A stretch of 64,000 bases of DNA from assembly GCF_030499515.1 (NCBI RefSeq), contig NZ_JASTWJ010000001.1, positions 7,544,001 through 7,608,000 of the forward strand, written 5' to 3'. Shown piece after piece: positions 1 to 64,000 of the stretch. The position numbers and the translations under genes were made by a program. Source of the stretch: Streptomyces sp. DT2A-34. GTDB lineage: Bacteria > Actinomycetota > Actinomycetes > Streptomycetales > Streptomycetaceae. How positions within the stretch are numbered: position 1 is the first letter of the stretch; every line of letters starts with the position of its first letter. The notes below the pieces were generated by a model. It did not search any database. It was not told the DNA's origin and was given only the letters and a program-made list of their open reading frames with translations.

Positions 1-1193
1 TGGCTGGTCGAAGGCGGGCGTCGGGAGCGCGGGTGGTCCTCGCGCTCTGTCTGCTGCTGGTCTGTCTGGTGGGCTGCGGCGGGCGGCCCGGCACCGACAG
101 CGCGAAGGCCGAGGTGCAGCGCGTCCTGGACCGGCGGGCAGCGGCGGTGCTCGACCGCGACGAGGCGGCGTATCGCCGGACGGGCGCGTCGGCCGGGTTC
201 GACAATCTGCGCGCGGTGCCCCTCGCCGACTGGTCGTACCGCCTGACCGGCCTGCACCGCACCGGCGACACCGCCACCGCCGAGGCTGAGCTCCACTATC
301 GCGTCGAGGGCTACGACCGGGCGCCGGTCAGCGCCGGCCGCACACTGAGCCTGAGCCTGGACGCGCGGGGCGAGTGGTACGTCGAGGCCGAGCGGCCCGC
401 CGGTAAATCGGCCGAGCAGCTGTGGGACCAGGGGAAGGTGAGCGTCGTTCGGGGCGACGCCGGCCTCGTCCTCGGCGTCGGACAGTCCGAGGCGGTGCTG
501 CGGTCGTACGCGGAGCTGGCGGACGACGCGGTACCGGCCGTGTCGCAGGCGTGGGGCACGGACTGGGCCCGGCGCGTCGTGGTCCTCGTACCGAAGTCCC
601 TGGACGACATGGCCGGGCTGCTCGGCTCGCCCGCGTCCTCCTATCGCGGGATCGCCGCCGTCACCACCGGCGAGACCGGCGCTCCGGCGAAGGCGCCCGC
701 CGACCGGATCATCGTCAACCCCGACGCGTACGGCGTCCTGGGGAAGGTGGGCAAGCAGGTCGTCCTCACCCACGAGACCACGCATGTCGCCACCCGCGCC
801 GACACCACCGCGGCCACCCCGCTGTGGCTCTCCGAGGGCTACGCCGACTGGGTCGGCTACCTCGGCAGCGGCCGCTCCCCGTCCCAGGCCGCGCCCGAGC
901 TGTGGCGTGCCGTGTCCGAGGGGCGGGGGCCGCAGGAGCTCCCGGCCGACGCGGACTTCGGCTTCACCGGCGACGCGAACAAGCTGGCGCGGGCCTACGA
1001 GAGCGGGTGGATGGCCTGCCGGATGATCGCGGACCGCTGGGGCGAGGTCAGGCTCGGCGAGTTCTACCGGGCCGTGGGTGCGCACGAGCGGCGGGAGGGG
1101 GCGGTCGAGGGGGCGTTGAAGGACGTGCTGGGGACCTCGCTGAAGGACTTCACCGCGCGGTGGCGGGAGTATCTGCGGGCTCAGCTCGGCTGA
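1..1193 (+). CDS. Secreted lipoprotein with gluzincin-type zinc protease motif (5' partial)
   Basis: The reading frame is open from base 3 and begins with an Arg-rich n-region, a hydrophobic stretch and a lipobox-like LVGC, so the true start is probably just outside the window; the first start codon inside is GTG at 33. The exported part carries HETTH near residue 247 (numbered from that GTG), followed by LSEGYADW, which supplies the downstream Glu expected of a gluzincin (peptidase MA-like) zinc site. The protein is predicted to be a lipid-anchored cell-surface protein with possible peptidase activity; the substrate is unknown. It overlaps the convergent padR gene by 13 bases. The motif is seen; the enzymatic activity is inferred. 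Confidence 0.75.
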   Translation, partial: AGRRRASGARVVLALCLLLVCLVGCGGRPGTDSAKAEVQRVLDRRAAAVLDRDEAAYRRTGASAGFDNLRAVPLADWSYRLTGLHRTGDTATAEAELHYRVEGYDRAPVSAGRTLSLSLDARGEWYVEAERPAGKSAEQLWDQGKVSVVRGDAGLVLGVGQSEAVLRSYAELADDAVPAVSQAWGTDWARRVVVLVPKSLDDMAGLLGSPASSYRGIAAVTTGETGAPAKAPADRIIVNPDAYGVLGKVGKQVVLTHETTHVATRADTTAATPLWLSEGYADWVGYLGSGRSPSQAAPELWRAVSEGRGPQELPADADFGFTGDANKLARAYESGWMACRMIADRWGEVRLGEFYRAVGAHERREGAVEGALKDVLGTSLKDFTARWREYLRAQLG

Positions 1194-1711
1194 TCGAGCC
1201 GCGCGATGGCCTCCGTCAGCCACGCGCGTTCCGCCTCGCCCGTCGCCCGGGCCACCCGCAGCATGCCCTGCCGGAACAGGTCGTCCGCCTCCTCCGCCCG
1301 GACCGGCCTGCCGTCCTCGTAGAAGAAACTCGTGGGCGCGGTGAGGAACTCCAGTCGGCGGCGCAGCACCTCGGCCTGTTCTCGGCGGTCCGGGAGGTGC
1401 CGTAGGAAGGACAGGACCGTGTTGAAGCGGACCTGGTCCGTGATCTCGGCCGGCTTCGGACGGCGCAGGCGTTCCAGCAGGTCCTCGCGGCCCTTGTCGG
1501 TGAGGGAGAGGATCCGGCGCGGGGCGGCGCTCGCGCCCGGTTCCGCGTGCTCGTCGAGCTTGCCCGCCTTGATCAGGCGCGTGATCGCCGGGTAGAGGGC
1601 GCCGTCGCTGACGGGGCGGACATGGCCGCTCAGCGCCTTGATGCGCGCCTTCAACTCGTAGCCGTGCAGGGGCTCTTCGGCCAGGAAGCCGAGGATCGAC
1701 AGCTCCAGCAT
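1181..1711 (-). CDS. PadR-family transcriptional regulator
   Basis: A 176-residue protein starting MLELSILGFLAEEPLHGYEL, the typical N-terminus of the PadR winged-helix domain, followed by a Vir_AT-like C-terminal helical region. PadR proteins repress transcription as dimers and release DNA on ligand binding. The gene is divergent from a MATE-type transporter, with a repeat-containing 90-bp region between them, so it probably controls that pump and itself. The ATG has AGGA upstream at a good distance. The regulator class is clear; the ligand cannot be read from the sequence. Confidence 0.85.
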   Translation of the reverse strand: MLELSILGFLAEEPLHGYELKARIKALSGHVRPVSDGALYPAITRLIKAGKLDEHAEPGASAAPRRILSLTDKGREDLLERLRRPKPAEITDQVRFNTVLSFLRHLPDRREQAEVLRRRLEFLTAPTSFFYEDGRPVRAEEADDLFRQGMLRVARATGEAERAWLTEAIARLDQPS

Positions 1712-1750
1712 GGTCCTCCTTGCGGACGTGATGCGCCCATGGTGCCTCTT

Positions 1751-1775
1751 ATCGAGCTACCTCTAATCGAGGTAC
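1751..1775. promoter_or_regulatory. Candidate PadR operator between padR and the MATE gene
   Basis: Two near-identical 10-mers, ATCGAGCTAC (1751-1760) and ATCGAGGTAC (1766-1775), lie 15 bases apart, and a perfect inverted repeat TACCTC-N5-GAGGTA covers 1758-1774. The position, between divergent regulator and transporter starts, suits an autoregulatory operator. The repeats are seen; the binding is inferred. Confidence 0.5.
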
Positions 1776-1801
1776 TCTCTGGGTGTCGAGGGGGCCGGAT
1801 C

Positions 1802-3118
1802 GTGAACGCGCACCGCAAGCAGGTCGTCTCGCTCGCCCAGCCCGTCTACTTCTCGCTCCTCGCCTCCGTGGCCGCCGGGATCATCAACACCGTCTGGGTG
1901 TCCCGGCTCGGCGGTCCGGCCGTGGCCGCCGTGGCGGTCGCCACCAACACCGAGAACGTCCTGCTCGGCGTGGCCCTCGTCTTCGGCTCCGGTACGACCG
2001 TGCTGGTCGCGCACGCCAGGGGTGCGGAGGACGCCGGTGCCGTGCGGGCCGCGGTCCGCGGGGGATGGGCGGTGTGGGCGATCGTCACGCCAGTGGTCGT
2101 CGTGGGCGGGTTCCTGCTGCGGGAGCCGTTGGCGCGGCTGGTGCTCGACGGGGGTGCGGCTCAGCCGCTCGCGGTGGACTACTTCGCGATCGCGCTGCCG
2201 GGGACGGCGGTGTTCTTCGCGCAGCAGCTGGTGGACGGCATCCTCAAAGGCGCCGGCGACACCAGGACCCCGATGCGGCTCGCGCTGCTTGCCAACGGCC
2301 TGATCCTGGTCTGCGACCCGTTCCTCATCCAGGCCTACGGCGTCCAGGGCGCCGCCGCCTCGACCGTGCTGTGCAGGAGCCTTGCCCTCGGGGTGGGGCT
2401 GGTCGCGCTGCGGCGGAACCGGCTGCTGCGGGCTGCCGCCGAGGCGCGGCCCGCGCAGTCGCTCGCCGGTGCGGCGCGGCGGACGCTGCGGACCGGGCTG
2501 CCGATGTCGGCCGACTTCACCGTGCGGCAGGCGGGTGCGCTGGTGCTGGTGGCGATCGTGGCGCGGCTCGGGGTGACGGCGGTGGCCGCGTACTCGATCG
2601 CGTACAAGGTCATGTACGTCGCCACCATGGGCTTCTACGCGGTGCGCCAGGCCGCCGCCATCCACACCGCGCACCTGCTCGGCGCGGGTCAGGACGCGCG
2701 GGGCGCGATCGGGCGGCAGGCGGTGCTGGTCGCGGGGGCCTTCGCGCTCGCGGCGGCCGCCCTGCTGGGCGTGACCGCGCCCTGGCTCATGGCCGCCTTC
2801 GGCGCCGGTCCCGAGGTCGCCCACGCCGGAGTGCTCTTCCTGCGCTGCGTCGGGCCCTACCTGCTCCTGATGGCCTGCTTCATCGCGCTCGGCGGGGTCT
2901 TCGAGGGCGGCGGGGCGGCGCCGGTGCTGCTGCGGGTGACCGTGCTCGGTACGGCCGTACAGCTGCCGCTCGCGTACGGGCTGTCGGGCCTCGGTCTGCC
3001 GGGTGTGTGCCTGGCCCTGGCGGTCGCCATGGGGGTGCAGTGCGCGGGGGTGCTGGTGCTGTTCCGCAGGGCCCGGCGTCAGGAGGGCAGTGACGTTTCC
3101 TTGGTGCGGGTCGCCTGA
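1802..3118 (+). CDS. MATE-family multidrug/toxin efflux transporter
   Basis: A 438-residue polytopic membrane protein with about 12 hydrophobic segments. The GTG at 1802 is chosen because the protein then begins VNAHRKQVVSLAQPVYFSLL, the usual MATE opening just before the first helix; the frame is open upstream but reads as non-coding and runs over padR. The family exports cationic or hydrophobic compounds by Na+ or H+ antiport. The divergent PadR gene suggests drug-inducible expression. Its 3' end overlaps the convergent glycosyltransferase gene by 40 bases. The substrate is unknown. Confidence 0.83.
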   Translation: MNAHRKQVVSLAQPVYFSLLASVAAGIINTVWVSRLGGPAVAAVAVATNTENVLLGVALVFGSGTTVLVAHARGAEDAGAVRAAVRGGWAVWAIVTPVVVVGGFLLREPLARLVLDGGAAQPLAVDYFAIALPGTAVFFAQQLVDGILKGAGDTRTPMRLALLANGLILVCDPFLIQAYGVQGAAASTVLCRSLALGVGLVALRRNRLLRAAAEARPAQSLAGAARRTLRTGLPMSADFTVRQAGALVLVAIVARLGVTAVAAYSIAYKVMYVATMGFYAVRQAAAIHTAHLLGAGQDARGAIGRQAVLVAGAFALAAAALLGVTAPWLMAAFGAGPEVAHAGVLFLRCVGPYLLLMACFIALGGVFEGGGAAPVLLRVTVLGTAVQLPLAYGLSGLGLPGVCLALAVAMGVQCAGVLVLFRRARRQEGSDVSLVRVA

Positions 3119-4314
3119 GCCGGTACGGGGAGCGGGGCGGTGCGGGTCACCGTCGAGCGCCACAGTGCGCGGGCGGCGAGGATCGTGGCGAGGACCAGCA
3201 GGCCGTTGCGGAGGAACAGCAGGGTGATGCCGAGGGCGTCGCTGGCGACGACGTGCGAGAACCAGACCGGGAATTCCAGGACCGTCACGAAGGACGCGGC
3301 GATGACCAGGCCGGCGGGGAGCGCCATACGGCTGCCGCGGAAGCACAGGCACACGGCCGCGAGGCCGACCAGCCACACCAGGTACTGCGGGCTGATCACC
3401 CGGCTCGTCGTCACGAACATCAGCACCGCCACGAAGGCCGCGTCGGCGAGCGTGTGCGACAGGAACCGCCTCGCCCTCAGCCGCCACAGCAGCAGCCAGC
3501 CGAAGGCGAGCCCGCTCAGCGCGAGGGCGGCCGTGCTGACGACGTCGACGTGCGGACCGAGGAACTCCACCGAGCCGTAGTTGAGCAGCACCTGGCCGTC
3601 CCAGCCGAAGTGCCGGGCCACATGGAAGACCAGGGCGCCCAGCGACTCCACCTCGGTGCCGCGGTCCCGCTGGAAGGTCAGGAAGGCGAAGGCGCCGGGC
3701 ATGGCGAGGGCGAACAGCGCGGCCAGGGCGCCGACGGTCAGCATGGCCGACGTCCAGGCGCTGCGCCTGCGGGCGGCGACCAGCAGCAGCACCGGCCACA
3801 CCTTCAGCATCGCCCCGAAGGCCGTCAGCGCGCCCATCACCCTCGGATGCCGGGCGCCCGCGAGCAGGGCGGCCACGGCGACGGCGGTGACCATCACGTC
3901 GTAGCGCGCGTACACGGTCGGTCCGAGCAGCGGTACGCCCACCACCCACACCCAGGCCCCGCGCAGCGTCCGGCCCGGGCGCAGGCCCGCGTACCGCAGG
4001 AGCAGCAGCACGGCCAGGTCGGCGCAGAAGGCGAGGACGAAGAACGCCGACGGGTAGTCCAGCCAGAACACCATCGCGGGGGAGAGGATCGCGAGCGCGG
4101 CGGCGGGCGGGTACTGCCAGGTGACGTCGTCCAGGGGGAACGTTCCGGTGCGCAGCACCTCGTACCAGCCCTGGTAGATCACCGACACGTCACTGGTGAC
4201 GTCCGGGCCCGGAAAGACGTACACCTTGAACACGAAGAGGAGCAGAACCAGCCTGGTCAGGCCCCAGACCCCCAGAAGCCACGCCAGGGACCGCCGCGTG
4301 CCCGTCGTCTCCAC
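3079..4314 (-). CDS. GT87-type polyprenol-phosphate-mannose-dependent mannosyltransferase-like membrane protein
   Basis: A 411-residue polytopic protein with roughly ten hydrophobic helices and an early extracytoplasmic loop containing PGPDVTSDVSVIYQGWYEVL and, further on, DDVTWQYPPAA, a layout typical of GT87/GT-C mannosyltransferases. These use polyprenyl-phosphate mannose outside the membrane to extend lipid-linked mannosides. The GTG at 4314 is preferred: AGGGGA sits 4 bases upstream and helix 1 follows directly; the longer frame has a charged non-conserved extension. It is divergent from a PimB-like transferase. The M. tuberculosis counterpart by order is Rv2181. The acceptor is not known here. 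Confidence 0.75.
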   Translation of the reverse strand: METTGTRRSLAWLLGVWGLTRLVLLLFVFKVYVFPGPDVTSDVSVIYQGWYEVLRTGTFPLDDVTWQYPPAAALAILSPAMVFWLDYPSAFFVLAFCADLAVLLLLRYAGLRPGRTLRGAWVWVVGVPLLGPTVYARYDVMVTAVAVAALLAGARHPRVMGALTAFGAMLKVWPVLLLVAARRRSAWTSAMLTVGALAALFALAMPGAFAFLTFQRDRGTEVESLGALVFHVARHFGWDGQVLLNYGSVEFLGPHVDVVSTAALALSGLAFGWLLLWRLRARRFLSHTLADAAFVAVLMFVTTSRVISPQYLVWLVGLAAVCLCFRGSRMALPAGLVIAASFVTVLEFPVWFSHVVASDALGITLLFLRNGLLVLATILAARALWRSTVTRTAPLPVPAQATRTKETSLPS

Positions 4315-4433
4315 CAGATCCCCTGCCGTTCGCTCCCGCCGTGCGAGAACATGATGTCCCCTCCAGCTGTGTGCGGGCCACACACCTGGCCGTGCCCCGG
4401 CTGTGAACAGCGGCTTCGGTAAGGTCTGCGGCG

Positions 4434-5576
4434 ATGCACAAGACCCTGATCGTGACGAACGACTTCCCGCCCCGCCCCGGCGGCATCCAGGCGTTCCTGC
4501 ACAATATGGCGCTACGGCTCGACCCGGAGCGGCTGGTCGTCTACGCCTCCACCTGGAAGCGCGGCCGCGAGGGCGCCGAGGCCACCGCCGCCTTCGACGC
4601 CGAGCAGCCCTTCACGGTCGTACGGGACCGTACGACGATGCTGCTGCCGACGCCCGCGGCGACCCGGCGGGCGGTCGGGCTGCTGCGCGAGCACGGGTGC
4701 ACGTCGGTGTGGTTCGGGGCGGCGGCACCGCTCGGCCTGATGGCCCCGGCGCTGCGCAAGGCCGGCGCCGAACGGCTGGTGGCCACGACCCACGGCCACG
4801 AGGCAGGCTGGGCCCAGCTGCCCGCGGCCCGGCAACTGCTGCGCCGGATCGGGGAGTCGACGGACACGATCACCTACCTCGGCGAGTACACGCGCTCGCG
4901 GATCGCGACCGCCCTGACGCCTCAGGCGGCCTCGCGGATGGTGCAGCTGCCGCCGGGGGTCGACGAGAAGACCTTCCACCCCGAGTCGGGCGGCGACGAG
5001 ATCCGGGCACGCCTTGGCCTGACGGACCGGCCGGTGGTCGTCTGCGTCTCCCGTCTGGTCCGGCGCAAGGGGCAGGACACCCTGATCCAGGCCATGCCCC
5101 GCATCCTGGCCGCCGAGCCGGACGCGGTGCTGCTGATCGTCGGGGGTGGGCCGTACGAGAAGGACCTGCGGCGGATGGCGCGTGACACAGGGGTCGCCGA
5201 CTCCGTCCGGTTCACGGGGCCGGTGCCCTGGTCCGAGCTGCCCGCGCACTACGGCGCCGGGGACGTCTTCGCGATGCCGTGCCGGACGAGGAGGGGCGGG
5301 CTCGACGTGGAGGGGCTCGGCATCGTGTACCTGGAGGCGTCGGTGACAGGGCTGCCGGTGGTCGCCGGGGACTCGGGGGGCGCGCCGGATGCCGTACTGG
5401 ATGGCGAGACCGGCTGGGTGGTCCGGGGCGGCTCCCCGGAGGAGGCCGCCGACCGCATCGTCACACTCCTGGGAGACGCCGAGTTGCGCCGGAGGATGGG
5501 GGAGCGGGGCCGGGAGTGGGTCGAGGAGAAGTGGCGCTGGGACCTTTTGGCGGAGCACTTGAAGCACTTGCTGTAG
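4434..5576 (+). CDS. pimB: GT4 glycosyltransferase, PimB'-like phosphatidylinositol-mannoside mannosyltransferase
   Basis: A 380-residue GT-B protein. The N-terminal TNDFPPRPGGIQAFL matches the start of actinobacterial PimB' proteins, which transfer mannose from GDP-mannose to phosphatidylinositol mannoside at the cytoplasmic face. The C-terminal domain has SRLVRRKGQDTLI and GLGIVYLEASVTGLPVVAGD, the nucleotide-sugar-binding EX7E region. A GT87 gene is divergent and an acyl-CoA ligase lies two genes on, the same order as Rv2188c-Rv2187. A TAAGGT -10-like hexamer lies just upstream of the ATG. The assignment rests on family resemblance and order. Confidence 0.8.
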   Translation: MHKTLIVTNDFPPRPGGIQAFLHNMALRLDPERLVVYASTWKRGREGAEATAAFDAEQPFTVVRDRTTMLLPTPAATRRAVGLLREHGCTSVWFGAAAPLGLMAPALRKAGAERLVATTHGHEAGWAQLPAARQLLRRIGESTDTITYLGEYTRSRIATALTPQAASRMVQLPPGVDEKTFHPESGGDEIRARLGLTDRPVVVCVSRLVRRKGQDTLIQAMPRILAAEPDAVLLIVGGGPYEKDLRRMARDTGVADSVRFTGPVPWSELPAHYGAGDVFAMPCRTRRGGLDVEGLGIVYLEASVTGLPVVAGDSGGAPDAVLDGETGWVVRGGSPEEAADRIVTLLGDAELRRRMGERGREWVEEKWRWDLLAEHLKHLL

Positions 5577-5585
5577 TGCAGCCCA

Positions 5586-5665
5586 CCTAGGGGCGCGGGG
5601 AACTGCGCAACCAGCCACGAACCACCCGTAGTCGCCAACGATGAATACGCGGCACCCCACTAGGC
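5586..5665 (+). repeat. Interspersed intergenic hairpin element, copy 1
   Basis: The sequence GGGGCGCGGGGAACTGCGC followed by an AGCCAC block and AGTCGCC recurs at 14598. The ends of the segment can pair imperfectly (CCTAGGGGCGCG at 5586 against the complement of CGCGGCACCCCACTAGG at the right). It lies between pimB and the cholesterol oxidase gene. Similar elements are common between Streptomyces genes; the function is unknown. Confidence 0.6.
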
Positions 5666-5677
5666 GGAACGCAATAA

Positions 5678-7333
<1,656 letters not shown>

Positions 7334-7352
7334 CGCTTTTCCGGAAGGGGCC

Positions 7353-9149
7353 CTACTTCTGGTAGATCGCCTCGATCTCGTCCGCGAAGTCCTTCGCCAC
7401 GACGTTGCGCTTGAGCTTCAGCGACGGCGTCAGATGGCCCGAGTCCTCCGTGAACTGGGAGGGAAGAATGCGGAACTTCCGCACCGATTCCGCCTTCGAC
7501 ACCGCGGCGTTGCCGTCGTCGACCGCCGACTGGATCGCGGCCAGCAGGTCGGGGTCCTCGTGCAGCGACGCCGCGGTGGAGCCCGCCGGTTTGCCGTGCT
7601 CGGCGCACCAGCGGCCCAGGAACTCCTCGTCGACGGTGACCAGCGCGCCCACGAACGGCCGCCCGTCGCCCACCACCATGCACTCCGCGACCAGCGCGTG
7701 CGCCCGGATACGGTCCTCGATCACGGCCGGCGCGACGTTCTTGCCGCCGGCGGTGACGATGATCTCCTTCTTGCGGCCGGTGATCCGGAGGTAGCCGTCC
7801 TCGTCGAGGGTGCCGATGTCACCGGTGTGGAACCAGCCGTCGGCCAGCGCCTCCTCGGTCGCGCCCGGGTTGTTCCAGTACTCCTTGAACAGGTGCTCGC
7901 CGTGCAGCAGCACCTCACCGTCGTCCGCGATGCGCACGACCGAGCCCGGCAGGGGCTGGCCGACCGTGCCGATCTTCTGCCGGTCCCAGGGGTTGAAGGC
8001 GGTCGCGGCGCAGGACTCGGTCAGGCCGTAGCCCTCCAGGACCGTGAAGCCGATGCCGCGGAAGAAGTGCCCGAGGCGCTCGCCCAGCGGGGCACCGCCG
8101 GAGATGGCGTACTCGCCCTTGCCGCCGAGGACGGCGCGCAGCTTGCTGTAGACCAGTTTGTCGAAGACCTTGTGTTTGATCTTCAGGCCGACGGGCGGGC
8201 CGGACGGGGTGTCCAGCGCCTTGCTGTAGGCGATCGCCGTGTCCGCGGCCTTGTCGAAGATCTTGCCCTTGCCGTCCGCCTGGGCCTTGGCGCGCGCCGA
8301 GTTGTAGACCTTCTCGAAGACGCGCGGGACGCCCAGGATCAGCGTCGGGCGGAACGAGGCCAGCTCGTCCGTGAGGTTCTTGATGTCCGGGACGTTGCCC
8401 AGCTTGATCGGCGCCATCATGGGCGCCACCTGCACGAGGCGGCCGAAGACGTGCGCGAGCGGGAGGAAGAGCAGCACGGAGCACTCGCCGGTGCGGAACA
8501 GCGGCCGCAGGCGCTCCACGATGTTCCCGCACTCGGCGAAGAAGCTGCGGTGGGTGAGGACACAGCCCTTGGGGCGGCCGGTCGTCCCGGACGTGTACAC
8601 GATGGTCGCCGGGTCGTCGGCCTTCGCCAGCGAGCTGCGCTCCTCGACCGTCGCGTCGCTGATGTCCTGCCCGAGCCGGCCCAGCTCCTCGACCCCGCCG
8701 GCCTCGATCTGCCAGACGTGCTTGAGGGCGGGCAGCCGGTCGCGCACCGACTCGACGGCGGCGGTGTGGCCGGCCAGCTCCGTGATCATGGCGGTCGCGC
8801 CCGAGTCACCGAGGATCCACTGCACCTGCTCCGGCGAGCTGGTCTCGTACACCGGCACGGTGACCGCGCCCGCCGACCAGATCGCGAAGTCGAGCAGGGT
8901 CCACTCGTAGCGGGTGCGGGACATCAGGCCGACCCGGTCGCCCGGCCGGACCCCGGCGGCGATGAGCCCCTTCGCGGCCGCGCGCACCTCGGCGAGGAAG
9001 GCGGTGGCCGTCACGTCCTGCCAGGCACCGCCCACCTTGCGGGCGATGACGGCGACGTCCGGATGCTGCGCGGCGTTTCTGCGGACGATGTCGGTCAGAT
9101 TGCCGTCCGCAGGGACCTCGTACAAAGCCGGAAGGCTGAACTCGCGCAA
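7353..9149 (-). CDS. Long-chain fatty-acid-CoA ligase, FadD15-like
   Basis: A 598-residue ANL-superfamily adenylating enzyme that activates long-chain fatty acids to acyl-CoA through an acyl-AMP. The P-loop-like YTSGTTGRPKG, the GYGLTES motif, the TGD of GWFHTGDIGTLDEDGYL and the C-terminal GRKKEIIVTAGGKN are all intact. The TTG start at 9149 has GAGGAG 8 bases upstream. It converges on choA with a 19-bp gap. By order and type it is the Rv2187 (FadD15) counterpart. The chain-length preference cannot be read. Confidence 0.88.
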   Translation of the reverse strand: MREFSLPALYEVPADGNLTDIVRRNAAQHPDVAVIARKVGGAWQDVTATAFLAEVRAAAKGLIAAGVRPGDRVGLMSRTRYEWTLLDFAIWSAGAVTVPVYETSSPEQVQWILGDSGATAMITELAGHTAAVESVRDRLPALKHVWQIEAGGVEELGRLGQDISDATVEERSSLAKADDPATIVYTSGTTGRPKGCVLTHRSFFAECGNIVERLRPLFRTGECSVLLFLPLAHVFGRLVQVAPMMAPIKLGNVPDIKNLTDELASFRPTLILGVPRVFEKVYNSARAKAQADGKGKIFDKAADTAIAYSKALDTPSGPPVGLKIKHKVFDKLVYSKLRAVLGGKGEYAISGGAPLGERLGHFFRGIGFTVLEGYGLTESCAATAFNPWDRQKIGTVGQPLPGSVVRIADDGEVLLHGEHLFKEYWNNPGATEEALADGWFHTGDIGTLDEDGYLRITGRKKEIIVTAGGKNVAPAVIEDRIRAHALVAECMVVGDGRPFVGALVTVDEEFLGRWCAEHGKPAGSTAASLHEDPDLLAAIQSAVDDGNAAVSKAESVRKFRILPSQFTEDSGHLTPSLKLKRNVVAKDFADEIEAIYQK

Positions 9150-9422
9150 GACTGCTGCTCCTCATAGGGCGCCGGCGCCACGACGTTGTGTGATGCGACG
9201 GTGCGGTCCAAGGCTCGGGCAAGTGCTCTGGGATTCACATGTTGAAATCCAGAGCACGACTGGACCGACCGGACGTTACCCGCCGGTATGGCTTCTTCGA
9301 CAGGGGGTCCCGGCGAGATGTTTGCTGCGTCACACGGATTGGTGTTTCTGCTTGCATTCCTGCGCGCACAGTAGTCGAGCGGTCTGACGACTGGCCAGTA
9401 ACCATCGGTCCGGCCGCCACTG

Positions 9423-9449
9423 TTCACGTATGCCGCACACGCTTACCCT
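9423..9449 (+). promoter_or_regulatory. Promoter of a leaderless transcript for the phosphoesterase gene
   Basis: TTCACG (9423-9428), a 15-base spacer and TACCCT (9444-9449) end 8 bases before the ATG at 9458, so transcription would start at or next to the start codon. No Shine-Dalgarno sequence is visible, which supports leaderless translation. Confidence 0.45.
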
Positions 9450-9457
9450 TGATCGCC

Positions 9458-10255
9458 ATGGCACCGACACCGACGGGAAACCGCAGGACGCGCGTACATG
9501 TGGTCAGTGATGTGCACGGCAACGCCCGTGACCTGGCCAGAGCCGGCGAGGGAGCCGACGCCCTGATCTGCCTCGGTGACCTGGTGCTGTTCCTGGACTA
9601 CGCCGACCACTCGCGCGGCATCTTCCCCGACCTGTTCGGGGTGGAGGCCGCCGACCGCATCGTGGAACTGCGCACCGCCCGGCGCTTCGAGGAGGCGCGG
9701 GAGTTCGGGGCGCGGCTGTGGGCCGGGATCGGCTCGGACCGGCGCGCGGTGATCGAGAAGGCGGTGCGCAAGCAGTACGCCGAGATGTTCGCGGCGTTCC
9801 CTACGCCGACGTACGCGACGTACGGCAATGTCGACATGCCGCCCCTGTGGCCGGAGTACGCCGGGCCGGGCACGACCGTGCTGGATGGGGAGCGGGTGGA
9901 GATCGGGGGGTGGGTCTTCGGGTTCGTGGGCGGGGGCCTGCGGACGCCGATGCGCACGCCGTACGAGATCAGCGACGAGGAGTACGCGGCGAAGATCGAG
10001 GCCGTGGGGGAGGTGGACGTGCTGTGTACGCACATTCCGCCGGAGGTCCCGGAGTTGGTGTACGACACGGTGGCGCGGCGCTTCGAGCGGGGGAGCAGGG
10101 CGTTGCTGGAGGCGATTCGCCGTACGCGTCCGCGTTATTCGTTGTTCGGGCATGTCCATCAGCCTCTGGTGCGGCGGATGCGGATCGGGGCGACGGAGTG
10201 CGTCAACGTGGGGCACTTCGCTGGGGTGGGGGAGCCGTGGGCGCTGGAATGGTGA
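9458..10255 (+). CDS. Calcineurin-like metallophosphoesterase
   Basis: A 265-residue protein with the ordered metal-binding motifs of the family: SDVHGNARD (residues about 17-25), CLGDLVLF, YGNVDM, CTHIPP and FGHVHQP. These enzymes hold a dinuclear metal centre and hydrolyse phosphomonoesters or diesters; the substrate is not known. The ATG at 9458 is chosen because the first motif follows soon after and a -10 hexamer lies 8 bases upstream. The longer frame upstream has no conserved features. Confidence 0.83.
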   Translation: MAPTPTGNRRTRVHVVSDVHGNARDLARAGEGADALICLGDLVLFLDYADHSRGIFPDLFGVEAADRIVELRTARRFEEAREFGARLWAGIGSDRRAVIEKAVRKQYAEMFAAFPTPTYATYGNVDMPPLWPEYAGPGTTVLDGERVEIGGWVFGFVGGGLRTPMRTPYEISDEEYAAKIEAVGEVDVLCTHIPPEVPELVYDTVARRFERGSRALLEAIRRTRPRYSLFGHVHQPLVRRMRIGATECVNVGHFAGVGEPWALEW

Positions 10256-10397
10256 GTGAATTCCGGTCCCGTGGGCGTGGAGTCGGCGATGGGCGCAGGT
10301 GGGGGTGAAGTCGGCTGGTCGGGGGCGCGGTAGCCTTCACGCTGCACACGTGCGCACCACGACTTCATACCGGCCCGCATCTGGAGGAGCCACGGCG

Positions 10398-10838
10398 ATG
10401 GCGGAACACACCAGCTCGAGCATCACGATCGAGGCGGCACCGGCCGACGTCATGGGGGTGATCGCCGACTTCTCCCGCTACCCGGACTGGACCGGCGAGG
10501 TGAAGGAGGCGGAGGTCCTCAAGACCGACGGCCAGGGCCGTGCCGAGCAGGTTCGCCTCGTCATGGACGCCGGCGCGATCAAGGACGACCAGGTGCTGGC
10601 GTACACCTGGAGCGGTGAGCACGAGGTGTCCTGGACGCTGGTGAAGTCCCAGATGCTGCGGTCGCTCGACGGGTCGTACATCTTGAAGTCGGCGGGGGCC
10701 GGGGCGACCGAGGTCACGTACCGGCTGACGGTGGATGTCAAGATCCCGATGCTGGGGATGATCAAGCGCAAGGCCGAGAAGGTCATCATCGACCGGGCGT
10801 TGGCGGGGCTGAAGAAGCGGGTGGAGTCGGGCAAGTAG
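10398..10838 (+). CDS. SRPBCC (START-like) family protein
   Basis: A 146-residue single-domain protein opening [20 protein letters not shown] with [10 protein letters not shown] soon after, the standard start of the polyketide-cyclase/START-like fold that forms a hydrophobic pocket for lipids or other ligands. The ATG at 10398 has GGAGGAG about 9 bases upstream. A TAGCCT -10-like box lies at 10331. By order it is the Rv2185c counterpart. The ligand is unknown. The conserved pairing with the ArsA-like ATPase two positions on suggests a shared, perhaps membrane-lipid, role; that is inference. Confidence 0.82.
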
Positions 10839-10870
10839 GTCGTCGCCCCCGCCGCCCCTACCCGTCCCAT

Positions 10871-10978
10871 CCCCAGGGGCGCTGCCCCTTCGACCCCGCC
10901 CTCCTGGGGGCCTGCGGCCCCCAGACCCTCGCTTCGGCCCTGAACGGGCCTCGTCCTCAAACGCAGGACGGGCTGGGT
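10871..10978 (+). terminator. Multi-hairpin intergenic element acting as terminator
   Basis: Three perfect stem-loops follow each other: CTGGGGGCC-TGC-GGCCCCCAG (10904-10924), GGCCC-TGAAC-GGGCC (10936-10950) and CGTCCT-N7-AGGACG (10952-10970), after a shorter GGGGC/GCCCC pair. The right half (CTGAACGGGCCTCGTCCTC onward) resembles a repeat often seen after Streptomyces genes. It probably terminates the SRPBCC transcript. Confidence 0.6.
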
Positions 10979-11029
10979 GGGGCGGACGGTACTTGTCGGT
11001 GGCCGTCGATCACCCGGCCCACGCACCCG

Positions 11030-11641
11030 GCCGCTCAGCCATGTCGCCCGGCTGCGGGAGCTGCACTGGGCAGTGCTGCCCGGCCGCTCCCGGCGGTAGT
11101 AGCCGCACCTGGCTGTGGTGCCCGGCCGAGCCGCCCAGCCGCGATAGCCGCACTTGGCTGTGGTGCTCGGCGGTGGCGTCAGGCCGCGGCAGCGTGCGCC
11201 TGGCTGCTCGGCGGTGGCGTCAGGCCGCGGCAGTATGTACTTGGCTGTGGTGCTCGGCGGTGGCGTCAGGCCGCGGCAGCATGCGCCTGGCCGTGGTGCC
11301 CGGCCGAGCCGCCCAGCCGCGGTAGCCGCCCGCCGCCGTGAGGTCCAGCCATGTCGCCCAGCCGCGGTAGGCGCCCGCCGCCGTTTCGGGTTGGTCTTCG
11401 GGAAGTTGTCGTTCATCGCCTCGGCAACCTCGTTGGTCGCCTTGGTCCAGATCGCGATGAGCTCCTGCGTGCGCTCGTCCTTGGTGATCAGACCGGCGTC
11501 CAGTCATGTCGTCAAGCCGCGGTAGCCGCACCCGGCCGTGGCACTCAGCCGAGCCGCCCAGCCACAGCGGCAGCCGCACGTGGCCGTGGCGCCCAGCCAT
11601 ACCACCCAGCCGCGGGCAATCGTGCCGCCCAGGGCGGCACG
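11030..11641. repeat. Degenerate GC-rich tandem array, no gene
   Basis: About 600 bases are built from variants of two short units. One 28-mer beginning GCTCGGCGGTGGCGTC occurs three times exactly (11165, 11206, 11252). A second unit, CCGGCCGAGCCGCCCAGCCG, occurs at 11122-11141 and 11300-11319, with decayed relatives near 11355, 11515 and 11545. The reading frames that cross it have low-complexity products. A 9-bp hairpin (11621-11641) closes the array. The fragment of rpoC at 11387 lies inside it. There is no cas gene, and the gaps between the exact copies (13 and 18 bases) are too short for CRISPR spacers. Confidence 0.75.
11387..11500 (-). pseudogene. rpoC: 114-nt fragment of rpoC (RNA polymerase beta' subunit)
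   Basis: Read on the minus strand, 38 codons encode [20 protein letters not shown] and continue to [11 protein letters not shown]. This is the segment of actinobacterial beta' just before the MMxxSGARGN region; E. coli beta' has the parallel stretch AGLVTAGERYNKVIDIW. Similarity stops abruptly on both sides (after TNP the next codons belong to the array; before DAG the array resumes). Third positions are 36/38 G or C and no codon is broken, so decay is not visible. No start or ribosome site is present and the piece cannot make a functional subunit. Confidence 0.72.
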
Positions 11642-11758
11642 GGTGGGCGCGGGCGGCACCCCGTCAGCGCCGGGATGCGCGACCCACCCCCGGCCCAGCC
11701 TCCACGCCGCGCACCTGCCGATCGGGCTGAACGCTGGCGTCCGTTACCGTTCACCCCC

Positions 11759-12937
11759 ATGCGCACGATCCTGATCACGGGCCCTGGCGGCAGCGGCCGT
11801 ACCACCGTCGCCGCCGCCACCGCGCTGGCGGCGGCGAACCACGGCACCCGCACCCTCGTCCTGAGCGCCGACCGCACCGACACCCTCGGTGCCGCACTCG
11901 GCGTGACCACCGGCGCGACCCCCGCCCGGGTCACCGACACCCTCACCGCATGGCGCCCCGACGCCGCCACCGGCTTCCGGGACGACCTCGCCGCCTTCCA
12001 GGAACGTGCCGCCGCGGCCCTCGACCTCCTAGGCGCCTCCCGGCTCGACCCGGACGAAGTCACCCCCCTCCCCGGTGCCGAGGAGCTCGCGCTGCTCCGT
12101 GCCCTGCGGGACGCCGCCCTCGCCGAGGCCCACGACCTCCTGGTGGTCGACCTCCCGGCCACCCCGCACGCCCTCGCCCTGCTCTCGCTTCCCGAGGAAC
12201 TGCGCCGCTACCTGCGTCGGCTGCTCCCGTCCGAGCGGCAGGCGGCCAGGGCCCTGCGGCCCGTGCTGGGGCGGCTGGCCGGTGTTCCGATGCCGGCGGA
12301 GTGGCTGTACGAGACCGCGGCCCGCTGGGACGTCGAGCTCGCCGCCGTCGAGGCCGTGGTCGCCGACCGCGACACCGTCGTACGGCTGGTCGCCGAGCCC
12401 GGTCCGGGCGGTGCCGACGCGGTGCGGGCTGCCACCCTCGCCCTCGCCCTGCGGGGCCTGCGCCCCGACCTGCTGGTCGCCAACCGGGTCCTGCCGGAGG
12501 CGGAGGCGCCGGCGGACAGCTGGCTCGCCGGCCCCGTCGCCCAGCAGCGCAAGGTTCTGGAGGAGTGGGGGGAGGAGGACCACGACGTCCACCACATCGC
12601 GCATCTCGGGCGCGACCCGCGTGGCGTCGACGACCTCGCCGCGCTCGCCGTGCCCGCCGTCAACGACACCTCGTCCACGGTCGAGTGGCCCGTCACCGAC
12701 CGCCTCGCCGAGGACGGCGTCCTCGTCTGGGCCGTCCCGCTGCCCGGCGCCGTACGCGACGAGCTCGACCTCGTCCGGCGCGGCGACGAAGTCGTCGTCA
12801 CCGCGGGACAGTTCCGGCGTATCGTGCCCCTGCCGTCCGCCCTGCGCCGGTGCGGTGTGGACGGGGCCGCGCTGCGCGACGGCGAGCTGCGGATCCGGTT
12901 CGCGCCGGATCCGGAACTCTGGCCGCGGACCCGGTGA
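11759..12937 (+). CDS. ArsA/anion-transporting-ATPase-like protein with altered P-loop
   Basis: A 392-residue protein. Its N-terminal ITGPGGSGRTTVAAATALAA sits where ArsA/MinD-type ATPases have the deviant Walker A KGGxGKT, but both lysines are replaced (Pro and Arg). The downstream DLLVVDLPATPHALALL corresponds to the DTAPTGHTLRLL switch of ArsA. Nucleotide binding may therefore be weak or different. The ATG at 11759 follows TACCGT by about 12 bases, with no Shine-Dalgarno, so it may be leaderless; the long upstream frame runs through the repeat array and is not coding. By order it is the Rv2184c counterpart. The function is unknown. Confidence 0.8.
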   Translation: MRTILITGPGGSGRTTVAAATALAAANHGTRTLVLSADRTDTLGAALGVTTGATPARVTDTLTAWRPDAATGFRDDLAAFQERAAAALDLLGASRLDPDEVTPLPGAEELALLRALRDAALAEAHDLLVVDLPATPHALALLSLPEELRRYLRRLLPSERQAARALRPVLGRLAGVPMPAEWLYETAARWDVELAAVEAVVADRDTVVRLVAEPGPGGADAVRAATLALALRGLRPDLLVANRVLPEAEAPADSWLAGPVAQQRKVLEEWGEEDHDVHHIAHLGRDPRGVDDLAALAVPAVNDTSSTVEWPVTDRLAEDGVLVWAVPLPGAVRDELDLVRRGDEVVVTAGQFRRIVPLPSALRRCGVDGAALRDGELRIRFAPDPELWPRTR

Positions 12938-12994
12938 AGCAGGTACGCCCGTTCGGGTAACGTCGTAGAGACGAACCGTAGTCAGGAGTCCGTC

Positions 12995-13494
12995 ATGAGC
13001 GAAGAGCTCCCCCGTCCGACGCCGGAGAGCACGAGGCGATCGACGAGGTACGGGCCGACGAGGTGCGGGCGAGCGACGCCGACGCCTGGGCGACCGCGTG
13101 CGCCGAGGACCTCGCGGCGGAGAAGGCCCGCCGCCGCGCCCAGCACGGCCCGCCGCCGGGCTCGGCCGCCGAGGAACTGCGCAAGCTCGTCGACACCGTC
13201 GCGGACAAGCTGTCCACCCTCCAGTCCCCGCTGCTCGGCGCGGTCGCCGGACCCGCCGCCCAGCAGGTGGTCAAGCAGGTCGTGGAACAGGCCAAGGCCG
13301 CCGTCGAGCCGGTCATCGAGCGCAACCCGGACGTCTTCGACCACCTGGCCGCGGCGGGCACCGAACTCCTCGCCGCCTACCGCTCCGCCGTCCAGGCCCA
13401 GGAACGGCGCTGGACCACCGGGGACCAGGATCTCGACGAGCGCCGCGACCGGGGCGACGACGCCGGTCCCGGCGAACGCATCGACCTGGACTGA
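12995..13494 (+). CDS. Small conserved actinobacterial protein upstream of glkA, apparent frameshift near the 5' end
   Basis: The ATG at 12995 has AGGAG six bases upstream, but its frame soon leaves the coding frame. The coding frame, judged by third-base GC, runs from about 13010 to 13494 and includes DADAWATACAEDLAAEKARR and an amphipathic helical tail ending GERIDLD. Adding one C to the C5 run at 13008-13012 joins the two parts as MSEELPPSDAGEHEAIDEVR. Without it, only a GTG at 13063 with no ribosome site could start a 143-residue product. The position before glkA corresponds, from memory, to SCO2127 and to Rv2183c; possibly a DUF5304 protein. The function is not assigned. Confidence 0.65.
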
Positions 13495-13542
13495 AGGCCC
13501 GCGACCACCCCTCAGCCGGGCTGCCCAGCGGGCGGACGACGG

Positions 13543-13560
13543 GGCCCTGACGGCAGGGCC
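13543..13560 (+). terminator. Short hairpin between the small gene and glkA
   Basis: A perfect GGCCCTG-ACGG-CAGGGCC stem-loop lies 49 bases after the upstream stop and just before TACCGT (13565), a likely glkA -10 box. It has no T-run, so it may only slow polymerase. Confidence 0.45.
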
Positions 13561-13607
13561 TCGGGTACCGTTGGCCGTAGCGGGGCTCGACCGAAACTGA
13601 GGGATTC

Positions 13608-14561
13608 ATGGGACTCACCATCGGCGTCGACATCGGCGGCACGAAGATCGCGGCCGGCGTGGTCGATGAGGAAGGCAACATCCTCTCGACCCACAAGGTG
13701 CCGACCCCGGGCACGCCCGAGGGCATCGTGGACGCCATCGCCTCCGCGGTGGAGGGCGCGCGCGCCGGACACGAGATCGTCGGCGTGGGCATCGGTGCCG
13801 CCGGATACGTCAACCGTCAGCGTTCCGAGGTCTACTTCGCCCCCAACATCGACTGGCGCAACGAGCCGCTGAAGGCGAAGGTCGAGGCCCGCGTGGGCCT
13901 CCCGGTCGTCGTCGAGAACGACGCCAACGCGGCCGCGTGGGGCGAGTACAAGTTCGGCGCGGGCAAGGGCCACCGCAACGTCATCTGCATCACGCTCGGC
14001 ACCGGCCTCGGCGGCGGCATCATCATCGGCAACAAACTGCGGCGCGGGCACTACGGCGTGGCCGCCGAGTTCGGCCACATCCGCATGGTGCCGGACGGCC
14101 TGATGTGCGGCTGCGGCTCGCAGGGCTGCTGGGAGCAGTACGCCTCCGGGCGCGCCCTCGTCAGATACGCCAAGCAGCGCGCCAACGCCACCCCCGAGAA
14201 CGCCGAGATCCTCCTCGGCATGGGCGACGGCACCCCCGACGGCATCGAGGGCAAGCACATCTCGATGGCCGCCCGCCAGGGCGACCCGGTCGCCGTCGAC
14301 TCCTACCGCGAACTCGCCCGCTGGGCCGGCGCGGGCCTCGCCGACCTGGCCTCCCTCTTCGACCCGTCCGCCTTCATCGTCGGCGGCGGCCTCTCCGACG
14401 AGGGGGAACTGGTCCTCGACCCGATCCGCAAGTCCTACAAGCGCTGGCTGGTGGGCGGCAACTGGCGCCCGGTGGCGGATGTCATCGCCGCCCAGTTGGG
14501 CAACAAGGCGGGCCTGGTGGGCGCGGCCGACCTGGCCCGGGAGCCGGATCCGATCATGTAA
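13608..14561 (+). CDS. glkA: ROK-family glucokinase
   Basis: A 317-residue ATP-dependent glucose kinase, the first step of glycolysis and, in Streptomyces, a central element of glucose repression. The phosphate-binding GVDIGGTKIAAGVVDEEG opens the protein; VVENDANAAAWGEYKFG carries the catalytic Asp; the ROK zinc motif is CGCGSQGCWEQ. Length and order match S. coelicolor GlkA (SCO2126). GAGG precedes the ATG. The gene has its own putative -10 box after a hairpin, so it need not depend on the upstream gene. Confidence 0.93.
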   Translation: MGLTIGVDIGGTKIAAGVVDEEGNILSTHKVPTPGTPEGIVDAIASAVEGARAGHEIVGVGIGAAGYVNRQRSEVYFAPNIDWRNEPLKAKVEARVGLPVVVENDANAAAWGEYKFGAGKGHRNVICITLGTGLGGGIIIGNKLRRGHYGVAAEFGHIRMVPDGLMCGCGSQGCWEQYASGRALVRYAKQRANATPENAEILLGMGDGTPDGIEGKHISMAARQGDPVAVDSYRELARWAGAGLADLASLFDPSAFIVGGGLSDEGELVLDPIRKSYKRWLVGGNWRPVADVIAAQLGNKAGLVGAADLAREPDPIM

Positions 14562-14597
14562 GGGCCGCTTTTCGGCATACGGCGACTGCGACGCCCT

Positions 14598-14665
14598 CAG
14601 GGGCGCGGGGAACTGCGCGACAAGCCACACACAACCGGAAGTCGCCCAGAAACCTCGCGCCCCTG
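14598..14665 (+). repeat. Interspersed intergenic hairpin element, copy 2
   Basis: CAGGGGCGCG (14598-14607) and its exact complement CGCGCCCCTG (14656-14665) flank a 48-base centre that begins GGGAACTGCGCGACAAGCCA and matches the element at 5588. It lies between glkA and the EEP gene, and could fold into one long hairpin that ends the glkA message. Confidence 0.65.
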
Positions 14666-14709
14666 GCTATCAGGCGCCCCAAAGCCCGGGCCCGGCTAGA
14701 TTGACCCGC

Positions 14710-15477
14710 ATGGAGACGTCCCCCTCGCCGCTCCCCACCTCCCGTACTGAGCCCGACGGTTCAGCCGTCATCCGCGTCCTCAGCTACAACATCCGCTCGA
14801 TGCGCGACGACACCTCCGCCCTCGCCCGCGTCATCAGCGCCTGCGACCCCGACCTGGTCCTCGTCCAGGAAGCCCCCCGCTTCTTCCGCTGGCGCAAGAA
14901 GCTCTCCCGCCTGGCCCGCGCAGCGAACCTCGTCATCCTCACCGGCGGCGCCACAGCAGCGGGACCAGCCATCCTGTGCAACCTGCGGGCAACGGTCGAA
15001 CGCACGGAAGACGTCCTTCTCCCCCTCACCCCCGGCCTCCACAGGCGCGGCTTCGCCACGGCAGTGGTCCGGTTCGGCGACGCCCGCCTCGGCGTCCTCA
15101 GCTGCCACCTCAGCCTGCAGAAGGACGAGCGCTACGAACAGGGCGGCATGCTGCTCGACCGGCTCGCCGCGATGGGCGTGGAGCACGCCGTCGCGGGCGG
15201 CGACCTGAACGAACGCCCCGCAGGCCGCACCTTCCTCCGGTTGGCCGACGGCCTCCAGGACTGCTGGGTCACCGCCCCCTGGGGCACCGAGTACACCTCG
15301 ACCCCGGTCGACCCCCACCAGCGCATCGACGCGATCTTCGCCACCAAGGGCATCGAGGTACTCGGCTGCGGAGTCCCCGTGGGCCTCCCCGGCGTGACGG
15401 AGACAGACCTGAGGGCGGCCACGGACCACCTTCCGGTCCTGGCCGCCCTCAGAATTCCAGCGCTTCGGACGACTTAG
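14710..15477 (+). CDS. Endonuclease/exonuclease/phosphatase (EEP) family protein
   Basis: A 255-residue protein with the EEP-fold motifs in order: VLSYNIRSM, VLVQEAP (metal-binding Glu), CHLSLQ, GDLNERPAGRTF and the C-terminal TDHLPVLAAL with its Asp-His pair. The fold acts on DNA, RNA or phosphoesters; the substrate is not evident and no signal peptide is seen. The ATG at 14710 follows TAGATT (14697-14702) by 7 bases with no Shine-Dalgarno, suggesting a leaderless message. Its stop codon overlaps that of the convergent membrane-protein gene. Confidence 0.8.
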   Translation: METSPSPLPTSRTEPDGSAVIRVLSYNIRSMRDDTSALARVISACDPDLVLVQEAPRFFRWRKKLSRLARAANLVILTGGATAAGPAILCNLRATVERTEDVLLPLTPGLHRRGFATAVVRFGDARLGVLSCHLSLQKDERYEQGGMLLDRLAAMGVEHAVAGGDLNERPAGRTFLRLADGLQDCWVTAPWGTEYTSTPVDPHQRIDAIFATKGIEVLGCGVPVGLPGVTETDLRAATDHLPVLAALRIPALRTT

Positions 15478-16130
15478 ACGACGGCTCCCCGGCCCGGGTC
15501 GTCGTCCTCGTCGTCATCCGTCTTCATCCGCATCACCAGCGTGGCGAACCCACCCAGGAACCCGCCGATGCCGAGCGTCGCCAGCCACCACGTCATGTCC
15601 CAGCTGAGCAGCACGGCGAGCAGCAGCAGGATCGGCCCGCCGATCAACGCGAGCCAGGCGAACTTCGCGGTCGGGTCGGCGGCGGGCAGCGGTGGCGGCT
15701 CCGGCGGGACGAAATGGCCCTCGTCGTCGGCGTCGAAGTCGTCCTCGGCCGGCTCGGGCACGCTGTAGTCGCGCGGGCCGACGCCGGGGGCGAAGGAGAC
15801 GGAGCTGCCCAGCGGCTTGGAGGGCTTGTCCTCCCGGTCCCCCTGGGGCTCGTCCGCCTGCTTGGTCTTCGTGCCCTTGTCGTGGTCCTTGTCGCTCTTG
15901 GGCTCGCCGTCCGTCCCGCCGCTCGCCTCGTCGTTCGTGTCGGTCTCCAGCAGCGCCAGGTCCTCGACCGACTTGAACGGCTTCGAACCCGGCGGGTCCG
16001 GCGGCTCGTCGCCGTACCCGGCGACGATGGCGGCCCAGGCGGCGTCCTCGTCGAACGGGACGTGCTGCTCTTCCGGCTCGCGATCGTCGCGGTCCTCGCG
16101 CCTTTCGCGGTCGGAGTCGTGCTCAGCCAC
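15474..16130 (-). CDS. Acidic membrane protein with C-terminal two-helix anchor
   Basis: A 218-residue protein. The first about 155 residues are charged and Pro-rich (Asp/Glu/Arg clusters, DKDHDKGTKTKQ) and probably disordered; two hydrophobic helices (FAWLALIGGPILLLLAVLLS and a second after WDMTWW) follow, then a short acidic tail. GTG at 16130 overlaps the stop of the upstream esterase gene (GTGGCTGA), so translation is probably coupled. The family is conserved in Streptomyces but the function is unknown to me. Confidence 0.75.
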   Translation of the reverse strand: MAEHDSDRERREDRDDREPEEQHVPFDEDAAWAAIVAGYGDEPPDPPGSKPFKSVEDLALLETDTNDEASGGTDGEPKSDKDHDKGTKTKQADEPQGDREDKPSKPLGSSVSFAPGVGPRDYSVPEPAEDDFDADDEGHFVPPEPPPLPAADPTAKFAWLALIGGPILLLLAVLLSWDMTWWLATLGIGGFLGGFATLVMRMKTDDDEDDDPGRGAVV

Positions 16131-16902
16131 GTGCGGTCGTCCCTTCTCTGCCGACGCCGGTTGCGAGCCGGTCGATGAAGCCGATGCTCTCCTCGAAGAT
16201 CCGGTCCGCGTCATGGTCCAACGTCGCCACGTGATAGCTCTGTTCCAGCACGACCTCCGTTACGTCCGTGGACGACACCCGGCTCAGTACCCGGGCCGAG
16301 TCCACCGGCGGCACGGTGTGGTCCTGTGCGCTGCGCAGGAGCAGCAGCGGCTGGGTGACCTGCGGCAGCTCGCCGTCGACCAGGCGGAAGAAGTTCCGCA
16401 GGGAGTGGGCCGCGTGCAGCGGCACCCGGTCGTAGCCGATCTCGATGCCGCCCTCCTTCGCGATGTCGCCCGCGATTCCCGGCACCGTGCGGACGAAGTG
16501 GCGGGACACCGGGAGGGTGTACGCGTACAGGCCGTGCACTTTGTTCGCCGGGTTGACGACCATGACGCCGGCGACGTGCTCCCCGTGCTTCGCGGCGAGC
16601 CGCAGTGCCAGGGCCCCGCCCATGGACAGGCCGGCGACGAAGATCCGCTCGCAGCGGTCACGGAGGTTGCGCAGCTCGCGGTCCACCTCGGCGTACCAGT
16701 CCTGCCAGCCGGTGAGCCGCATGTCCTCCCAGCGGGTGCCGTGGCCCGGCAGCAGCGGCAGCGAGACGGTGAGCCCGCGCTCGCCGAGATACTCCGCCCA
16801 GGGGCGCAGCGACTGGGGGGAACCGGTGAAGCCATGGCAGAGCAGAACCCCGATCTCCCCGCCCTCATGGCGGTACGGCTCGGCTCCAGGAAGGACCGGC
16901 AC
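16123..16902 (-). CDS. Alpha/beta-hydrolase, carboxylesterase/monoacylglycerol-lipase type
   Basis: A 259-residue hydrolase from GTG 16902, which has AGGAG 8 bases upstream; the longer frame adds a Ser/Arg-rich stretch without family features. The oxyanion-hole region is LLCHGFTGSP, the nucleophile elbow GLSMGG, the acid Asp in SAQDHTVPP and the His in QSYHVATLDHD, a complete triad. It resembles Est30-like esterases acting on short or medium acyl chains. It is divergent from a PlsC-type acyltransferase gene, so a role in lipid turnover is plausible but inferred. Confidence 0.83.
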   Translation of the reverse strand: MPVLPGAEPYRHEGGEIGVLLCHGFTGSPQSLRPWAEYLGERGLTVSLPLLPGHGTRWEDMRLTGWQDWYAEVDRELRNLRDRCERIFVAGLSMGGALALRLAAKHGEHVAGVMVVNPANKVHGLYAYTLPVSRHFVRTVPGIAGDIAKEGGIEIGYDRVPLHAAHSLRNFFRLVDGELPQVTQPLLLLRSAQDHTVPPVDSARVLSRVSSTDVTEVVLEQSYHVATLDHDADRIFEESIGFIDRLATGVGREGTTARG

Positions 16903-17053
16903 CTTACGGTCTCCTGTTCGTGAGAAGGACGGACATGACGGATATGAACGAGAGGAACGACATGAACCCACGCGGCGGAGCCGCATATCGATACAGCCAG
17001 GTGTGCTTCACCGTACGCGACCGTACTGACACCGACCAGGGCCGTCGGACTCT

Positions 17054-17081
17054 TTGACAGTGGCCCGGGTTAAGGTCTGAT
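17054..17081 (+). promoter_or_regulatory. Promoter of the acyltransferase gene
   Basis: TTGACA (17054-17059), a 16-base spacer and TCTGAT (17076-17081) stand 24 bases before the start codon. An overlapping TAAGGT at 17071 could be an alternative -10 box but has no -35 at normal distance. Confidence 0.45.
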
Positions 17082-17104
17082 CGACAGACACAGGAGGCAC
17101 TCGG

Positions 17105-17869
17105 TTGTTGTACGGCGCGATGAAGGTGGCCATCGGGGGACCGTTGAAGGTCGCTTTCAGGCCCTGGGTGGAGGGGCTGGAGAACATTCCCGCCGAGGGC
17201 CCCGCGATCCTGGCGAGCAACCACCTCTCCTTCTCGGACTCGTTCTTCCTGCCGGCGGTCCTCGACCGCAAGGTGACCTTCATCGCGAAGGCCGAGTACT
17301 TCACGACCCCCGGCGTCAAAGGCCGGATGACGGCCGCGTTCTTCAAGGGTGTCGGCCAGCTGCCCGTGGACCGCTCCGGGGGGCGCGGCGCGGGCGAGGC
17401 GGCCATCAAGAGCGGCATAGAGGTCCTCGAACGCGGTGAGCTGTTCGGCATCTATCCGGAGGGCACGCGCTCGCCCGACGGCCGGCTCTACCGGGGCAAG
17501 CCCGGCGGCCTCGCGCGCGTGGCGCTCGCCACCGGAGCTCCGGTCATCCCGGTCGCCATGATCGACACGGAGAAGATCCAGCCGCCGGGCCAGGTCATGC
17601 CCAAGCTCATGCGGCCGGGCATCCGGATCGGCAAGCCCCTGGACTTCCGCCGGTACCAGGGCATGGAGCACGACCGTTTCGTGCTGCGCGCGCTGACCGA
17701 CGAAGTCATGTACGAGATCATGAAGCTCTCCGGCCAGGAGTACGTCGACATGTACGCGACCGCCGCCAAGCGGCAGATCGCGGAGGCGGCGAAGGCCGAG
17801 AAGGAACAGGCGAAGAAGGAACAGGCGAAGAAGACGAAGAAGGCGGACGAGGAGCGTTCGGGGGCGTAG
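17105..17869 (+). CDS. 1-acyl-sn-glycerol-3-phosphate acyltransferase (PlsC-type)
   Basis: A 254-residue membrane-associated acyltransferase of phospholipid synthesis. The catalytic NHLSFSD (NHxxxxD box), the glycerol-phosphate-binding YPEGTRSPDG and a VIPVAM block are present in the usual order. The Lys/Glu-rich tail after residue 225 is probably coiled and cytosolic. Starts are TTG 17105 or TTG 17108; AGGAGG lies 7 or 10 bases upstream, favouring 17105. By order it is the Rv2182c counterpart. The next gene, macS, begins 43 bases later, so they may share a transcript. Confidence 0.87.
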   Translation: MLYGAMKVAIGGPLKVAFRPWVEGLENIPAEGPAILASNHLSFSDSFFLPAVLDRKVTFIAKAEYFTTPGVKGRMTAAFFKGVGQLPVDRSGGRGAGEAAIKSGIEVLERGELFGIYPEGTRSPDGRLYRGKPGGLARVALATGAPVIPVAMIDTEKIQPPGQVMPKLMRPGIRIGKPLDFRRYQGMEHDRFVLRALTDEVMYEIMKLSGQEYVDMYATAAKRQIAEAAKAEKEQAKKEQAKKTKKADEERSGA

Positions 17870-17912
17870 GCAGGGCAGTCTGGGCGAGCGATTCGAAAAC
17901 AGGGGTGGGGGA

Positions 17913-19142
17913 ATGGCCAAGCGCGAGCGGGTCATGAGGATGTCCGTCGAGCAGCCGCTGTGGCGCGCGCTCGCCGGGTACCGGGTGCTGACCATGGTCT
18001 ACGCGATCGGGCTCTTCATCAGCGCCCACGACGAGATCGCGCGCCCCGGGGTGGCCATCGCCTACCTCGCCGTACTGGCCGTCTGGACCCTGGCCAGCCT
18101 GCCCAAGGTCGCGAACGCCGCGAGCTGCACCAAGCGCTTCCTCGTCGTGGACCTCACCGTCGCCCTGGTCGGCATCCTGCTCACCCGGCTCGCCGAGACG
18201 CCCGAGCGGATCGACGCCGGAGCCCCGACCCTGCCGTCGATATGGACCGGGGGCGCCGTGCTGGCGTTCGCCATCAAGGGCGGCTGGCGCTGGGCCGCCT
18301 TCGCCTCCACGCTGGTCGCCGCCGCCAACCTGATCGAGCGCTCCGGAGTGCCGACCCGCGACACCATCCACATGGTGCTGCTCGTGTGGATCGCCTCCAT
18401 CGCCATCGGCTACGTCGTCGAGGTCGCCCGCGCCTCCGAGCGCACCCTCGCCCGGGCCCTGGAGATCGAGGCGGCGACCTGTGAGCGGGAGCGGCTCGCC
18501 CGGGACATCCACGACAGCGTGCTCCAGGTGCTGGCGATGGTGCAGCGGCGGGGCGCCGTCATCGGCGGTGAGGCGGCCGAGCTGGGCCGGATGGCCGGCG
18601 AGCAGGAGGTGGCCCTGCGCACCCTGGTCTCCGGCGGCCTCGTACCCGTGTCGCGGGTGTCGGAGGACGCCGCCGAGGGGGCCCTCGTACGGGCCGTGGA
18701 CGAGCCGGACGACGCCGGCGGTCCCGTCGATCTGCGTGTGCTGCTCGCCGCGTACGCCGGCGCCAAGGTGAGTCTGGCCGAGCCCGGCGCGCCCGTGCCG
18801 CTGGCCCCGGCCGCCGCGCGGGAGCTGGCCGCGGCCGTGGGGGCCGCCCTGGACAACGTCCGTAAGCATGCGGGGGAGCACGCGCGTGCGTGGATCCTGG
18901 TCGAGGACGAGCCCGATGCGGTGATCGTCACCGTACGGGACGACGGCCCCGGCATCCCCGCGGGACGGCTCGCGCAGGCCGAGGGCGAGGGGCGGCTCGG
19001 CGTCGCCCTGTCGATCCGGGGGCGGCTGCGGGACCTCGGCGGCAGCGCCGAGCTGATCTCGGTGCCGGGGCAGGGCACGGAAGTGGAACTGAAAGTACCG
19101 AAGGACAGCAGCGCTTCACGGGGGAAGGCGGAGCAGCGATGA
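17913..19142 (+). CDS. macS: Membrane sensor histidine kinase MacS
   Basis: A 409-residue kinase with about five N-terminal hydrophobic helices (residues about 20-175), an extracytoplasmic loop region, and a HisKA_3-type dimerisation box RLARDIHDSVLQVLAMVQRR with the phospho-acceptor His. The ATPase has DDGPGIPAGRL and GLAL-like GVALSIRGRL. It autophosphorylates and passes phosphate to the response regulator encoded next, whose ATG overlaps this stop. Type and position next to pfkA match MacS (SCO2121), reported to affect morphogenesis and actinorhodin output in S. coelicolor. The signal sensed is unknown. Confidence 0.85.
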   Translation: MAKRERVMRMSVEQPLWRALAGYRVLTMVYAIGLFISAHDEIARPGVAIAYLAVLAVWTLASLPKVANAASCTKRFLVVDLTVALVGILLTRLAETPERIDAGAPTLPSIWTGGAVLAFAIKGGWRWAAFASTLVAAANLIERSGVPTRDTIHMVLLVWIASIAIGYVVEVARASERTLARALEIEAATCERERLARDIHDSVLQVLAMVQRRGAVIGGEAAELGRMAGEQEVALRTLVSGGLVPVSRVSEDAAEGALVRAVDEPDDAGGPVDLRVLLAAYAGAKVSLAEPGAPVPLAPAAARELAAAVGAALDNVRKHAGEHARAWILVEDEPDAVIVTVRDDGPGIPAGRLAQAEGEGRLGVALSIRGRLRDLGGSAELISVPGQGTEVELKVPKDSSASRGKAEQR

Positions 19143-19849
19143 CGGACACCGCGAGCGGACAGGAAGGACAGGACGGGCAGCAGGGCACGATCAAGGTCAT
19201 GGTCGTCGACGACCACCCCATGTGGCGCGACGCGGTCGCCCGCGACCTGGCCGAGTCCGGCCTCGACGTGGTCGCCACGGCGGGCGACGGCGACCAGGCC
19301 GTACGCCGCGCCAAGGCCGCCGCCCCCGACGTCCTCGTGCTGGACCTCAACCTGCCCGCCAAGCCCGGCGTCCAGGTCTGCAAGGAACTGGTGGCCCACA
19401 ACCCCGCGCTGCGCGTCCTCGTCCTGTCCGCGAGCGGCGAGCACGCCGACGTCCTGGAGGCCGTGAAGTCGGGCGCCACCGGCTATCTGCTGAAGTCGGC
19501 CTCGACGGAGGAACTCCTCGACGCGGTGCGCCGTACGGCCGTCGGCGACCCGGTGTTCACGCCGGGCCTGGCCGGACTCGTCCTCGGCGAGTACCGCCGC
19601 CTCGCCTCCGAACCGGCGCCCGCCGCACAGGACGCCGACCAGCCGGGGGCCCCGCAGCTCACCGAGCGCGAGACCGAGGTGCTGCGCCTCGTCGCCAAGG
19701 GCCTGAGCTACAAGCAGATCGCCGAACGCCTGGTCATCTCCCACCGCACGGTCCAGAACCACGTACAGAACACCCTCGGCAAGCTCCAACTGCACAACCG
19801 GGTGGAGCTGGTGCGGTACGCCATAGAGCGCGGCCTCGACGACGAGTGA
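19139..19849 (+). CDS. macR: NarL/LuxR-family response regulator MacR
   Basis: A 236-residue regulator whose ATG overlaps the macS stop (ATGA). The receiver domain has the acidic pair in VMVVDDHPMWRD, the phosphorylated Asp in VLVLDLNLPAKPG and the Lys of GYLLKSAS. A linker leads to a LuxR-type HTH: LTERETEVLRLVAKGLSYKQ to VQNHVQNTLGKL. It should act as a dimeric DNA-binding activator or repressor once phosphorylated by MacS. The start is fixed by the overlap. Confidence 0.87.
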   Translation: MTDTASGQEGQDGQQGTIKVMVVDDHPMWRDAVARDLAESGLDVVATAGDGDQAVRRAKAAAPDVLVLDLNLPAKPGVQVCKELVAHNPALRVLVLSASGEHADVLEAVKSGATGYLLKSASTEELLDAVRRTAVGDPVFTPGLAGLVLGEYRRLASEPAPAAQDADQPGAPQLTERETEVLRLVAKGLSYKQIAERLVISHRTVQNHVQNTLGKLQLHNRVELVRYAIERGLDDE

Positions 19850-19927
19850 TCCATCGGCCGCCCGCTTGACGGCGCGTAAACCAAACACCCGGCAGTTCAC
19901 CGGAATTGCCGCTCCGACCCATCCCGC

Positions 19928-19943
19928 TGTGACCTGGATCACC
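19928..19943 (+). promoter_or_regulatory. Crp-like inverted repeat in the pfkA promoter
   Basis: TGTGA-CCTGGA-TCACC matches nine of ten arm positions of the Crp consensus (TGTGA-N6-TCACA) and lies just upstream of TAGCGT (19946-19951), a possible -10 box, about 45 bases before the pfkA start. The repeat is seen; binding by Crp is inferred. Confidence 0.4.
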
Positions 19944-19987
19944 ATTAGCGTGGCCTCACCAGGCAACCGCGGCGAAGGGACATTTCC

Positions 19988-21016
19988 ATGCGGGTCGGAG
20001 TACTGACCGGAGGCGGCGACTGCCCCGGTCTCAACGCCGTCATCCGGGCCGTCGTCCGCAAGGGCGTGCAGGAGTACGGCTACGACTTCGTCGGCTTCCG
20101 GGACGGCTGGCGAGGTCCGCTCGAGAACGACACCGTCCGTCTCGACATCCCCGCCGTACGCGGCATCCTGCCCCGCGGCGGCACCATCCTCGGCTCCTCG
20201 CGCACCAACCCGCTGAAGCAGGAGGACGGCATCCGCCGTATCAAGGAGAACCTCGCCAAGCAGGAGGTCGAGGCGCTCATCGCCATCGGCGGCGAGGACA
20301 CCCTCGGCGTAGCCGCCCGGCTGTCCGACGAGTACGGCGTGCCCTGCGTCGGCGTACCCAAGACCATCGACAACGACCTGTCCGCCACCGACTACACCTT
20401 CGGCTTCGACACCGCCGTCGGCATCGCGACCGAGGCGATCGACCGGCTGCACACCACCGCCGAGTCCCATATGCGCGTCCTGGTCTGCGAGGTGATGGGC
20501 CGTCACGCCGGCTGGATCGCCATCCACTCCGGGCTGGCCGGCGGCGCCAACGTCATCCTCATCCCCGAGCAGCGCTTCGACGTCGACAAGGTCTGCGCCT
20601 GGATCACCTCGCGCTTCAAGGCGTCGTACGCCCCCATCGTGGTCGTCGCCGAGGGCGCCATGCCGAGGGACGGCGACATGGTCCTCAAGGACGAGTCGCT
20701 GGACTCCTTCGGGCACGTCCGGCTGTCCGGGGTCGGCGAATGGCTGGCCAAGGAGATCGAGAAGCGCACGGGCAAGGAAGCCCGTACGACGGTCCTCGGG
20801 CACATCCAGCGCGGCGGCACCCCCAGCGCCTTCGACCGCTGGCTCGCCACCCGCTTCGGGCTGCACGCCATCGAGGCCGTCCGCGACGGCGACTTCGGCA
20901 AGATGGTCGCCCTGCGCGGCACGGACATCGTCCGCGTCCCGATCGCGGACGCCACGGCCAAGCTGAAGACGGTGGATCCGAAGCTGTACGAGGAGGTCGG
21001 GGTCTTCTTCGGCTGA
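19988..21016 (+). CDS. pfkA: 6-phosphofructokinase
   Basis: A 342-residue enzyme that phosphorylates fructose 6-phosphate in glycolysis. The phosphate-donor loop is GGEDTLG near residue 103, where ATP-only bacterial enzymes read GGDGS and pyrophosphate enzymes read GGDDT or GGEDT. The catalytic PKTIDNDL and the sugar-binding MGRHAGW are intact. Actinomycete enzymes of this clade include both ATP and PPi users, so the donor cannot be settled by sequence alone; S. coelicolor homologues are ATP-dependent. GCGAAGGGA lies ahead of the ATG. Confidence 0.9.
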   Translation: MRVGVLTGGGDCPGLNAVIRAVVRKGVQEYGYDFVGFRDGWRGPLENDTVRLDIPAVRGILPRGGTILGSSRTNPLKQEDGIRRIKENLAKQEVEALIAIGGEDTLGVAARLSDEYGVPCVGVPKTIDNDLSATDYTFGFDTAVGIATEAIDRLHTTAESHMRVLVCEVMGRHAGWIAIHSGLAGGANVILIPEQRFDVDKVCAWITSRFKASYAPIVVVAEGAMPRDGDMVLKDESLDSFGHVRLSGVGEWLAKEIEKRTGKEARTTVLGHIQRGGTPSAFDRWLATRFGLHAIEAVRDGDFGKMVALRGTDIVRVPIADATAKLKTVDPKLYEEVGVFFG

Positions 21017-21041
21017 TCCGTCGGCCGACGAGAGAACGGAA

Positions 21042-21065
21042 GTCTGGGGGCGCGAGCCCCCAGAC
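21042..21065. terminator. Bidirectional terminator between pfkA and the anthranilate synthase gene
   Basis: A perfect 10-bp stem GTCTGGGGGC-GCGA-GCCCCCAGAC with a tetraloop lies between two convergent genes, 26 bases after the pfkA stop and 3 bases from the other stop. Confidence 0.75.
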
Positions 21066-21067
21066 GG

Positions 21068-24554
<3,487 letters not shown>

Positions 24555-24576
24555 CCGGTTCGGTTATTACCCGCAT

Positions 24577-24624
24577 GTGGGGTGGGGCGCGGATCACATA
24601 CGATCCGCGTCCCACCCCACTTTT
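24577..24624 (+). terminator. Strong intrinsic terminator after aroH
   Basis: A 19-bp stem (24577-24595 with 24602-24620, one G-T wobble) and a 6-base loop are followed by TTTT, 22 bases after the aroH stop. This is the most canonical terminator in the window. Confidence 0.85.
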
Positions 24625-24648
24625 ACGGTTCCTGTGTGACGGGTAAGG

Positions 24649-24667
24649 TTAGGTTTGCCTCACCGAT
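24649..24667 (+). promoter_or_regulatory. Iron box (DmdR/IdeR-type) upstream of bfd
   Basis: TTAGGTTTGCCTCACCGAT matches 15 of 19 positions of the actinobacterial iron-box consensus TTAGGTTAGGCTCACCTAA. It lies 43 bases before the bfd start and overlaps probable promoter hexamers (TAAGGT/TTAGGT), so Fe2+-bound DmdR1 would block transcription when iron is plentiful. Confidence 0.72.
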
Positions 24668-24710
24668 CAAGGGGATGGCACGATTTCGATCCCGGCGGGA
24701 GGTGGTCCGC

Positions 24711-24935
24711 GTGTACATCTGCAGTTGCTTCGGTGTCACCGAGCAGCAGGTCAAGCAGCACGCGGAGAACGGTGCCTGCACGCCCCGCCAGATAGCGTCC
24801 GCCTGCAAGGCGGGCACGGACTGCGGGTCGTGTGTACGTCGTATTCAGGCACTCCTGGGCAGGGGCGCGTGCCCGCGCCGTGAGCTGGCCGATCAGGGCA
24901 AGCCGGTGCTCACCGACCTGGCGGACGCCGCCTAG
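24711..24935 (+). CDS. bfd: Bacterioferritin-associated ferredoxin
   Basis: A 74-residue [2Fe-2S] protein with the Bfd cysteine pattern: Cys-X-Cys at YICSCFGV and Cys-X2-Cys at GTDCGSC, about 33 residues apart. Bfd delivers electrons to bacterioferritin to release stored iron. The GTG at 24711 has GGGAGG 8 bases upstream; the long upstream frame overlaps the aroH terminator and is non-coding. The iron box upstream and the neighbouring bfr gene form an iron release and storage pair, with bfd expected to be on at low iron. Confidence 0.85.
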   Translation: MYICSCFGVTEQQVKQHAENGACTPRQIASACKAGTDCGSCVRRIQALLGRGACPRRELADQGKPVLTDLADAA

Positions 24936-24971
24936 CTCGCGTTGGCTCCCTGGCCCCTGGCCCCTGGCCCC

Positions 24972-25448
24972 CTAGCTCGGCTGCTCGATCTGCTGCGCGA
25001 GGTAGAGCGCCTCACCCAGCTTGTCGATGAGTTCCAGCTGCGTGTCCAGGTAGTCGATGTGGTGCTCCTCGTCCTCGAGGATCGACTCGAAGAGGTTCGC
25101 GGACGTGATGTCGCCCTTGGTGCGCATCACCTCGATACCGCGCTTGAGGCGGTCGATCGCCTCGACCTCGACCTGCCGGTCGGCCTGGAACATCTCGGTG
25201 ACCGTCTGGCCGACCCGGACGTGGAACAGGCGCTGATAGTTGGGCAGGCCGTCCAGCATGAGGATGCGCTCGGTGATCTTGTCCGCGTGCTTCATCTCAT
25301 CGATGGACTCTTCACGCGTGTACTTGGCGAGCTTCGTCCAGCCTTTGTTGTCCTGGATCCGGTAGTGCAGCCAGTACTGGTTGATCGCCGTCAGCTCGCC
25401 GGTCAGCTGCTCGTTGAGGAATTCGAGGACCTCGGGGTCGCCCTGCAT
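24972..25448 (-). CDS. bfr: Bacterioferritin
   Basis: A 158-residue four-helix protein of the 24-mer heme-containing ferritin family. The ferroxidase ligands are visible: Glu18 in QLTGELTAINQY, Glu51 and His54 in ESIDEMKHADKI, and Glu127/His130 in EDEEHHIDYL. Met52 in the same helix is the heme axial ligand of true bacterioferritins. The ATG at 25448 has AAGGAG upstream. It converges on bfd with a 36-bp gap; that gap holds three imperfect copies of CTGGCCC. No iron box is evident ahead of bfr. Confidence 0.92.
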   Translation of the reverse strand: MQGDPEVLEFLNEQLTGELTAINQYWLHYRIQDNKGWTKLAKYTREESIDEMKHADKITERILMLDGLPNYQRLFHVRVGQTVTEMFQADRQVEVEAIDRLKRGIEVMRTKGDITSANLFESILEDEEHHIDYLDTQLELIDKLGEALYLAQQIEQPS

Positions 25449-25624
25449 CGCAGAGGCTCCTTCCGCGCGGGGGAACTGGCAGGTTGCGCCGCATGATTGC
25501 ACCGGCAGCGAAGATCGTCCAGTAAGTCTTCACTTAGTAAGTAAGGGCATGCTTAGTCCGTTATGAGGTGAATTATTGAGGGGTGTGGTCAGGTGCACTG
25601 CCCCAGGTCTGTCAGGATGGAGTC

Positions 25625-26257
25625 ATGGGTCAGCCGGTGGAGCGCGAAGGTGGGGCAGCAGCACACTCCGAGCTTCCGCCGGGACAGCGGGTACAGCGCG
25701 GCTGGCCGGTCACGCACTACGGTCCGGTCCCCAAGTTTCGCCCCGAACGCTGGGAGTTCAGGGTGTTCGGCGCCACCGCCGACGGCGAGAAGCACTGCTG
25801 GACCCATGAGGAGTTCACGGCCCTGCCGTACACCACCGTCGTCGCCGATCTGCACTGTGTCACGAAGTTCAGCATGCTCGGCGCGGAGTGGGGCGGCATC
25901 CCGGCCCGTACGATCCTGGAGATCGCCCCGCCCGCGGCTGCCGTCACCCATGTGATGGTGTGGGCGGAGTACGGCTTCAGCTCCAACCTCCGCCTCTCCG
26001 ACTTCGCCGCCGAGGGCGCGATCTTCGCCACCCACAAGGACGGCGAACTGCTCACGGCGGAGCACGGTTTCCCCCTCCGTCTGGTCGTCCCCCATCTGTA
26101 CGCCTGGAAGGGGCCCAAGTGGGTCCGCGGCGTCGAGTACATGACCGCCGATCGCCGCGGCTTCTGGGAGGAGCGCGGCTACCACAACATCGGCGACCCC
26201 TGGAAGGAACAGCGGTACTCGTACCAGGAGGAGCCCGGGGACGGGCCCGAGCTGTGA
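25625..26257 (+). CDS. Sulfite-oxidase-like molybdopterin oxidoreductase (single domain)
   Basis: A 210-residue protein with only the Mo-cofactor domain of the sulfite oxidase family (MsrP/YedY-like). The Mo-ligating Cys lies in VADLHCVTKFSMLGAEWGGI, and GFPLRLVVPHLYAWKGPKWV is the cofactor-binding stretch. No signal peptide or Tat motif is seen, so it seems cytosolic, unlike MsrP. The ATG at 25625 comes after GGAG with only 3 bases between, or a leaderless start from CAGGAT. The physiological substrate is unknown. The 170-bp gap to bfr is AT-rich, with repeated TAAGTAAG-like words. Confidence 0.82.
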   Translation: MGQPVEREGGAAAHSELPPGQRVQRGWPVTHYGPVPKFRPERWEFRVFGATADGEKHCWTHEEFTALPYTTVVADLHCVTKFSMLGAEWGGIPARTILEIAPPAAAVTHVMVWAEYGFSSNLRLSDFAAEGAIFATHKDGELLTAEHGFPLRLVVPHLYAWKGPKWVRGVEYMTADRRGFWEERGYHNIGDPWKEQRYSYQEEPGDGPEL

Positions 26258-26266
26258 CGTTCGGCG

Positions 26267-27160
26267 TTACGCGTCCCGAAGTTTCTTCAGCCGCTCCACG
26301 TCCGCCGCGTGGCCTTCCTTCCCGCCCGGTGTCTCGATGATCAGCGGTACGCCCGCGGTGGCCGGGTGCGTCATCAGCGCCCGGAACGGGTCCTCGCCGA
26401 TGTGACCCGCGCCGATGTTCTCGTGCCGGTCCTTGTGCGCGCCGACGACGTCCTTGGAGTCATTGGCGTGGATCAGCTTCAGCCGGCCTTCGCCCACGGT
26501 GTCCACCAGCAGGTCGAGGGTCTGGTGCATGCCGGAGGGTCCGGTCAGGTCGTGGCCGGCGGCGAAGATGTGGCAGGTGTCCAGGCATACGCCCAGCTTC
26601 GGATGGGCGTCCAGCGCCTCGAAGTACGGCCCGAAGTCCCAGGTCCGCGAGCAGAGCGAGGCGCCCTGCCCGGCGGTGGACTCCAGGAGCAGATACGGGT
26701 CGTCGTCGTGGGTCAGCTCGTCGAGCAGCGGCAGCAGGTGCTCCCGTACCTGCTTCAGGGCCACCGAGCGCTCCCGGCCGCCGGTCGCGCTGCCCGTGTG
26801 CACGACCACGCCGAGCGCCCCGATCTCCCGCCCGCGCCGCAGCGAGTGCCGTAGCGACTCCACCGACTTCTCGACCGTCGCCTCCGTGTGCGAGCCGAAG
26901 TTGATCAGGTACGGCGCATGCACATACGCCGGGATCGACTCGGCCTCGCAGACCGCGCGGAACTCCTCGTCCTGCCGCGGATTCCCGGCGGGCGTGGCCC
27001 AGCCGCGCGGGTTGGCGACGAAGACCTGGACCGTCTCGGCCTTGAGGTCGTGGGCGTAGGTGAGCCCGACGGAGTGGAGACCGCCGGCCACGGGGACGTG
27101 GCCGCCGATGGGGTTGCGGGAGGGGCCCGAGGGGGCGGTGCCGGACTGCTGACTTCTCAC
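26267..27160 (-). CDS. nfo: Deoxyribonuclease IV (AP endonuclease, Nfo type)
   Basis: A 297-residue TIM-barrel enzyme that cuts DNA at abasic sites with a trinuclear zinc centre. Zinc-binding blocks are visible: GGHVPVAGG at the start, VHAPYLIN, HTGSATG, LLESTAGQG, CLDTCHIFAAGHD, HANDSKDVVGAHKDRHENIG and LIIETPGG, the usual family order. The GTG at 27160 has CACCCT 7 bases upstream and no clear ribosome site, so it may be leaderless. It lies 95 bases downstream of the kinase gene on the same strand. Confidence 0.87.
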   Translation of the reverse strand: MRSQQSGTAPSGPSRNPIGGHVPVAGGLHSVGLTYAHDLKAETVQVFVANPRGWATPAGNPRQDEEFRAVCEAESIPAYVHAPYLINFGSHTEATVEKSVESLRHSLRRGREIGALGVVVHTGSATGGRERSVALKQVREHLLPLLDELTHDDDPYLLLESTAGQGASLCSRTWDFGPYFEALDAHPKLGVCLDTCHIFAAGHDLTGPSGMHQTLDLLVDTVGEGRLKLIHANDSKDVVGAHKDRHENIGAGHIGEDPFRALMTHPATAGVPLIIETPGGKEGHAADVERLKKLRDA

Positions 27161-27255
27161 CCGTTCAGGGTGTCATGCTGCCCGGACCACCCGATCACCG
27201 GCCGGTGCCGGCCTTTCTCGATGACCTTCCTCGATGGTCGTCCCCAGTGGTCTTC

Positions 27256-29193
27256 CTAACGGATGGTGATCGTGATCGTCGACCCCTTCGGCGCCGTCTG
27301 CCCGCCGTCCACGGACTGCTTCTTGACCGTGTCGCCGAACAGCCCGAGCAGGCCACGGTCCTCGTCGACCTCGAAGCCGGCGGCCTCCAGCTCGGCCCTG
27401 GCGTCGTCGACGCTGTCACCGACCACGTCCGGGACCTCGATCATCTCGGGGCCCTTGGACAGCGTCAGCGTCACCGTGTCACCCTCGGCGGCCTGCCTGC
27501 CGTCGGTGGGCGACTGCCGGGCGACCTGGCCCGCGTCGAAGTCGGAGTTGACGCGCGCGGAGGCGACCTTCACCTTCAGGCCGGCCTCCGCCAGCTCGGC
27601 CTTCGCGTCGGCCAGGCTCTCGCCGGTGACGTCCGGGACGTCCACGGGGCTGCCCTTGCTGACGGTGAGCGCGACCGCGGAACCGGAGCGGACCTTGGTG
27701 CCGGTCTCGGGGGCCGCGGAGATCACGGAGCCTCGGGTGACGTCGTCGCTGAACTCCCGGGTCACCATGCCCGGTTCGAGTCCGCTCTCCTTCAGTTCGG
27801 TCTTCGCCTTGGCCAGCGGGTATCCCTGAAGATCGGGCACCTTCACGGTCTTCGGTCCCGCCGAGATGACCAGGTTCACGGAGTCGTTGTGCCGGATGCG
27901 GGCGCCCGTCTCCGGGGCCGTGCTGATGACGGTGCCGCGCTCGACGGTGTCGCTGTAGGCGCGCTCCACCTTGCCGAGCTCCAGCCCGGCCTCCTCCAGC
28001 CGGTCCGCGGCCTGCGCCTCGGTCTTGGACAGTAGCGCCGGGACCTTGGTGAATTGGCCGGAGTTGATGTACCAGATGCCGACGCCGAGGCCGAGGGCCA
28101 GCAGGACGGCGGCGACGATGACGAGCGGGCCGCGCGGCGCACGCGGGGTCCGCGACCGGCGCCGGGGCGGCGGGGGCGGGGGAGCCTCGAACCGGCTGGT
28201 CCTGTTGAAGACGGCCTCGGGCTCGTCCTCGTTCACGGGAAGCGGCCGCTGGATGGTCAGTGCGCGCGGGATCACGCTCGTACGGTCGTCGGCGTTGCTG
28301 TGCTCCGCCGTGAGCGCCTGCGGCGGCACCGCGTCCAGCTGGTCCGCGCTCAGCGCGGCACGCGCCTCCCGGGCCTGCGCGAGGAGTGCCACGGCGTCGT
28401 ACGGACGCAGATCCGGGGTGCGCGCGGTGGCCGACGCGACCAGCTCGTCGAGCTCGTACGCCAGTCCGGGCACGATCGCCGAGGGTGGCGGGACGTCCTC
28501 GTGCAGGTGCTTGTAGAGCACCACCGCCGGGGAGTCGCCGTCGTGCGGCTTGTCGCCGGTGAGCATCTCGTAGAGGACGACACCGCACGCGTAGACGTCG
28601 ACGCGGGCGTCGGCGGCGCCGGGCTGCTCGATCTGCTCGGGCGCGAGATAGGAGACGGTGCCGAGCACGGCACCGGTGGTGCTGGTCACGGTGTCCACGG
28701 ACCGCACGAGCCCGAAGTCGGCGACCTTGACCCGCCCGTCGTCCCCTATCAGCACGTTCTCGGGCTTCATGTCCCGGTGCACGAACCCGGCGCGGTGCGC
28801 GGCGCCGAGCGCGGCCAGCACCGGCTCCAGGATGTCCAGGGCGGCCCGGGGCTGGAGCGCCCCGCGCTCGCGCAGGACGTCGCGCAGGGTGCAGCCCGCG
28901 ACGTACTCCATGGCGAGATAGACGTACGACCCGTCGGTGCCCTGGTCGAAGACCTGCACGACATTGGGGTGCGCGAGCCGGGCGACGGACTTCGCCTCAC
29001 GGATGAACCGCTCGACGAAAACCCCGTCCACCGCCAGCGCGGGATGCATCACCTTGAGCGCGAGCACGCGGTCGAGGCGGGTGTCCAGGGCCCGGTAGAC
29101 CGTGGCCATCCCGCCGACGGCGATCCGCGCGTCCACGCGGTACCGGCCGTCGAGCACCTGCCCGACCAGAGGGTCCTGAAGGGTCGTATCCAC
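27256..29193 (-). CDS. Transmembrane Ser/Thr protein kinase with four PASTA domains
   Basis: A 645-residue PknB-like kinase. The cytosolic kinase (residues about 15-280) has GGMATVYRA, the catalytic Lys in LALKVMHP, HRDMKPENV and DFGLVRS. A Pro/Arg-rich juxtamembrane part leads to one helix (VIVAAVLLALGLGVGIWYI) and four external PASTA repeats (each with a VPDLxG-like start), which bind muropeptides or lipid II in this family. The GTG at 29193 follows TACACT by 7 bases; the longer frame upstream is antisense to thiG. It is near an Rv2175c-like gene, as PknL is in mycobacteria, although PknL itself lacks PASTA domains. Confidence 0.9.
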   Translation of the reverse strand: MDTTLQDPLVGQVLDGRYRVDARIAVGGMATVYRALDTRLDRVLALKVMHPALAVDGVFVERFIREAKSVARLAHPNVVQVFDQGTDGSYVYLAMEYVAGCTLRDVLRERGALQPRAALDILEPVLAALGAAHRAGFVHRDMKPENVLIGDDGRVKVADFGLVRSVDTVTSTTGAVLGTVSYLAPEQIEQPGAADARVDVYACGVVLYEMLTGDKPHDGDSPAVVLYKHLHEDVPPPSAIVPGLAYELDELVASATARTPDLRPYDAVALLAQAREARAALSADQLDAVPPQALTAEHSNADDRTSVIPRALTIQRPLPVNEDEPEAVFNRTSRFEAPPPPPPRRRSRTPRAPRGPLVIVAAVLLALGLGVGIWYINSGQFTKVPALLSKTEAQAADRLEEAGLELGKVERAYSDTVERGTVISTAPETGARIRHNDSVNLVISAGPKTVKVPDLQGYPLAKAKTELKESGLEPGMVTREFSDDVTRGSVISAAPETGTKVRSGSAVALTVSKGSPVDVPDVTGESLADAKAELAEAGLKVKVASARVNSDFDAGQVARQSPTDGRQAAEGDTVTLTLSKGPEMIEVPDVVGDSVDDARAELEAAGFEVDEDRGLLGLFGDTVKKQSVDGGQTAPKGSTITITIR

Positions 29194-29312
29194 GCAGGTG
29201 AGTGTACGAGCCGACACTGACACGCCTGCCGGTTCGGCCGGGATCGGGGCGGGACTGCAGCTGAGCTGTGACGGACGCCTCATGGGTTGAAACGCCTTCA
29301 TCGAACAGGCGT

Positions 29313-30110
<798 letters not shown>

Positions 30111-30323
30111 TCAGCCTCCTTGGACGGCGGTGAGGACCTCGACGCGGTCTCCCTCGGAGAGGGATGTCGACGACCACTGCGCGCGCGGTACGACGGTTTC
30201 GTTGAGGGCGGCGGCCACTCCGGAGGGCGCCGCGGTGAGGGAACGTACGAGCGTGTCGAGAGCCGTGCCCGGCTCGATCTGCCGCCGCTCGCCGTTGACC
30301 GAGATGGTGACCGGGTGGTTCAT
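30111..30323 (-). CDS. thiS: Sulfur-carrier protein ThiS
   Basis: A 70-residue ubiquitin-like protein ending VQGG; the C-terminal Gly-Gly is adenylated and converted to a thiocarboxylate that supplies sulfur to ThiG. The N-terminus is VTISVNGERRQIEPG. Its ATG overlaps the thiO stop by 4 bases, so it is translated with thiO. No thiF-like gene is nearby; a MoeB-type enzyme elsewhere must activate it. Confidence 0.92.
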   Translation of the reverse strand: MNHPVTISVNGERRQIEPGTALDTLVRSLTAAPSGVAAALNETVVPRAQWSSTSLSEGDRVEVLTAVQGG

Positions 30324-31486
30324 GCGGGCTGCTCCGAGAGTGCGGCGGCGCTGAAGCGTTTGGGCGTGAACGGCCGGGCTTCGTCCGGGAGTTCACCGGT
30401 GGTCAGGGCGTGCGCCATGGCGTCGCCGGTGACCGGCGTGAGCAGCACCCCGTTGCGGTAGTGCCCGGTGGCCAGCAGCAGCCCCTCCAGCTCGGTCGGG
30501 CCGAGCAGCGGCGCGTTGTCGGGGGAGCCGGGGCGCAGGCCCGCCCGCGTCTCCGTGAGCGGCAGTTCCGTGATGCCCGGCACCAACTCGTGGGCGTCGC
30601 GCAGCAGCTCGTACACCCCGCCCGCGGTCACCGTCGTGTCCCAGCCCAGCTCCTCGCTCGTCGCCCCGACGACCAGCTCCCCGCTCTCGCGCGGCACCAG
30701 GTACACCTGGCTGCCGCGCACCACGGCCCGCACGGTCCGGCTCAGGAACGGCGCGTACCGCTTCGGCACGGTCAGCCGCAGCACCTGCCCCTTCACCGGG
30801 CGCACGGGCGGCAGGACGTCGTCCGGGACCCCGGGCAGCCGCCCGCTGAGGCTGCCGGCCGCGAGGACGACCTGGCCCGCGCGCAGCTCGGTGCCGTCCG
30901 GCGTGGTGACACCGGCTGCCCGCTCCCGTACGCGGTCGAAGCGCTCGGCCCACGTCCGGTGGAAGACCACACCGGCCCGCTCGCAGGCGGCCACCAGCGC
31001 CCCGGCCAGCCGTCGCGGATCGATCTGGTGGTCGCCGTCCACGCGCAGGCCCCCGCGCACGCCCGGCGCGAGCATCGGCTCCAGGCGTCGGCACTCCCGC
31101 CCCGACAGCCACTCCGAGTCCAGCCCGGACCGGCGTTGCAGGGTGTGCAGTTCGCGCAGGTGGGCGCGGTCGTCGGAGTCCAGCGCGACCGCGAGCGTGC
31201 CGCACTGGCGGTAGCCGAGGTCGTGGCCGGTGAGGTCGGTGAGCTCGGCCGCGAAGTCCGGGTAGCGGCGGGCCGAGACGAGGTTCAGGCCGAGCAGGGT
31301 CTGCTCGCCGTAGTGCAGTTCCGTGACGGCGGCCAGCATGCCGGCCGCCACCTGGGCGGCGCCGCCACCCGGCTCGGGGTCCACGACGGCCGTGGTGAAC
31401 CCGCGCCCTGCGGCCCGCCACGCCGTGACCAGGCCGATGATGCCGCCCCCGATGACAAGGACGTCTGACGTTCGCGTACGCGACAT
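30320..31486 (-). CDS. thiO: Glycine oxidase ThiO
   Basis: A 388-residue FAD enzyme of the DAO family that oxidises glycine to the imine used by ThiG. The dinucleotide fold begins DVLVIGGGIIGLVTAWRAAG; GHYRNGVLLTP near the end is typical of ThiO, carrying the Arg that contacts the substrate carboxylate. It is the first gene of the thi operon, 10 bases from the downstream edge of the riboswitch aptamer. Confidence 0.9.
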   Translation of the reverse strand: MSRTRTSDVLVIGGGIIGLVTAWRAAGRGFTTAVVDPEPGGGAAQVAAGMLAAVTELHYGEQTLLGLNLVSARRYPDFAAELTDLTGHDLGYRQCGTLAVALDSDDRAHLRELHTLQRRSGLDSEWLSGRECRRLEPMLAPGVRGGLRVDGDHQIDPRRLAGALVAACERAGVVFHRTWAERFDRVRERAAGVTTPDGTELRAGQVVLAAGSLSGRLPGVPDDVLPPVRPVKGQVLRLTVPKRYAPFLSRTVRAVVRGSQVYLVPRESGELVVGATSEELGWDTTVTAGGVYELLRDAHELVPGITELPLTETRAGLRPGSPDNAPLLGPTELEGLLLATGHYRNGVLLTPVTGDAMAHALTTGELPDEARPFTPKRFSAAALSEQPA

Positions 31487-31495
31487 GGGCGTCCA

Positions 31496-31592
31496 GCCCC
31501 TCCCTTCGCCGGCATGACCCGGATCAGGTTCGTACGGTCGGAGGCCGCCAGCCTCCCTCTCAGCCCGGTGCGTCCGGGCTCCCGCGAGTGCT
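31496..31592 (-). promoter_or_regulatory. TPP riboswitch (THI box) ahead of thiOSG
   Basis: On the transcribed strand the conserved blocks are all present in order: GGGCTGAGAGGGAGGC (CUGAGA block), the variable P3 arm GCGGCCTCCGACCGT, then ACCTGATCCGGGTCATGCCG and GCGAAGGGAGGGG. A TAGGGT -10 box (31609-31604) would start the RNA just before the aptamer. The aptamer ends against the thiO ribosome-binding region (AGGGAGGGG), so TPP probably blocks translation initiation. Confidence 0.92.
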
Positions 31593-31647
31593 CTACGTTG
31601 GCCACCCTAGCCCGCCGCCACATGTCTCAGTAAGGGAGCCCGTACCC

Positions 31648-31998
31648 ATGGCCCGCTCGCTCGACGGTCTCGTCCTCGCCCCCGTCGCGGACCAAGCGCC
31701 AGGTCAGGTGGGTACGCGTACCCGGTTCACGTACCACGAGAAGGACGGCGAGATCTGGGCCGAATACGCGGGCGGCGATGTCGTACGCGGGTATCTCGTG
31801 GGCGGCCGGGAAGGCGACCGGCTGGACTTTCGGTACGTGCAGCTCAAGCGGGACGGGACGACGTCGTCGGGCCACTGTGTGTCGACGGTCGTCGAGCTGG
31901 CCGACGGGCGGGTGCGCCTGGAGGAGAGCTGGCAGTGGGAGTCGCAGGCCGGCAAGGGGACGAGCGTTGTGGAGCAGGTCACTGAGCACGCCCCCTGA
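31648..31998 (+). CDS. Small conserved beta-rich protein of unknown function
   Basis: A 116-residue protein with alternating strand-like segments (TRFTYHEKDGEIWAEYAGGD, GYLVGGREGDRLDFRYVQL) and no catalytic motif I recognise. Similar proteins in actinobacteria are sometimes labelled N-acetylglutamate synthase without clear support. The ATG at 31648 has AAGGGAG 9 bases upstream. It is divergent from the riboswitch-controlled thi operon, and its stop overlaps an inverted repeat in front of the next gene. The function is unknown. Confidence 0.72.
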   Translation: MARSLDGLVLAPVADQAPGQVGTRTRFTYHEKDGEIWAEYAGGDVVRGYLVGGREGDRLDFRYVQLKRDGTTSSGHCVSTVVELADGRVRLEESWQWESQAGKGTSVVEQVTEHAP

Positions 31999-32013
31999 CT
32001 GACGAACAGTCAG
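31995..32013 (+). promoter_or_regulatory. Perfect inverted repeat before the ferredoxin reductase gene
   Basis: CTGACTG-ACGAA-CAGTCAG has 7-base arms and a 5-base centre, 17 bases before the reductase GTG and covering the preceding stop codon. It could be a regulator site or a small hairpin. The TGAC/GTCA words resemble TetR-family operators. Confidence 0.45.
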
Positions 32014-32030
32014 TTGTCTATGGTGATCAG

Positions 32031-33260
32031 GTGAGCGAGCAGACGCAGCAACGGGGCACGTCAAAGGCGCGGCGCGTGGTCGTCGCCGGGGCGGGCATGG
32101 CAGGGGTGCAGACCGCGGTCGCCCTGCGCGAACAGGGCTTCACCGGCACCGTCACACTGATCGGCGCCGAGCCCCACCAGCCGTACGACCGACCGCCCCT
32201 GTCCAAGGCCGTACTGCTCGGCACGGCCGAGGGCTCCGCCTTCGACGTCGACTTCGAGGCGCTCGGCATCGAACTGCGGCTGGGGCGCGAGGTGCTGGGC
32301 GTGCGCACCGCCGACCACGAGTTGGACACCGAGGCCGGGCCCGTCCCGTACGACGTCCTCGTGCTCGCCACCGGCGCCGAACCGATCCGGCTGCCGGGCG
32401 CGGAGGGCGTCCCCGGGGTGCATCTGCTGCGCACCCTGGACGACGCCGAGCGGCTGCGGCCGGTGCTCGCCCGGCAGCACGACATCGTGGTCGTCGGGGC
32501 GGGCTGGATCGGCGCGGAGTTCGCCACGGCCGCGCGCGAGGCGGGCTGCGCGGTGACGGTCGTGGAGGCCGCCGACCGGCCGCTCGCGGGTGCGCTGCCC
32601 GCGGAGGTGGCGGCGCCGATGACCGCCTGGTACGAGGACAGCGGGGCGGTGCTGCGCACGCACGCGCGCGTGGAGCGCGTCGAGCCCGGTGCGGTGATCC
32701 TCGACGACGGCACGCTTCTGCCCGCGGGCGCCGTCGTGGTCGGCATCGGGGCACGGCCCGCCACGGCCTGGCTGGCCGGCTCGGGCATCGAGCTGGGCGT
32801 GCACGGCGAGGTCGTGGCCGACGACCACCTGCGCACCTCCGTACCGGACGTCTACGCGGTCGGCGACTGCGCCTCCTTCCCCTCGGCACGGTATGGCGAG
32901 CGCCTGCTGGTCCACCACTGGGACAACGCCCTCCAGGGCCCGCGGACGGTCGCCGCCGACATCCTCGGCGAGACCCCCGCGGTCTACGACCCCGTGCCGT
33001 ACTTCTGGTCCGAGCAGTTCGGCCGCTTCGTCCAGTACGCCGGCCACCACGCCGCCGCCGACACGACCCTGTGGCGCGGCGACCCGTCGGGCCCGGCCTG
33101 GACGGTCTGCTGGCTGAAGGACGACCGCCTGGTCGCCCTGCTGGCGGTCGGCCGACCGAGGGACCTGGCACAGGGGCGGCGGCTGATCGAGGCGGGAACG
33201 CCGATGGATCCGGCGCTGCTGGGGGACCCGGCGCGGCCGATGAAGGCGGCGACGGCGTAG
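32031..33260 (+). CDS. FAD/NAD(P)H-dependent ferredoxin reductase-like oxidoreductase
   Basis: A 409-residue class I pyridine nucleotide-disulfide-type flavoprotein without a redox disulfide, like rubredoxin/ferredoxin reductases that feed P450s or dioxygenases. The FAD fold is VVVAGAGMAGVQTAVALREQ, the NAD(P) fold IVVVGAGWIGAEFATAARE, and DVYAVGDCAS binds FAD; YFWSEQFG... begins the reductase C-terminal domain. No ferredoxin or P450 gene is adjacent. The GTG at 32031 follows GATCAG. The partner is unknown. Confidence 0.85.
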   Translation: MSEQTQQRGTSKARRVVVAGAGMAGVQTAVALREQGFTGTVTLIGAEPHQPYDRPPLSKAVLLGTAEGSAFDVDFEALGIELRLGREVLGVRTADHELDTEAGPVPYDVLVLATGAEPIRLPGAEGVPGVHLLRTLDDAERLRPVLARQHDIVVVGAGWIGAEFATAAREAGCAVTVVEAADRPLAGALPAEVAAPMTAWYEDSGAVLRTHARVERVEPGAVILDDGTLLPAGAVVVGIGARPATAWLAGSGIELGVHGEVVADDHLRTSVPDVYAVGDCASFPSARYGERLLVHHWDNALQGPRTVAADILGETPAVYDPVPYFWSEQFGRFVQYAGHHAAADTTLWRGDPSGPAWTVCWLKDDRLVALLAVGRPRDLAQGRRLIEAGTPMDPALLGDPARPMKAATA

Positions 33261-33338
33261 GGCCGAGAGCGGGGTGTCGGCCCTGGTCGGGACGGGCCTG
33301 GCTTCCGACTGTCAGTGGCAGATGGCAGGCTTGTTTCC

Positions 33339-33710
33339 GTGACCGAGATTGACGCAAAGATCGATGCTCTCGTCCCCGCCTGGCTCACCCTGCCCGACAT
33401 CGCAGAGATGCTCGATGTCGAGGTGACCCGCGTCCGGCAGCTGGTCAAGGACGGCCAGCTCATCGCCGTACGCCGTGGTGAGAACCGCGCACTGCACGTC
33501 CCCGCCGCCTTCATCGACGGGGCCGAGCAGAAGGTCGTCAAGGGCCTGTCCGGGACCCTGACGCTCCTGCGGGACGACGGCTTCACGGACGAAGAGATGC
33601 TGGAGTGGCTCTTCACCCCCGACGAGAGCCTGCCCGGCACCCCCGCGCAGGCCCTCAGCGAGAATCGCGGCACGGAGGTGAAGCGCCGCGCCCAGGCGCT
33701 CGCCGTCTGA
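33339..33710 (+). CDS. Rv2175c-family DNA-binding protein
   Basis: A 123-residue protein with an N-terminal excisionase/MerR-like winged helix-turn-helix (LPDIAEMLDVEVTRVRQLVK, then GQLIAVRRGENRALHVP) and a helical C-terminal domain. In M. tuberculosis Rv2175c is phosphorylated by its neighbour PknL, which weakens DNA binding. Here a PASTA kinase lies about 4 kb away across thiOSG. The GTG at 33339 is preferred over the ATG at 33315 because family proteins begin MTEIDAKIDAL and CAGGCT lies 7 bases upstream; neither start has a good ribosome site. Confidence 0.8.
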   Translation: MTEIDAKIDALVPAWLTLPDIAEMLDVEVTRVRQLVKDGQLIAVRRGENRALHVPAAFIDGAEQKVVKGLSGTLTLLRDDGFTDEEMLEWLFTPDESLPGTPAQALSENRGTEVKRRAQALAV

Positions 33711-33764
33711 ACCGAACGCTCTGACCGAACGTCCTCATCCGAACATCGTCCGGCGTATGGACCG

Positions 33765-33810
33765 GGCTCCCGCGGGCCACGGTCGCAGTTGACCGCGGCC
33801 CGCGGGAGCC
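33765..33810 (+). terminator. Long hairpin terminator after the Rv2175c-like gene
   Basis: GGCTCCCGCGGGCC (33765-33778) pairs with its exact complement at 33797-33810, and an inner GGTC/GACC pair closes a 6-base loop. It lies 55 bases after the stop. There is no T-run. Confidence 0.7.
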
Positions 33811-34213
33811 AGGGGCCTGGGGCGTGTGGTGAGTGGCATGCGCGAGCGAGCGCCTGCCCCACGGGGGTGCCGGGTCCTCGGCCTCGGGGCCGTATGCCAT
33901 CGACCCGTACGTCATCCATGTGACGGCGCGCTGTCGCAGGGATGCCACGTCGGGCGCGGGCGCATGGCGTCGCCACGCGCGGCGGCGGGTGCCGTCGGGG
34001 CGTTGTGGGGCACATCACGCCCGGGCAGTGCCACGGCGCCATACGCCGTCCGGCCCCGGACCACTCCGGCCCGCGCCACGGGCCGCCGCCCCGCCCGGAC
34101 CACGAGTCACCGACCAGCACCGGCTCGCGACGCGGCGCCGGGCTCCGGCTACCGTGCCACCGTCCGGCACCAGCCCGACGTCCCGCCCGGCAACCCGACA
34201 CAGGGGGCACCGT
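33811..34213 (+). other. Gene-free 400-bp leader region before thiE
   Basis: No reading frame with normal codon use is seen. A hairpin GTGCC-N7-GGCAC lies near 34153, and CCCGGCAACCC ... GGGGGCACCG just before thiE recalls the core of SAM-type riboswitches, but the rest of that fold is missing. No THI box is present. It could be a long structured 5' leader. Confidence 0.4.
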
Positions 34214-34876
34214 ATGTCCGACACCGCCACCGCAGGCACCGCCCGCGCCCAGCTCGCCGACGCCCGGCTCTACCTCTGCACGGACGCCCGCAAGCAGCGG
34301 GGCGACCTCGCGGAGTTCCTGGACGCCGTCCTGGCCGCCGGTGTCGACATCGTGCAGCTGCGCGACAAGGGCATGGAGGCGGCCGAGGAACTGGAGCACC
34401 TGAAGGTCTTCGCCGAGGCCTGTGCCCGGCACGGCAAGCTCCTCGCGGTCAACGACCGTGCCGACGTCGCCCACGCCGCCGGCGCCGACGTCCTGCATCT
34501 CGGCCAGGGCGACCTCCCGGTGCCCGCCGCCCGCGCGATTCTCGGCGACGACGTCCTCGTCGGCCGCTCCACGCACTCCGAGTCCGAGGCCACGGCGGCC
34601 GCCGTCCAGGAGGGCGTGGACTACTTCTGCACCGGCCCCTGCTGGCCCACCCCCACCAAGCCCGGCCGCCACGCCCCCGGCCTCGACCTGGTCCGTCACA
34701 CCGCCGCCCTCGGTACCTACCGTCCCTGGTTCGCCATCGGCGGCATCGACCTCGGCAACCTCGACGAGGTGCTGGAGGCCGGCGCCCGCCGCGTCGTCGT
34801 CGTACGGGCGATCACGGAGGCGGACGACCCGGGCGCGGCAGCGGCGGAGTTCGCGAAGCGGCTGCGGCAGGTATAG
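34214..34876 (+). CDS. thiE: Thiamine-phosphate synthase
   Basis: A 220-residue TIM-barrel enzyme that joins hydroxymethylpyrimidine diphosphate and thiazole phosphate. Typical blocks: [62 protein letters not shown] and the phosphate-binding [11 protein letters not shown]. The ATG at 34214 is chosen because the family N-terminus follows; the long upstream frame is low-complexity. It stands apart from thiOSG and on the opposite strand, with no riboswitch recognised in front. Confidence 0.92.
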
Positions 34877-35055
34877 GCGGCAGGTATAGGTGGCGGCTGC
34901 GGGCGATGCCGGGGAGGGGCGCCGATATCGCCGGCCCTTCGGAGCACGGCGTCTCAGTTCCAGGCCCGCCCCGTCTCAGCCAGTGGGCAGAGTCGGCTGC
35001 GATCCCCGATCTCGGGGCTCTGCCTGGCCCGCTGCGGGGCCCTTTGGTGGCCCAC

Positions 35056-35076
35056 GTTGTCCAAGGAGTGGACAAC
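35056..35076 (+). promoter_or_regulatory. Perfect inverted repeat upstream of metF
   Basis: GTTGTCCA-AGGAG-TGGACAAC has 8-base arms and a 5-base spacer, about 70 bases upstream of the probable metF start point (TAACCT at 35133-35138, ATG at 35146). The placement suits an activator or repressor site. Confidence 0.5.
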
Positions 35077-35145
35077 AGACAGACAAATCGGGCAAATGTC
35101 CGGCATTCGGTTGGGAGACCGGGAACCCCTGGCTAACCTGCGGGT

Positions 35146-36069
35146 ATGGCCCTCGGCACCGCATCCATCAGGTCGGACCACGCTCGTACCGTGCGCGAGA
35201 TGCTCGCGACCGGCAAGACGACGTATTCGTTCGAGTTCTACGCCCCCAAGACCCCGAAGGGCGAGCGGAACCTGTGGAACGCGCTGCGCCGGGTCGAAGC
35301 CGTGGGGCCCGACTTCGTCTCCGTGACCTACGGCGCGGGCGGTTCCACCCGCGCGGGCACGGTCAAGGCGACGGAGGCGATCGCCTCGGACACCACGCTC
35401 ACGCCGATCGCCCACCTCACCGCGGTCGACCACTCGGTGGCCGACCTGCGCAACATCATCGGGCAGTACGCCGACGCGGGCATCCGCAACATGCTGGCGC
35501 TGCGCGGTGACCCGCCCGGCGATCCGCTGGGCGAGTGGGTGCGGCACCCCCAGGGCCTCACCTACGCCGCCGAACTCGTCGAACTGATCAAGGCGTCCGG
35601 CGACTTCTGCGTCGGCGTCGCGGCCTTCCCCGCGATGCACCCGCGCTCCGCGGACTGGGAGACCGACGTCCGGCACTTCGTCGACAAGTGCCGTGCGGGC
35701 GCGGACTACGCCATCACGCAGATGTTCTTCGAACCGGAGGACTACCTGCGACTGCGCGACCGGGTCTCGGCCGCCGGCTGCGACACCCCGATCATCCCGG
35801 AGATCATGCCGATCGCCAGCGTGCGGACGCTGGAGCGGATCCCGTCGCTCACCAACGCAGCCTTCCCGGATGCCCTGAAAGAGCGGATCCTCACAGCAAA
35901 AGACGATCCGACCGCTGTACGCTCGATCGGAATCGAGTTCGCCACGGAGTTCTGCGCGCGGCTACTGGCCGAGGGAGTGCCCGGACTGCACTTCATCACG
36001 CTCAACAACTCCACGGCGACCCTGGAAATCTACGAAAACCTGGGCCTGCACCACCCACCGCAGGCCTAG
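35146..36069 (+). CDS. metF: 5,10-methylenetetrahydrofolate reductase
   Basis: A 307-residue FAD-dependent TIM barrel that makes 5-methyltetrahydrofolate for methionine synthesis. The substrate-binding Glu lies in [40 protein letters not shown] and [15 protein letters not shown] are family blocks. TAACCT ends 7 bases before the ATG and no Shine-Dalgarno is seen, so the message is probably leaderless. By order it corresponds to Rv2172c. Confidence 0.92.
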
Positions 36070-36126
36070 ACCGGCCGTACCGGTGTACGTCACACTGCGT
36101 AGGCGGCCACTGGGAGAGGGGCGTAC

Positions 36127-37131
36127 ATGGGCTGGACGGTCCTCTACATCGCGTTCGGCATCGTCGCGCTGTGGCTGCTGGGCGAGGTGCTGCTGCAGTA
36201 CAAGGCACGTCTGCGCTGGCGACTGCTCGCCTTCGTCGGCTTCCTCGGCGTCGTGGTCGGGGTGCTGATCCCCTCCGTCGTCGTCATCGGTCTGGGTGCC
36301 GCCGCGTTCGCGGTCGGCCAGACCTACGTCACGCTGTCGTTCCGCAGCGGCTTCTCGGCCGGCTGGGCGGTCTCCGCGCCGGCCCTGGGCCCCCTGGCTG
36401 CCGTCAAGCGCCGCCGTGGCCGGCCGGACCGCCAGGAGCCGACCCTGGAGGTGTCCGACCTCGAGGCGGCCGAGGGCGCTTTCCCCGGCCACGACGGCAC
36501 GTACGGTCACGACGACGCCAAGTACGGCCAGGACAACGCCGGTTACGGCCAGGGCGACGCCGGTTACGGCCAGGACGACTACGACCGCGACGACGTCTTC
36601 ACTCCCTCGCGCCAGAATCGGCCCGCGGCCGCTGACCCGAGCGCCGTCTACGAGCCGCAGCCCCTGCCCGAGGACACCGGCTCGTACGGCATATACAGCG
36701 ACGCCGCCCATGCCGCCGCCGACCAGAACTACGCATCCGCGGGCCAGCCCCAGGACCAGTACGCCACGGCCGACCAGAACTACGCCTACGACGGCTACTC
36801 CGGCTACGACCAGCAGCAGTACGGCTACGACACGACCGGCCAGCAGCAGTACGCCGCCTACTCCGACCCGTACATCGGCACCCAGAACTACGGCGACACG
36901 TCGTACGACGCCTACGGCCAGCAGCAGTACGGCCAGCAGGGCTACGGCCAGGACCAGTACGCCACCGGCACCTACGGCGAGACGACCCCGCCCGGCGGCG
37001 TCTGGGTCCCTCAGCAGCGCACCGACGAGGCCTACGGCGGTGAGCTCCCGCCGGAGCAGCAGTACCCGTACCAGGGCGACGGCCAGCAGCAGGGCCAGGG
37101 GAACGGGTACGACGAGCAGTACCGCTTCTGA
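36127..37131 (+). CDS. Membrane protein with long Tyr/Gln/Gly-rich low-complexity tail
   Basis: A 334-residue protein. The first about 85 residues hold two or three hydrophobic helices (TVLYIAFGIVALWLLGEVLL; LLAFVGFLGVVVGVLIPSVV). The remaining 240 residues are low-complexity: repeated YGQ, GYGQD, QQQYG and DQNYA units, rich in Tyr, Gln, Gly and Asp with few hydrophobic residues, so probably disordered and cytosolic. Its composition is unlike that of its neighbours. GGGAGAGGGG precedes the ATG. It corresponds by order to SCO2102. The function is unknown. Confidence 0.8.
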   Translation: MGWTVLYIAFGIVALWLLGEVLLQYKARLRWRLLAFVGFLGVVVGVLIPSVVVIGLGAAAFAVGQTYVTLSFRSGFSAGWAVSAPALGPLAAVKRRRGRPDRQEPTLEVSDLEAAEGAFPGHDGTYGHDDAKYGQDNAGYGQGDAGYGQDDYDRDDVFTPSRQNRPAAADPSAVYEPQPLPEDTGSYGIYSDAAHAAADQNYASAGQPQDQYATADQNYAYDGYSGYDQQQYGYDTTGQQQYAAYSDPYIGTQNYGDTSYDAYGQQQYGQQGYGQDQYATGTYGETTPPGGVWVPQQRTDEAYGGELPPEQQYPYQGDGQQQGQGNGYDEQYRF

Positions 37132-37172
37132 CAGACCGCGCGGCGTCCCTCGCGAGGCGCCCTACGCGTGCC

Positions 37173-38684
37173 TCACTGCGAGCCCCGGAACTCCGGCCCC
37201 TCCACGATCAGCCCGGCCACCAGCGCGCCCGACATACCGGCGTGGGGGAGACCGCCGCCCGGATGAGACCAGCCGCCGACCGTGAACAGGCCGGGTACGC
37301 GGGTGCTGTTGGACGGGCGCAGGAAGGTCCCCTCCGCTGCTGCCAGCGCCGGCGCCGGTACCCCGCCGCCCTCGGCTCCCGTCTCCCGCCGGGTGTCCAC
37401 CGGCGTACGGACCTCGCGCCACAGCGTCCGCTCACGCAGTCCGGGTATCGCCCGCTCGGCGGCCGTCACCATCCGGTCCGCGAAGGCGTCGGCGGCACCG
37501 GCCGCGGTCCAGTCGTACAGCGTCTGTGACGGCACCGTGGCCGTGAGGACCACGGACTCATGCCCGTCGTCGGGGCGCAGCGCCGCATCGTCCGGGCGGT
37601 CGATGCGGACCGTCGGGTGCGCGGGCGGCTCACCGAGCCCGAAGGCGTCCAACTCGGCCTGCCGGTCCGGGGCGTGCACCACCGTACGGTGCGCGGTGCC
37701 CGCCTCGCGCGCGCCGCGCAACGCCAGACAGACCACGACCCGGCCCGGGGACATGCCCTCGGGGTTGGACTCGACCTCCTCCGCCTCGTACAGCTCACGG
37801 CCGCGCACCAGGTCGCTCAGGCGCCACGGCCCGGTGCCGACGACCATGTCGGCCTCCGTCACCGATCCGTCGGCCAGCTCCAACCCCGCCGCCCGGCCGT
37901 CCTTCTCCAGGACCCCGACCACCTCGGCACCGAAGCTGAACTCGACCTTCCGGGCCACGCACCGCTCGTACACCGCCCGCGCCAACTCCCGTATGCCGCC
38001 CCGCACATACCAGGTCCCGAAGGCGTGCTCCAGGTACGGCAGCACCGCCGCGCTCGCCGGCGTTGCGCGCGGATCCAGGCCGTACGCGAGCGCGTGGCTC
38101 TCCAGCAGGGCGATGAGCCGGGGATCGCGCAGCTCCCACGCGCCGACCTCGGCGAGTGTGCCGGCCCGGCGGGTGCGCAGGAGTCGCTTGTGGGGGACCG
38201 CCGGATAGGGCTCGCGGTCGGCCAGCACCTGCCAGTTCGGCCACAGTGGCTCCTCCAGCAGCGGCCTGCGCGTGCGGTCCCAGGCCTCGCGGGCCCGGAC
38301 CAGGAAGTCGCCCCAGCGGTCGCCGGTCCCGGCGCCCAGCGCCTCGTCCAGGGTGGCCACCACGCCCGCGCGCGAGGCGTTCGGCAGACGGACCTCGGTG
38401 CCGTCGGCGAAGACGTGCCGCGCGGACGGGTCGACCTGGACCAGCTCGACGGACGCCTCCAGCGGCTCCTTGCCGGTCTTGATGAACAGGTCGCGGTACA
38501 CGGCGGGAAGCGGGAGCAGCCCGGGTCCCGTGTCGAAGCCGAAGCCGTCGCGCTCGAAGCGGCGCACCGCTCCGCCGTACGTCTCCGTACGCTCGTACAC
38601 CGCCACCCGGTGGCCCGCGACGGCCAGCCGGGCAGCGGCCGCCATCGCACCCATCCCGGCGCCGATCACCGCAATCCTTGCCAT
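37173..38684 (-). CDS. CrtI/phytoene-desaturase-like FAD oxidoreductase
   Basis: A 503-residue flavoprotein with the N-terminal FAD fold IAVIGAGMGAMAAAARLAVA followed by YGGAVRRFERDGFGFDTGPG, the conserved CrtI pattern, and a C-terminal FTVGGWSHPGGGLPHAGMSG block. Such enzymes desaturate or isomerise carotenoids or related polyprenyl or retinoid substrates. No crtB or crtE gene is nearby, so the substrate is unclear. The ATG at 38684 follows TAAAGT by 7 bases, consistent with a leaderless start. Confidence 0.82.
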   Translation of the reverse strand: MARIAVIGAGMGAMAAAARLAVAGHRVAVYERTETYGGAVRRFERDGFGFDTGPGLLPLPAVYRDLFIKTGKEPLEASVELVQVDPSARHVFADGTEVRLPNASRAGVVATLDEALGAGTGDRWGDFLVRAREAWDRTRRPLLEEPLWPNWQVLADREPYPAVPHKRLLRTRRAGTLAEVGAWELRDPRLIALLESHALAYGLDPRATPASAAVLPYLEHAFGTWYVRGGIRELARAVYERCVARKVEFSFGAEVVGVLEKDGRAAGLELADGSVTEADMVVGTGPWRLSDLVRGRELYEAEEVESNPEGMSPGRVVVCLALRGAREAGTAHRTVVHAPDRQAELDAFGLGEPPAHPTVRIDRPDDAALRPDDGHESVVLTATVPSQTLYDWTAAGAADAFADRMVTAAERAIPGLRERTLWREVRTPVDTRRETGAEGGGVPAPALAAAEGTFLRPSNSTRVPGLFTVGGWSHPGGGLPHAGMSGALVAGLIVEGPEFRGSQ

Positions 38685-38751
38685 GCGTGGGACTTTATCG
38701 GCCGCCACTGACAACGGCTCGCGGACCTGGGCCTTGGCCGTCGGGCGGAGC

Positions 38752-39366
38752 TCAGCCGGGCCGTTGCCCCACCGCTTGTGCGAGCCGTTTCTCCTCCCGG
38801 CGCTCGGCCCTGCGGCGCCGGAAGCGGCGGATCCGCGATACCAGGAAGAAGAGCAGCAGCAGTCCGGCCAGCAGCAGGGCGCCCGCGACGACCGCCGCGG
38901 CGACGGGGTAGAAGATCGCGAGGCTGATCAGGGCCCCGACCCCGAGATCCTCGGCGACGCTGACCACGATGTTGCTGAACGGCTCGGGCGAGGTGTTGAC
39001 CGCCATCCGCGTCCCGGCCTTGACCAGGTGGCTCACCAGCGCCGTGGAACCGCCGACCGCGCCCGCCGCCAGTTCGGGCAGCGACCCGCTCTGACCGGCG
39101 AGCAGCGCCGCGACGACCGCACCCGCGACCGGCCGGATCACGGTGTGCACCGAGTCCCAGGCCGAGTCCACGTACGGGATCTTGTCGGCGACGGCCTCGC
39201 AGAGGAACAGCACGCCGGCGGCTATCAGGACATCGGGCCGTTGCAGTGCCTCGGGCACCTCGTCACTCAGGCCGGTGGCGCCGAAGACGCCGAGCAACAG
39301 CACCACGGCGTAGGCGTTGACGCCGCTGGCCCAGCCGCTGGTGAACACCAAAGGGAGTATCGACAC
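38752..39366 (-). CDS. DUF4126-family membrane protein
   Basis: A 204-residue polytopic protein with about five helices, opening VSILPLVFTSGWASGVNAYA, with GGSTALVSHLVKAGTRMAVN in the middle and an Arg/Glu-rich cytosolic tail. The family is widespread but uncharacterised. The GTG at 39366 follows TACGAT by 7 bases; the frame extends far upstream but becomes low-complexity over the G-run region and is not coding there. It may be co-transcribed with the CrtI-like gene 67 bases further on. Confidence 0.75.
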   Translation of the reverse strand: MSILPLVFTSGWASGVNAYAVVLLLGVFGATGLSDEVPEALQRPDVLIAAGVLFLCEAVADKIPYVDSAWDSVHTVIRPVAGAVVAALLAGQSGSLPELAAGAVGGSTALVSHLVKAGTRMAVNTSPEPFSNIVVSVAEDLGVGALISLAIFYPVAAAVVAGALLLAGLLLLFFLVSRIRRFRRRRAERREEKRLAQAVGQRPG

Positions 39367-39601
39367 GGAGGCGATCGTAACCAGTCGGCAACGGAGGGTC
39401 CTGAGGATGAGCGCGCAGCCCTGAGTACCCGTACCTAGTCGGTGAGATGAGTACGCGCGCGGATGGGCTCCGACCTGCGTGAACGAGAGAGTGGAGGCAC
39501 GGAGAAGGGGATCGGCTCCGGCACCGGCGACACGGGGCGCCGGAACGGAGCGACCCCGGATCCGCTCCTTCCGCCGGCCCGGCGTCGGCGGGAGCGAGAC
39601 C

Positions 39602-39685
39602 GGGGGACCCGGGGGAACGACCGAACGGGGGTCCGACGGGGGGCACGGGGGAGTACGGGGGAAGGGAAAACGGGGGACACGGGGG
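39602..39685 (+). repeat. Array of G5-G6 runs (candidate G-quadruplexes)
   Basis: Within 84 bases the plus strand has runs of five or more G at 39602, 39611, 39627, 39638, 39647, 39657, 39672 and 39681, separated by 3-11 bases, plus a G3 at 39664. The rest of 39367-39791 holds no gene. This density exceeds what the general GC content explains. Confidence 0.65.
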
Positions 39686-39791
39686 AGCACGAGAAGGCGC
39701 CGGTTCGAGAGTGGCCCGCGGGGGACGCGGCCACTTCCGGACCGGCGCTTTCGTATGCGCCCGACGCCGCGGTGTGCGCGACGCCACCGCT

Positions 39792-40421
39792 TCAGCGGCG
39801 ACCGCTCACCCGGCCCTGCAACAGCCGGGACAGCGCCGCGTGCACGTCGTCCAGGGAGCGCTCCGGCTGGAACGACTTCCAGTCCAGCGCGGCCACCAGG
39901 ACCATGCCGACCAGCGCGGAGGCGGTCAGCGGGACGTCGATCTCCTCGCTGAACTCGCCGTTCTTCACGCCCTCGCGCAGCACACCCTCGACGACCGCCA
40001 CGGCCTGCTGCCGGACCACCATCAGCGTGGACTGCCAGGTCCGGTTCGTCCGCCACAGCTCGGCGACGTAGAGCTGGGTGAAGGACGGGTAGCGGTCGAT
40101 GAAGACGAGTCCCGCGTGGACCATCGCGTCCAGGGTGTCCACCTTGCTGCCGCCCTCGCGTTCGGTCTTCTCGGCCGCCTCCCGGAGGGAGGCGGTGAGG
40201 AGCCCGACTCCGTGGCGCAGCAGTTCCTCGAAGAGGACCGACTTGCTCGCGAAGTTGTAGTAGACCGTGCCCTTCGCCACCCCGGCCCGCTCGGCGATCT
40301 CGTCCACCGTGGTGGCGGAGAAGCCCTGTTCGGCGATGAGCGTGACGGCCGCCTCGTAGAGCTTCTGCCGGGTGGCCTCACGGCGCGTGCTGCCGCCCGA
40401 CGCGGCGTTGCTGCTTTCCAT
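39792..40421 (-). CDS. TetR-family transcriptional repressor
   Basis: A 209-residue regulator. The N-terminal HTH is LYEAAVTLIAEQGFSATTVD followed by AERAGVAKGTVYYNF; the C-terminal ligand domain is all-helical with several aromatic residues. The ATG at 40421 is the natural start; the longer frame runs antisense through the permease. It is the last gene of an operon with a YhgE/Pip-like permease and an ABC ATPase, and a TetR-like operator precedes the first gene, so it probably represses its own operon until an inducer binds. Confidence 0.87.
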   Translation of the reverse strand: MESSNAASGGSTRREATRQKLYEAAVTLIAEQGFSATTVDEIAERAGVAKGTVYYNFASKSVLFEELLRHGVGLLTASLREAAEKTEREGGSKVDTLDAMVHAGLVFIDRYPSFTQLYVAELWRTNRTWQSTLMVVRQQAVAVVEGVLREGVKNGEFSEEIDVPLTASALVGMVLVAALDWKSFQPERSLDDVHAALSRLLQGRVSGRR

Positions 40422-40444
40422 GGCCCTGATTGTGCCGCGCGCGG

Positions 40445-42529
40445 TCACAGGGTCAGCTCCGGGTGCAGCCGGTCGAGCGTCCACACCTGCCGACGACGGG
40501 CCGACACCGCGGTCAGCGCGAGGGCGGCCGCGGTGAAGGCGGCGAGCACCACGCACGCGTGCCACACCGGTTCCAGACCGCCGCCCGTGATGAGCCTCCT
40601 GAGCGCCTCCACGACGTAGCTCATCGGCAGGAAGGGGTGGAGCGCGTTGAAGAAGCCCGGGCTGGTCTGCACGGGGTACGTGCCGCCCGCGGACGTCAAC
40701 TGCAGCATCAGCAGGGCCAGGACGAGGATCCGCCCCGCCGCCCCGAAGCGCGCGTTCAGCCACTGCACGATCGCCGCGAAGCACGCCGTCACCAGGAACA
40801 GGAAGCCCACCGTCCCGGCCGCCCGCGCCATCTGAAGGCCGACCGCCCAGTGCAGCACCGACATCAGGGCCACCGTCTGCAGCACCCCGATCGCGACCAC
40901 GGGCAGCCATCCGGCCAGCGCGATCCGCCACGCCGAGGCGCCCGCGGCGAGCGCGCGCCGGTTCATCGGCGCGATCAGCATGTACGCCACCATCGCGCCC
41001 ACCCACAGCGAAAGCGGGATGAAGTACGGGGCGAAACCGGTGCCGTAGTTGGGCGCCTTGTGCATGTCCCGGGAGACGAGCTGGACCGGGTCGGCCATGA
41101 CCTCGGTGCGCTGGTCGCGGGCCTTCTTGTCGTAGTCGGGGATCTGCTCCGCGCCGTCGTGCAGGCCGTCCGAGAGCTTCCCCGAGCCGTCGACGAGCTT
41201 GTAGATGCCGCCGTTGAGGTCGTACGCGCCGGTCTTCAGCTCACCCACGCCGGCGTCCAGACTCGCCGCGCCGGTCCTGGCCGTGCCGAGGCCGGAGTGC
41301 AGCTTCTTGGCGCCCGCGGCGACCTTCGCGGCTCCCTGGTTCAGCTTGTTGATCCTGGTGACGGCGTCGTCGAGGTCCTCGGAGAGGCGGGGCGCGCGGT
41401 CGGCGAGCGCCTGGGACTGCTTCTGGAGGGTGGCGAGGTTCTTGTCGAGCTTCTTCAGATCCCCATCTTGGTCGGCGATCAGCGTGTTGAGGTCGTCGGC
41501 GATCGTCGCCACGTCGGCGGCCGACGCCTTCGCCTTCTTCAGGTCGGAGCAGGCCGGGTCGGGCAGTACGGCGTCCTCGCAGCGCGCCTTGTAGACGGCG
41601 TTCAGCACGTCAGAGGCCGCATGGGCGCCCTTGGCGGCGCCCGGAGCGCGCTCCACCAGGTCGTCGAGGTTGTCGCGGATCGCCCCCGAAGTGTCGGCGA
41701 CGAGCCGGGCGGTGTCCCCGATGGTCTTCTCGTTGTCCTGGAGGAAGGGGCCGATCTTCTTGTCGACTCCGTTGACCCGGTCGGCGAGCGTCTGCGTACC
41801 CTTGGCGACCTGCTTGGAGCCGCTCTCCAGGTCACCCGCGCCCTCGTTGAGCTTCTTCAGGCCCGTGGACAGCTTGCCGCTGCCCTTCTTGGCGGTCTTC
41901 AGCCCGTCGGCGAGGTCCTTGGAGCCCTTCTCCGCCTTGCCGATGCCGCCTTCGAGCTTGTCGGCGCCGTTCGCGGCCTTGACCGTCGCGCCGTGGATGT
42001 CGGAGAACGAGACGAAGATCCGGTCCAGGAACGACCGCGACGCCTTGGTGGACGCGGCCTCGCGCACCTCGCTGAAGACCGTCCGCGAGATCTGCCCGAC
42101 GATGTAGTTGTTCGCGTCGTTCGTACGCACCTGAAGGGCGCCCGTCTCCGGCGAGTCGCCCGCGCTGGAGGCGATCCGTGCGCTGAAGTCGGTCGGCATG
42201 GTCAGCGACAGGTAGTAGGTGCCGTTCTCGACCCCCTTCTCGGCTTCGGCGGCACTCACCTCGTGCCAGTCGAAGACGTCGCTCTCGCGCAGCCCCTTGG
42301 TGATGTCGTCGCCGGCCGAGAGCTTCTTCCCGTCGGCGGTCGCCCCCTTGTCGTCGTTCACGAGCGCCACGGGGATGCGGTCGAGACGGCCGTACGGGTC
42401 CCAGAACGACCACAGGTACAGGGCGCCGTAGAGCAGGGGCAGCACCAGCAGCGCGACCAGGGCGGCACGCGGCAGCTTCCCCCGGCCGAAGCGCCTCAGC
42501 TCAAGCGCGGCCAGCCTCGGTGAGCGCAT
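40445..42529 (-). CDS. YhgE/Pip-like ABC-2-type membrane protein
   Basis: A 694-residue protein. One N-terminal helix (LVALLVLPLLYGALYLWSFW) is followed by a roughly 400-residue external part full of heptad-like Lys/Gly/Leu repeats with periodic Gly-Ala spacers (KLSTGLKKLNEGAGDLESGS), then five or six C-terminal helices of the ABC-2 permease type. Related proteins include phage-infection protein Pip and YhgE and some exporters. Its start overlaps the ATPase gene by 29 bases. Function: probable export or cell-envelope role, substrate unknown. Confidence 0.82.
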   Translation of the reverse strand: MRSPRLAALELRRFGRGKLPRAALVALLVLPLLYGALYLWSFWDPYGRLDRIPVALVNDDKGATADGKKLSAGDDITKGLRESDVFDWHEVSAAEAEKGVENGTYYLSLTMPTDFSARIASSAGDSPETGALQVRTNDANNYIVGQISRTVFSEVREAASTKASRSFLDRIFVSFSDIHGATVKAANGADKLEGGIGKAEKGSKDLADGLKTAKKGSGKLSTGLKKLNEGAGDLESGSKQVAKGTQTLADRVNGVDKKIGPFLQDNEKTIGDTARLVADTSGAIRDNLDDLVERAPGAAKGAHAASDVLNAVYKARCEDAVLPDPACSDLKKAKASAADVATIADDLNTLIADQDGDLKKLDKNLATLQKQSQALADRAPRLSEDLDDAVTRINKLNQGAAKVAAGAKKLHSGLGTARTGAASLDAGVGELKTGAYDLNGGIYKLVDGSGKLSDGLHDGAEQIPDYDKKARDQRTEVMADPVQLVSRDMHKAPNYGTGFAPYFIPLSLWVGAMVAYMLIAPMNRRALAAGASAWRIALAGWLPVVAIGVLQTVALMSVLHWAVGLQMARAAGTVGFLFLVTACFAAIVQWLNARFGAAGRILVLALLMLQLTSAGGTYPVQTSPGFFNALHPFLPMSYVVEALRRLITGGGLEPVWHACVVLAAFTAAALALTAVSARRRQVWTLDRLHPELTL

Positions 42530-43301
42530 CGGTGGCCTCCTTTCCGTCGGTTTCCGGTCCGTCGGTTTCCGGGGACTCCTGGGAGGCGGAGGCCGCGTCG
42601 GCCTCCTGGGCCGTGGACACCTTGACCGTGTCGTCGGGGGCCTCGCTGCACACCGCCACGACCGTGGTCCCGGCCTCGGTGATGGACTTCAACAGCGCCC
42701 AGACCTCGGCCCGTTCGGCGTCCGAGAGCTTCAGATCGGTGTCGTCGACACCGAGCACGCGCGGGCGCGCGATCAGGGCCAGCGCGACGGACAGCCGCAG
42801 CGCCTCCAGACGCTCCAGATCGCGTACGGCGGTACGCGAGCCCTTGGGCAGTGAGTCCGGGTCGAGCCCCGCTGCCGTGAGCGCGGCGTCGATCCGCGCC
42901 CGCGCATCGGTCCTCCGCTCGGCACGCGGCCGCAGCAGCCCGCGCCAGGAGTCGCCGAACCGCCGCTGCAGAAGCGCCCGTTCGTGGAGGTGCTCGGCGA
43001 CGGTCAGGGCCGGGTCCAGGTCGGTCACACCCGGAACATGGGCCAGGGCGCTGATACGCCGCACCGCCGCCATGCGCTTGGGCAGCCCGGCCGCGCCCAC
43101 GGTGGCGGTTCCCTCGGTCAGCTTCATCCGTCCCGTGAGCGCCAGCAACAGGCAGGTACGTCCGGTGCCGGACGGCCCTTCGATCGTGATCAGTGAGCCG
43201 GGCTCCGCCTCGAAGGAGACCCCGCGGAACGCCCATCCGCGGGGCCCTTCGAGACCGAGGCCCAGGGCCGTGACGCCGACTCCGGCCACGGTTCCCCCCA
43301 T
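42501..43301 (-). CDS. Degenerate ABC-type ATPase subunit
   Basis: A 266-residue ABC-like protein. The Walker A reads EGPSGTGRT, with Arg in place of the catalytic Lys; the signature LSGGQ is not recognisable (RDLERLEALRLSVALALIAR occupies its place); the Walker B ends VLGVDDTD, lacking the Glu that activates water. ATP hydrolysis is therefore doubtful. An acidic Ser/Asp/Glu-rich tail follows. The ATG at 43301 has AGGAGGGG close upstream. It is first in the operon with the YhgE-like permease and TetR. Confidence 0.78.
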   Translation of the reverse strand: MGGTVAGVGVTALGLGLEGPRGWAFRGVSFEAEPGSLITIEGPSGTGRTCLLLALTGRMKLTEGTATVGAAGLPKRMAAVRRISALAHVPGVTDLDPALTVAEHLHERALLQRRFGDSWRGLLRPRAERRTDARARIDAALTAAGLDPDSLPKGSRTAVRDLERLEALRLSVALALIARPRVLGVDDTDLKLSDAERAEVWALLKSITEAGTTVVAVCSEAPDDTVKVSTAQEADAASASQESPETDGPETDGKEATDALTEAGRA

Positions 43302-43314
43302 CCCGCCCCTCCTC

Positions 43315-43340
43315 TTTTGAACTGACTGGTCAGTGCAAAA
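43315..43340. promoter_or_regulatory. 26-bp TetR-type operator ahead of the ABC operon
   Basis: TTTTGAACTGAC-TG-GTCAGTGCAAAA has 12-base arms with 11 of 12 positions paired. It lies 14 bases upstream of the ATPase start codon on the divergent side. The ACTGAC/GTCAGT core is common in TetR operators, and a TetR gene closes the operon. Confidence 0.72.
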
Positions 43341-43467
43341 GCTAGCCCGAACTCTCGATCGATGCAAAAGGCCAGGTCAGAACGGATTGTCAGTGCCATA
43401 CCCCACGATGGGCACATACGGCATCCCGTATCGGGCGTGCCGTCACACAGACGACAGGAGGTTCGTC

Positions 43468-44040
43468 ATGGCCAACTACCCCGCAGCAGCCGCCCGCCGG
43501 CGCCGCGCCACCGGCCCTGCCCCCTCACTGACCGGCCCGGCGAGCGACGTCCACCCCGTGCTCCGCCGGGCCACGGCCCCGCCCGCCGCCCTCGACCTGC
43601 TCGCCCAGGCGCGTGCCGGACTGGACGAGGCCGCCGTTCTGGAAACGCCGAACGAACGCTATGCCACGGCCCACCTCGCCGCCCTGCGCACCGCCGCCGC
43701 CGTACTCGCCGCGCGCGGGCGCCCCGAGCCCATGTCCAAGCGCCGGGCCCGCATCAGGAGCGCCTGGGAAGTGCTCCCCGAGATAGCGCCCGAACTCACC
43801 GAGTGGAGCGCGCTGTTCGCCTCCGGCGCCCGGCGCCGCGCCCGGGCGGAGGCGGGCATCCAGGGCGCGGCCAGCCGCCGGGACGCCGACGACCTGATAC
43901 GCGACGTGGCGATGTTCCTGCGCCTCGTCGAGCGGATGCTGGTGCTCCAACCGGTCCTGCCACAGCCGCGACCGGACACCGACACCGACGAGGCCGACAG
44001 CTCGCGTCACGCGCGTGAGGACATGCCGGACGCTGGCTGA
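43468..44040 (+). CDS. SAV_6107-like HEPN-domain protein
   Basis: A 190-residue helical protein; AALDLLAQARAGLDEAAVLE with PNERYATAHLAALRTAAAVL is the HEPN-like helical pair found in Streptomyces proteins of this name. The RX4-6H ribonuclease motif of active HEPN toxins is not obvious, so it may be a binding rather than a nuclease domain. The ATG at 43468 has AGGAGG 6 bases upstream. It is divergent from the TetR-controlled operon. No paired antitoxin gene is adjacent. Confidence 0.72.
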   Translation: MANYPAAAARRRRATGPAPSLTGPASDVHPVLRRATAPPAALDLLAQARAGLDEAAVLETPNERYATAHLAALRTAAAVLAARGRPEPMSKRRARIRSAWEVLPEIAPELTEWSALFASGARRRARAEAGIQGAASRRDADDLIRDVAMFLRLVERMLVLQPVLPQPRPDTDTDEADSSRHAREDMPDAG

Positions 44041-44259
44041 CCGCCCTGCTGCCCGCCCTTGCTGTCTGCCGGACGGGTCGGGCGGCTTCGCACGGCACCG
44101 CGATGGCCCGTCGCGCGGCACCGCGATGGTCGTGTGGGGCGCCGTAGGCAATAGGGTGGAGGGCGCCTGAAGCCTTCCCGCTCCCGTGACCCGGGCCGGG
44201 GAGGCAGCCCGATCGCTCCGCCGTGCAAGTGGCGGTGCCGCGCCGAGGAGTCAACTGCC

Positions 44260-45030
44260 GTGTCGGACCCGATGCGCCCCCGCGCTGCCCTCCGTACAGC
44301 CGTGGTGTGGGAAGTCCTCCGGGATGCCCTGGACCGCCGCGTGAAGGCCACGGGGCGCCAGGTGCTGGACGTCCTCGACACCGGAGGCGGCAGCGGCAAC
44401 TTCGCGGTGCCCCTCGCCCGGCTCGGCCACCGCGTCACCGTCGTCGACCCCAGCCCGAACGCGCTCTTCGCCCTGGAGCGGCGCGCCGCCGAGGCCGACG
44501 TGGCCGACCGGGTGCGGGGCGTCCAGGGTGACGCCCACGGCCTCTTCGACGTGGTCGAGCGCGGCGGGTACGACGTCGTGCTGTGCCATGGCGTCCTGGA
44601 GTACGTCGACGACCCCGCCGAGGGCGTCCGCAACGCGGTGGCCGCCCTGCGCGCCGAGGGCGTCCTCAGCCTGCTCGCCGCCGGGCTGGGCGGCGCGGTG
44701 CTGGCGCGGGCGCTCGCCGGTCACTTCAAGGAGGCCAAGCGGGCCCTGGAGGACCCGGACGGCCGTTGGGGGCAGGGTGACCCGGTGCCGCGCCGCTTCA
44801 CCGCCGAGCAGCTCACCGGGCTGGTCGAGGGCGCGGGCCTGCGGGTCGGTGCCGTGCACGGGGTGCGGGTCTTCGCCGACCTGGTCCCCGGGGTGCTGGT
44901 GGACACTGAGCCCGGGGCGCTGGAGGCGCTGCTGAGGCTGGAGGAGGCGGCGGCCGAGCTGCCCTCCTTCCACTCGGTGGCCACGCAGCTCCACGTGCTC
45001 GGCGAGACGCGGGAGAGTGCTGCGGCCTGA
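44260..45030 (+). CDS. Class I SAM-dependent methyltransferase
   Basis: A 256-residue enzyme with motif I VLDTGGGSGNFAVPLARLGH, the acidic residue in VTVVDPSPNAL and VLCHGVLEYVDDP as motif IV, similar to CmoM/UbiE-like methyltransferases. The substrate is not known. The GTG at 44260 follows GAGGAG. A TAGGGT -10 box at about 44153 implies a leader of about 95 bases with a CCGCC/GGCGG hairpin. There are no obviously linked genes. Confidence 0.83.
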   Translation: MSDPMRPRAALRTAVVWEVLRDALDRRVKATGRQVLDVLDTGGGSGNFAVPLARLGHRVTVVDPSPNALFALERRAAEADVADRVRGVQGDAHGLFDVVERGGYDVVLCHGVLEYVDDPAEGVRNAVAALRAEGVLSLLAAGLGGAVLARALAGHFKEAKRALEDPDGRWGQGDPVPRRFTAEQLTGLVEGAGLRVGAVHGVRVFADLVPGVLVDTEPGALEALLRLEEAAAELPSFHSVATQLHVLGETRESAAA

Positions 45031-45244
45031 GCCGTCCCCTGTGAGCGGCCCGTGAGGGTGCGCCGTTGATCAGGGGGTTGGCTGCACATGGAGTACGCCA
45101 CAGGCCCCCCGATCGGGCGTCCAGCGCCGTATGATCGAGGGAGACCGTTCTGGCATGACGGGTCGGCCGCTGGGGAATGCAGATCTCAGCGAGTCGGGAT
45201 GTCCATGGCGGAGCCCGGTTGGCCAATTGGCGTAGAGGGGCGGG

Positions 45245-45273
45245 TTTCACGGGGGCGATTCCCTGCCTATCCT
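45245..45273 (+). promoter_or_regulatory. Promoter of the DUF3040 gene
   Basis: TTTCAC (45245-45250), a 17-base spacer and TATCCT (45268-45273) stand about 50 bases before the GTG. A TATGAT at 45130 further upstream could serve a second start. The rest of the 292-bp gap shows no gene. Confidence 0.5.
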
Positions 45274-45322
45274 GAAGGGACCCCCCGGGTCGCCCCGGCG
45301 ACTGCACGATGAGGAGGACTCC

Positions 45323-45715
45323 GTGCCGCTCTCGGAGCACGAGCAGCGAATGCTCGAGCAGATGGAGCGAGCGCTGTACGCCGAAGATCCCAAGTTCGCG
45401 ACAGCGCTTGAGGGAAGCGGGCTGCGCACGTACACCCGGCGACGGGTCTACCAGGCGGTCGCCGGCTTCCTCGTAGGTATCGCGCTCCTCATGGCAGGAA
45501 TGGTCGCCAAGCAGGTCTGGCTCAGCGTGGTGGGCTTCCTCGTCATGCTGGGCTGTGCGGTACTTGCCGTGACCGGCTGGCGCAAGGCCCCCAAGCCGGG
45601 CGAACAGCCTGCCGGTGGCCCGCACGCCCGTCGTCAGCCGCGTCAGAAGCGTTCCATGATGGACCGCATCGAGCAGCGCTGGCAGCGACGTCGTGACGAA
45701 CAGGGCGGTCATTAG
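45323..45715 (+). CDS. DUF3040 family membrane protein
   Basis: A 130-residue protein starting PLSEHEQRMLEQMERALYAE, the DUF3040 signature, followed by two adjacent helices (residues about 43-85) and a basic Arg/Gln tail. The family is confined mainly to actinobacteria; its function is unknown, but it is often near division genes. The GTG at 45323 has GAGGAGG 5-6 bases upstream. A perfect hairpin ends the transcript. Confidence 0.87.
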   Translation: MPLSEHEQRMLEQMERALYAEDPKFATALEGSGLRTYTRRRVYQAVAGFLVGIALLMAGMVAKQVWLSVVGFLVMLGCAVLAVTGWRKAPKPGEQPAGGPHARRQPRQKRSMMDRIEQRWQRRRDEQGGH

Positions 45716-46053
45716 CTCGACGAGCAGCTCCTGGACACGCAGGGGGTGACCACCGACTCGGTGGCCACCCCCTGATGTACGCCCCCGTACGGCTTGGGGC
45801 GGGGAGGAGACGGGGGCTGGAGGGTGACGGGAGCGGGGCAGGATCCCAGAGGCTGGGGAGCCGAGGGCTGATGGGGCCGATGGGCGGGCAGGGTGACGGG
45901 GGCGAGCAACGTCCTGAATTGCCCGGGTGACGCCCGCCCCGAGCGAACGGACTCGGCCAATTCCTCAGCTCGGACAAGGTCCCGTCCCACCGACTCCGGG
46001 GTGTGGAGCTTCAGGCCAACGTCCTTGCCTCCGGTCTGAGGCAGGGGCCTACG
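45712..46053 (-). pseudogene. Coding-like remnant of unknown origin on the minus strand
   Basis: One minus-strand frame reads smoothly through GGKDVGLKLHTPESVGRDLV, then RAEELAESVRSGRASPGQF and RTLLAPVTLPAH before becoming Pro/Ser-rich over the DUF3040 terminator. The first part has protein-like composition and codon use but lower third-base GC than its neighbours; upstream it enters the tandem repeat with no start. I do not recognise the family. It may be a gene remnant or a captured piece, like the rpoC fragment at 11387. Confidence 0.3.
45740..45774. terminator. Hairpin terminator after DUF3040
   Basis: CAGGGGGTG and CCACC pair with GGTGG and CACCCCCTG around a GACTC loop, a 14-bp stem with one A/C mismatch, 24 bases after the stop. 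Confidence 0.75.
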
Positions 46054-46250
46054 GTGTATTGGCGCCGGTCTGAAACAGGTCCATCTACGTATTGCTGCCT
46101 CGCTCCGGTCTGAGGCAGGGCCCTACGGCGTATCGCCGCCGGCTCGATGCAGGGCCCTACGTGTATCGCCGCCGGCCGATGCAAGGCCCACCGCGTATTG
46201 CTGTCGGCCCGAAGCGCCCCCCGACGTATCGCCGTCGGCCTCAGCCGACC
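46033..46250. repeat. Degenerate tandem array of about 33-bp units
   Basis: Six to seven units begin at 46033, 46067, 46107, 46141, 46174, 46206 and 46237. Each reads GGTCTGAGGCAGGGCCCTAC with variations, then GTATCGCCGCC or GTATTGCTGCC. The period is 31-40 bases. No gene is present. Confidence 0.7.
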
Positions 46251-46479
46251 ACCTCGGCCGAGCCGACCTCAGGCGGCCGCCCAGATCGGAGCAGACCCCT
46301 CGTCCTCGGCTCGTGCGGGTCTCTGGCCGGAGATCTGCCCGCTACGGCTTGTGCCCGACGCAGGTTCCGCCCGTTCCGCGTCCCGCCCGAGGCCGCCCAC
46401 CGCGGTCGCTCCGGGCCAATGCCCTCAGCTCCGCTGAGCGAGCTGTCCCAACTCTGCTGGGGCGGTCCCCGCGGCACCC

Positions 46480-46880
46480 GTCACGGTGAGATCCGGGCGC
46501 GAGTGGGGCTGGGCCGGAGTGGGTCCTCGGCCCCGGTGGGGCGTGGGCAGGAGAGGGCCCTTGGCCCCGGTGGGGCGTGGGCAGGAGAGGGTCCTCGGCC
46601 CGAATAAGGCGCGGCCGGAGTGAGGCCCGGGCACGAGCATGGCCCGGGCACGAGCGAGGCCCGGCCTGAAGCAAGCCCCGCCCCGGCCAGAAGCACGCGC
46701 CCCCGCACCGGCGTCCCCAACCACCCCTCCGGCACGCACCCCGCCCCGGCCCCAAGCACCCACCCGGCCCCAGCCGAAGCACGCAGCACCCCACCGCCCC
46801 AGCCGAAGCACGCAGCACCCTGCCCCAGCGGAAGCCCCCACCCCACCGCAGGCCCGCCCGCACCCCACGCCCCCCCCAGC
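46480..46880. repeat. Low-complexity GC-rich repeats, no gene
   Basis: Two copies of a 34-base unit, CCCCGGTGGGGCGTGGGCAG at 46531 and 46565, are followed by repeated CCCGGGCACGAGC and AGCCGAAGCACGCAGCACCC words. The plus strand switches from G-rich to C-rich near 46680. Long frames here code only for Pro/Arg/Gly repeats and are not genes. The array runs up to the stop of the transglutaminase gene; 46250-46480 is also gene-free. Confidence 0.65.
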
Positions 46881-46886
46881 GGCTGA

Positions 46887-49268
46887 TTACCCCCGCTGCG
46901 CAGGCGTCGACGGCTTGCGCAGTGTCGGTCGGGCGGCGGCTGCGTGGCGCTTGGTGTCGGTCCACCAGTCCGACACGGCCCAGGCCACCCGCACGCTGGA
47001 GCGTGGGGCCAGGACGGCGCGCATGTGTGTCGTCCAGCGGGCCTTGGACTCGAGGTCGGACCGGACGCGACGGACATCCTCTGCGAGGCCGGCCGTCGGG
47101 CGAGGGACGGGGGCGTAGAGGACCTGTTCCACCGCGTCGGCCACCCGGTGAACCGAGGCTGCGGCCGGTGGGTCGAGGTGACCCAGGCGGACGATGCGGG
47201 CCGCGGTCTTGCGGGGCGTCTGGGAGTCGTCCGGCGGGATGCCGAAGTCCCAGGCGAGGTCGGTGAGTTCCTGCCAGACCGCCAAGGTGTGACGCGATAC
47301 GTCCGCCTCCGTGCGGCCATGTGCTCCCAGCCGTGCCGCCCGTGTCCGAAATCGCCACAGCATCGGCGCCAACGGGATCAGCAGCGCTGCCAGCCCGACG
47401 GGCGCCCACGCCAGAACGACGTACCACCTCAAGCCGTCGTCGCCCGGGGCGAGCGCGGCCTCGGGGGACTCGCTCGCGCACAGCTCCGGGTTCCGCCCGG
47501 CGCAGCTCTCGCTCGTCGAGGGCGAGGCGGACGGCCCCGTGCTTGTCGACTGCGTGGGACGCGTCACGTCCGGGAGAGTGGAGCCGGGCGAGTCCGACTG
47601 GGTGTACGACGGAACCGAACCACGGGTCGGGGTCGGCTCGAAGCGGGTCCACCCCACGCCCTCGAAGTACAGCTCGGGCCAGGCGTGCGCGTCCTTCAGC
47701 CCCACCGAGACCGTGCTGTCGCCCTGCGGGGTGCCGGGCGCGAAGCCCACGGCGACCCGGGCGGGTATGTCGAGCGAGCGGGCCATGGCCGCCATCGCGA
47801 AGGAGAAGTGGACGCAGAAGCCCTGCTTGTCGCGCAGGAACCGGGCGATCGCCTGTCGATCTTCGCCGGCCTTGACGTTGGTGTCGTACTGGAACCCGCC
47901 TGTGACGGCGAAATACTCCTGCAGCTTGACCGCCTGCTCGTAGTGGCTGGTCGCGCCCTCGGTGACCTCACGCGCGGTTCGGGCGACCACCGCGGGCAGC
48001 GAGTCGGGCAGCTCGGTGAACTCGCGCCTCAGTGCCGCCGGCGGCTCCGGCGCGTTTGCGAGCTGCTTCGCCGTCGGCTGCACATCAAGGCTGCGCACGG
48101 TGTACGTCACCCCGCGTGTGGTCTGGCGGCGATCACCGACGACCGTCATCCCCAGCGGTTCGTACCGCCACCTGCCCGCGATGCTCACTCCGCTGGGCGG
48201 ATAGGGCATCGGCAGCCAGTTCTGGGCGTACCAGTCGGCGGCCGAGATGGTCGTCTCGACCTCGGCACGCCGGATGTCGGGGCCGAGGCCGATGGGCGTG
48301 GGGAACTCGTCCGGCACGGCCTGGATGCCGCGCTTGGCCGGCTCCCAGGTCTTGCCGTCGAAGTCGTCCAGGGACACGATCCGCAGGTACAGGCTCGAGG
48401 TGTCTTCGGTGCTGCTCCTCAGGGAGAGGACCTGGCGGTCCTCGTCCACGTTCAGACTGTTGCGCAGCGACACCACTGGATTCACCGCGGAGATCGTGCC
48501 CCCTCTCCCGCTGCCTGAGCCGACTGTGCTCGCGGGGTCCAGCAAGCCGCCGTTCATCGCGGGCAGGGCCAGCGGTACGACCAGGGCGATGCCCAGGGCG
48601 ACCATGCCGATGCGTCGCCCGGTGCGGACCGGCGCCACCACGCCGCTGGGCTCCCCACCCGGCGTCCGTGGCGCCCCGCCGAAGACCCGGCCCCACTGCG
48701 AGAGCCGGTCGCGGCCCTCGGCCAGGAGCAGCATCAGATAACCCGCGGCGGCGACCAGGAACCACAGCCAGTCCGCGCCGCCGTCGGCCAGTCCCGCGGC
48801 CACGGAGTACAGCGCCAGCAGGGGCAGCCCGGCCGGGGCCGCGCTGCGGAACGTCACCGCGAGGGTGTCCACCGCCAGGCCGATGATCAGGACTCCGCCG
48901 ATGAGCATCAGCCGGATGCCGTCGGACAGCGGTGCCGGGATCGAGTACCGGCTCACGTCGTCCGCGCCGGCCTGCAACAGGTCGGCGAAGTGACGGAAGG
49001 CCTCCGGACCGGGGATCACTCCGATGATCGCCTGCTGGTTGGCGAAGGTCAGGGTCAGCAGCATCAGCGCGACGAGGGCCTGCGCGGCCACCGTCAGGGG
49101 CCGTGCCAGCGGCACCCTCCGGGTCACCATGCCGACGCCGGTCTGGATCGCCAGCAGGAAGATCGCCTGAATCAGCCAGGTGACCGGAGAGACCAGCGGC
49201 AGCAGGGCGCAGGACGCCAGCAGTGTGGCCGCCGCGGCGCACAGCGCCATCCGTGTCCGCCCGCTCAT
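46887..49268 (-). CDS. TgpA-type transglutaminase-like membrane protein
   Basis: A 793-residue protein: about six N-terminal helices (DUF3488/TgpA_N), an external transglutaminase-core domain with the catalytic Cys in KQGFCVHFSFAMAAMARSLD, the His in KDAHAWPELY and the Asp-like position in GWTRFEPTP, a Ser/Thr/Pro linker, one more helix (WYVVLAWAPVGLAALLIPLA) and a cytosolic tail. The ATG at 49268 overlaps the DUF58 stop by 4 bases. With MoxR and DUF58 it forms a conserved three-gene unit, probably involved in envelope protein processing; the substrate is unknown. Confidence 0.87.
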   Translation of the reverse strand: MSGRTRMALCAAAATLLASCALLPLVSPVTWLIQAIFLLAIQTGVGMVTRRVPLARPLTVAAQALVALMLLTLTFANQQAIIGVIPGPEAFRHFADLLQAGADDVSRYSIPAPLSDGIRLMLIGGVLIIGLAVDTLAVTFRSAAPAGLPLLALYSVAAGLADGGADWLWFLVAAAGYLMLLLAEGRDRLSQWGRVFGGAPRTPGGEPSGVVAPVRTGRRIGMVALGIALVVPLALPAMNGGLLDPASTVGSGSGRGGTISAVNPVVSLRNSLNVDEDRQVLSLRSSTEDTSSLYLRIVSLDDFDGKTWEPAKRGIQAVPDEFPTPIGLGPDIRRAEVETTISAADWYAQNWLPMPYPPSGVSIAGRWRYEPLGMTVVGDRRQTTRGVTYTVRSLDVQPTAKQLANAPEPPAALRREFTELPDSLPAVVARTAREVTEGATSHYEQAVKLQEYFAVTGGFQYDTNVKAGEDRQAIARFLRDKQGFCVHFSFAMAAMARSLDIPARVAVGFAPGTPQGDSTVSVGLKDAHAWPELYFEGVGWTRFEPTPTRGSVPSYTQSDSPGSTLPDVTRPTQSTSTGPSASPSTSESCAGRNPELCASESPEAALAPGDDGLRWYVVLAWAPVGLAALLIPLAPMLWRFRTRAARLGAHGRTEADVSRHTLAVWQELTDLAWDFGIPPDDSQTPRKTAARIVRLGHLDPPAAASVHRVADAVEQVLYAPVPRPTAGLAEDVRRVRSDLESKARWTTHMRAVLAPRSSVRVAWAVSDWWTDTKRHAAAARPTLRKPSTPAQRG

Positions 49269-50637
49269 ACCGGTCCCCCCTCGCCCCGCGCGCCAGTGGT
49301 CGCGGCGGCGTCCGTACGCGCTCGGTCCGCCTGGCGCCACAGCTCGTTCAGCGAAGCGCCCCGCGGCACGCTCAGGGCCGTCCAGCCCGCCTCCCGCAGC
49401 AACCGCAGCCGCTCCTCGCTCCTGTCCAACGCGCCGGGCACATCGGTCGGTTCCCGCACCCAGGCCCCGCTGCCCAGCACGAAGGCCACCGCGCCCCCGC
49501 TGCGCTGCCGCATCTTGGCGGCCACCGCCGCCTGCTCCTCGTCGAGGTCGCCGAAGAAGGCGACCAGCAGCCCTTCGTTGCCGCCGCGCAGCACGTCGTA
49601 CGCCCGCGACAGACCCGTACCGTCGGAATGGTCGATCACCGCGAGGGTGTCCATCATCAGCCCGGCCGCGTCCGCCGACTCCTGGCTCGCGCCCGCGAAC
49701 CCGTCGGCGCCCTCACCGGGGACCGAGCTGCCGGTGTCGGTCAGCAGCCGTACCGAAAAGCCCCGCTCGAGCATGTGGACCAGCACGGACGCAGTACCCG
49801 ACACGGCCCACTCGAAGGCCGAGTCCGGGCCCGCGCCCTGGAAGGCCAGGCCCCGGGTGTCCAGCAGCACCGTGCAGCGGGAGCGCTGCGGCTGCTCCTC
49901 GCGGCGCACCATCAGCTCGCCGTAGCGCGCGGTGGAGCGCCAGTGCACGCGGCGCAGGTCGTCGCCGTAGCGGTACCCGCGCGGGATCACATCGTCCTCG
50001 CCGGCCAGCGCCAGCGAGCGCTGCCGCCCGTCGCCGTAGCCCTTCGCCTCCCCGTTGAAGCGCACCGGCGGCAGCGGCTCCACGCGCGGGATCACGGTCA
50101 GGGTGTCGTACGTCGAGAAGGAGCGGGTCAGCTCGCACATGCCGAACGGGTCGGTCAGGCGCAGCTGCAGCGGGCCCAGCGGGTAGCGGCCGCGCAGGTC
50201 GGAGCGCACCCGGTAGGACACCTCGCGGCGGCCACCCGCCTCCATTCGGTCCAGCACGAAGCGGGGGCGCGGCCCGAGCACGTACGGCACCTGGTCCTGG
50301 AGCATCAGCAGGCCGGTGGGCAGCCGGGAGACGTTGTCCATCCGCAGATGGACGCGGGCCTCGCTGCCCGCGGGCACGCGCGCGGGGGAGAGCCGGCGGC
50401 TGCCCGCGACCCGGTAGCGGGTGCGGTACAGCACGGTCGCGCAGATCAGCGGCAGCACGGCGAGCAGCAGCCCGACGCGCAGCAGGTCGCTCTGGCCGAG
50501 GACGTAGGCGCAGACGGCGGCCGCGACGCCGGCGGCCAGGAAGGAGCGGCCGCGCGTGGTCAGACCGGCCAGTGCCGTGCGCAGCCCGCTGTTCTCACCG
50601 CGGTCCGGCTCGGCCTGGCCCGTACTGCCGGAGGTCA

Positions 50638-50641
<4 letters not shown>
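49265..50641 (-). CDS. DUF58 (von Willebrand A-like) membrane protein
   Basis: A 458-residue protein with two adjacent N-terminal helices (residues about 30-70) and the DUF58 core RGYRYGDDLRRVHWRSTARY, followed by a vWA-like region that begins RCTVLLDTRG. These proteins are partners of MoxR AAA+ ATPases. The start overlaps the moxR stop (ATGA) and its own stop overlaps the next start, so the three genes are translationally coupled. Confidence 0.87.
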
Positions 50642-51678
<1,037 letters not shown>

Positions 51679-51936
51679 CCGGCCCTCCTCGGCCCGTTCT
51701 TTCCGGGCCGACGCTCTACGACGCGGACCGGCCTCCCCTGGAACACGGACACCACGCATGGAACGTTCCGCGTGTTGCCACACCCGCATTCTTGCTGCCG
51801 TTACCGATTCGTGTCACTCGCCTGTGGACAACCGCCTGCGATATGTCGGGTCTTACGGCCTTTTGGGCACGCCGGAGCCGAAATTGACAGCCAAACGACA
51901 GGTGCGGCGGATGGTTACGCGGGCCCTGCGTGACGG

Positions 51937-52365
51937 CTAGGCGGGGTCGATCTCGCGCAGCAGACCCGTCTTCACGTCGAAGACGAAGCCCCGCACGTCG
52001 TCGGTGTGCAGCAGGAACGGCGAGGTGCGCACGCGCTGCATCGACTGCCGTACGTCCTGGTCCACGTCCCGGAAGGCCTCCACCGCCCAGGCGGGCCGCT
52101 GGCCGACCTCCATCTCCAGGTCGGTGCGGAAGTCCTCGGTGATCGCCTCCAGGCCACAGCCGGTGTGGTGGATCAGGACGATGCTGCGGGTGCCGAGCTT
52201 GCGCTGACTGATGGTGAGCGAGCGGATCACGTCGTCCGTGACGACGCCGCCGGCGTTGCGGATGGTGTGACAGTCGCCGAGCTCCAGACCGAGCGCGGCG
52301 TGCAGGTCGAGACGGGCGTCCATGCAGGCGACGATGGCGACGTGGAGCACGGGGCGGGCGTCCAT
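51937..52365 (-). CDS. Beta-class carbonic anhydrase, N-terminus out of frame
   Basis: The frame from ATG 52365 gives 142 residues with the zinc ligands of a beta-carbonic anhydrase: Cys-Asp in VACMDARLDLH and His-Cys in IHHTGCGL. The sequence GAIADR...VTDRLVEANERYAAAFTG upstream of that ATG is in the same frame and looks coding but has no start codon. The usual N-terminus MTTSASVPAG starts at 52484 in another frame, 7 bases after TACCGT, and stops at 52440. One extra C in the C4 run of its GGCCCCAAGG would join them. So the gene is either frameshifted or misread. Confidence 0.78.
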   Translation of the reverse strand: MDARPVLHVAIVACMDARLDLHAALGLELGDCHTIRNAGGVVTDDVIRSLTISQRKLGTRSIVLIHHTGCGLEAITEDFRTDLEMEVGQRPAWAVEAFRDVDQDVRQSMQRVRTSPFLLHTDDVRGFVFDVKTGLLREIDPA

Positions 52366-52660
52366 GCCGGGGCCGGTGAAGGCGGCGGCGTATCGCTCGT
52401 TCGCCTCGACGAGACGGTCGGTGACCGTGCCGCGGTCGGCTATCGCACCTTGGGGCCAGCGGGAACCGATGCAGAAGTCGTCATACCCATGACGGTACTG
52501 GTCACGGCCGAAACGGTCCCGCTGTGAGAGGGGACAAAGAACGTCATCGACCCGTGTTGTGAGCTAACCCGCAGGGGTGGCGTGATTGCGCCCATACGAG
52601 CGATTTTCCGCACTGCGCGGCTTCGCCCGAACCCGAATCGGCGACGCGCAGGCCGGTTGA

Positions 52661-52688
52661 TTGACCGCGAGACAGGGTGGACTAAAGT
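52661..52688 (+). promoter_or_regulatory. Promoter of the division and cell-wall cluster
   Basis: TTGACC (52661-52666), a 16-base spacer and TAAAGT (52683-52688) point to a start near 52695 and a leader of about 210 bases before rsmH. Within the leader GGGGAG-AA-CTCTCC can pair and is followed after a few bases by TTGTTTT, which could be an attenuator. No mraZ gene is present in the gap 52485-52905. Confidence 0.55.
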
Positions 52689-52905
52689 GACGCGAAGCGG
52701 GAGGGGAGAACTCTCCCTGCTGGATTGTTTTCCCCCGGAGACCCCCGCGACTGCCGGAGATCTCCCCACGTGCGCGGCGCGTACGTACGGCTCGGCCTCC
52801 TCCCGCTCCCGGCCGGCTGACGCTTCCGGCGCCGGCAGGCCTCCCCTTCACGAGCGGGCGGGGACCCGGCGGTGCGTACCGCCTCGCCGGATCTGAGAGG
52901 GCCCC

Positions 52906-53862
52906 TTGAGTCAGAGTCGACATGTCCCGGTGATGCTCCAGCGGTGCCTGGACCTGTTGGCCCCCGCCCTGCAGCGGCCGGGAGCGGTGGTCGTCGACTG
53001 CACGCTGGGGCTCGGCGGCCACAGCGAGGCTCTCCTTCAGCAGTTCCCCGAGGCCCGGCTCGTCGCCCTCGACCGCGACAAGGAGGCCCTGCGCCTGTCC
53101 GGCGAGCGGCTCGCGCCCTTCGGTGAGCGCGCCACCCTCGTCCACGCGGTCTACGACGAGCTCCCGGAGGTCCTCGACAGGCTCGGCATCGCGCGCGTGC
53201 AGGGCGTCCTGTTCGACCTCGGCGTCTCCTCCATGCAGCTCGACGAGGCAGACCGCGGCTTCGCCTACGCCCAGGATGCCCCCCTCGACATGCGCATGGA
53301 CCAGACGACCGGCGTCAGCGCCGCCGAGGTCCTCAACACCTACCCGGCCGGCGAACTCGTGCGCATCCTGCGCGCGTACGGCGAGGAGAAGCAGGCCAAG
53401 CGGATCGTGGGCGCCATCGTGCGCGAGCGCGAGAAGGAGTCGTTCAGTAACAGCGCGCGGCTCGTGGAGCTGATCCGCGACGCCCTGCCGCAGGCCGCCA
53501 AGCGCACCGGCGGCAATCCGGCCAAGCGCACCTTCCAGGCGCTGCGGATCGAGGTCAACGGCGAGCTCTCCGTCCTGGAGCGGGCGATCCCGGCCGCCGT
53601 GGAGGCCCTCGACGTCGGCGGACGGATCGCCGTCCTGTCGTACCAGTCGCTGGAGGACCGGCTGGTCAAGCAGGTCTTCGCGGCCGGCGCCGCCAACACC
53701 GCCCCGCCCGGGCTGCCCGTCGTCCCCGAGCAGTACCAGCCCCGGCTCAAGCTGCTGACCCGCGGTGCCGAACTTCCCACCGAGGAAGAGGTCGCCGAGA
53801 ACCGGCGCGCGGCACCGGCTCGCCTGCGGGGGGCCGAGCGCATCAGGGAGTCCATCGAATGA
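52906..53862 (+). CDS. rsmH: 16S rRNA (cytosine-1402-N4)-methyltransferase
   Basis: A 318-residue enzyme (MraW) with the SAM-binding [30 protein letters not shown], and the catalytic-region [11 protein letters not shown]. RsmH methylates C1402 in the ribosomal P site and is the usual first gene of the division cluster. The TTG at 52906 has GAGAGG 5-6 bases upstream and gives [18 protein letters not shown], the family N-terminus. Confidence 0.94.
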
Positions 53863-53940
53863 GGCGCGTGAGGCAGGGGCGGGTGTCCGGGTCCAGGATT
53901 CAAACCCATGAGTTGGAGAACCGGACTCGGGGGAGGACGA

Positions 53941-54534
53941 GTGAGTAGGAAACCCGAACTGAGGGGGCGGGCGGCCCGGCTCGCGCGGCTCTTCCCCACC
54001 GGGGGAGGGCAGGCCGCCCGTGCCCCCTTCGTCCTCCTCGTCGTCGTCCTCCTCGGCGGCGGCCTCATCGGGCTCCTCGTGCTGAACTCCGCCCTCAGCG
54101 AAGGCGCGTTCGAACTCGACGACCTGAAGAGGGACACGAAGTCCCTCACCGACGAGGAGCAGTCCCTGCAGCGGGACATCGACGCCTACTCCGCCCCCGA
54201 CGCCCTCCAGCGCCGCGCCCGGGAACTCGGCATGGTCCCCGGCGGCGACCCCGCCTTCCTCGGCCCCGACGGCACGGTCAAGGGCTTCCCCAGCCCCGCG
54301 CCCGCCGACCGGACCTCCGACTACGTCCCCCTCGTCCTCGCCCCCGAGGCCCTCGTCAGCGAGCCGACGGAGCCCCCGGCCCCCAGCCCGGCACCCACCA
54401 CTGCGGCCCCCGAGGACACCTCCGACGTGCCTCCGTACACGGCCCCCGAAGCCACGGCAGTGCCCCGGTACGCAGCCCCCGAGCAGTTCGTCCAGTCCGC
54501 CCAGTCCTCCACGTATCCGACCCCCGGCAGGTGA
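53941..54534 (+). CDS. ftsL: FtsL-like septum protein
   Basis: A 197-residue bitopic protein: a basic cytosolic start, one helix (FVLLVVVLLGGGLIGLLVLN) at residues about 30-55, a short coiled coil (DLKRDTKSLTDEEQSLQRDI) with RRARELGMV typical of FtsL/DivIC, and a long Pro/Ala-rich tail. It should join FtsB/DivIC and FtsW-FtsI at the septum. The GTG at 53941 has GGAGGACGA upstream. Its stop overlaps the ftsI start (GTGA). Confidence 0.85.
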   Translation: MSRKPELRGRAARLARLFPTGGGQAARAPFVLLVVVLLGGGLIGLLVLNSALSEGAFELDDLKRDTKSLTDEEQSLQRDIDAYSAPDALQRRARELGMVPGGDPAFLGPDGTVKGFPSPAPADRTSDYVPLVLAPEALVSEPTEPPAPSPAPTTAAPEDTSDVPPYTAPEATAVPRYAAPEQFVQSAQSSTYPTPGR

Positions 54535-56486
54535 CGGAAGTGCCAGACAGGGAACCGCCGCGCCGCCGCGTGCCCGGACCCGCGAAGCCCGCCCGCTCCG
54601 GCGCCCAGCGGCGCCCGGGCCCCGCGGCCCGACCGGCACGGTCGCGCCCCATGCCCCCCGCCAAGATCCGGCTCGGCAGCCCCCGCCCCCGGCTGCGCAT
54701 GGTCAGCCTGGCCCTGACCCTCGTCCTGATCGCCTTCGTCGTACGGCTGCTCCAGGTGCAGGCCGTCGACGCGAGCACCTACGCCGCCAAGGCCGAGAAG
54801 AACCGGTACGTCGGCTACACCCTGGCCGCCGTGCGCGGCGGCATCACCGACCGCAACGGAGTGGCGCTGGCGACCAGCGTCGACGCGTACGACATCACGG
54901 CCGACCCCACGCTCTTCAGCCGCGAACAGCTGAAGATCGACGACGGCCCCGAGCAGGCGGCCGCGCTCCTCGCGCCGATTCTCGGCCAGGAGCCGGAAAA
55001 GATCATCAAGAAGCTCCGGCCCGCCAACAAGAACCTGCGCTACACCCTGCTGGCGAGCCGCCAGACCCCGCAGGTCTGGAAGCAGATCAAGGACCTGAAG
55101 TCCGCGCTGGCCACCAAGGCCGGGAACGACAAGAGCACGGTCAACGTCCTCGCGGGCGTCCTCTCGGTCGCCAGCAGCAAGCGCGTGTACCCGAACGGCG
55201 ATCTCGCCGCCGGGATACTGGGCTGGGTCAACGCCGACGGCAAGGGCGGCGGCGGTATCGAGCAGCAGCTGAACAAGCAGCTGTCCGGCAAGGACGGCGA
55301 GATCCGCTACGCCCAGTCGGGCGGCCGCCAGGTGCCCACCGCGGGCTCCACCGAGACGCCCGCCGTGCCCGGCAGCGATGTCGAGCTCACCATCGACCGC
55401 GACATCCAGTGGGCCGCGCAGAACGCGATCAGCGAGCAGGTGGAGGAGTCCAGGGCGGACCGCGGCTATGTGATCGTCCAGGACACCCGCACCGGCGAGA
55501 TCCTCGCCATGGCCAACTCGCCCGGCTTCGACCCGAACGACCTCTCCGCGGCCAGCGGCGAGAACATGGGCAACGCGGCCGTCCAGGACGCCTACGAGCC
55601 CGGCTCCACCGCGAAGGTCATGTCGATGGCCGCCGTACTGGAGGAGGGCGTGGCCACGCCCGGTACGCACGTCGTCGTACCCAACCGGCTGCACCGCGGC
55701 GACCGGCTCTTCAAGGACGACATCGACCACGCGACCTGGTTCCTGACGCTCAACGGCGTCCTCGCCAAGTCCAGCAACATCGGCACCATCCTGGCCACCG
55801 GCCAGCTGGGCAGGACCCAGGCGCAGGCCAACAAGGTGCTCTACAGCTACCTGCGCAAGTTCGGCCTCGGCAGTTACACCGGGCTCGGCTTCCCCGGCGA
55901 GACCCGCGGCATCCTCGCGGCCCCGGACAAGTGGTCGACCTCGCAGCAGTACACGATTCCTTTCGGCCAGGGCTTGTCGCTCAACGCGATGCAGGCGGCC
56001 TCGATCTACTCGACGATCGCCAACGGCGGAGTCCGCGTCGAACCCACGCTCGTACGCGGCACCAAGGGACCCGACGGGCAGTTCACCGACGTCCCGGCAC
56101 CCAAGAAGACCAGGGTCATCAGCGCCAAGACGGCGAAGACCCTCGCCCAGATGCTGGAGTCGGTCGTGGACGACAGGGAGGGCACCGGCACCAAGGCGCG
56201 CATCCCCGGCTACCGCGTCGCGGGCAAGACGGGTACGGCGAACCGCGTGGATCCGGCCACCGGCAAGTACCGCGGCTACACGTCGTCGTTCGCCGGTTTC
56301 GCACCCGCGGACAAGCCCCGCATCACGGTCTACTGCGCCATCCAGAACGCCACCGCGGGCAACTACTTCGGCGGCCAGATCTGCGGCCCCATCTACAAGA
56401 AGGTGATGGAGTTCGCCCTGAAGACCCTCCAGGTCCCGCCGACCGGGGCCAAGCCCGCGAAGCTCCCGGTCTCCTACAAGCCCTGA
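54531..56486 (+). CDS. ftsI: Septal penicillin-binding protein FtsI (PBP3)
   Basis: A 651-residue class B PBP. A basic Pro-rich cytosolic tail, one helix (VSLALTLVLIAFVVRLLQVQ near residues 60-80), a pedestal domain, and the transpeptidase with YEPGSTAKVM (active-site Ser), KSSNIG and GKTGTANR. It cross-links septal peptidoglycan with FtsW. The GTG at 54531 is coupled to the ftsL stop. Confidence 0.94.
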   Translation: MTEVPDREPPRRRVPGPAKPARSGAQRRPGPAARPARSRPMPPAKIRLGSPRPRLRMVSLALTLVLIAFVVRLLQVQAVDASTYAAKAEKNRYVGYTLAAVRGGITDRNGVALATSVDAYDITADPTLFSREQLKIDDGPEQAAALLAPILGQEPEKIIKKLRPANKNLRYTLLASRQTPQVWKQIKDLKSALATKAGNDKSTVNVLAGVLSVASSKRVYPNGDLAAGILGWVNADGKGGGGIEQQLNKQLSGKDGEIRYAQSGGRQVPTAGSTETPAVPGSDVELTIDRDIQWAAQNAISEQVEESRADRGYVIVQDTRTGEILAMANSPGFDPNDLSAASGENMGNAAVQDAYEPGSTAKVMSMAAVLEEGVATPGTHVVVPNRLHRGDRLFKDDIDHATWFLTLNGVLAKSSNIGTILATGQLGRTQAQANKVLYSYLRKFGLGSYTGLGFPGETRGILAAPDKWSTSQQYTIPFGQGLSLNAMQAASIYSTIANGGVRVEPTLVRGTKGPDGQFTDVPAPKKTRVISAKTAKTLAQMLESVVDDREGTGTKARIPGYRVAGKTGTANRVDPATGKYRGYTSSFAGFAPADKPRITVYCAIQNATAGNYFGGQICGPIYKKVMEFALKTLQVPPTGAKPAKLPVSYKP

Positions 56487-56523
56487 CCACCCTGATCAGC
56501 ACCGAGCAGCCAGGAACCACCTC

Positions 56524-58185
56524 GTGACAACGATCACCCCCGACTCCGGGAACCAGAGCGCGCCCCGCCCCTCACTTCGCTCCGAGGCCGGTGCGCCCGG
56601 TACGCTCACCGCCGTGCCACACGCTGATCAGTCCCAAACGACCCAGAAGGGGCATCCCGTGACGTATCCGGGGCCGCCCAGGCCGGCGCAGGTCTCCGCC
56701 ACACCCCTCGCGGAACTCGCCGATCAGCTGGGTGCCACCGCGCCGGACCGCGCGGACGCCGTCGAGGTCACGGGCATCACCCATGACTCGCGCGCCGTCC
56801 GCCCCGGCGACCTGTACGCCGCCCTCCCGGGCGCCCGCCTGCACGGCGCCGACTTCGTCACGCAGGCCGCCGGCCTCGGCGCGGCCGCCGTGCTGACCGA
56901 CCCGACCGGCGCCGAGCGTGCCGCGGCGACCGGCCTGCCGGTCCTGGTCGTCAAGGACCCACGCGGGCTGATGGGCGAGCTGGCGGCCACGATCTACGGC
57001 CACCCCGGCCGGGACCTGCTGCAGATCGGCATCACCGGCACCTCCGGCAAGACCACCACCGCCTACCTCGTCGAGGGTGCCCTCAAGGCCGCCCGGGCCA
57101 CCGGCCTGATCGGTACGGTCGAGATGCGCATCGGCGACGAGCGCATCAAGTCCGAGCGCACCACCCCCGAAGCCACCGACCTGCAGGCCCTGTTCGCCGT
57201 CATGCGCGAACGCGGCGTCGAGGCGGTCGCCATGGAGGTCTCCAGCCACGCGCTGATCCTCGGCCGCGTCGACGGCTGCGTCTTCGACATCGCGGTCTTC
57301 ACCAACCTCAGCCCGGAACACATGGAGTTCCACTCCGACATGGAGGACTACTTCCGGGCCAAGGCGCAGCTGTTCACCCCGAAACGCAGCAAACTCGGCG
57401 TCGTCAACCTCGACGACGAGTACGGCCGCAGGCTGGCCAAGGAAGCCACCGTCCCGGTCGTCACCTTCTCCGCCGAGGGCCACCCGGACGCCGACTGGCG
57501 GGCCGAGGACGTCGAAGTCGGCCCCATGGACTCGACGTTCACCGTGATCGGCCCCAAGGGCGAGCGGATCGCCGCCAGGTCGCCGATCGCGGGCCCCTTC
57601 AACGTGGCGAACACCCTCGCCGCCATCACCGCCCTGGCCGCCGCCGGTCTCGACGCCCAGGCCGCCGCCGACGGCATCGCCGCGGTGCCGGGCGTGCCGG
57701 GCCGCCTCGAGCGGGTGGACGCCGGACAGCCGTATCTCGCGGTCGTGGACTACGCCCACAAGACCGACGCCGTCGAATCGGTGCTCAAGGCGCTCCGCAA
57801 GGTCACCGAGGGCCGGCTGCACGTCGTGCTCGGCTGCGGCGGGGACCGCGATGTGACCAAGCGCGGGCCGATGGGCGCCGCCGCGGCCCGGCTCGCCGAC
57901 ACCGCCGTACTGACCTCCGACAACCCCCGCTCCGAGGACCCCCTCGCGATCCTCGCGACCATGCTCCAGGGCGCGGCGTCCGTGCCGGCACACGAGCGCG
58001 GCGAGGTCCAGGTCTTCGAGGACCGGGCCGCCGCGATCGCCGCGGCCGTCGCCCGCGCCCGGCCCGGCGACACCGTGCTGGTCGCCGGCAAGGGCCATGA
58101 GCAGGGCCAGGACATCGCCGGAGTGGTCCGTCCCTTCGACGACCGCCTAGTGCTTCGCGAAGCTATCCAGAAGACCCAGGGATGA
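56524..58185 (+). CDS. murE: UDP-MurNAc-tripeptide synthetase MurE
   Basis: A ligase that adds the diamino acid to UDP-MurNAc-L-Ala-D-Glu. ITGTSGKTTTAYLVEGALKA is the ATP-binding loop; DNPRSEDP is the motif typical of diaminopimelate-adding enzymes, fitting the LL-diaminopimelate wall of Streptomyces. The full frame gives 553 residues, but the first 45-60 are low-complexity. Three in-frame GTG starts compete: 56524 after AGGAACC, 56614 with TACGCT 7 bases upstream (leaderless), and 56659 after AGAAGGGG. The middle one would imply an internal promoter. Confidence 0.9.
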   Translation: MTTITPDSGNQSAPRPSLRSEAGAPGTLTAVPHADQSQTTQKGHPVTYPGPPRPAQVSATPLAELADQLGATAPDRADAVEVTGITHDSRAVRPGDLYAALPGARLHGADFVTQAAGLGAAAVLTDPTGAERAAATGLPVLVVKDPRGLMGELAATIYGHPGRDLLQIGITGTSGKTTTAYLVEGALKAARATGLIGTVEMRIGDERIKSERTTPEATDLQALFAVMRERGVEAVAMEVSSHALILGRVDGCVFDIAVFTNLSPEHMEFHSDMEDYFRAKAQLFTPKRSKLGVVNLDDEYGRRLAKEATVPVVTFSAEGHPDADWRAEDVEVGPMDSTFTVIGPKGERIAARSPIAGPFNVANTLAAITALAAAGLDAQAAADGIAAVPGVPGRLERVDAGQPYLAVVDYAHKTDAVESVLKALRKVTEGRLHVVLGCGGDRDVTKRGPMGAAAARLADTAVLTSDNPRSEDPLAILATMLQGAASVPAHERGEVQVFEDRAAAIAAAVARARPGDTVLVAGKGHEQGQDIAGVVRPFDDRLVLREAIQKTQG

Positions 58186-58189
58186 ACTT

Positions 58190-59605
58190 GTGATCGCCCT
58201 CTCTCTCGCCGAGATCGCTGAAGTCGTCGGCGGGCAGACGTACGACATACCGGATCCGTCCGTCCACGTCACCGGACCGGTCGTCCGGGACTCCCGTGAA
58301 GTGGAGCCCGGCACCCTCTTCGCCGCCTTCGTCGGTGAGCGCGTGGACGGCCACGACTTCGCCGAGCGGGTCGTCGAAGCGGGCGCGGTCGCCGTACTGG
58401 CGTCGCGCCCCGTCGGCGTTCCCGCGATCGTCGTGGCGGACGTCCAGAAGGCCCTCGGCGCCCTCGCCCGCCATGTCGTACGACGGCTCGGCGCGACCCT
58501 CGTGGCCCTGACCGGCTCGGCGGGCAAGACCAGCACAAAGGACCTGATCGCCCAGGTGCTCCAGCGCAAGGCGCCCACCGTGTGGACGCCGGGCTCGCTC
58601 AACAACGAGATCGGGCTGCCGCTGACCGCCCTGAGCGCCACCGAGGAGACCAGGTTCCTCGTCCTGGAGATGGGCGCCCGTGGCATCGGCCACATCCGCT
58701 ACCTCACCGATCTGACGCCCCCGAAGATCGGCCTCGTGCTCAACGTCGGCACCGCCCACATCGGCGAGTTCGGCGGTCGCGAGCAGATCGCGCAGGCCAA
58801 GGGCGAGCTCGTCGAGGGCCTGCCGTCGGCGGAAGACGGCGGCGCCGCGATCCTCAACGCCGACGATCCCCTTGTACGGGCCATGGCGTCGCGTACGAAG
58901 GCGAAGGTGGTCCTTTTCGGAGAGTCAGGCGAAGCGGACGTACGCGCCGAGAACGTGAGACTCACGGACAGCGGACAGCCTGCTTTCACTCTTCACACAC
59001 CCTCCGGTGCAAGCGATGTGACCATGCGCCTGTACGGTGAGCACCACGTGTCGAACGCGCTCGCCGCGGCCGCCGTCGCCCATGAGCTGGGCATGTCCGC
59101 GGAAGAGATCGCCACCGCGCTCTCCGAGGCGGGCTCCCTCTCCCGCTGGCGGATGGAGGTCACCGAGCGCCCGGACGGCGTGACGGTCGTCAACGACGCC
59201 TACAACGCGAACCCCGAGTCCATGCGGGCCGCCCTCCGGGCGCTGGCAGCCATGGGCAAGGGGCGGCGGACCTGGGCGGTGCTCGGCAAGATGGCCGAGC
59301 TCGGGGACGAGGCGCTCGCCGAGCACGACGCGGTCGGGCGGCTCGCCGTCCGGCTCAATGTCGGCAAGCTCGTCGCGGTCGGGGGCAGGGAAGCGTCCTG
59401 GCTGCAACTGGGCGCATATAACGAGGGTTCGTGGGGTGAGGAGTCGGTGCACGTGTCCGACGCACAGGCGGCGGTCGACCTGTTGCGCAGCGAGTTGCGC
59501 CCGGGGGACGTCGTGCTCGTGAAGGCGTCCCGTTCGGTGGGGTTGGAGAGCGTCGCCGAGGCGCTGCTCGGGACCGGTGCCGAGGGTGAGGTTGCCGCCC
59601 GATGA
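58190..59605 (+). CDS. murF: UDP-MurNAc-tripeptide:D-Ala-D-Ala ligase MurF
   Basis: A 471-residue Mur ligase that adds D-Ala-D-Ala. [18 protein letters not shown] is the P-loop; [23 protein letters not shown] and [17 protein letters not shown] are MurF-type blocks. The GTG lies 4 bases after the murE stop and the ATGA at the end couples it to mraY. Confidence 0.94.
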
Positions 59606-60675
59606 TGAAGCAGATCCTGTTCGCAGGAGTCATTGGTCTCTTCCTGACCCTGATCGGCACCCCCCTGCTGATCAAGCTCCTCGCGCGCAAGGGCTACGGC
59701 CAGTACATCCGCGACGACGGCCCGCGCGAGCACGCCAGTAAGCGCGGTACGCCGACGATGGGCGGTATCGCCTTCATCTTCGCGACGGTTGCCGCCTACT
59801 TCCTGTCCAAGCTCATCACCGGCTACACCCCGACCTACTCGGGTCTGCTCGTGCTGGGTCTGATGGTCGGCATGGGCCTGGTCGGCTTCCTGGACGACTA
59901 CATCAAGATCGTCAAGCGGCGTTCGCTGGGCCTGCGGGCCAAGGCCAAGATGGCCGGCCAGCTGCTCGGCGGTATCGCCTTCGCGGTGCTCTCGCTGCAG
60001 TTCGAGGACGCCCGCGGCAACACCCCGGCGTCCACGAAGCTGTCGTTCATCACCGACTTCGGCTGGACGATCGGCCCGGTGCTGTTCGTCGTCTGGGCGC
60101 TGTTCATGATCCTCGCGATGTCGAACGGCGTGAACCTGACCGACGGTCTGGACGGTCTGGCCACCGGCGCCTCCGTGCTCGTCTTCGGCGCCTACACGTT
60201 CATCGGCGTCTGGCAGTTCCAGGAGTCCTGCGCCAACGCGCAGACCCTGACCAACCCCGGTGCCTGTTACGAGGTACGAGATCCACTCGACCTCGCTGTC
60301 GTCTCCGCCGCCCTGATGGGCGCCTGCCTCGGCTTCCTGTGGTGGAACACGTCGCCGGCCAAGATCTTCATGGGTGACACCGGCTCGCTCGCGCTCGGCG
60401 GTGTGCTCGCCGGTCTCGCGATCTGCTCCCGCACCGAGTTGCTGCTCGCCATCCTCGGCGGCCTGTTCGTGCTGATCACCATGTCGGTGGTCATCCAGGT
60501 CGGCTCCTTCCGCCTCACCGGCAAGCGCGTCTTCCGCATGGCGCCACTCCAGCACCACTTCGAACTCAAGGGCTGGTCCGAGGTCCTTGTGGTGGTCCGC
60601 TTCTGGATCATCCAGGGCATCTGTGTGATCGTCGGACTGGGTCTCTTCTACGCGGGATGGGCAGCGGACAAGTGA
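59602..60675 (+). CDS. mraY: Phospho-MurNAc-pentapeptide translocase MraY
   Basis: A 357-residue membrane enzyme with about ten helices that transfers phospho-MurNAc-pentapeptide to undecaprenyl phosphate, making lipid I. The catalytic [24 protein letters not shown] and [12 protein letters not shown] and the late [11 protein letters not shown] are all present. Its ATG overlaps the murF stop, and its stop overlaps the murD start region. Confidence 0.95.
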
Positions 60676-62132
60676 CCGACTGGCAGGGGAAGAACGTCAC
60701 CGTCGCCGGGCTCGGCGTCTCCGGGATCCCGGCGGCCAAGGTGCTGCACGGCCTCGGCGCCAAGGTCACCGTCGTCAACGACGGCGACGACGCACGCGCG
60801 CGTGCCCAGGCCGCCGAGCTGGAGGCTTGGGCGGAGGCGGCGCGTAGCGCCTCGGTCAGGGCTGGTGGCGGGCGACGGGCGGGCATCACCGTCCGCCTCG
60901 GCGACGGGGCGACCCTGCCCGAAGGCACCGAACTCATCGTCACCGCGCCCGGCTGGAAGCCGGACAAGCCGCTGTTCTCGGCGGCTCATGAAGCAGGCGT
61001 TCCGGTCTGGGGCGACGTGGAGCTGGCCTGGCGGCTCCGTGGCCCCGACGCCGCGCCCTGGCTCGCCGTCACCGGCACCAACGGCAAGACCACGACCGTC
61101 CAGATGCTGGCCTCGATCCTCAAGGCGGCCGGCCTGCGCACCGCCGCCGTCGGCAACATCGGCATCTCGCTCCTCGACGCGGTGCTCGGCGAGGAGCAGT
61201 ACGACGTCCTGGCCGTGGAGTTGTCCAGCTACCAGCTCCACTGGGCGCCCTCGCTGCGGGCCCACTCGGCGGCCGTGCTGAACCTCGCCCCCGACCACCT
61301 CGACTGGCACGGCTCCATGGAGGCGTACGCCAAGGACAAGGGCCGTATCTACGAGGGCAATCGCGTCGCCTGCGTCTACAACGTCGCCGACAAGGCCACC
61401 GAGGACCTGGTGCGCGAGGCCGACGTCGAGGAGGGCTGCCGGGCCATCGGCTTCACGCTGGGCACCCCCGGCCCGTCCCAACTCGGCGTGGTGGAGGGCA
61501 TCCTCGTCGACCGCGCCTTCGTCGAGAACCGGCAGAAGAACGCCCAGGAGCTCGCCGAGGTCGCCGACGTCAACCCGCCGGCCCCGCACAACATCGCCAA
61601 CGCCCTCGCGGCAGCGGCCCTCGCCCGGGCCTACGGGGTGCCCCCCAAGGCCGTACGGGACGGCCTGCGGGCCTTCACCCCGGACGCCCACCGCATCGCG
61701 CATGTGGCGGACGTGGACGGGGTCGCGTATGTCGACGACTCCAAGGCCACCAACACCCACGCGGCCGAGGCCTCGTTGGCTGCCTACGAGTCCATCGTGT
61801 GGATCGCGGGCGGGCTCGCCAAGGGTGCCGTCTTCGACGAGCTGGTCGCCAAGTCGGCAAAGCGACTTCGCGCGGCCGTGCTCATCGGCGCCGATCGCGC
61901 CCTCATCCGTGAAGCCCTCGCGCGACACGCGCCGGAAGTACCCGTCGTCGACCTCGACCGGACCGACACTGGGGCGATGCTCGCGGCAGTCCAGGAGGCG
62001 AAGCGGCTCGCACAGCCCGGCGACACGGTGCTCCTTGCCCCGGCCTGTGCCTCGATGGACATGTTCGCCAACTACAACCAGCGCGGTGACGTGTTCGCGG
62101 AGGCGGTTCGCGAACTCGGCGCGGGCGCCTGA
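60672..62132 (+). CDS. murD: UDP-MurNAc-L-Ala:D-Glu ligase MurD
   Basis: A 486-residue Mur ligase that adds D-Glu. It has the N-terminal nucleotide-sugar fold [17 protein letters not shown], the P-loop [25 protein letters not shown] and [16 protein letters not shown] 60672 overlaps the mraY stop (GTGA); the ATG at 60657 is an alternative. Between AAELEA and [10 protein letters not shown] it carries about 18 extra residues ([18 protein letters not shown]) that I do not expect from other Streptomyces MurD proteins; the insert keeps the frame. Confidence 0.92.
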
Positions 62133-62276
62133 CGCCGGGTCTCGGCCACTGCGGGTGCTACGGGACCCTTGGAGGGACGCGTGACTCGGATGTGGCTGGA
62201 CGGTACGCACGCCCACGGCGGGGTGGTGAGCGCCGATGCCCGGTAGCCGTACGGGACGCCCCCCGTCCAGCGGGCC

Positions 62277-63596
62277 GTGCGGCGCCCCGTCGCTTCCGGC
62301 CCGCCGCGCGACAACCCCGTACGACGGCTCTACACGCGCCTGCACCGGGCATGGGACCGGCCGCTGACCGCCTACTACCTGATTCTCGGCGGCAGCCTGC
62401 TGATCACCGTCCTCGGTCTGGTGATGGTCTACTCGGCCTCCCAGATCACCGCGCTGCAGATGTCGCTGCCCGGGTCGTACTTCTTCCGCAAGCAGCTGCT
62501 GGCCGCGGCGATCGGCGCAGGGCTGCTGCTCGCCGCCTCCCGGATGCCCGTGAAGCTGCACCGGGCGCTCGCCTACCCGATCCTCGCCGGTGCCGTCTTC
62601 CTGATGGCACTCGTGCAGGTCCCCGGGATAGGAGTCGCGGTCAACGGCAACCAGAACTGGATCGCCCTCGGCGGCTCCTTCCAGATCCAGCCCAGCGAGT
62701 TCGGCAAGCTCGCCCTGGTGCTGTGGGGCGCCGACCTGATCGCGCGCAAGCAGGACAAGAAGCTGCTGACCCAGTGGAAGCACATGCTGGTGCCCCTCGT
62801 GCCGGTCGCCTTCATGCTGCTCGGGCTGATCATGCTCGGCGGCGACATGGGTACGGCGATCATCCTGTCGGCGATCCTGTTCGGCCTGCTGTGGCTGGCG
62901 GGGGCGCCGACCCGGCTGTTCGTGGGGGTGCTGTCGGTCGCCGGCGCGATCGGTGTGCTCCTGATCAAGAGCAGCGAGAACCGCATGGCGCGCCTGCAGT
63001 GTCTCGGTGCCACCGAGCCGCGCAGCGGCCTCGTCGACTGCTGGCAGGCGGTGCACGGCATCTACGCGCTCGCCTCCGGCGGAATCTTCGGCTCCGGACT
63101 GGGTGCGAGCGTGGAGAAATGGGGGCAACTCCCCGAAGCCCACACGGACTTCATCTTCGCCGTCACCGGTGAGGAACTGGGCTTGGCGGGGACGGTGTCG
63201 GTGCTCGCCCTCTTCGCGGCTCTAGGCTATGCGGGTATCCGCGTGGCCGGACGCACGGAGGACCCCTTCGTGAGGTATGCCGCGGGAGGCGTGACCACCT
63301 GGATCACGGCGCAAGCCGTGATCAACATCGGTGCGGTGCTCGGCTTGCTGCCGATCGCCGGCGTCCCCCTCCCGCTGTTCTCCTACGGGGGATCCGCCTT
63401 GCTGCCGACCATGTTCGCCATCGGGCTGCTGATCGCCTTCGCACGCGACGAGCCCGCTGCGCGGGCAGCGCTTTCTGCGCGGCAACCCCGCTTTGGTAGA
63501 AAGCGTGCGGGAGGCGCCGGCCGCGGCCGGGAGCCTCGGAGATGGAACACGATGCGACGGCGTGCCTCGGTGGCGCGTTCGTCCGGAGAGCGGTGA
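62277..63596 (+). CDS. ftsW: Lipid II polymerase FtsW, N-terminus out of frame
   Basis: A SEDS glycosyltransferase with about ten helices that polymerises septal peptidoglycan with FtsI. LTAYYLILGGSLLITVLGLV, GIGVAVNGNQNWIALG, QPSEFGKLAL, GEELGLAGTVSVLALF and PLPLFSYGGSALL are SEDS motifs. GTG 62277 gives 439 residues but no ribosome site is seen. The likely native start ATG 62236 (PGSRTGRPP) is one base out of frame; one more C in the C6 run at 62259-62264 joins them. A basic tail follows the last helix. Confidence 0.9.
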   Translation: MRRPVASGPPRDNPVRRLYTRLHRAWDRPLTAYYLILGGSLLITVLGLVMVYSASQITALQMSLPGSYFFRKQLLAAAIGAGLLLAASRMPVKLHRALAYPILAGAVFLMALVQVPGIGVAVNGNQNWIALGGSFQIQPSEFGKLALVLWGADLIARKQDKKLLTQWKHMLVPLVPVAFMLLGLIMLGGDMGTAIILSAILFGLLWLAGAPTRLFVGVLSVAGAIGVLLIKSSENRMARLQCLGATEPRSGLVDCWQAVHGIYALASGGIFGSGLGASVEKWGQLPEAHTDFIFAVTGEELGLAGTVSVLALFAALGYAGIRVAGRTEDPFVRYAAGGVTTWITAQAVINIGAVLGLLPIAGVPLPLFSYGGSALLPTMFAIGLLIAFARDEPAARAALSARQPRFGRKRAGGAGRGREPRRWNTMRRRASVARSSGER

Positions 63597-63602
63597 ATTT
63601 CG

Positions 63603-64000
63603 GTGCATGTCGTACTCGCCGGTGGGGGGACCGCCGGCCACATCGAGCCCGCGCTCGCCCTCGCGGACGCCCTGCGCAGGCAGGACCCGACCGTGGGGAT
63701 CACGGCCCTGGGCACGGAGCGCGGCCTGGAGACCACGCTCGTTCCGCAGCGGGGCTATGAGCTCGCGCTGATCCCCGCCGTCCCGCTGCCGCGCAAGCCG
63801 ACGCCCGAGCTGATCACCGTGCCGGGCCGGCTGCGCGGCACGATCAAGGCGACCGAGCAGATCCTGGAGCGCACGAAAGCGGACTGCGTCGTCGGTTTCG
63901 GCGGCTATGTCGCCCTGCCCGGCTACCTCGCCGCCAAGCGCCTCGGTGTGCCGATCGTCATCCACGAGGCCAACGCCCGCCCGGGCCTCGCCAACAAGAT
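63603..64000 (+). CDS. murG: Lipid II synthase MurG (3' partial)
   Basis: The frame from GTG 63603 stays open to the window end (132 codons). It begins [20 protein letters not shown], the glycine-rich loop of MurG that binds the undecaprenyl acceptor side, and continues with [22 protein letters not shown] and [20 protein letters not shown] with [13 protein letters not shown], all family blocks. The enzyme adds GlcNAc to lipid I. It lies 6 bases after the ftsW stop. Confidence 0.93.

Follow-up and report, generated by a model that had tools for sequence, protein, structure and literature searches.

Non-homologous end joining in Streptomyces can leave captured DNA at the site of repair. In S. 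ambofaciens, the scars that Hoff et al. (2018, PMC5869714) describe at breaks induced with I-SceI include endogenous pieces of 30, 42 and 83 bp; the 42 and 83 bp pieces came from near the break, the 30 bp piece originated far away, in a transposase gene of the terminal repeats, and five insertion events are reported in all, ranging from 30 bp to 18.8 kb. Nucleotide addition is given there for 40% of scars, either a single untemplated nucleotide at blunt ends or the filling-in of 1–4 nt, and microhomology of 1–6 nt for 50%, and the induced breaks mostly led to deletions of flanking sequence. Foreign DNA might, those authors speculate, be incorporated in the same way. Templated sequence insertion polymorphisms, as described in PMC5110952, differ from the case presented here in their host, which is human, and in that one class of them is LINE-mediated. 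A literature search on partial duplication of rpoC found no paper.

Here we describe a short piece of rpoC lodged in an intergenic repeat array of Streptomyces sp. DT2A-34, which we regard, by analogy with the scars above, as a natural case of a kind already known from laboratory Streptomyces. It resembles the S. ambofaciens scars in having a short, apparently endogenous insert, what looks like a single untemplated base, little or no microhomology, and genes for Ku and LigD-type proteins in the host. It departs from those described by Hoff et al. in three respects: it is a natural, inherited event and not the product of an induced break; there is no visible loss at the site, whereas their flanks were mostly deleted; and the presumed donor, a core gene, lies at a distance of 3.6 Mb, whereas two of their three short inserts derived from near the break. 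An initial annotation of this DNA held that nothing explains how the fragment arrived, which was too strong a statement given that the S. ambofaciens study records an event of the same kind (PMC5869714).

The inserted segment and its setting

The window, by which we mean the whole stretch of 64,000 nt that was analysed, contains a 920 nt spacer between a polyketide cyclase-type gene and an ArsA-type ATPase gene, and this spacer holds a degenerate tandem array interrupted by the insert (Table 1). The GC-rich stretch that follows the left gene may resemble a dispersed Streptomyces intergenic repeat. The palindrome-bearing segment that precedes the ATPase gene is probably part of the ancestral spacer, and is possibly a terminator.

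Table 1. Window coordinates of the array, the insert and the neighbouring features
Feature	Position	Strand	Basis
Polyketide cyclase/dehydrase-type (SRPBCC) gene, left neighbour	10398–10838	+	Pfam PF10604, E 1e-16; marks the left side of the locus in relatives
GC-rich stretch past the left gene	10839–10990		Matched in part by some relatives at this locus (e.g. L043, L046, L054)
Degenerate tandem array, units of ~41–48 nt, interrupted by the insert	11105–11611		TRF rows 11105–11304 and 11519–11611; unit parse
Intact sister unit of 45 nt, taken to represent the empty site	11317–11361		Unit parse
Interrupted unit, left half	11362–11384		22/23 nt identical to sister unit
Extra T at left junction	11385		Absent from sister unit and from rpoC
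Captured rpoC piece, 110 nt (sense strand given)	11386–11495	-	109/110 identical to own rpoC
Sole difference from own rpoC, A versus G	11426		A also in 2/36 distinct rpoC sequences of relatives
Interrupted unit, right half; last G of insert perhaps shared	11496–11516		16/21 nt identical to sister unit
Conserved palindrome-bearing segment before ATPase gene	11607–11660		Matched wholly or in part at 9/80 relative loci (L042–L121)
ArsA-type anion-transporting ATPase gene, right neighbour	11759–12937	+	Pfam PF02374, E 7e-33; PF17886, E 2e-19

Aligned with the rpoC of its own genome (G000:C1:3928954–3929063), the insert returned E = 3e-54 with the 10-kb rpoC locus as target and E = 4.7e-50 in a search of the whole genome, values that exclude a chance likeness. 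The single mismatch is synonymous in rpoC (GTC to GTT). The source gene has a reading frame of 1301 residues, counted from the stop that precedes its start, and carries RNA polymerase Rpb1 domains 1–5; the insert covers about residues 760–796 of that frame, where domain 4 begins. The insert begins and ends arbitrarily within rpoC, the sequences flanking insert and gene are unrelated, and the insert has no evident function. The initial annotation had placed a 114 nt piece of rpoC at 11387–11500 on the minus strand within the array, and had proposed the alignment with the strain's own rpoC, which both provided the match and mapped the edges. The presence of the piece, its strand and its setting stand, and its length and limits are revised: the earlier range took in five array bases on the right, which is why the leading residues D and A of its translation are not those of rpoC, and fell one base short on the left.

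The orientation of the insert is such that a transcript crossing the spacer in the direction of the ATPase gene would be antisense to rpoC mRNA, with 109 of 110 positions complementary, and might regulate rpoC. Such a selected element seems to us highly improbable, however, given ends that lie arbitrarily inside rpoC and an occurrence in just one of the 392 same-genus genomes sampled.

Anatomy of the junctions and mode of origin

The interrupted unit (11362–11516) measures 155 nt and its sister 45 nt, giving a net gain of 110 nt. Once the insert is subtracted, one unit length of 45 nt remains, and no target duplication is visible; compared with the sister unit, no loss of array is visible either. 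The left joint carries the extra T and shows no microhomology; at the right joint 0–1 nt are shared, the candidate being the last G of the insert. The T may possibly be an untemplated addition. The empty site is modelled on a sister unit, and the units are degenerate, so that these placements are good to 1–2 nt only. Two observations of the initial annotation are borne out by the comparison: array sequence does abut the insert on both sides, with the matches to the sister unit listed in Table 1, and neither insertion-sequence marks nor a target duplication are visible, inverted ends having been judged by eye.

Transposition shares with this locus the appearance of an extra segment in an intergenic region. 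An insertion sequence or MITE was nonetheless rejected as the source, since the insert is a slice of rpoC that lacks both a target duplication and a dispersed family, its matches in its own genome being rpoC and itself only among the 13 candidates scored. A CRISPR spacer, which would lie between near-identical direct repeats, was likewise rejected on the structure of the array: the insert splits a degenerate unit near its centre, and successive units adjoin directly with no spacers between them.

We think it likely that the insert is a recent and single scar of Ku/LigD end joining, which captured a stray fragment derived from rpoC. We infer a double-strand break, which would have fallen inside one 45 nt unit of the intergenic array, and a loose 110 nt duplex derived from rpoC, with Ku/LigD as the agent that would have ligated this duplex between the broken ends by non-homologous end joining; the joining would have left one untemplated T on the left and 0–1 shared base on the right, with no array sequence visibly lost. 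This repair reading is supported by the anatomy of the locus and by precedent. Three features that characterize scars of the type reported by Hoff et al. are present, in that the insert matches elsewhere in the same genome (109/110) between unrelated flanks, the joints show one added T and 0–1 nt shared when set against the sister unit, and the host encodes Ku and LigD-type proteins: its genome gave one match to Ku (PF02735) and three matches over the cut-off to the LigD polymerase (TIGR02778), one of them adjoining Ku. The initial annotation had offered capture of a genome fragment by repair or by a hidden mobile process; anatomy and precedent favour the former, and the latter finds no support in the searches made, which showed neither a duplication nor a family of copies.

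The main mechanistic rival is template switching during replication. Repeat arrays can stall replication forks, and a fork stalled in this GC-rich array might have copied 110 nt of rpoC and then returned, with no loose fragment required. The sharp edges of the insert would suit such an event, as would the one G that is perhaps shared at the right edge, but the left edge combines an extra T with a lack of microhomology and the template would have lain 3.6 Mb distant. When the insert is removed, moreover, the array folds no better than its shuffled versions (z = -0.98, 60 shuffles), which counts against a switch at this point and led us to reject structure as a cause of the break. We consider template switching quite unlikely, while acknowledging that with 0–1 nt of homology the two mechanisms cannot be strictly separated.

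A chimera of assembly or library preparation would be another possible source of the insert, and misassembly is plausible within a repeat array. We rate this as very improbable: the 10.17 Mb contig is one of 2 that make up the assembly, the insert is one base off the strain's own rpoC, and both edges lie within one unit whose two halves match the sister unit.

Read as an end-joining scar, the locus would supply a clean natural example of the repair by-product documented in Streptomyces at induced breaks. Genes as highly conserved as rpoC make such scars easy to spot, and hence a search across many genomes could measure the rate of end-joining capture in bacteria. It could also tell own from foreign donor DNA.

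Donor and age of the insert

The donor was most simply the cell's own rpoC. End joining might instead have captured a piece of rpoC from another Streptomyces, acquired by conjugation or from the DNA of dead cells, and position 11426 is the sole marker available for this question. We had at first taken the mismatch to be private to the insert, because the first 7 of 7 relatives carried G; this was overturned when A was found in two of 36 distinct rpoC sequences from relatives, one of them a full match. (The 36 remained from 43 loci after 7 duplicates were dropped, and were drawn from best-match lists, so that the fraction is not a population frequency.) The full match, 110/110 as against 109/110 for the strain's own gene, belongs to genome G236 and is the only one seen in another species; over a longer stretch, the rpoC of G236 and that of the present strain are identical at 1232 of 1310 positions. 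A foreign donor would account for both observations, but conservation of this segment is such that the rpoC of many species is one base away from the insert, and a single later change in the insert, or an A in the ancestral rpoC of the strain itself, fits equally well. All three histories are possible on the data for 11426, and we regard a foreign donor as unlikely. Were the donor foreign, the locus would be a natural scar with DNA of a relative stitched into a break, of the sort on which Hoff et al. speculated (PMC5869714).

The insertion looks young when its sequence is set against the divergence of the neighbouring gene. S. regalis is the closest relative among the matches listed, with 94% protein identity in the ATPase, and the two ATPase genes differ at 49 of 276 fourfold sites. 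The insert has acquired at most one change in 110 nt, and so is probably much younger than the split from S. regalis. Since A occurs in two of the 36 relatives' sequences, the mismatch may predate the insertion, and it sets an upper bound on age only.

Distribution among relatives and in the rest of the genome

Orthologues of the ATPase gene served to compare the locus across relatives, in 80 loci (L042–L121) taken from titled genome records. Both neighbouring genes were found in 78 of these, separated by spacers of 23–371 nt as against 920 nt here. No match to the insert was present in the 80 loci, among which the contig stops before the spacer is complete in L049 and L070. Array sequence was matched in nine, and there the matches were confined to the last 38–56 nt toward the ATPase gene, that is, to the palindrome-bearing segment.

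A sample of 392 genomes of the same genus was taken from a larger group, and two candidates were scored per genome. A 710 nt rpoC query matched 389 of them, 388 once and the present genome twice, leaving three with none; the tally for the 110 nt insert as query was identical. No second copy of the rpoC segment was thus detected in the 391 other genomes by a procedure that recovered the known insert with both queries but, at two candidates, could overlook any copy beyond the second and any piece of much smaller size. Within its own genome, the full 110 nt matched rpoC and the insert only (13 candidates scored). A looser search of 61 genomes returned, besides rpoC, a 36 nt match of 89% to part of the insert (G022:C61:59694–59729, E 7.4e-5), which could be due to chance or a shorter piece. 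The same search gave weak second matches to array sequence in two genomes (G014 and G047).

The left part of the array was found in this strain only among the 392 genomes, apart from a 45 nt match of 87% in G130 (two candidates scored per genome). Elsewhere in its own genome it matched nothing at E 1e-6 but its own right part (2 of 211 candidates scored). The window has a second degenerate, GC-rich tandem-repeat region at 46115–46877, with several periods (17–68 nt), for which the interval 46080–46900 served as query. It had been suggested that other arrays of the genome be searched for gene pieces; this one, compared with the whole genome, matched itself alone (40 of 173 candidates scored). 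Candidates were scored in part in both array searches, and short pieces may therefore be missed.

A self-comparison was made on 2.4 Mb of the 10.3 Mb genome, after an earlier pass on 1.6 Mb, retaining pairs of 32–600 nt with an identity of 93% or more, no more than two partners and both flanks below 60%. A capture is visible only if the sample includes its donor as well as its scar, so that ~5% of possible pairs were covered. The filter passed 115 rows, many of which looked by eye like copies of tRNA or rRNA, local repeats or motifs of paralogous genes. Only one pair, that of the insert and rpoC, combined a length of 45 nt or more and a distance above 3 kb with one side called coding and the other non-coding. 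The initial annotation had supposed that the array captures fragments repeatedly; the array searches, this self-comparison and the 391 other genomes yield no further case.

In eight more pairs within the same limits of length (45 nt or more) and distance (above 3 kb), both members were assigned to non-coding sequence by the crude map used, which called only 62–77% of bases coding; some of these could be captures. Finally, the regions G000:C1 4501993–4508595 (L226) and 5835778–5842562 (L203) have in common short near-identical stretches (71 and 46 nt) that are similarly spaced in both, suggesting a pair of related integrated elements.
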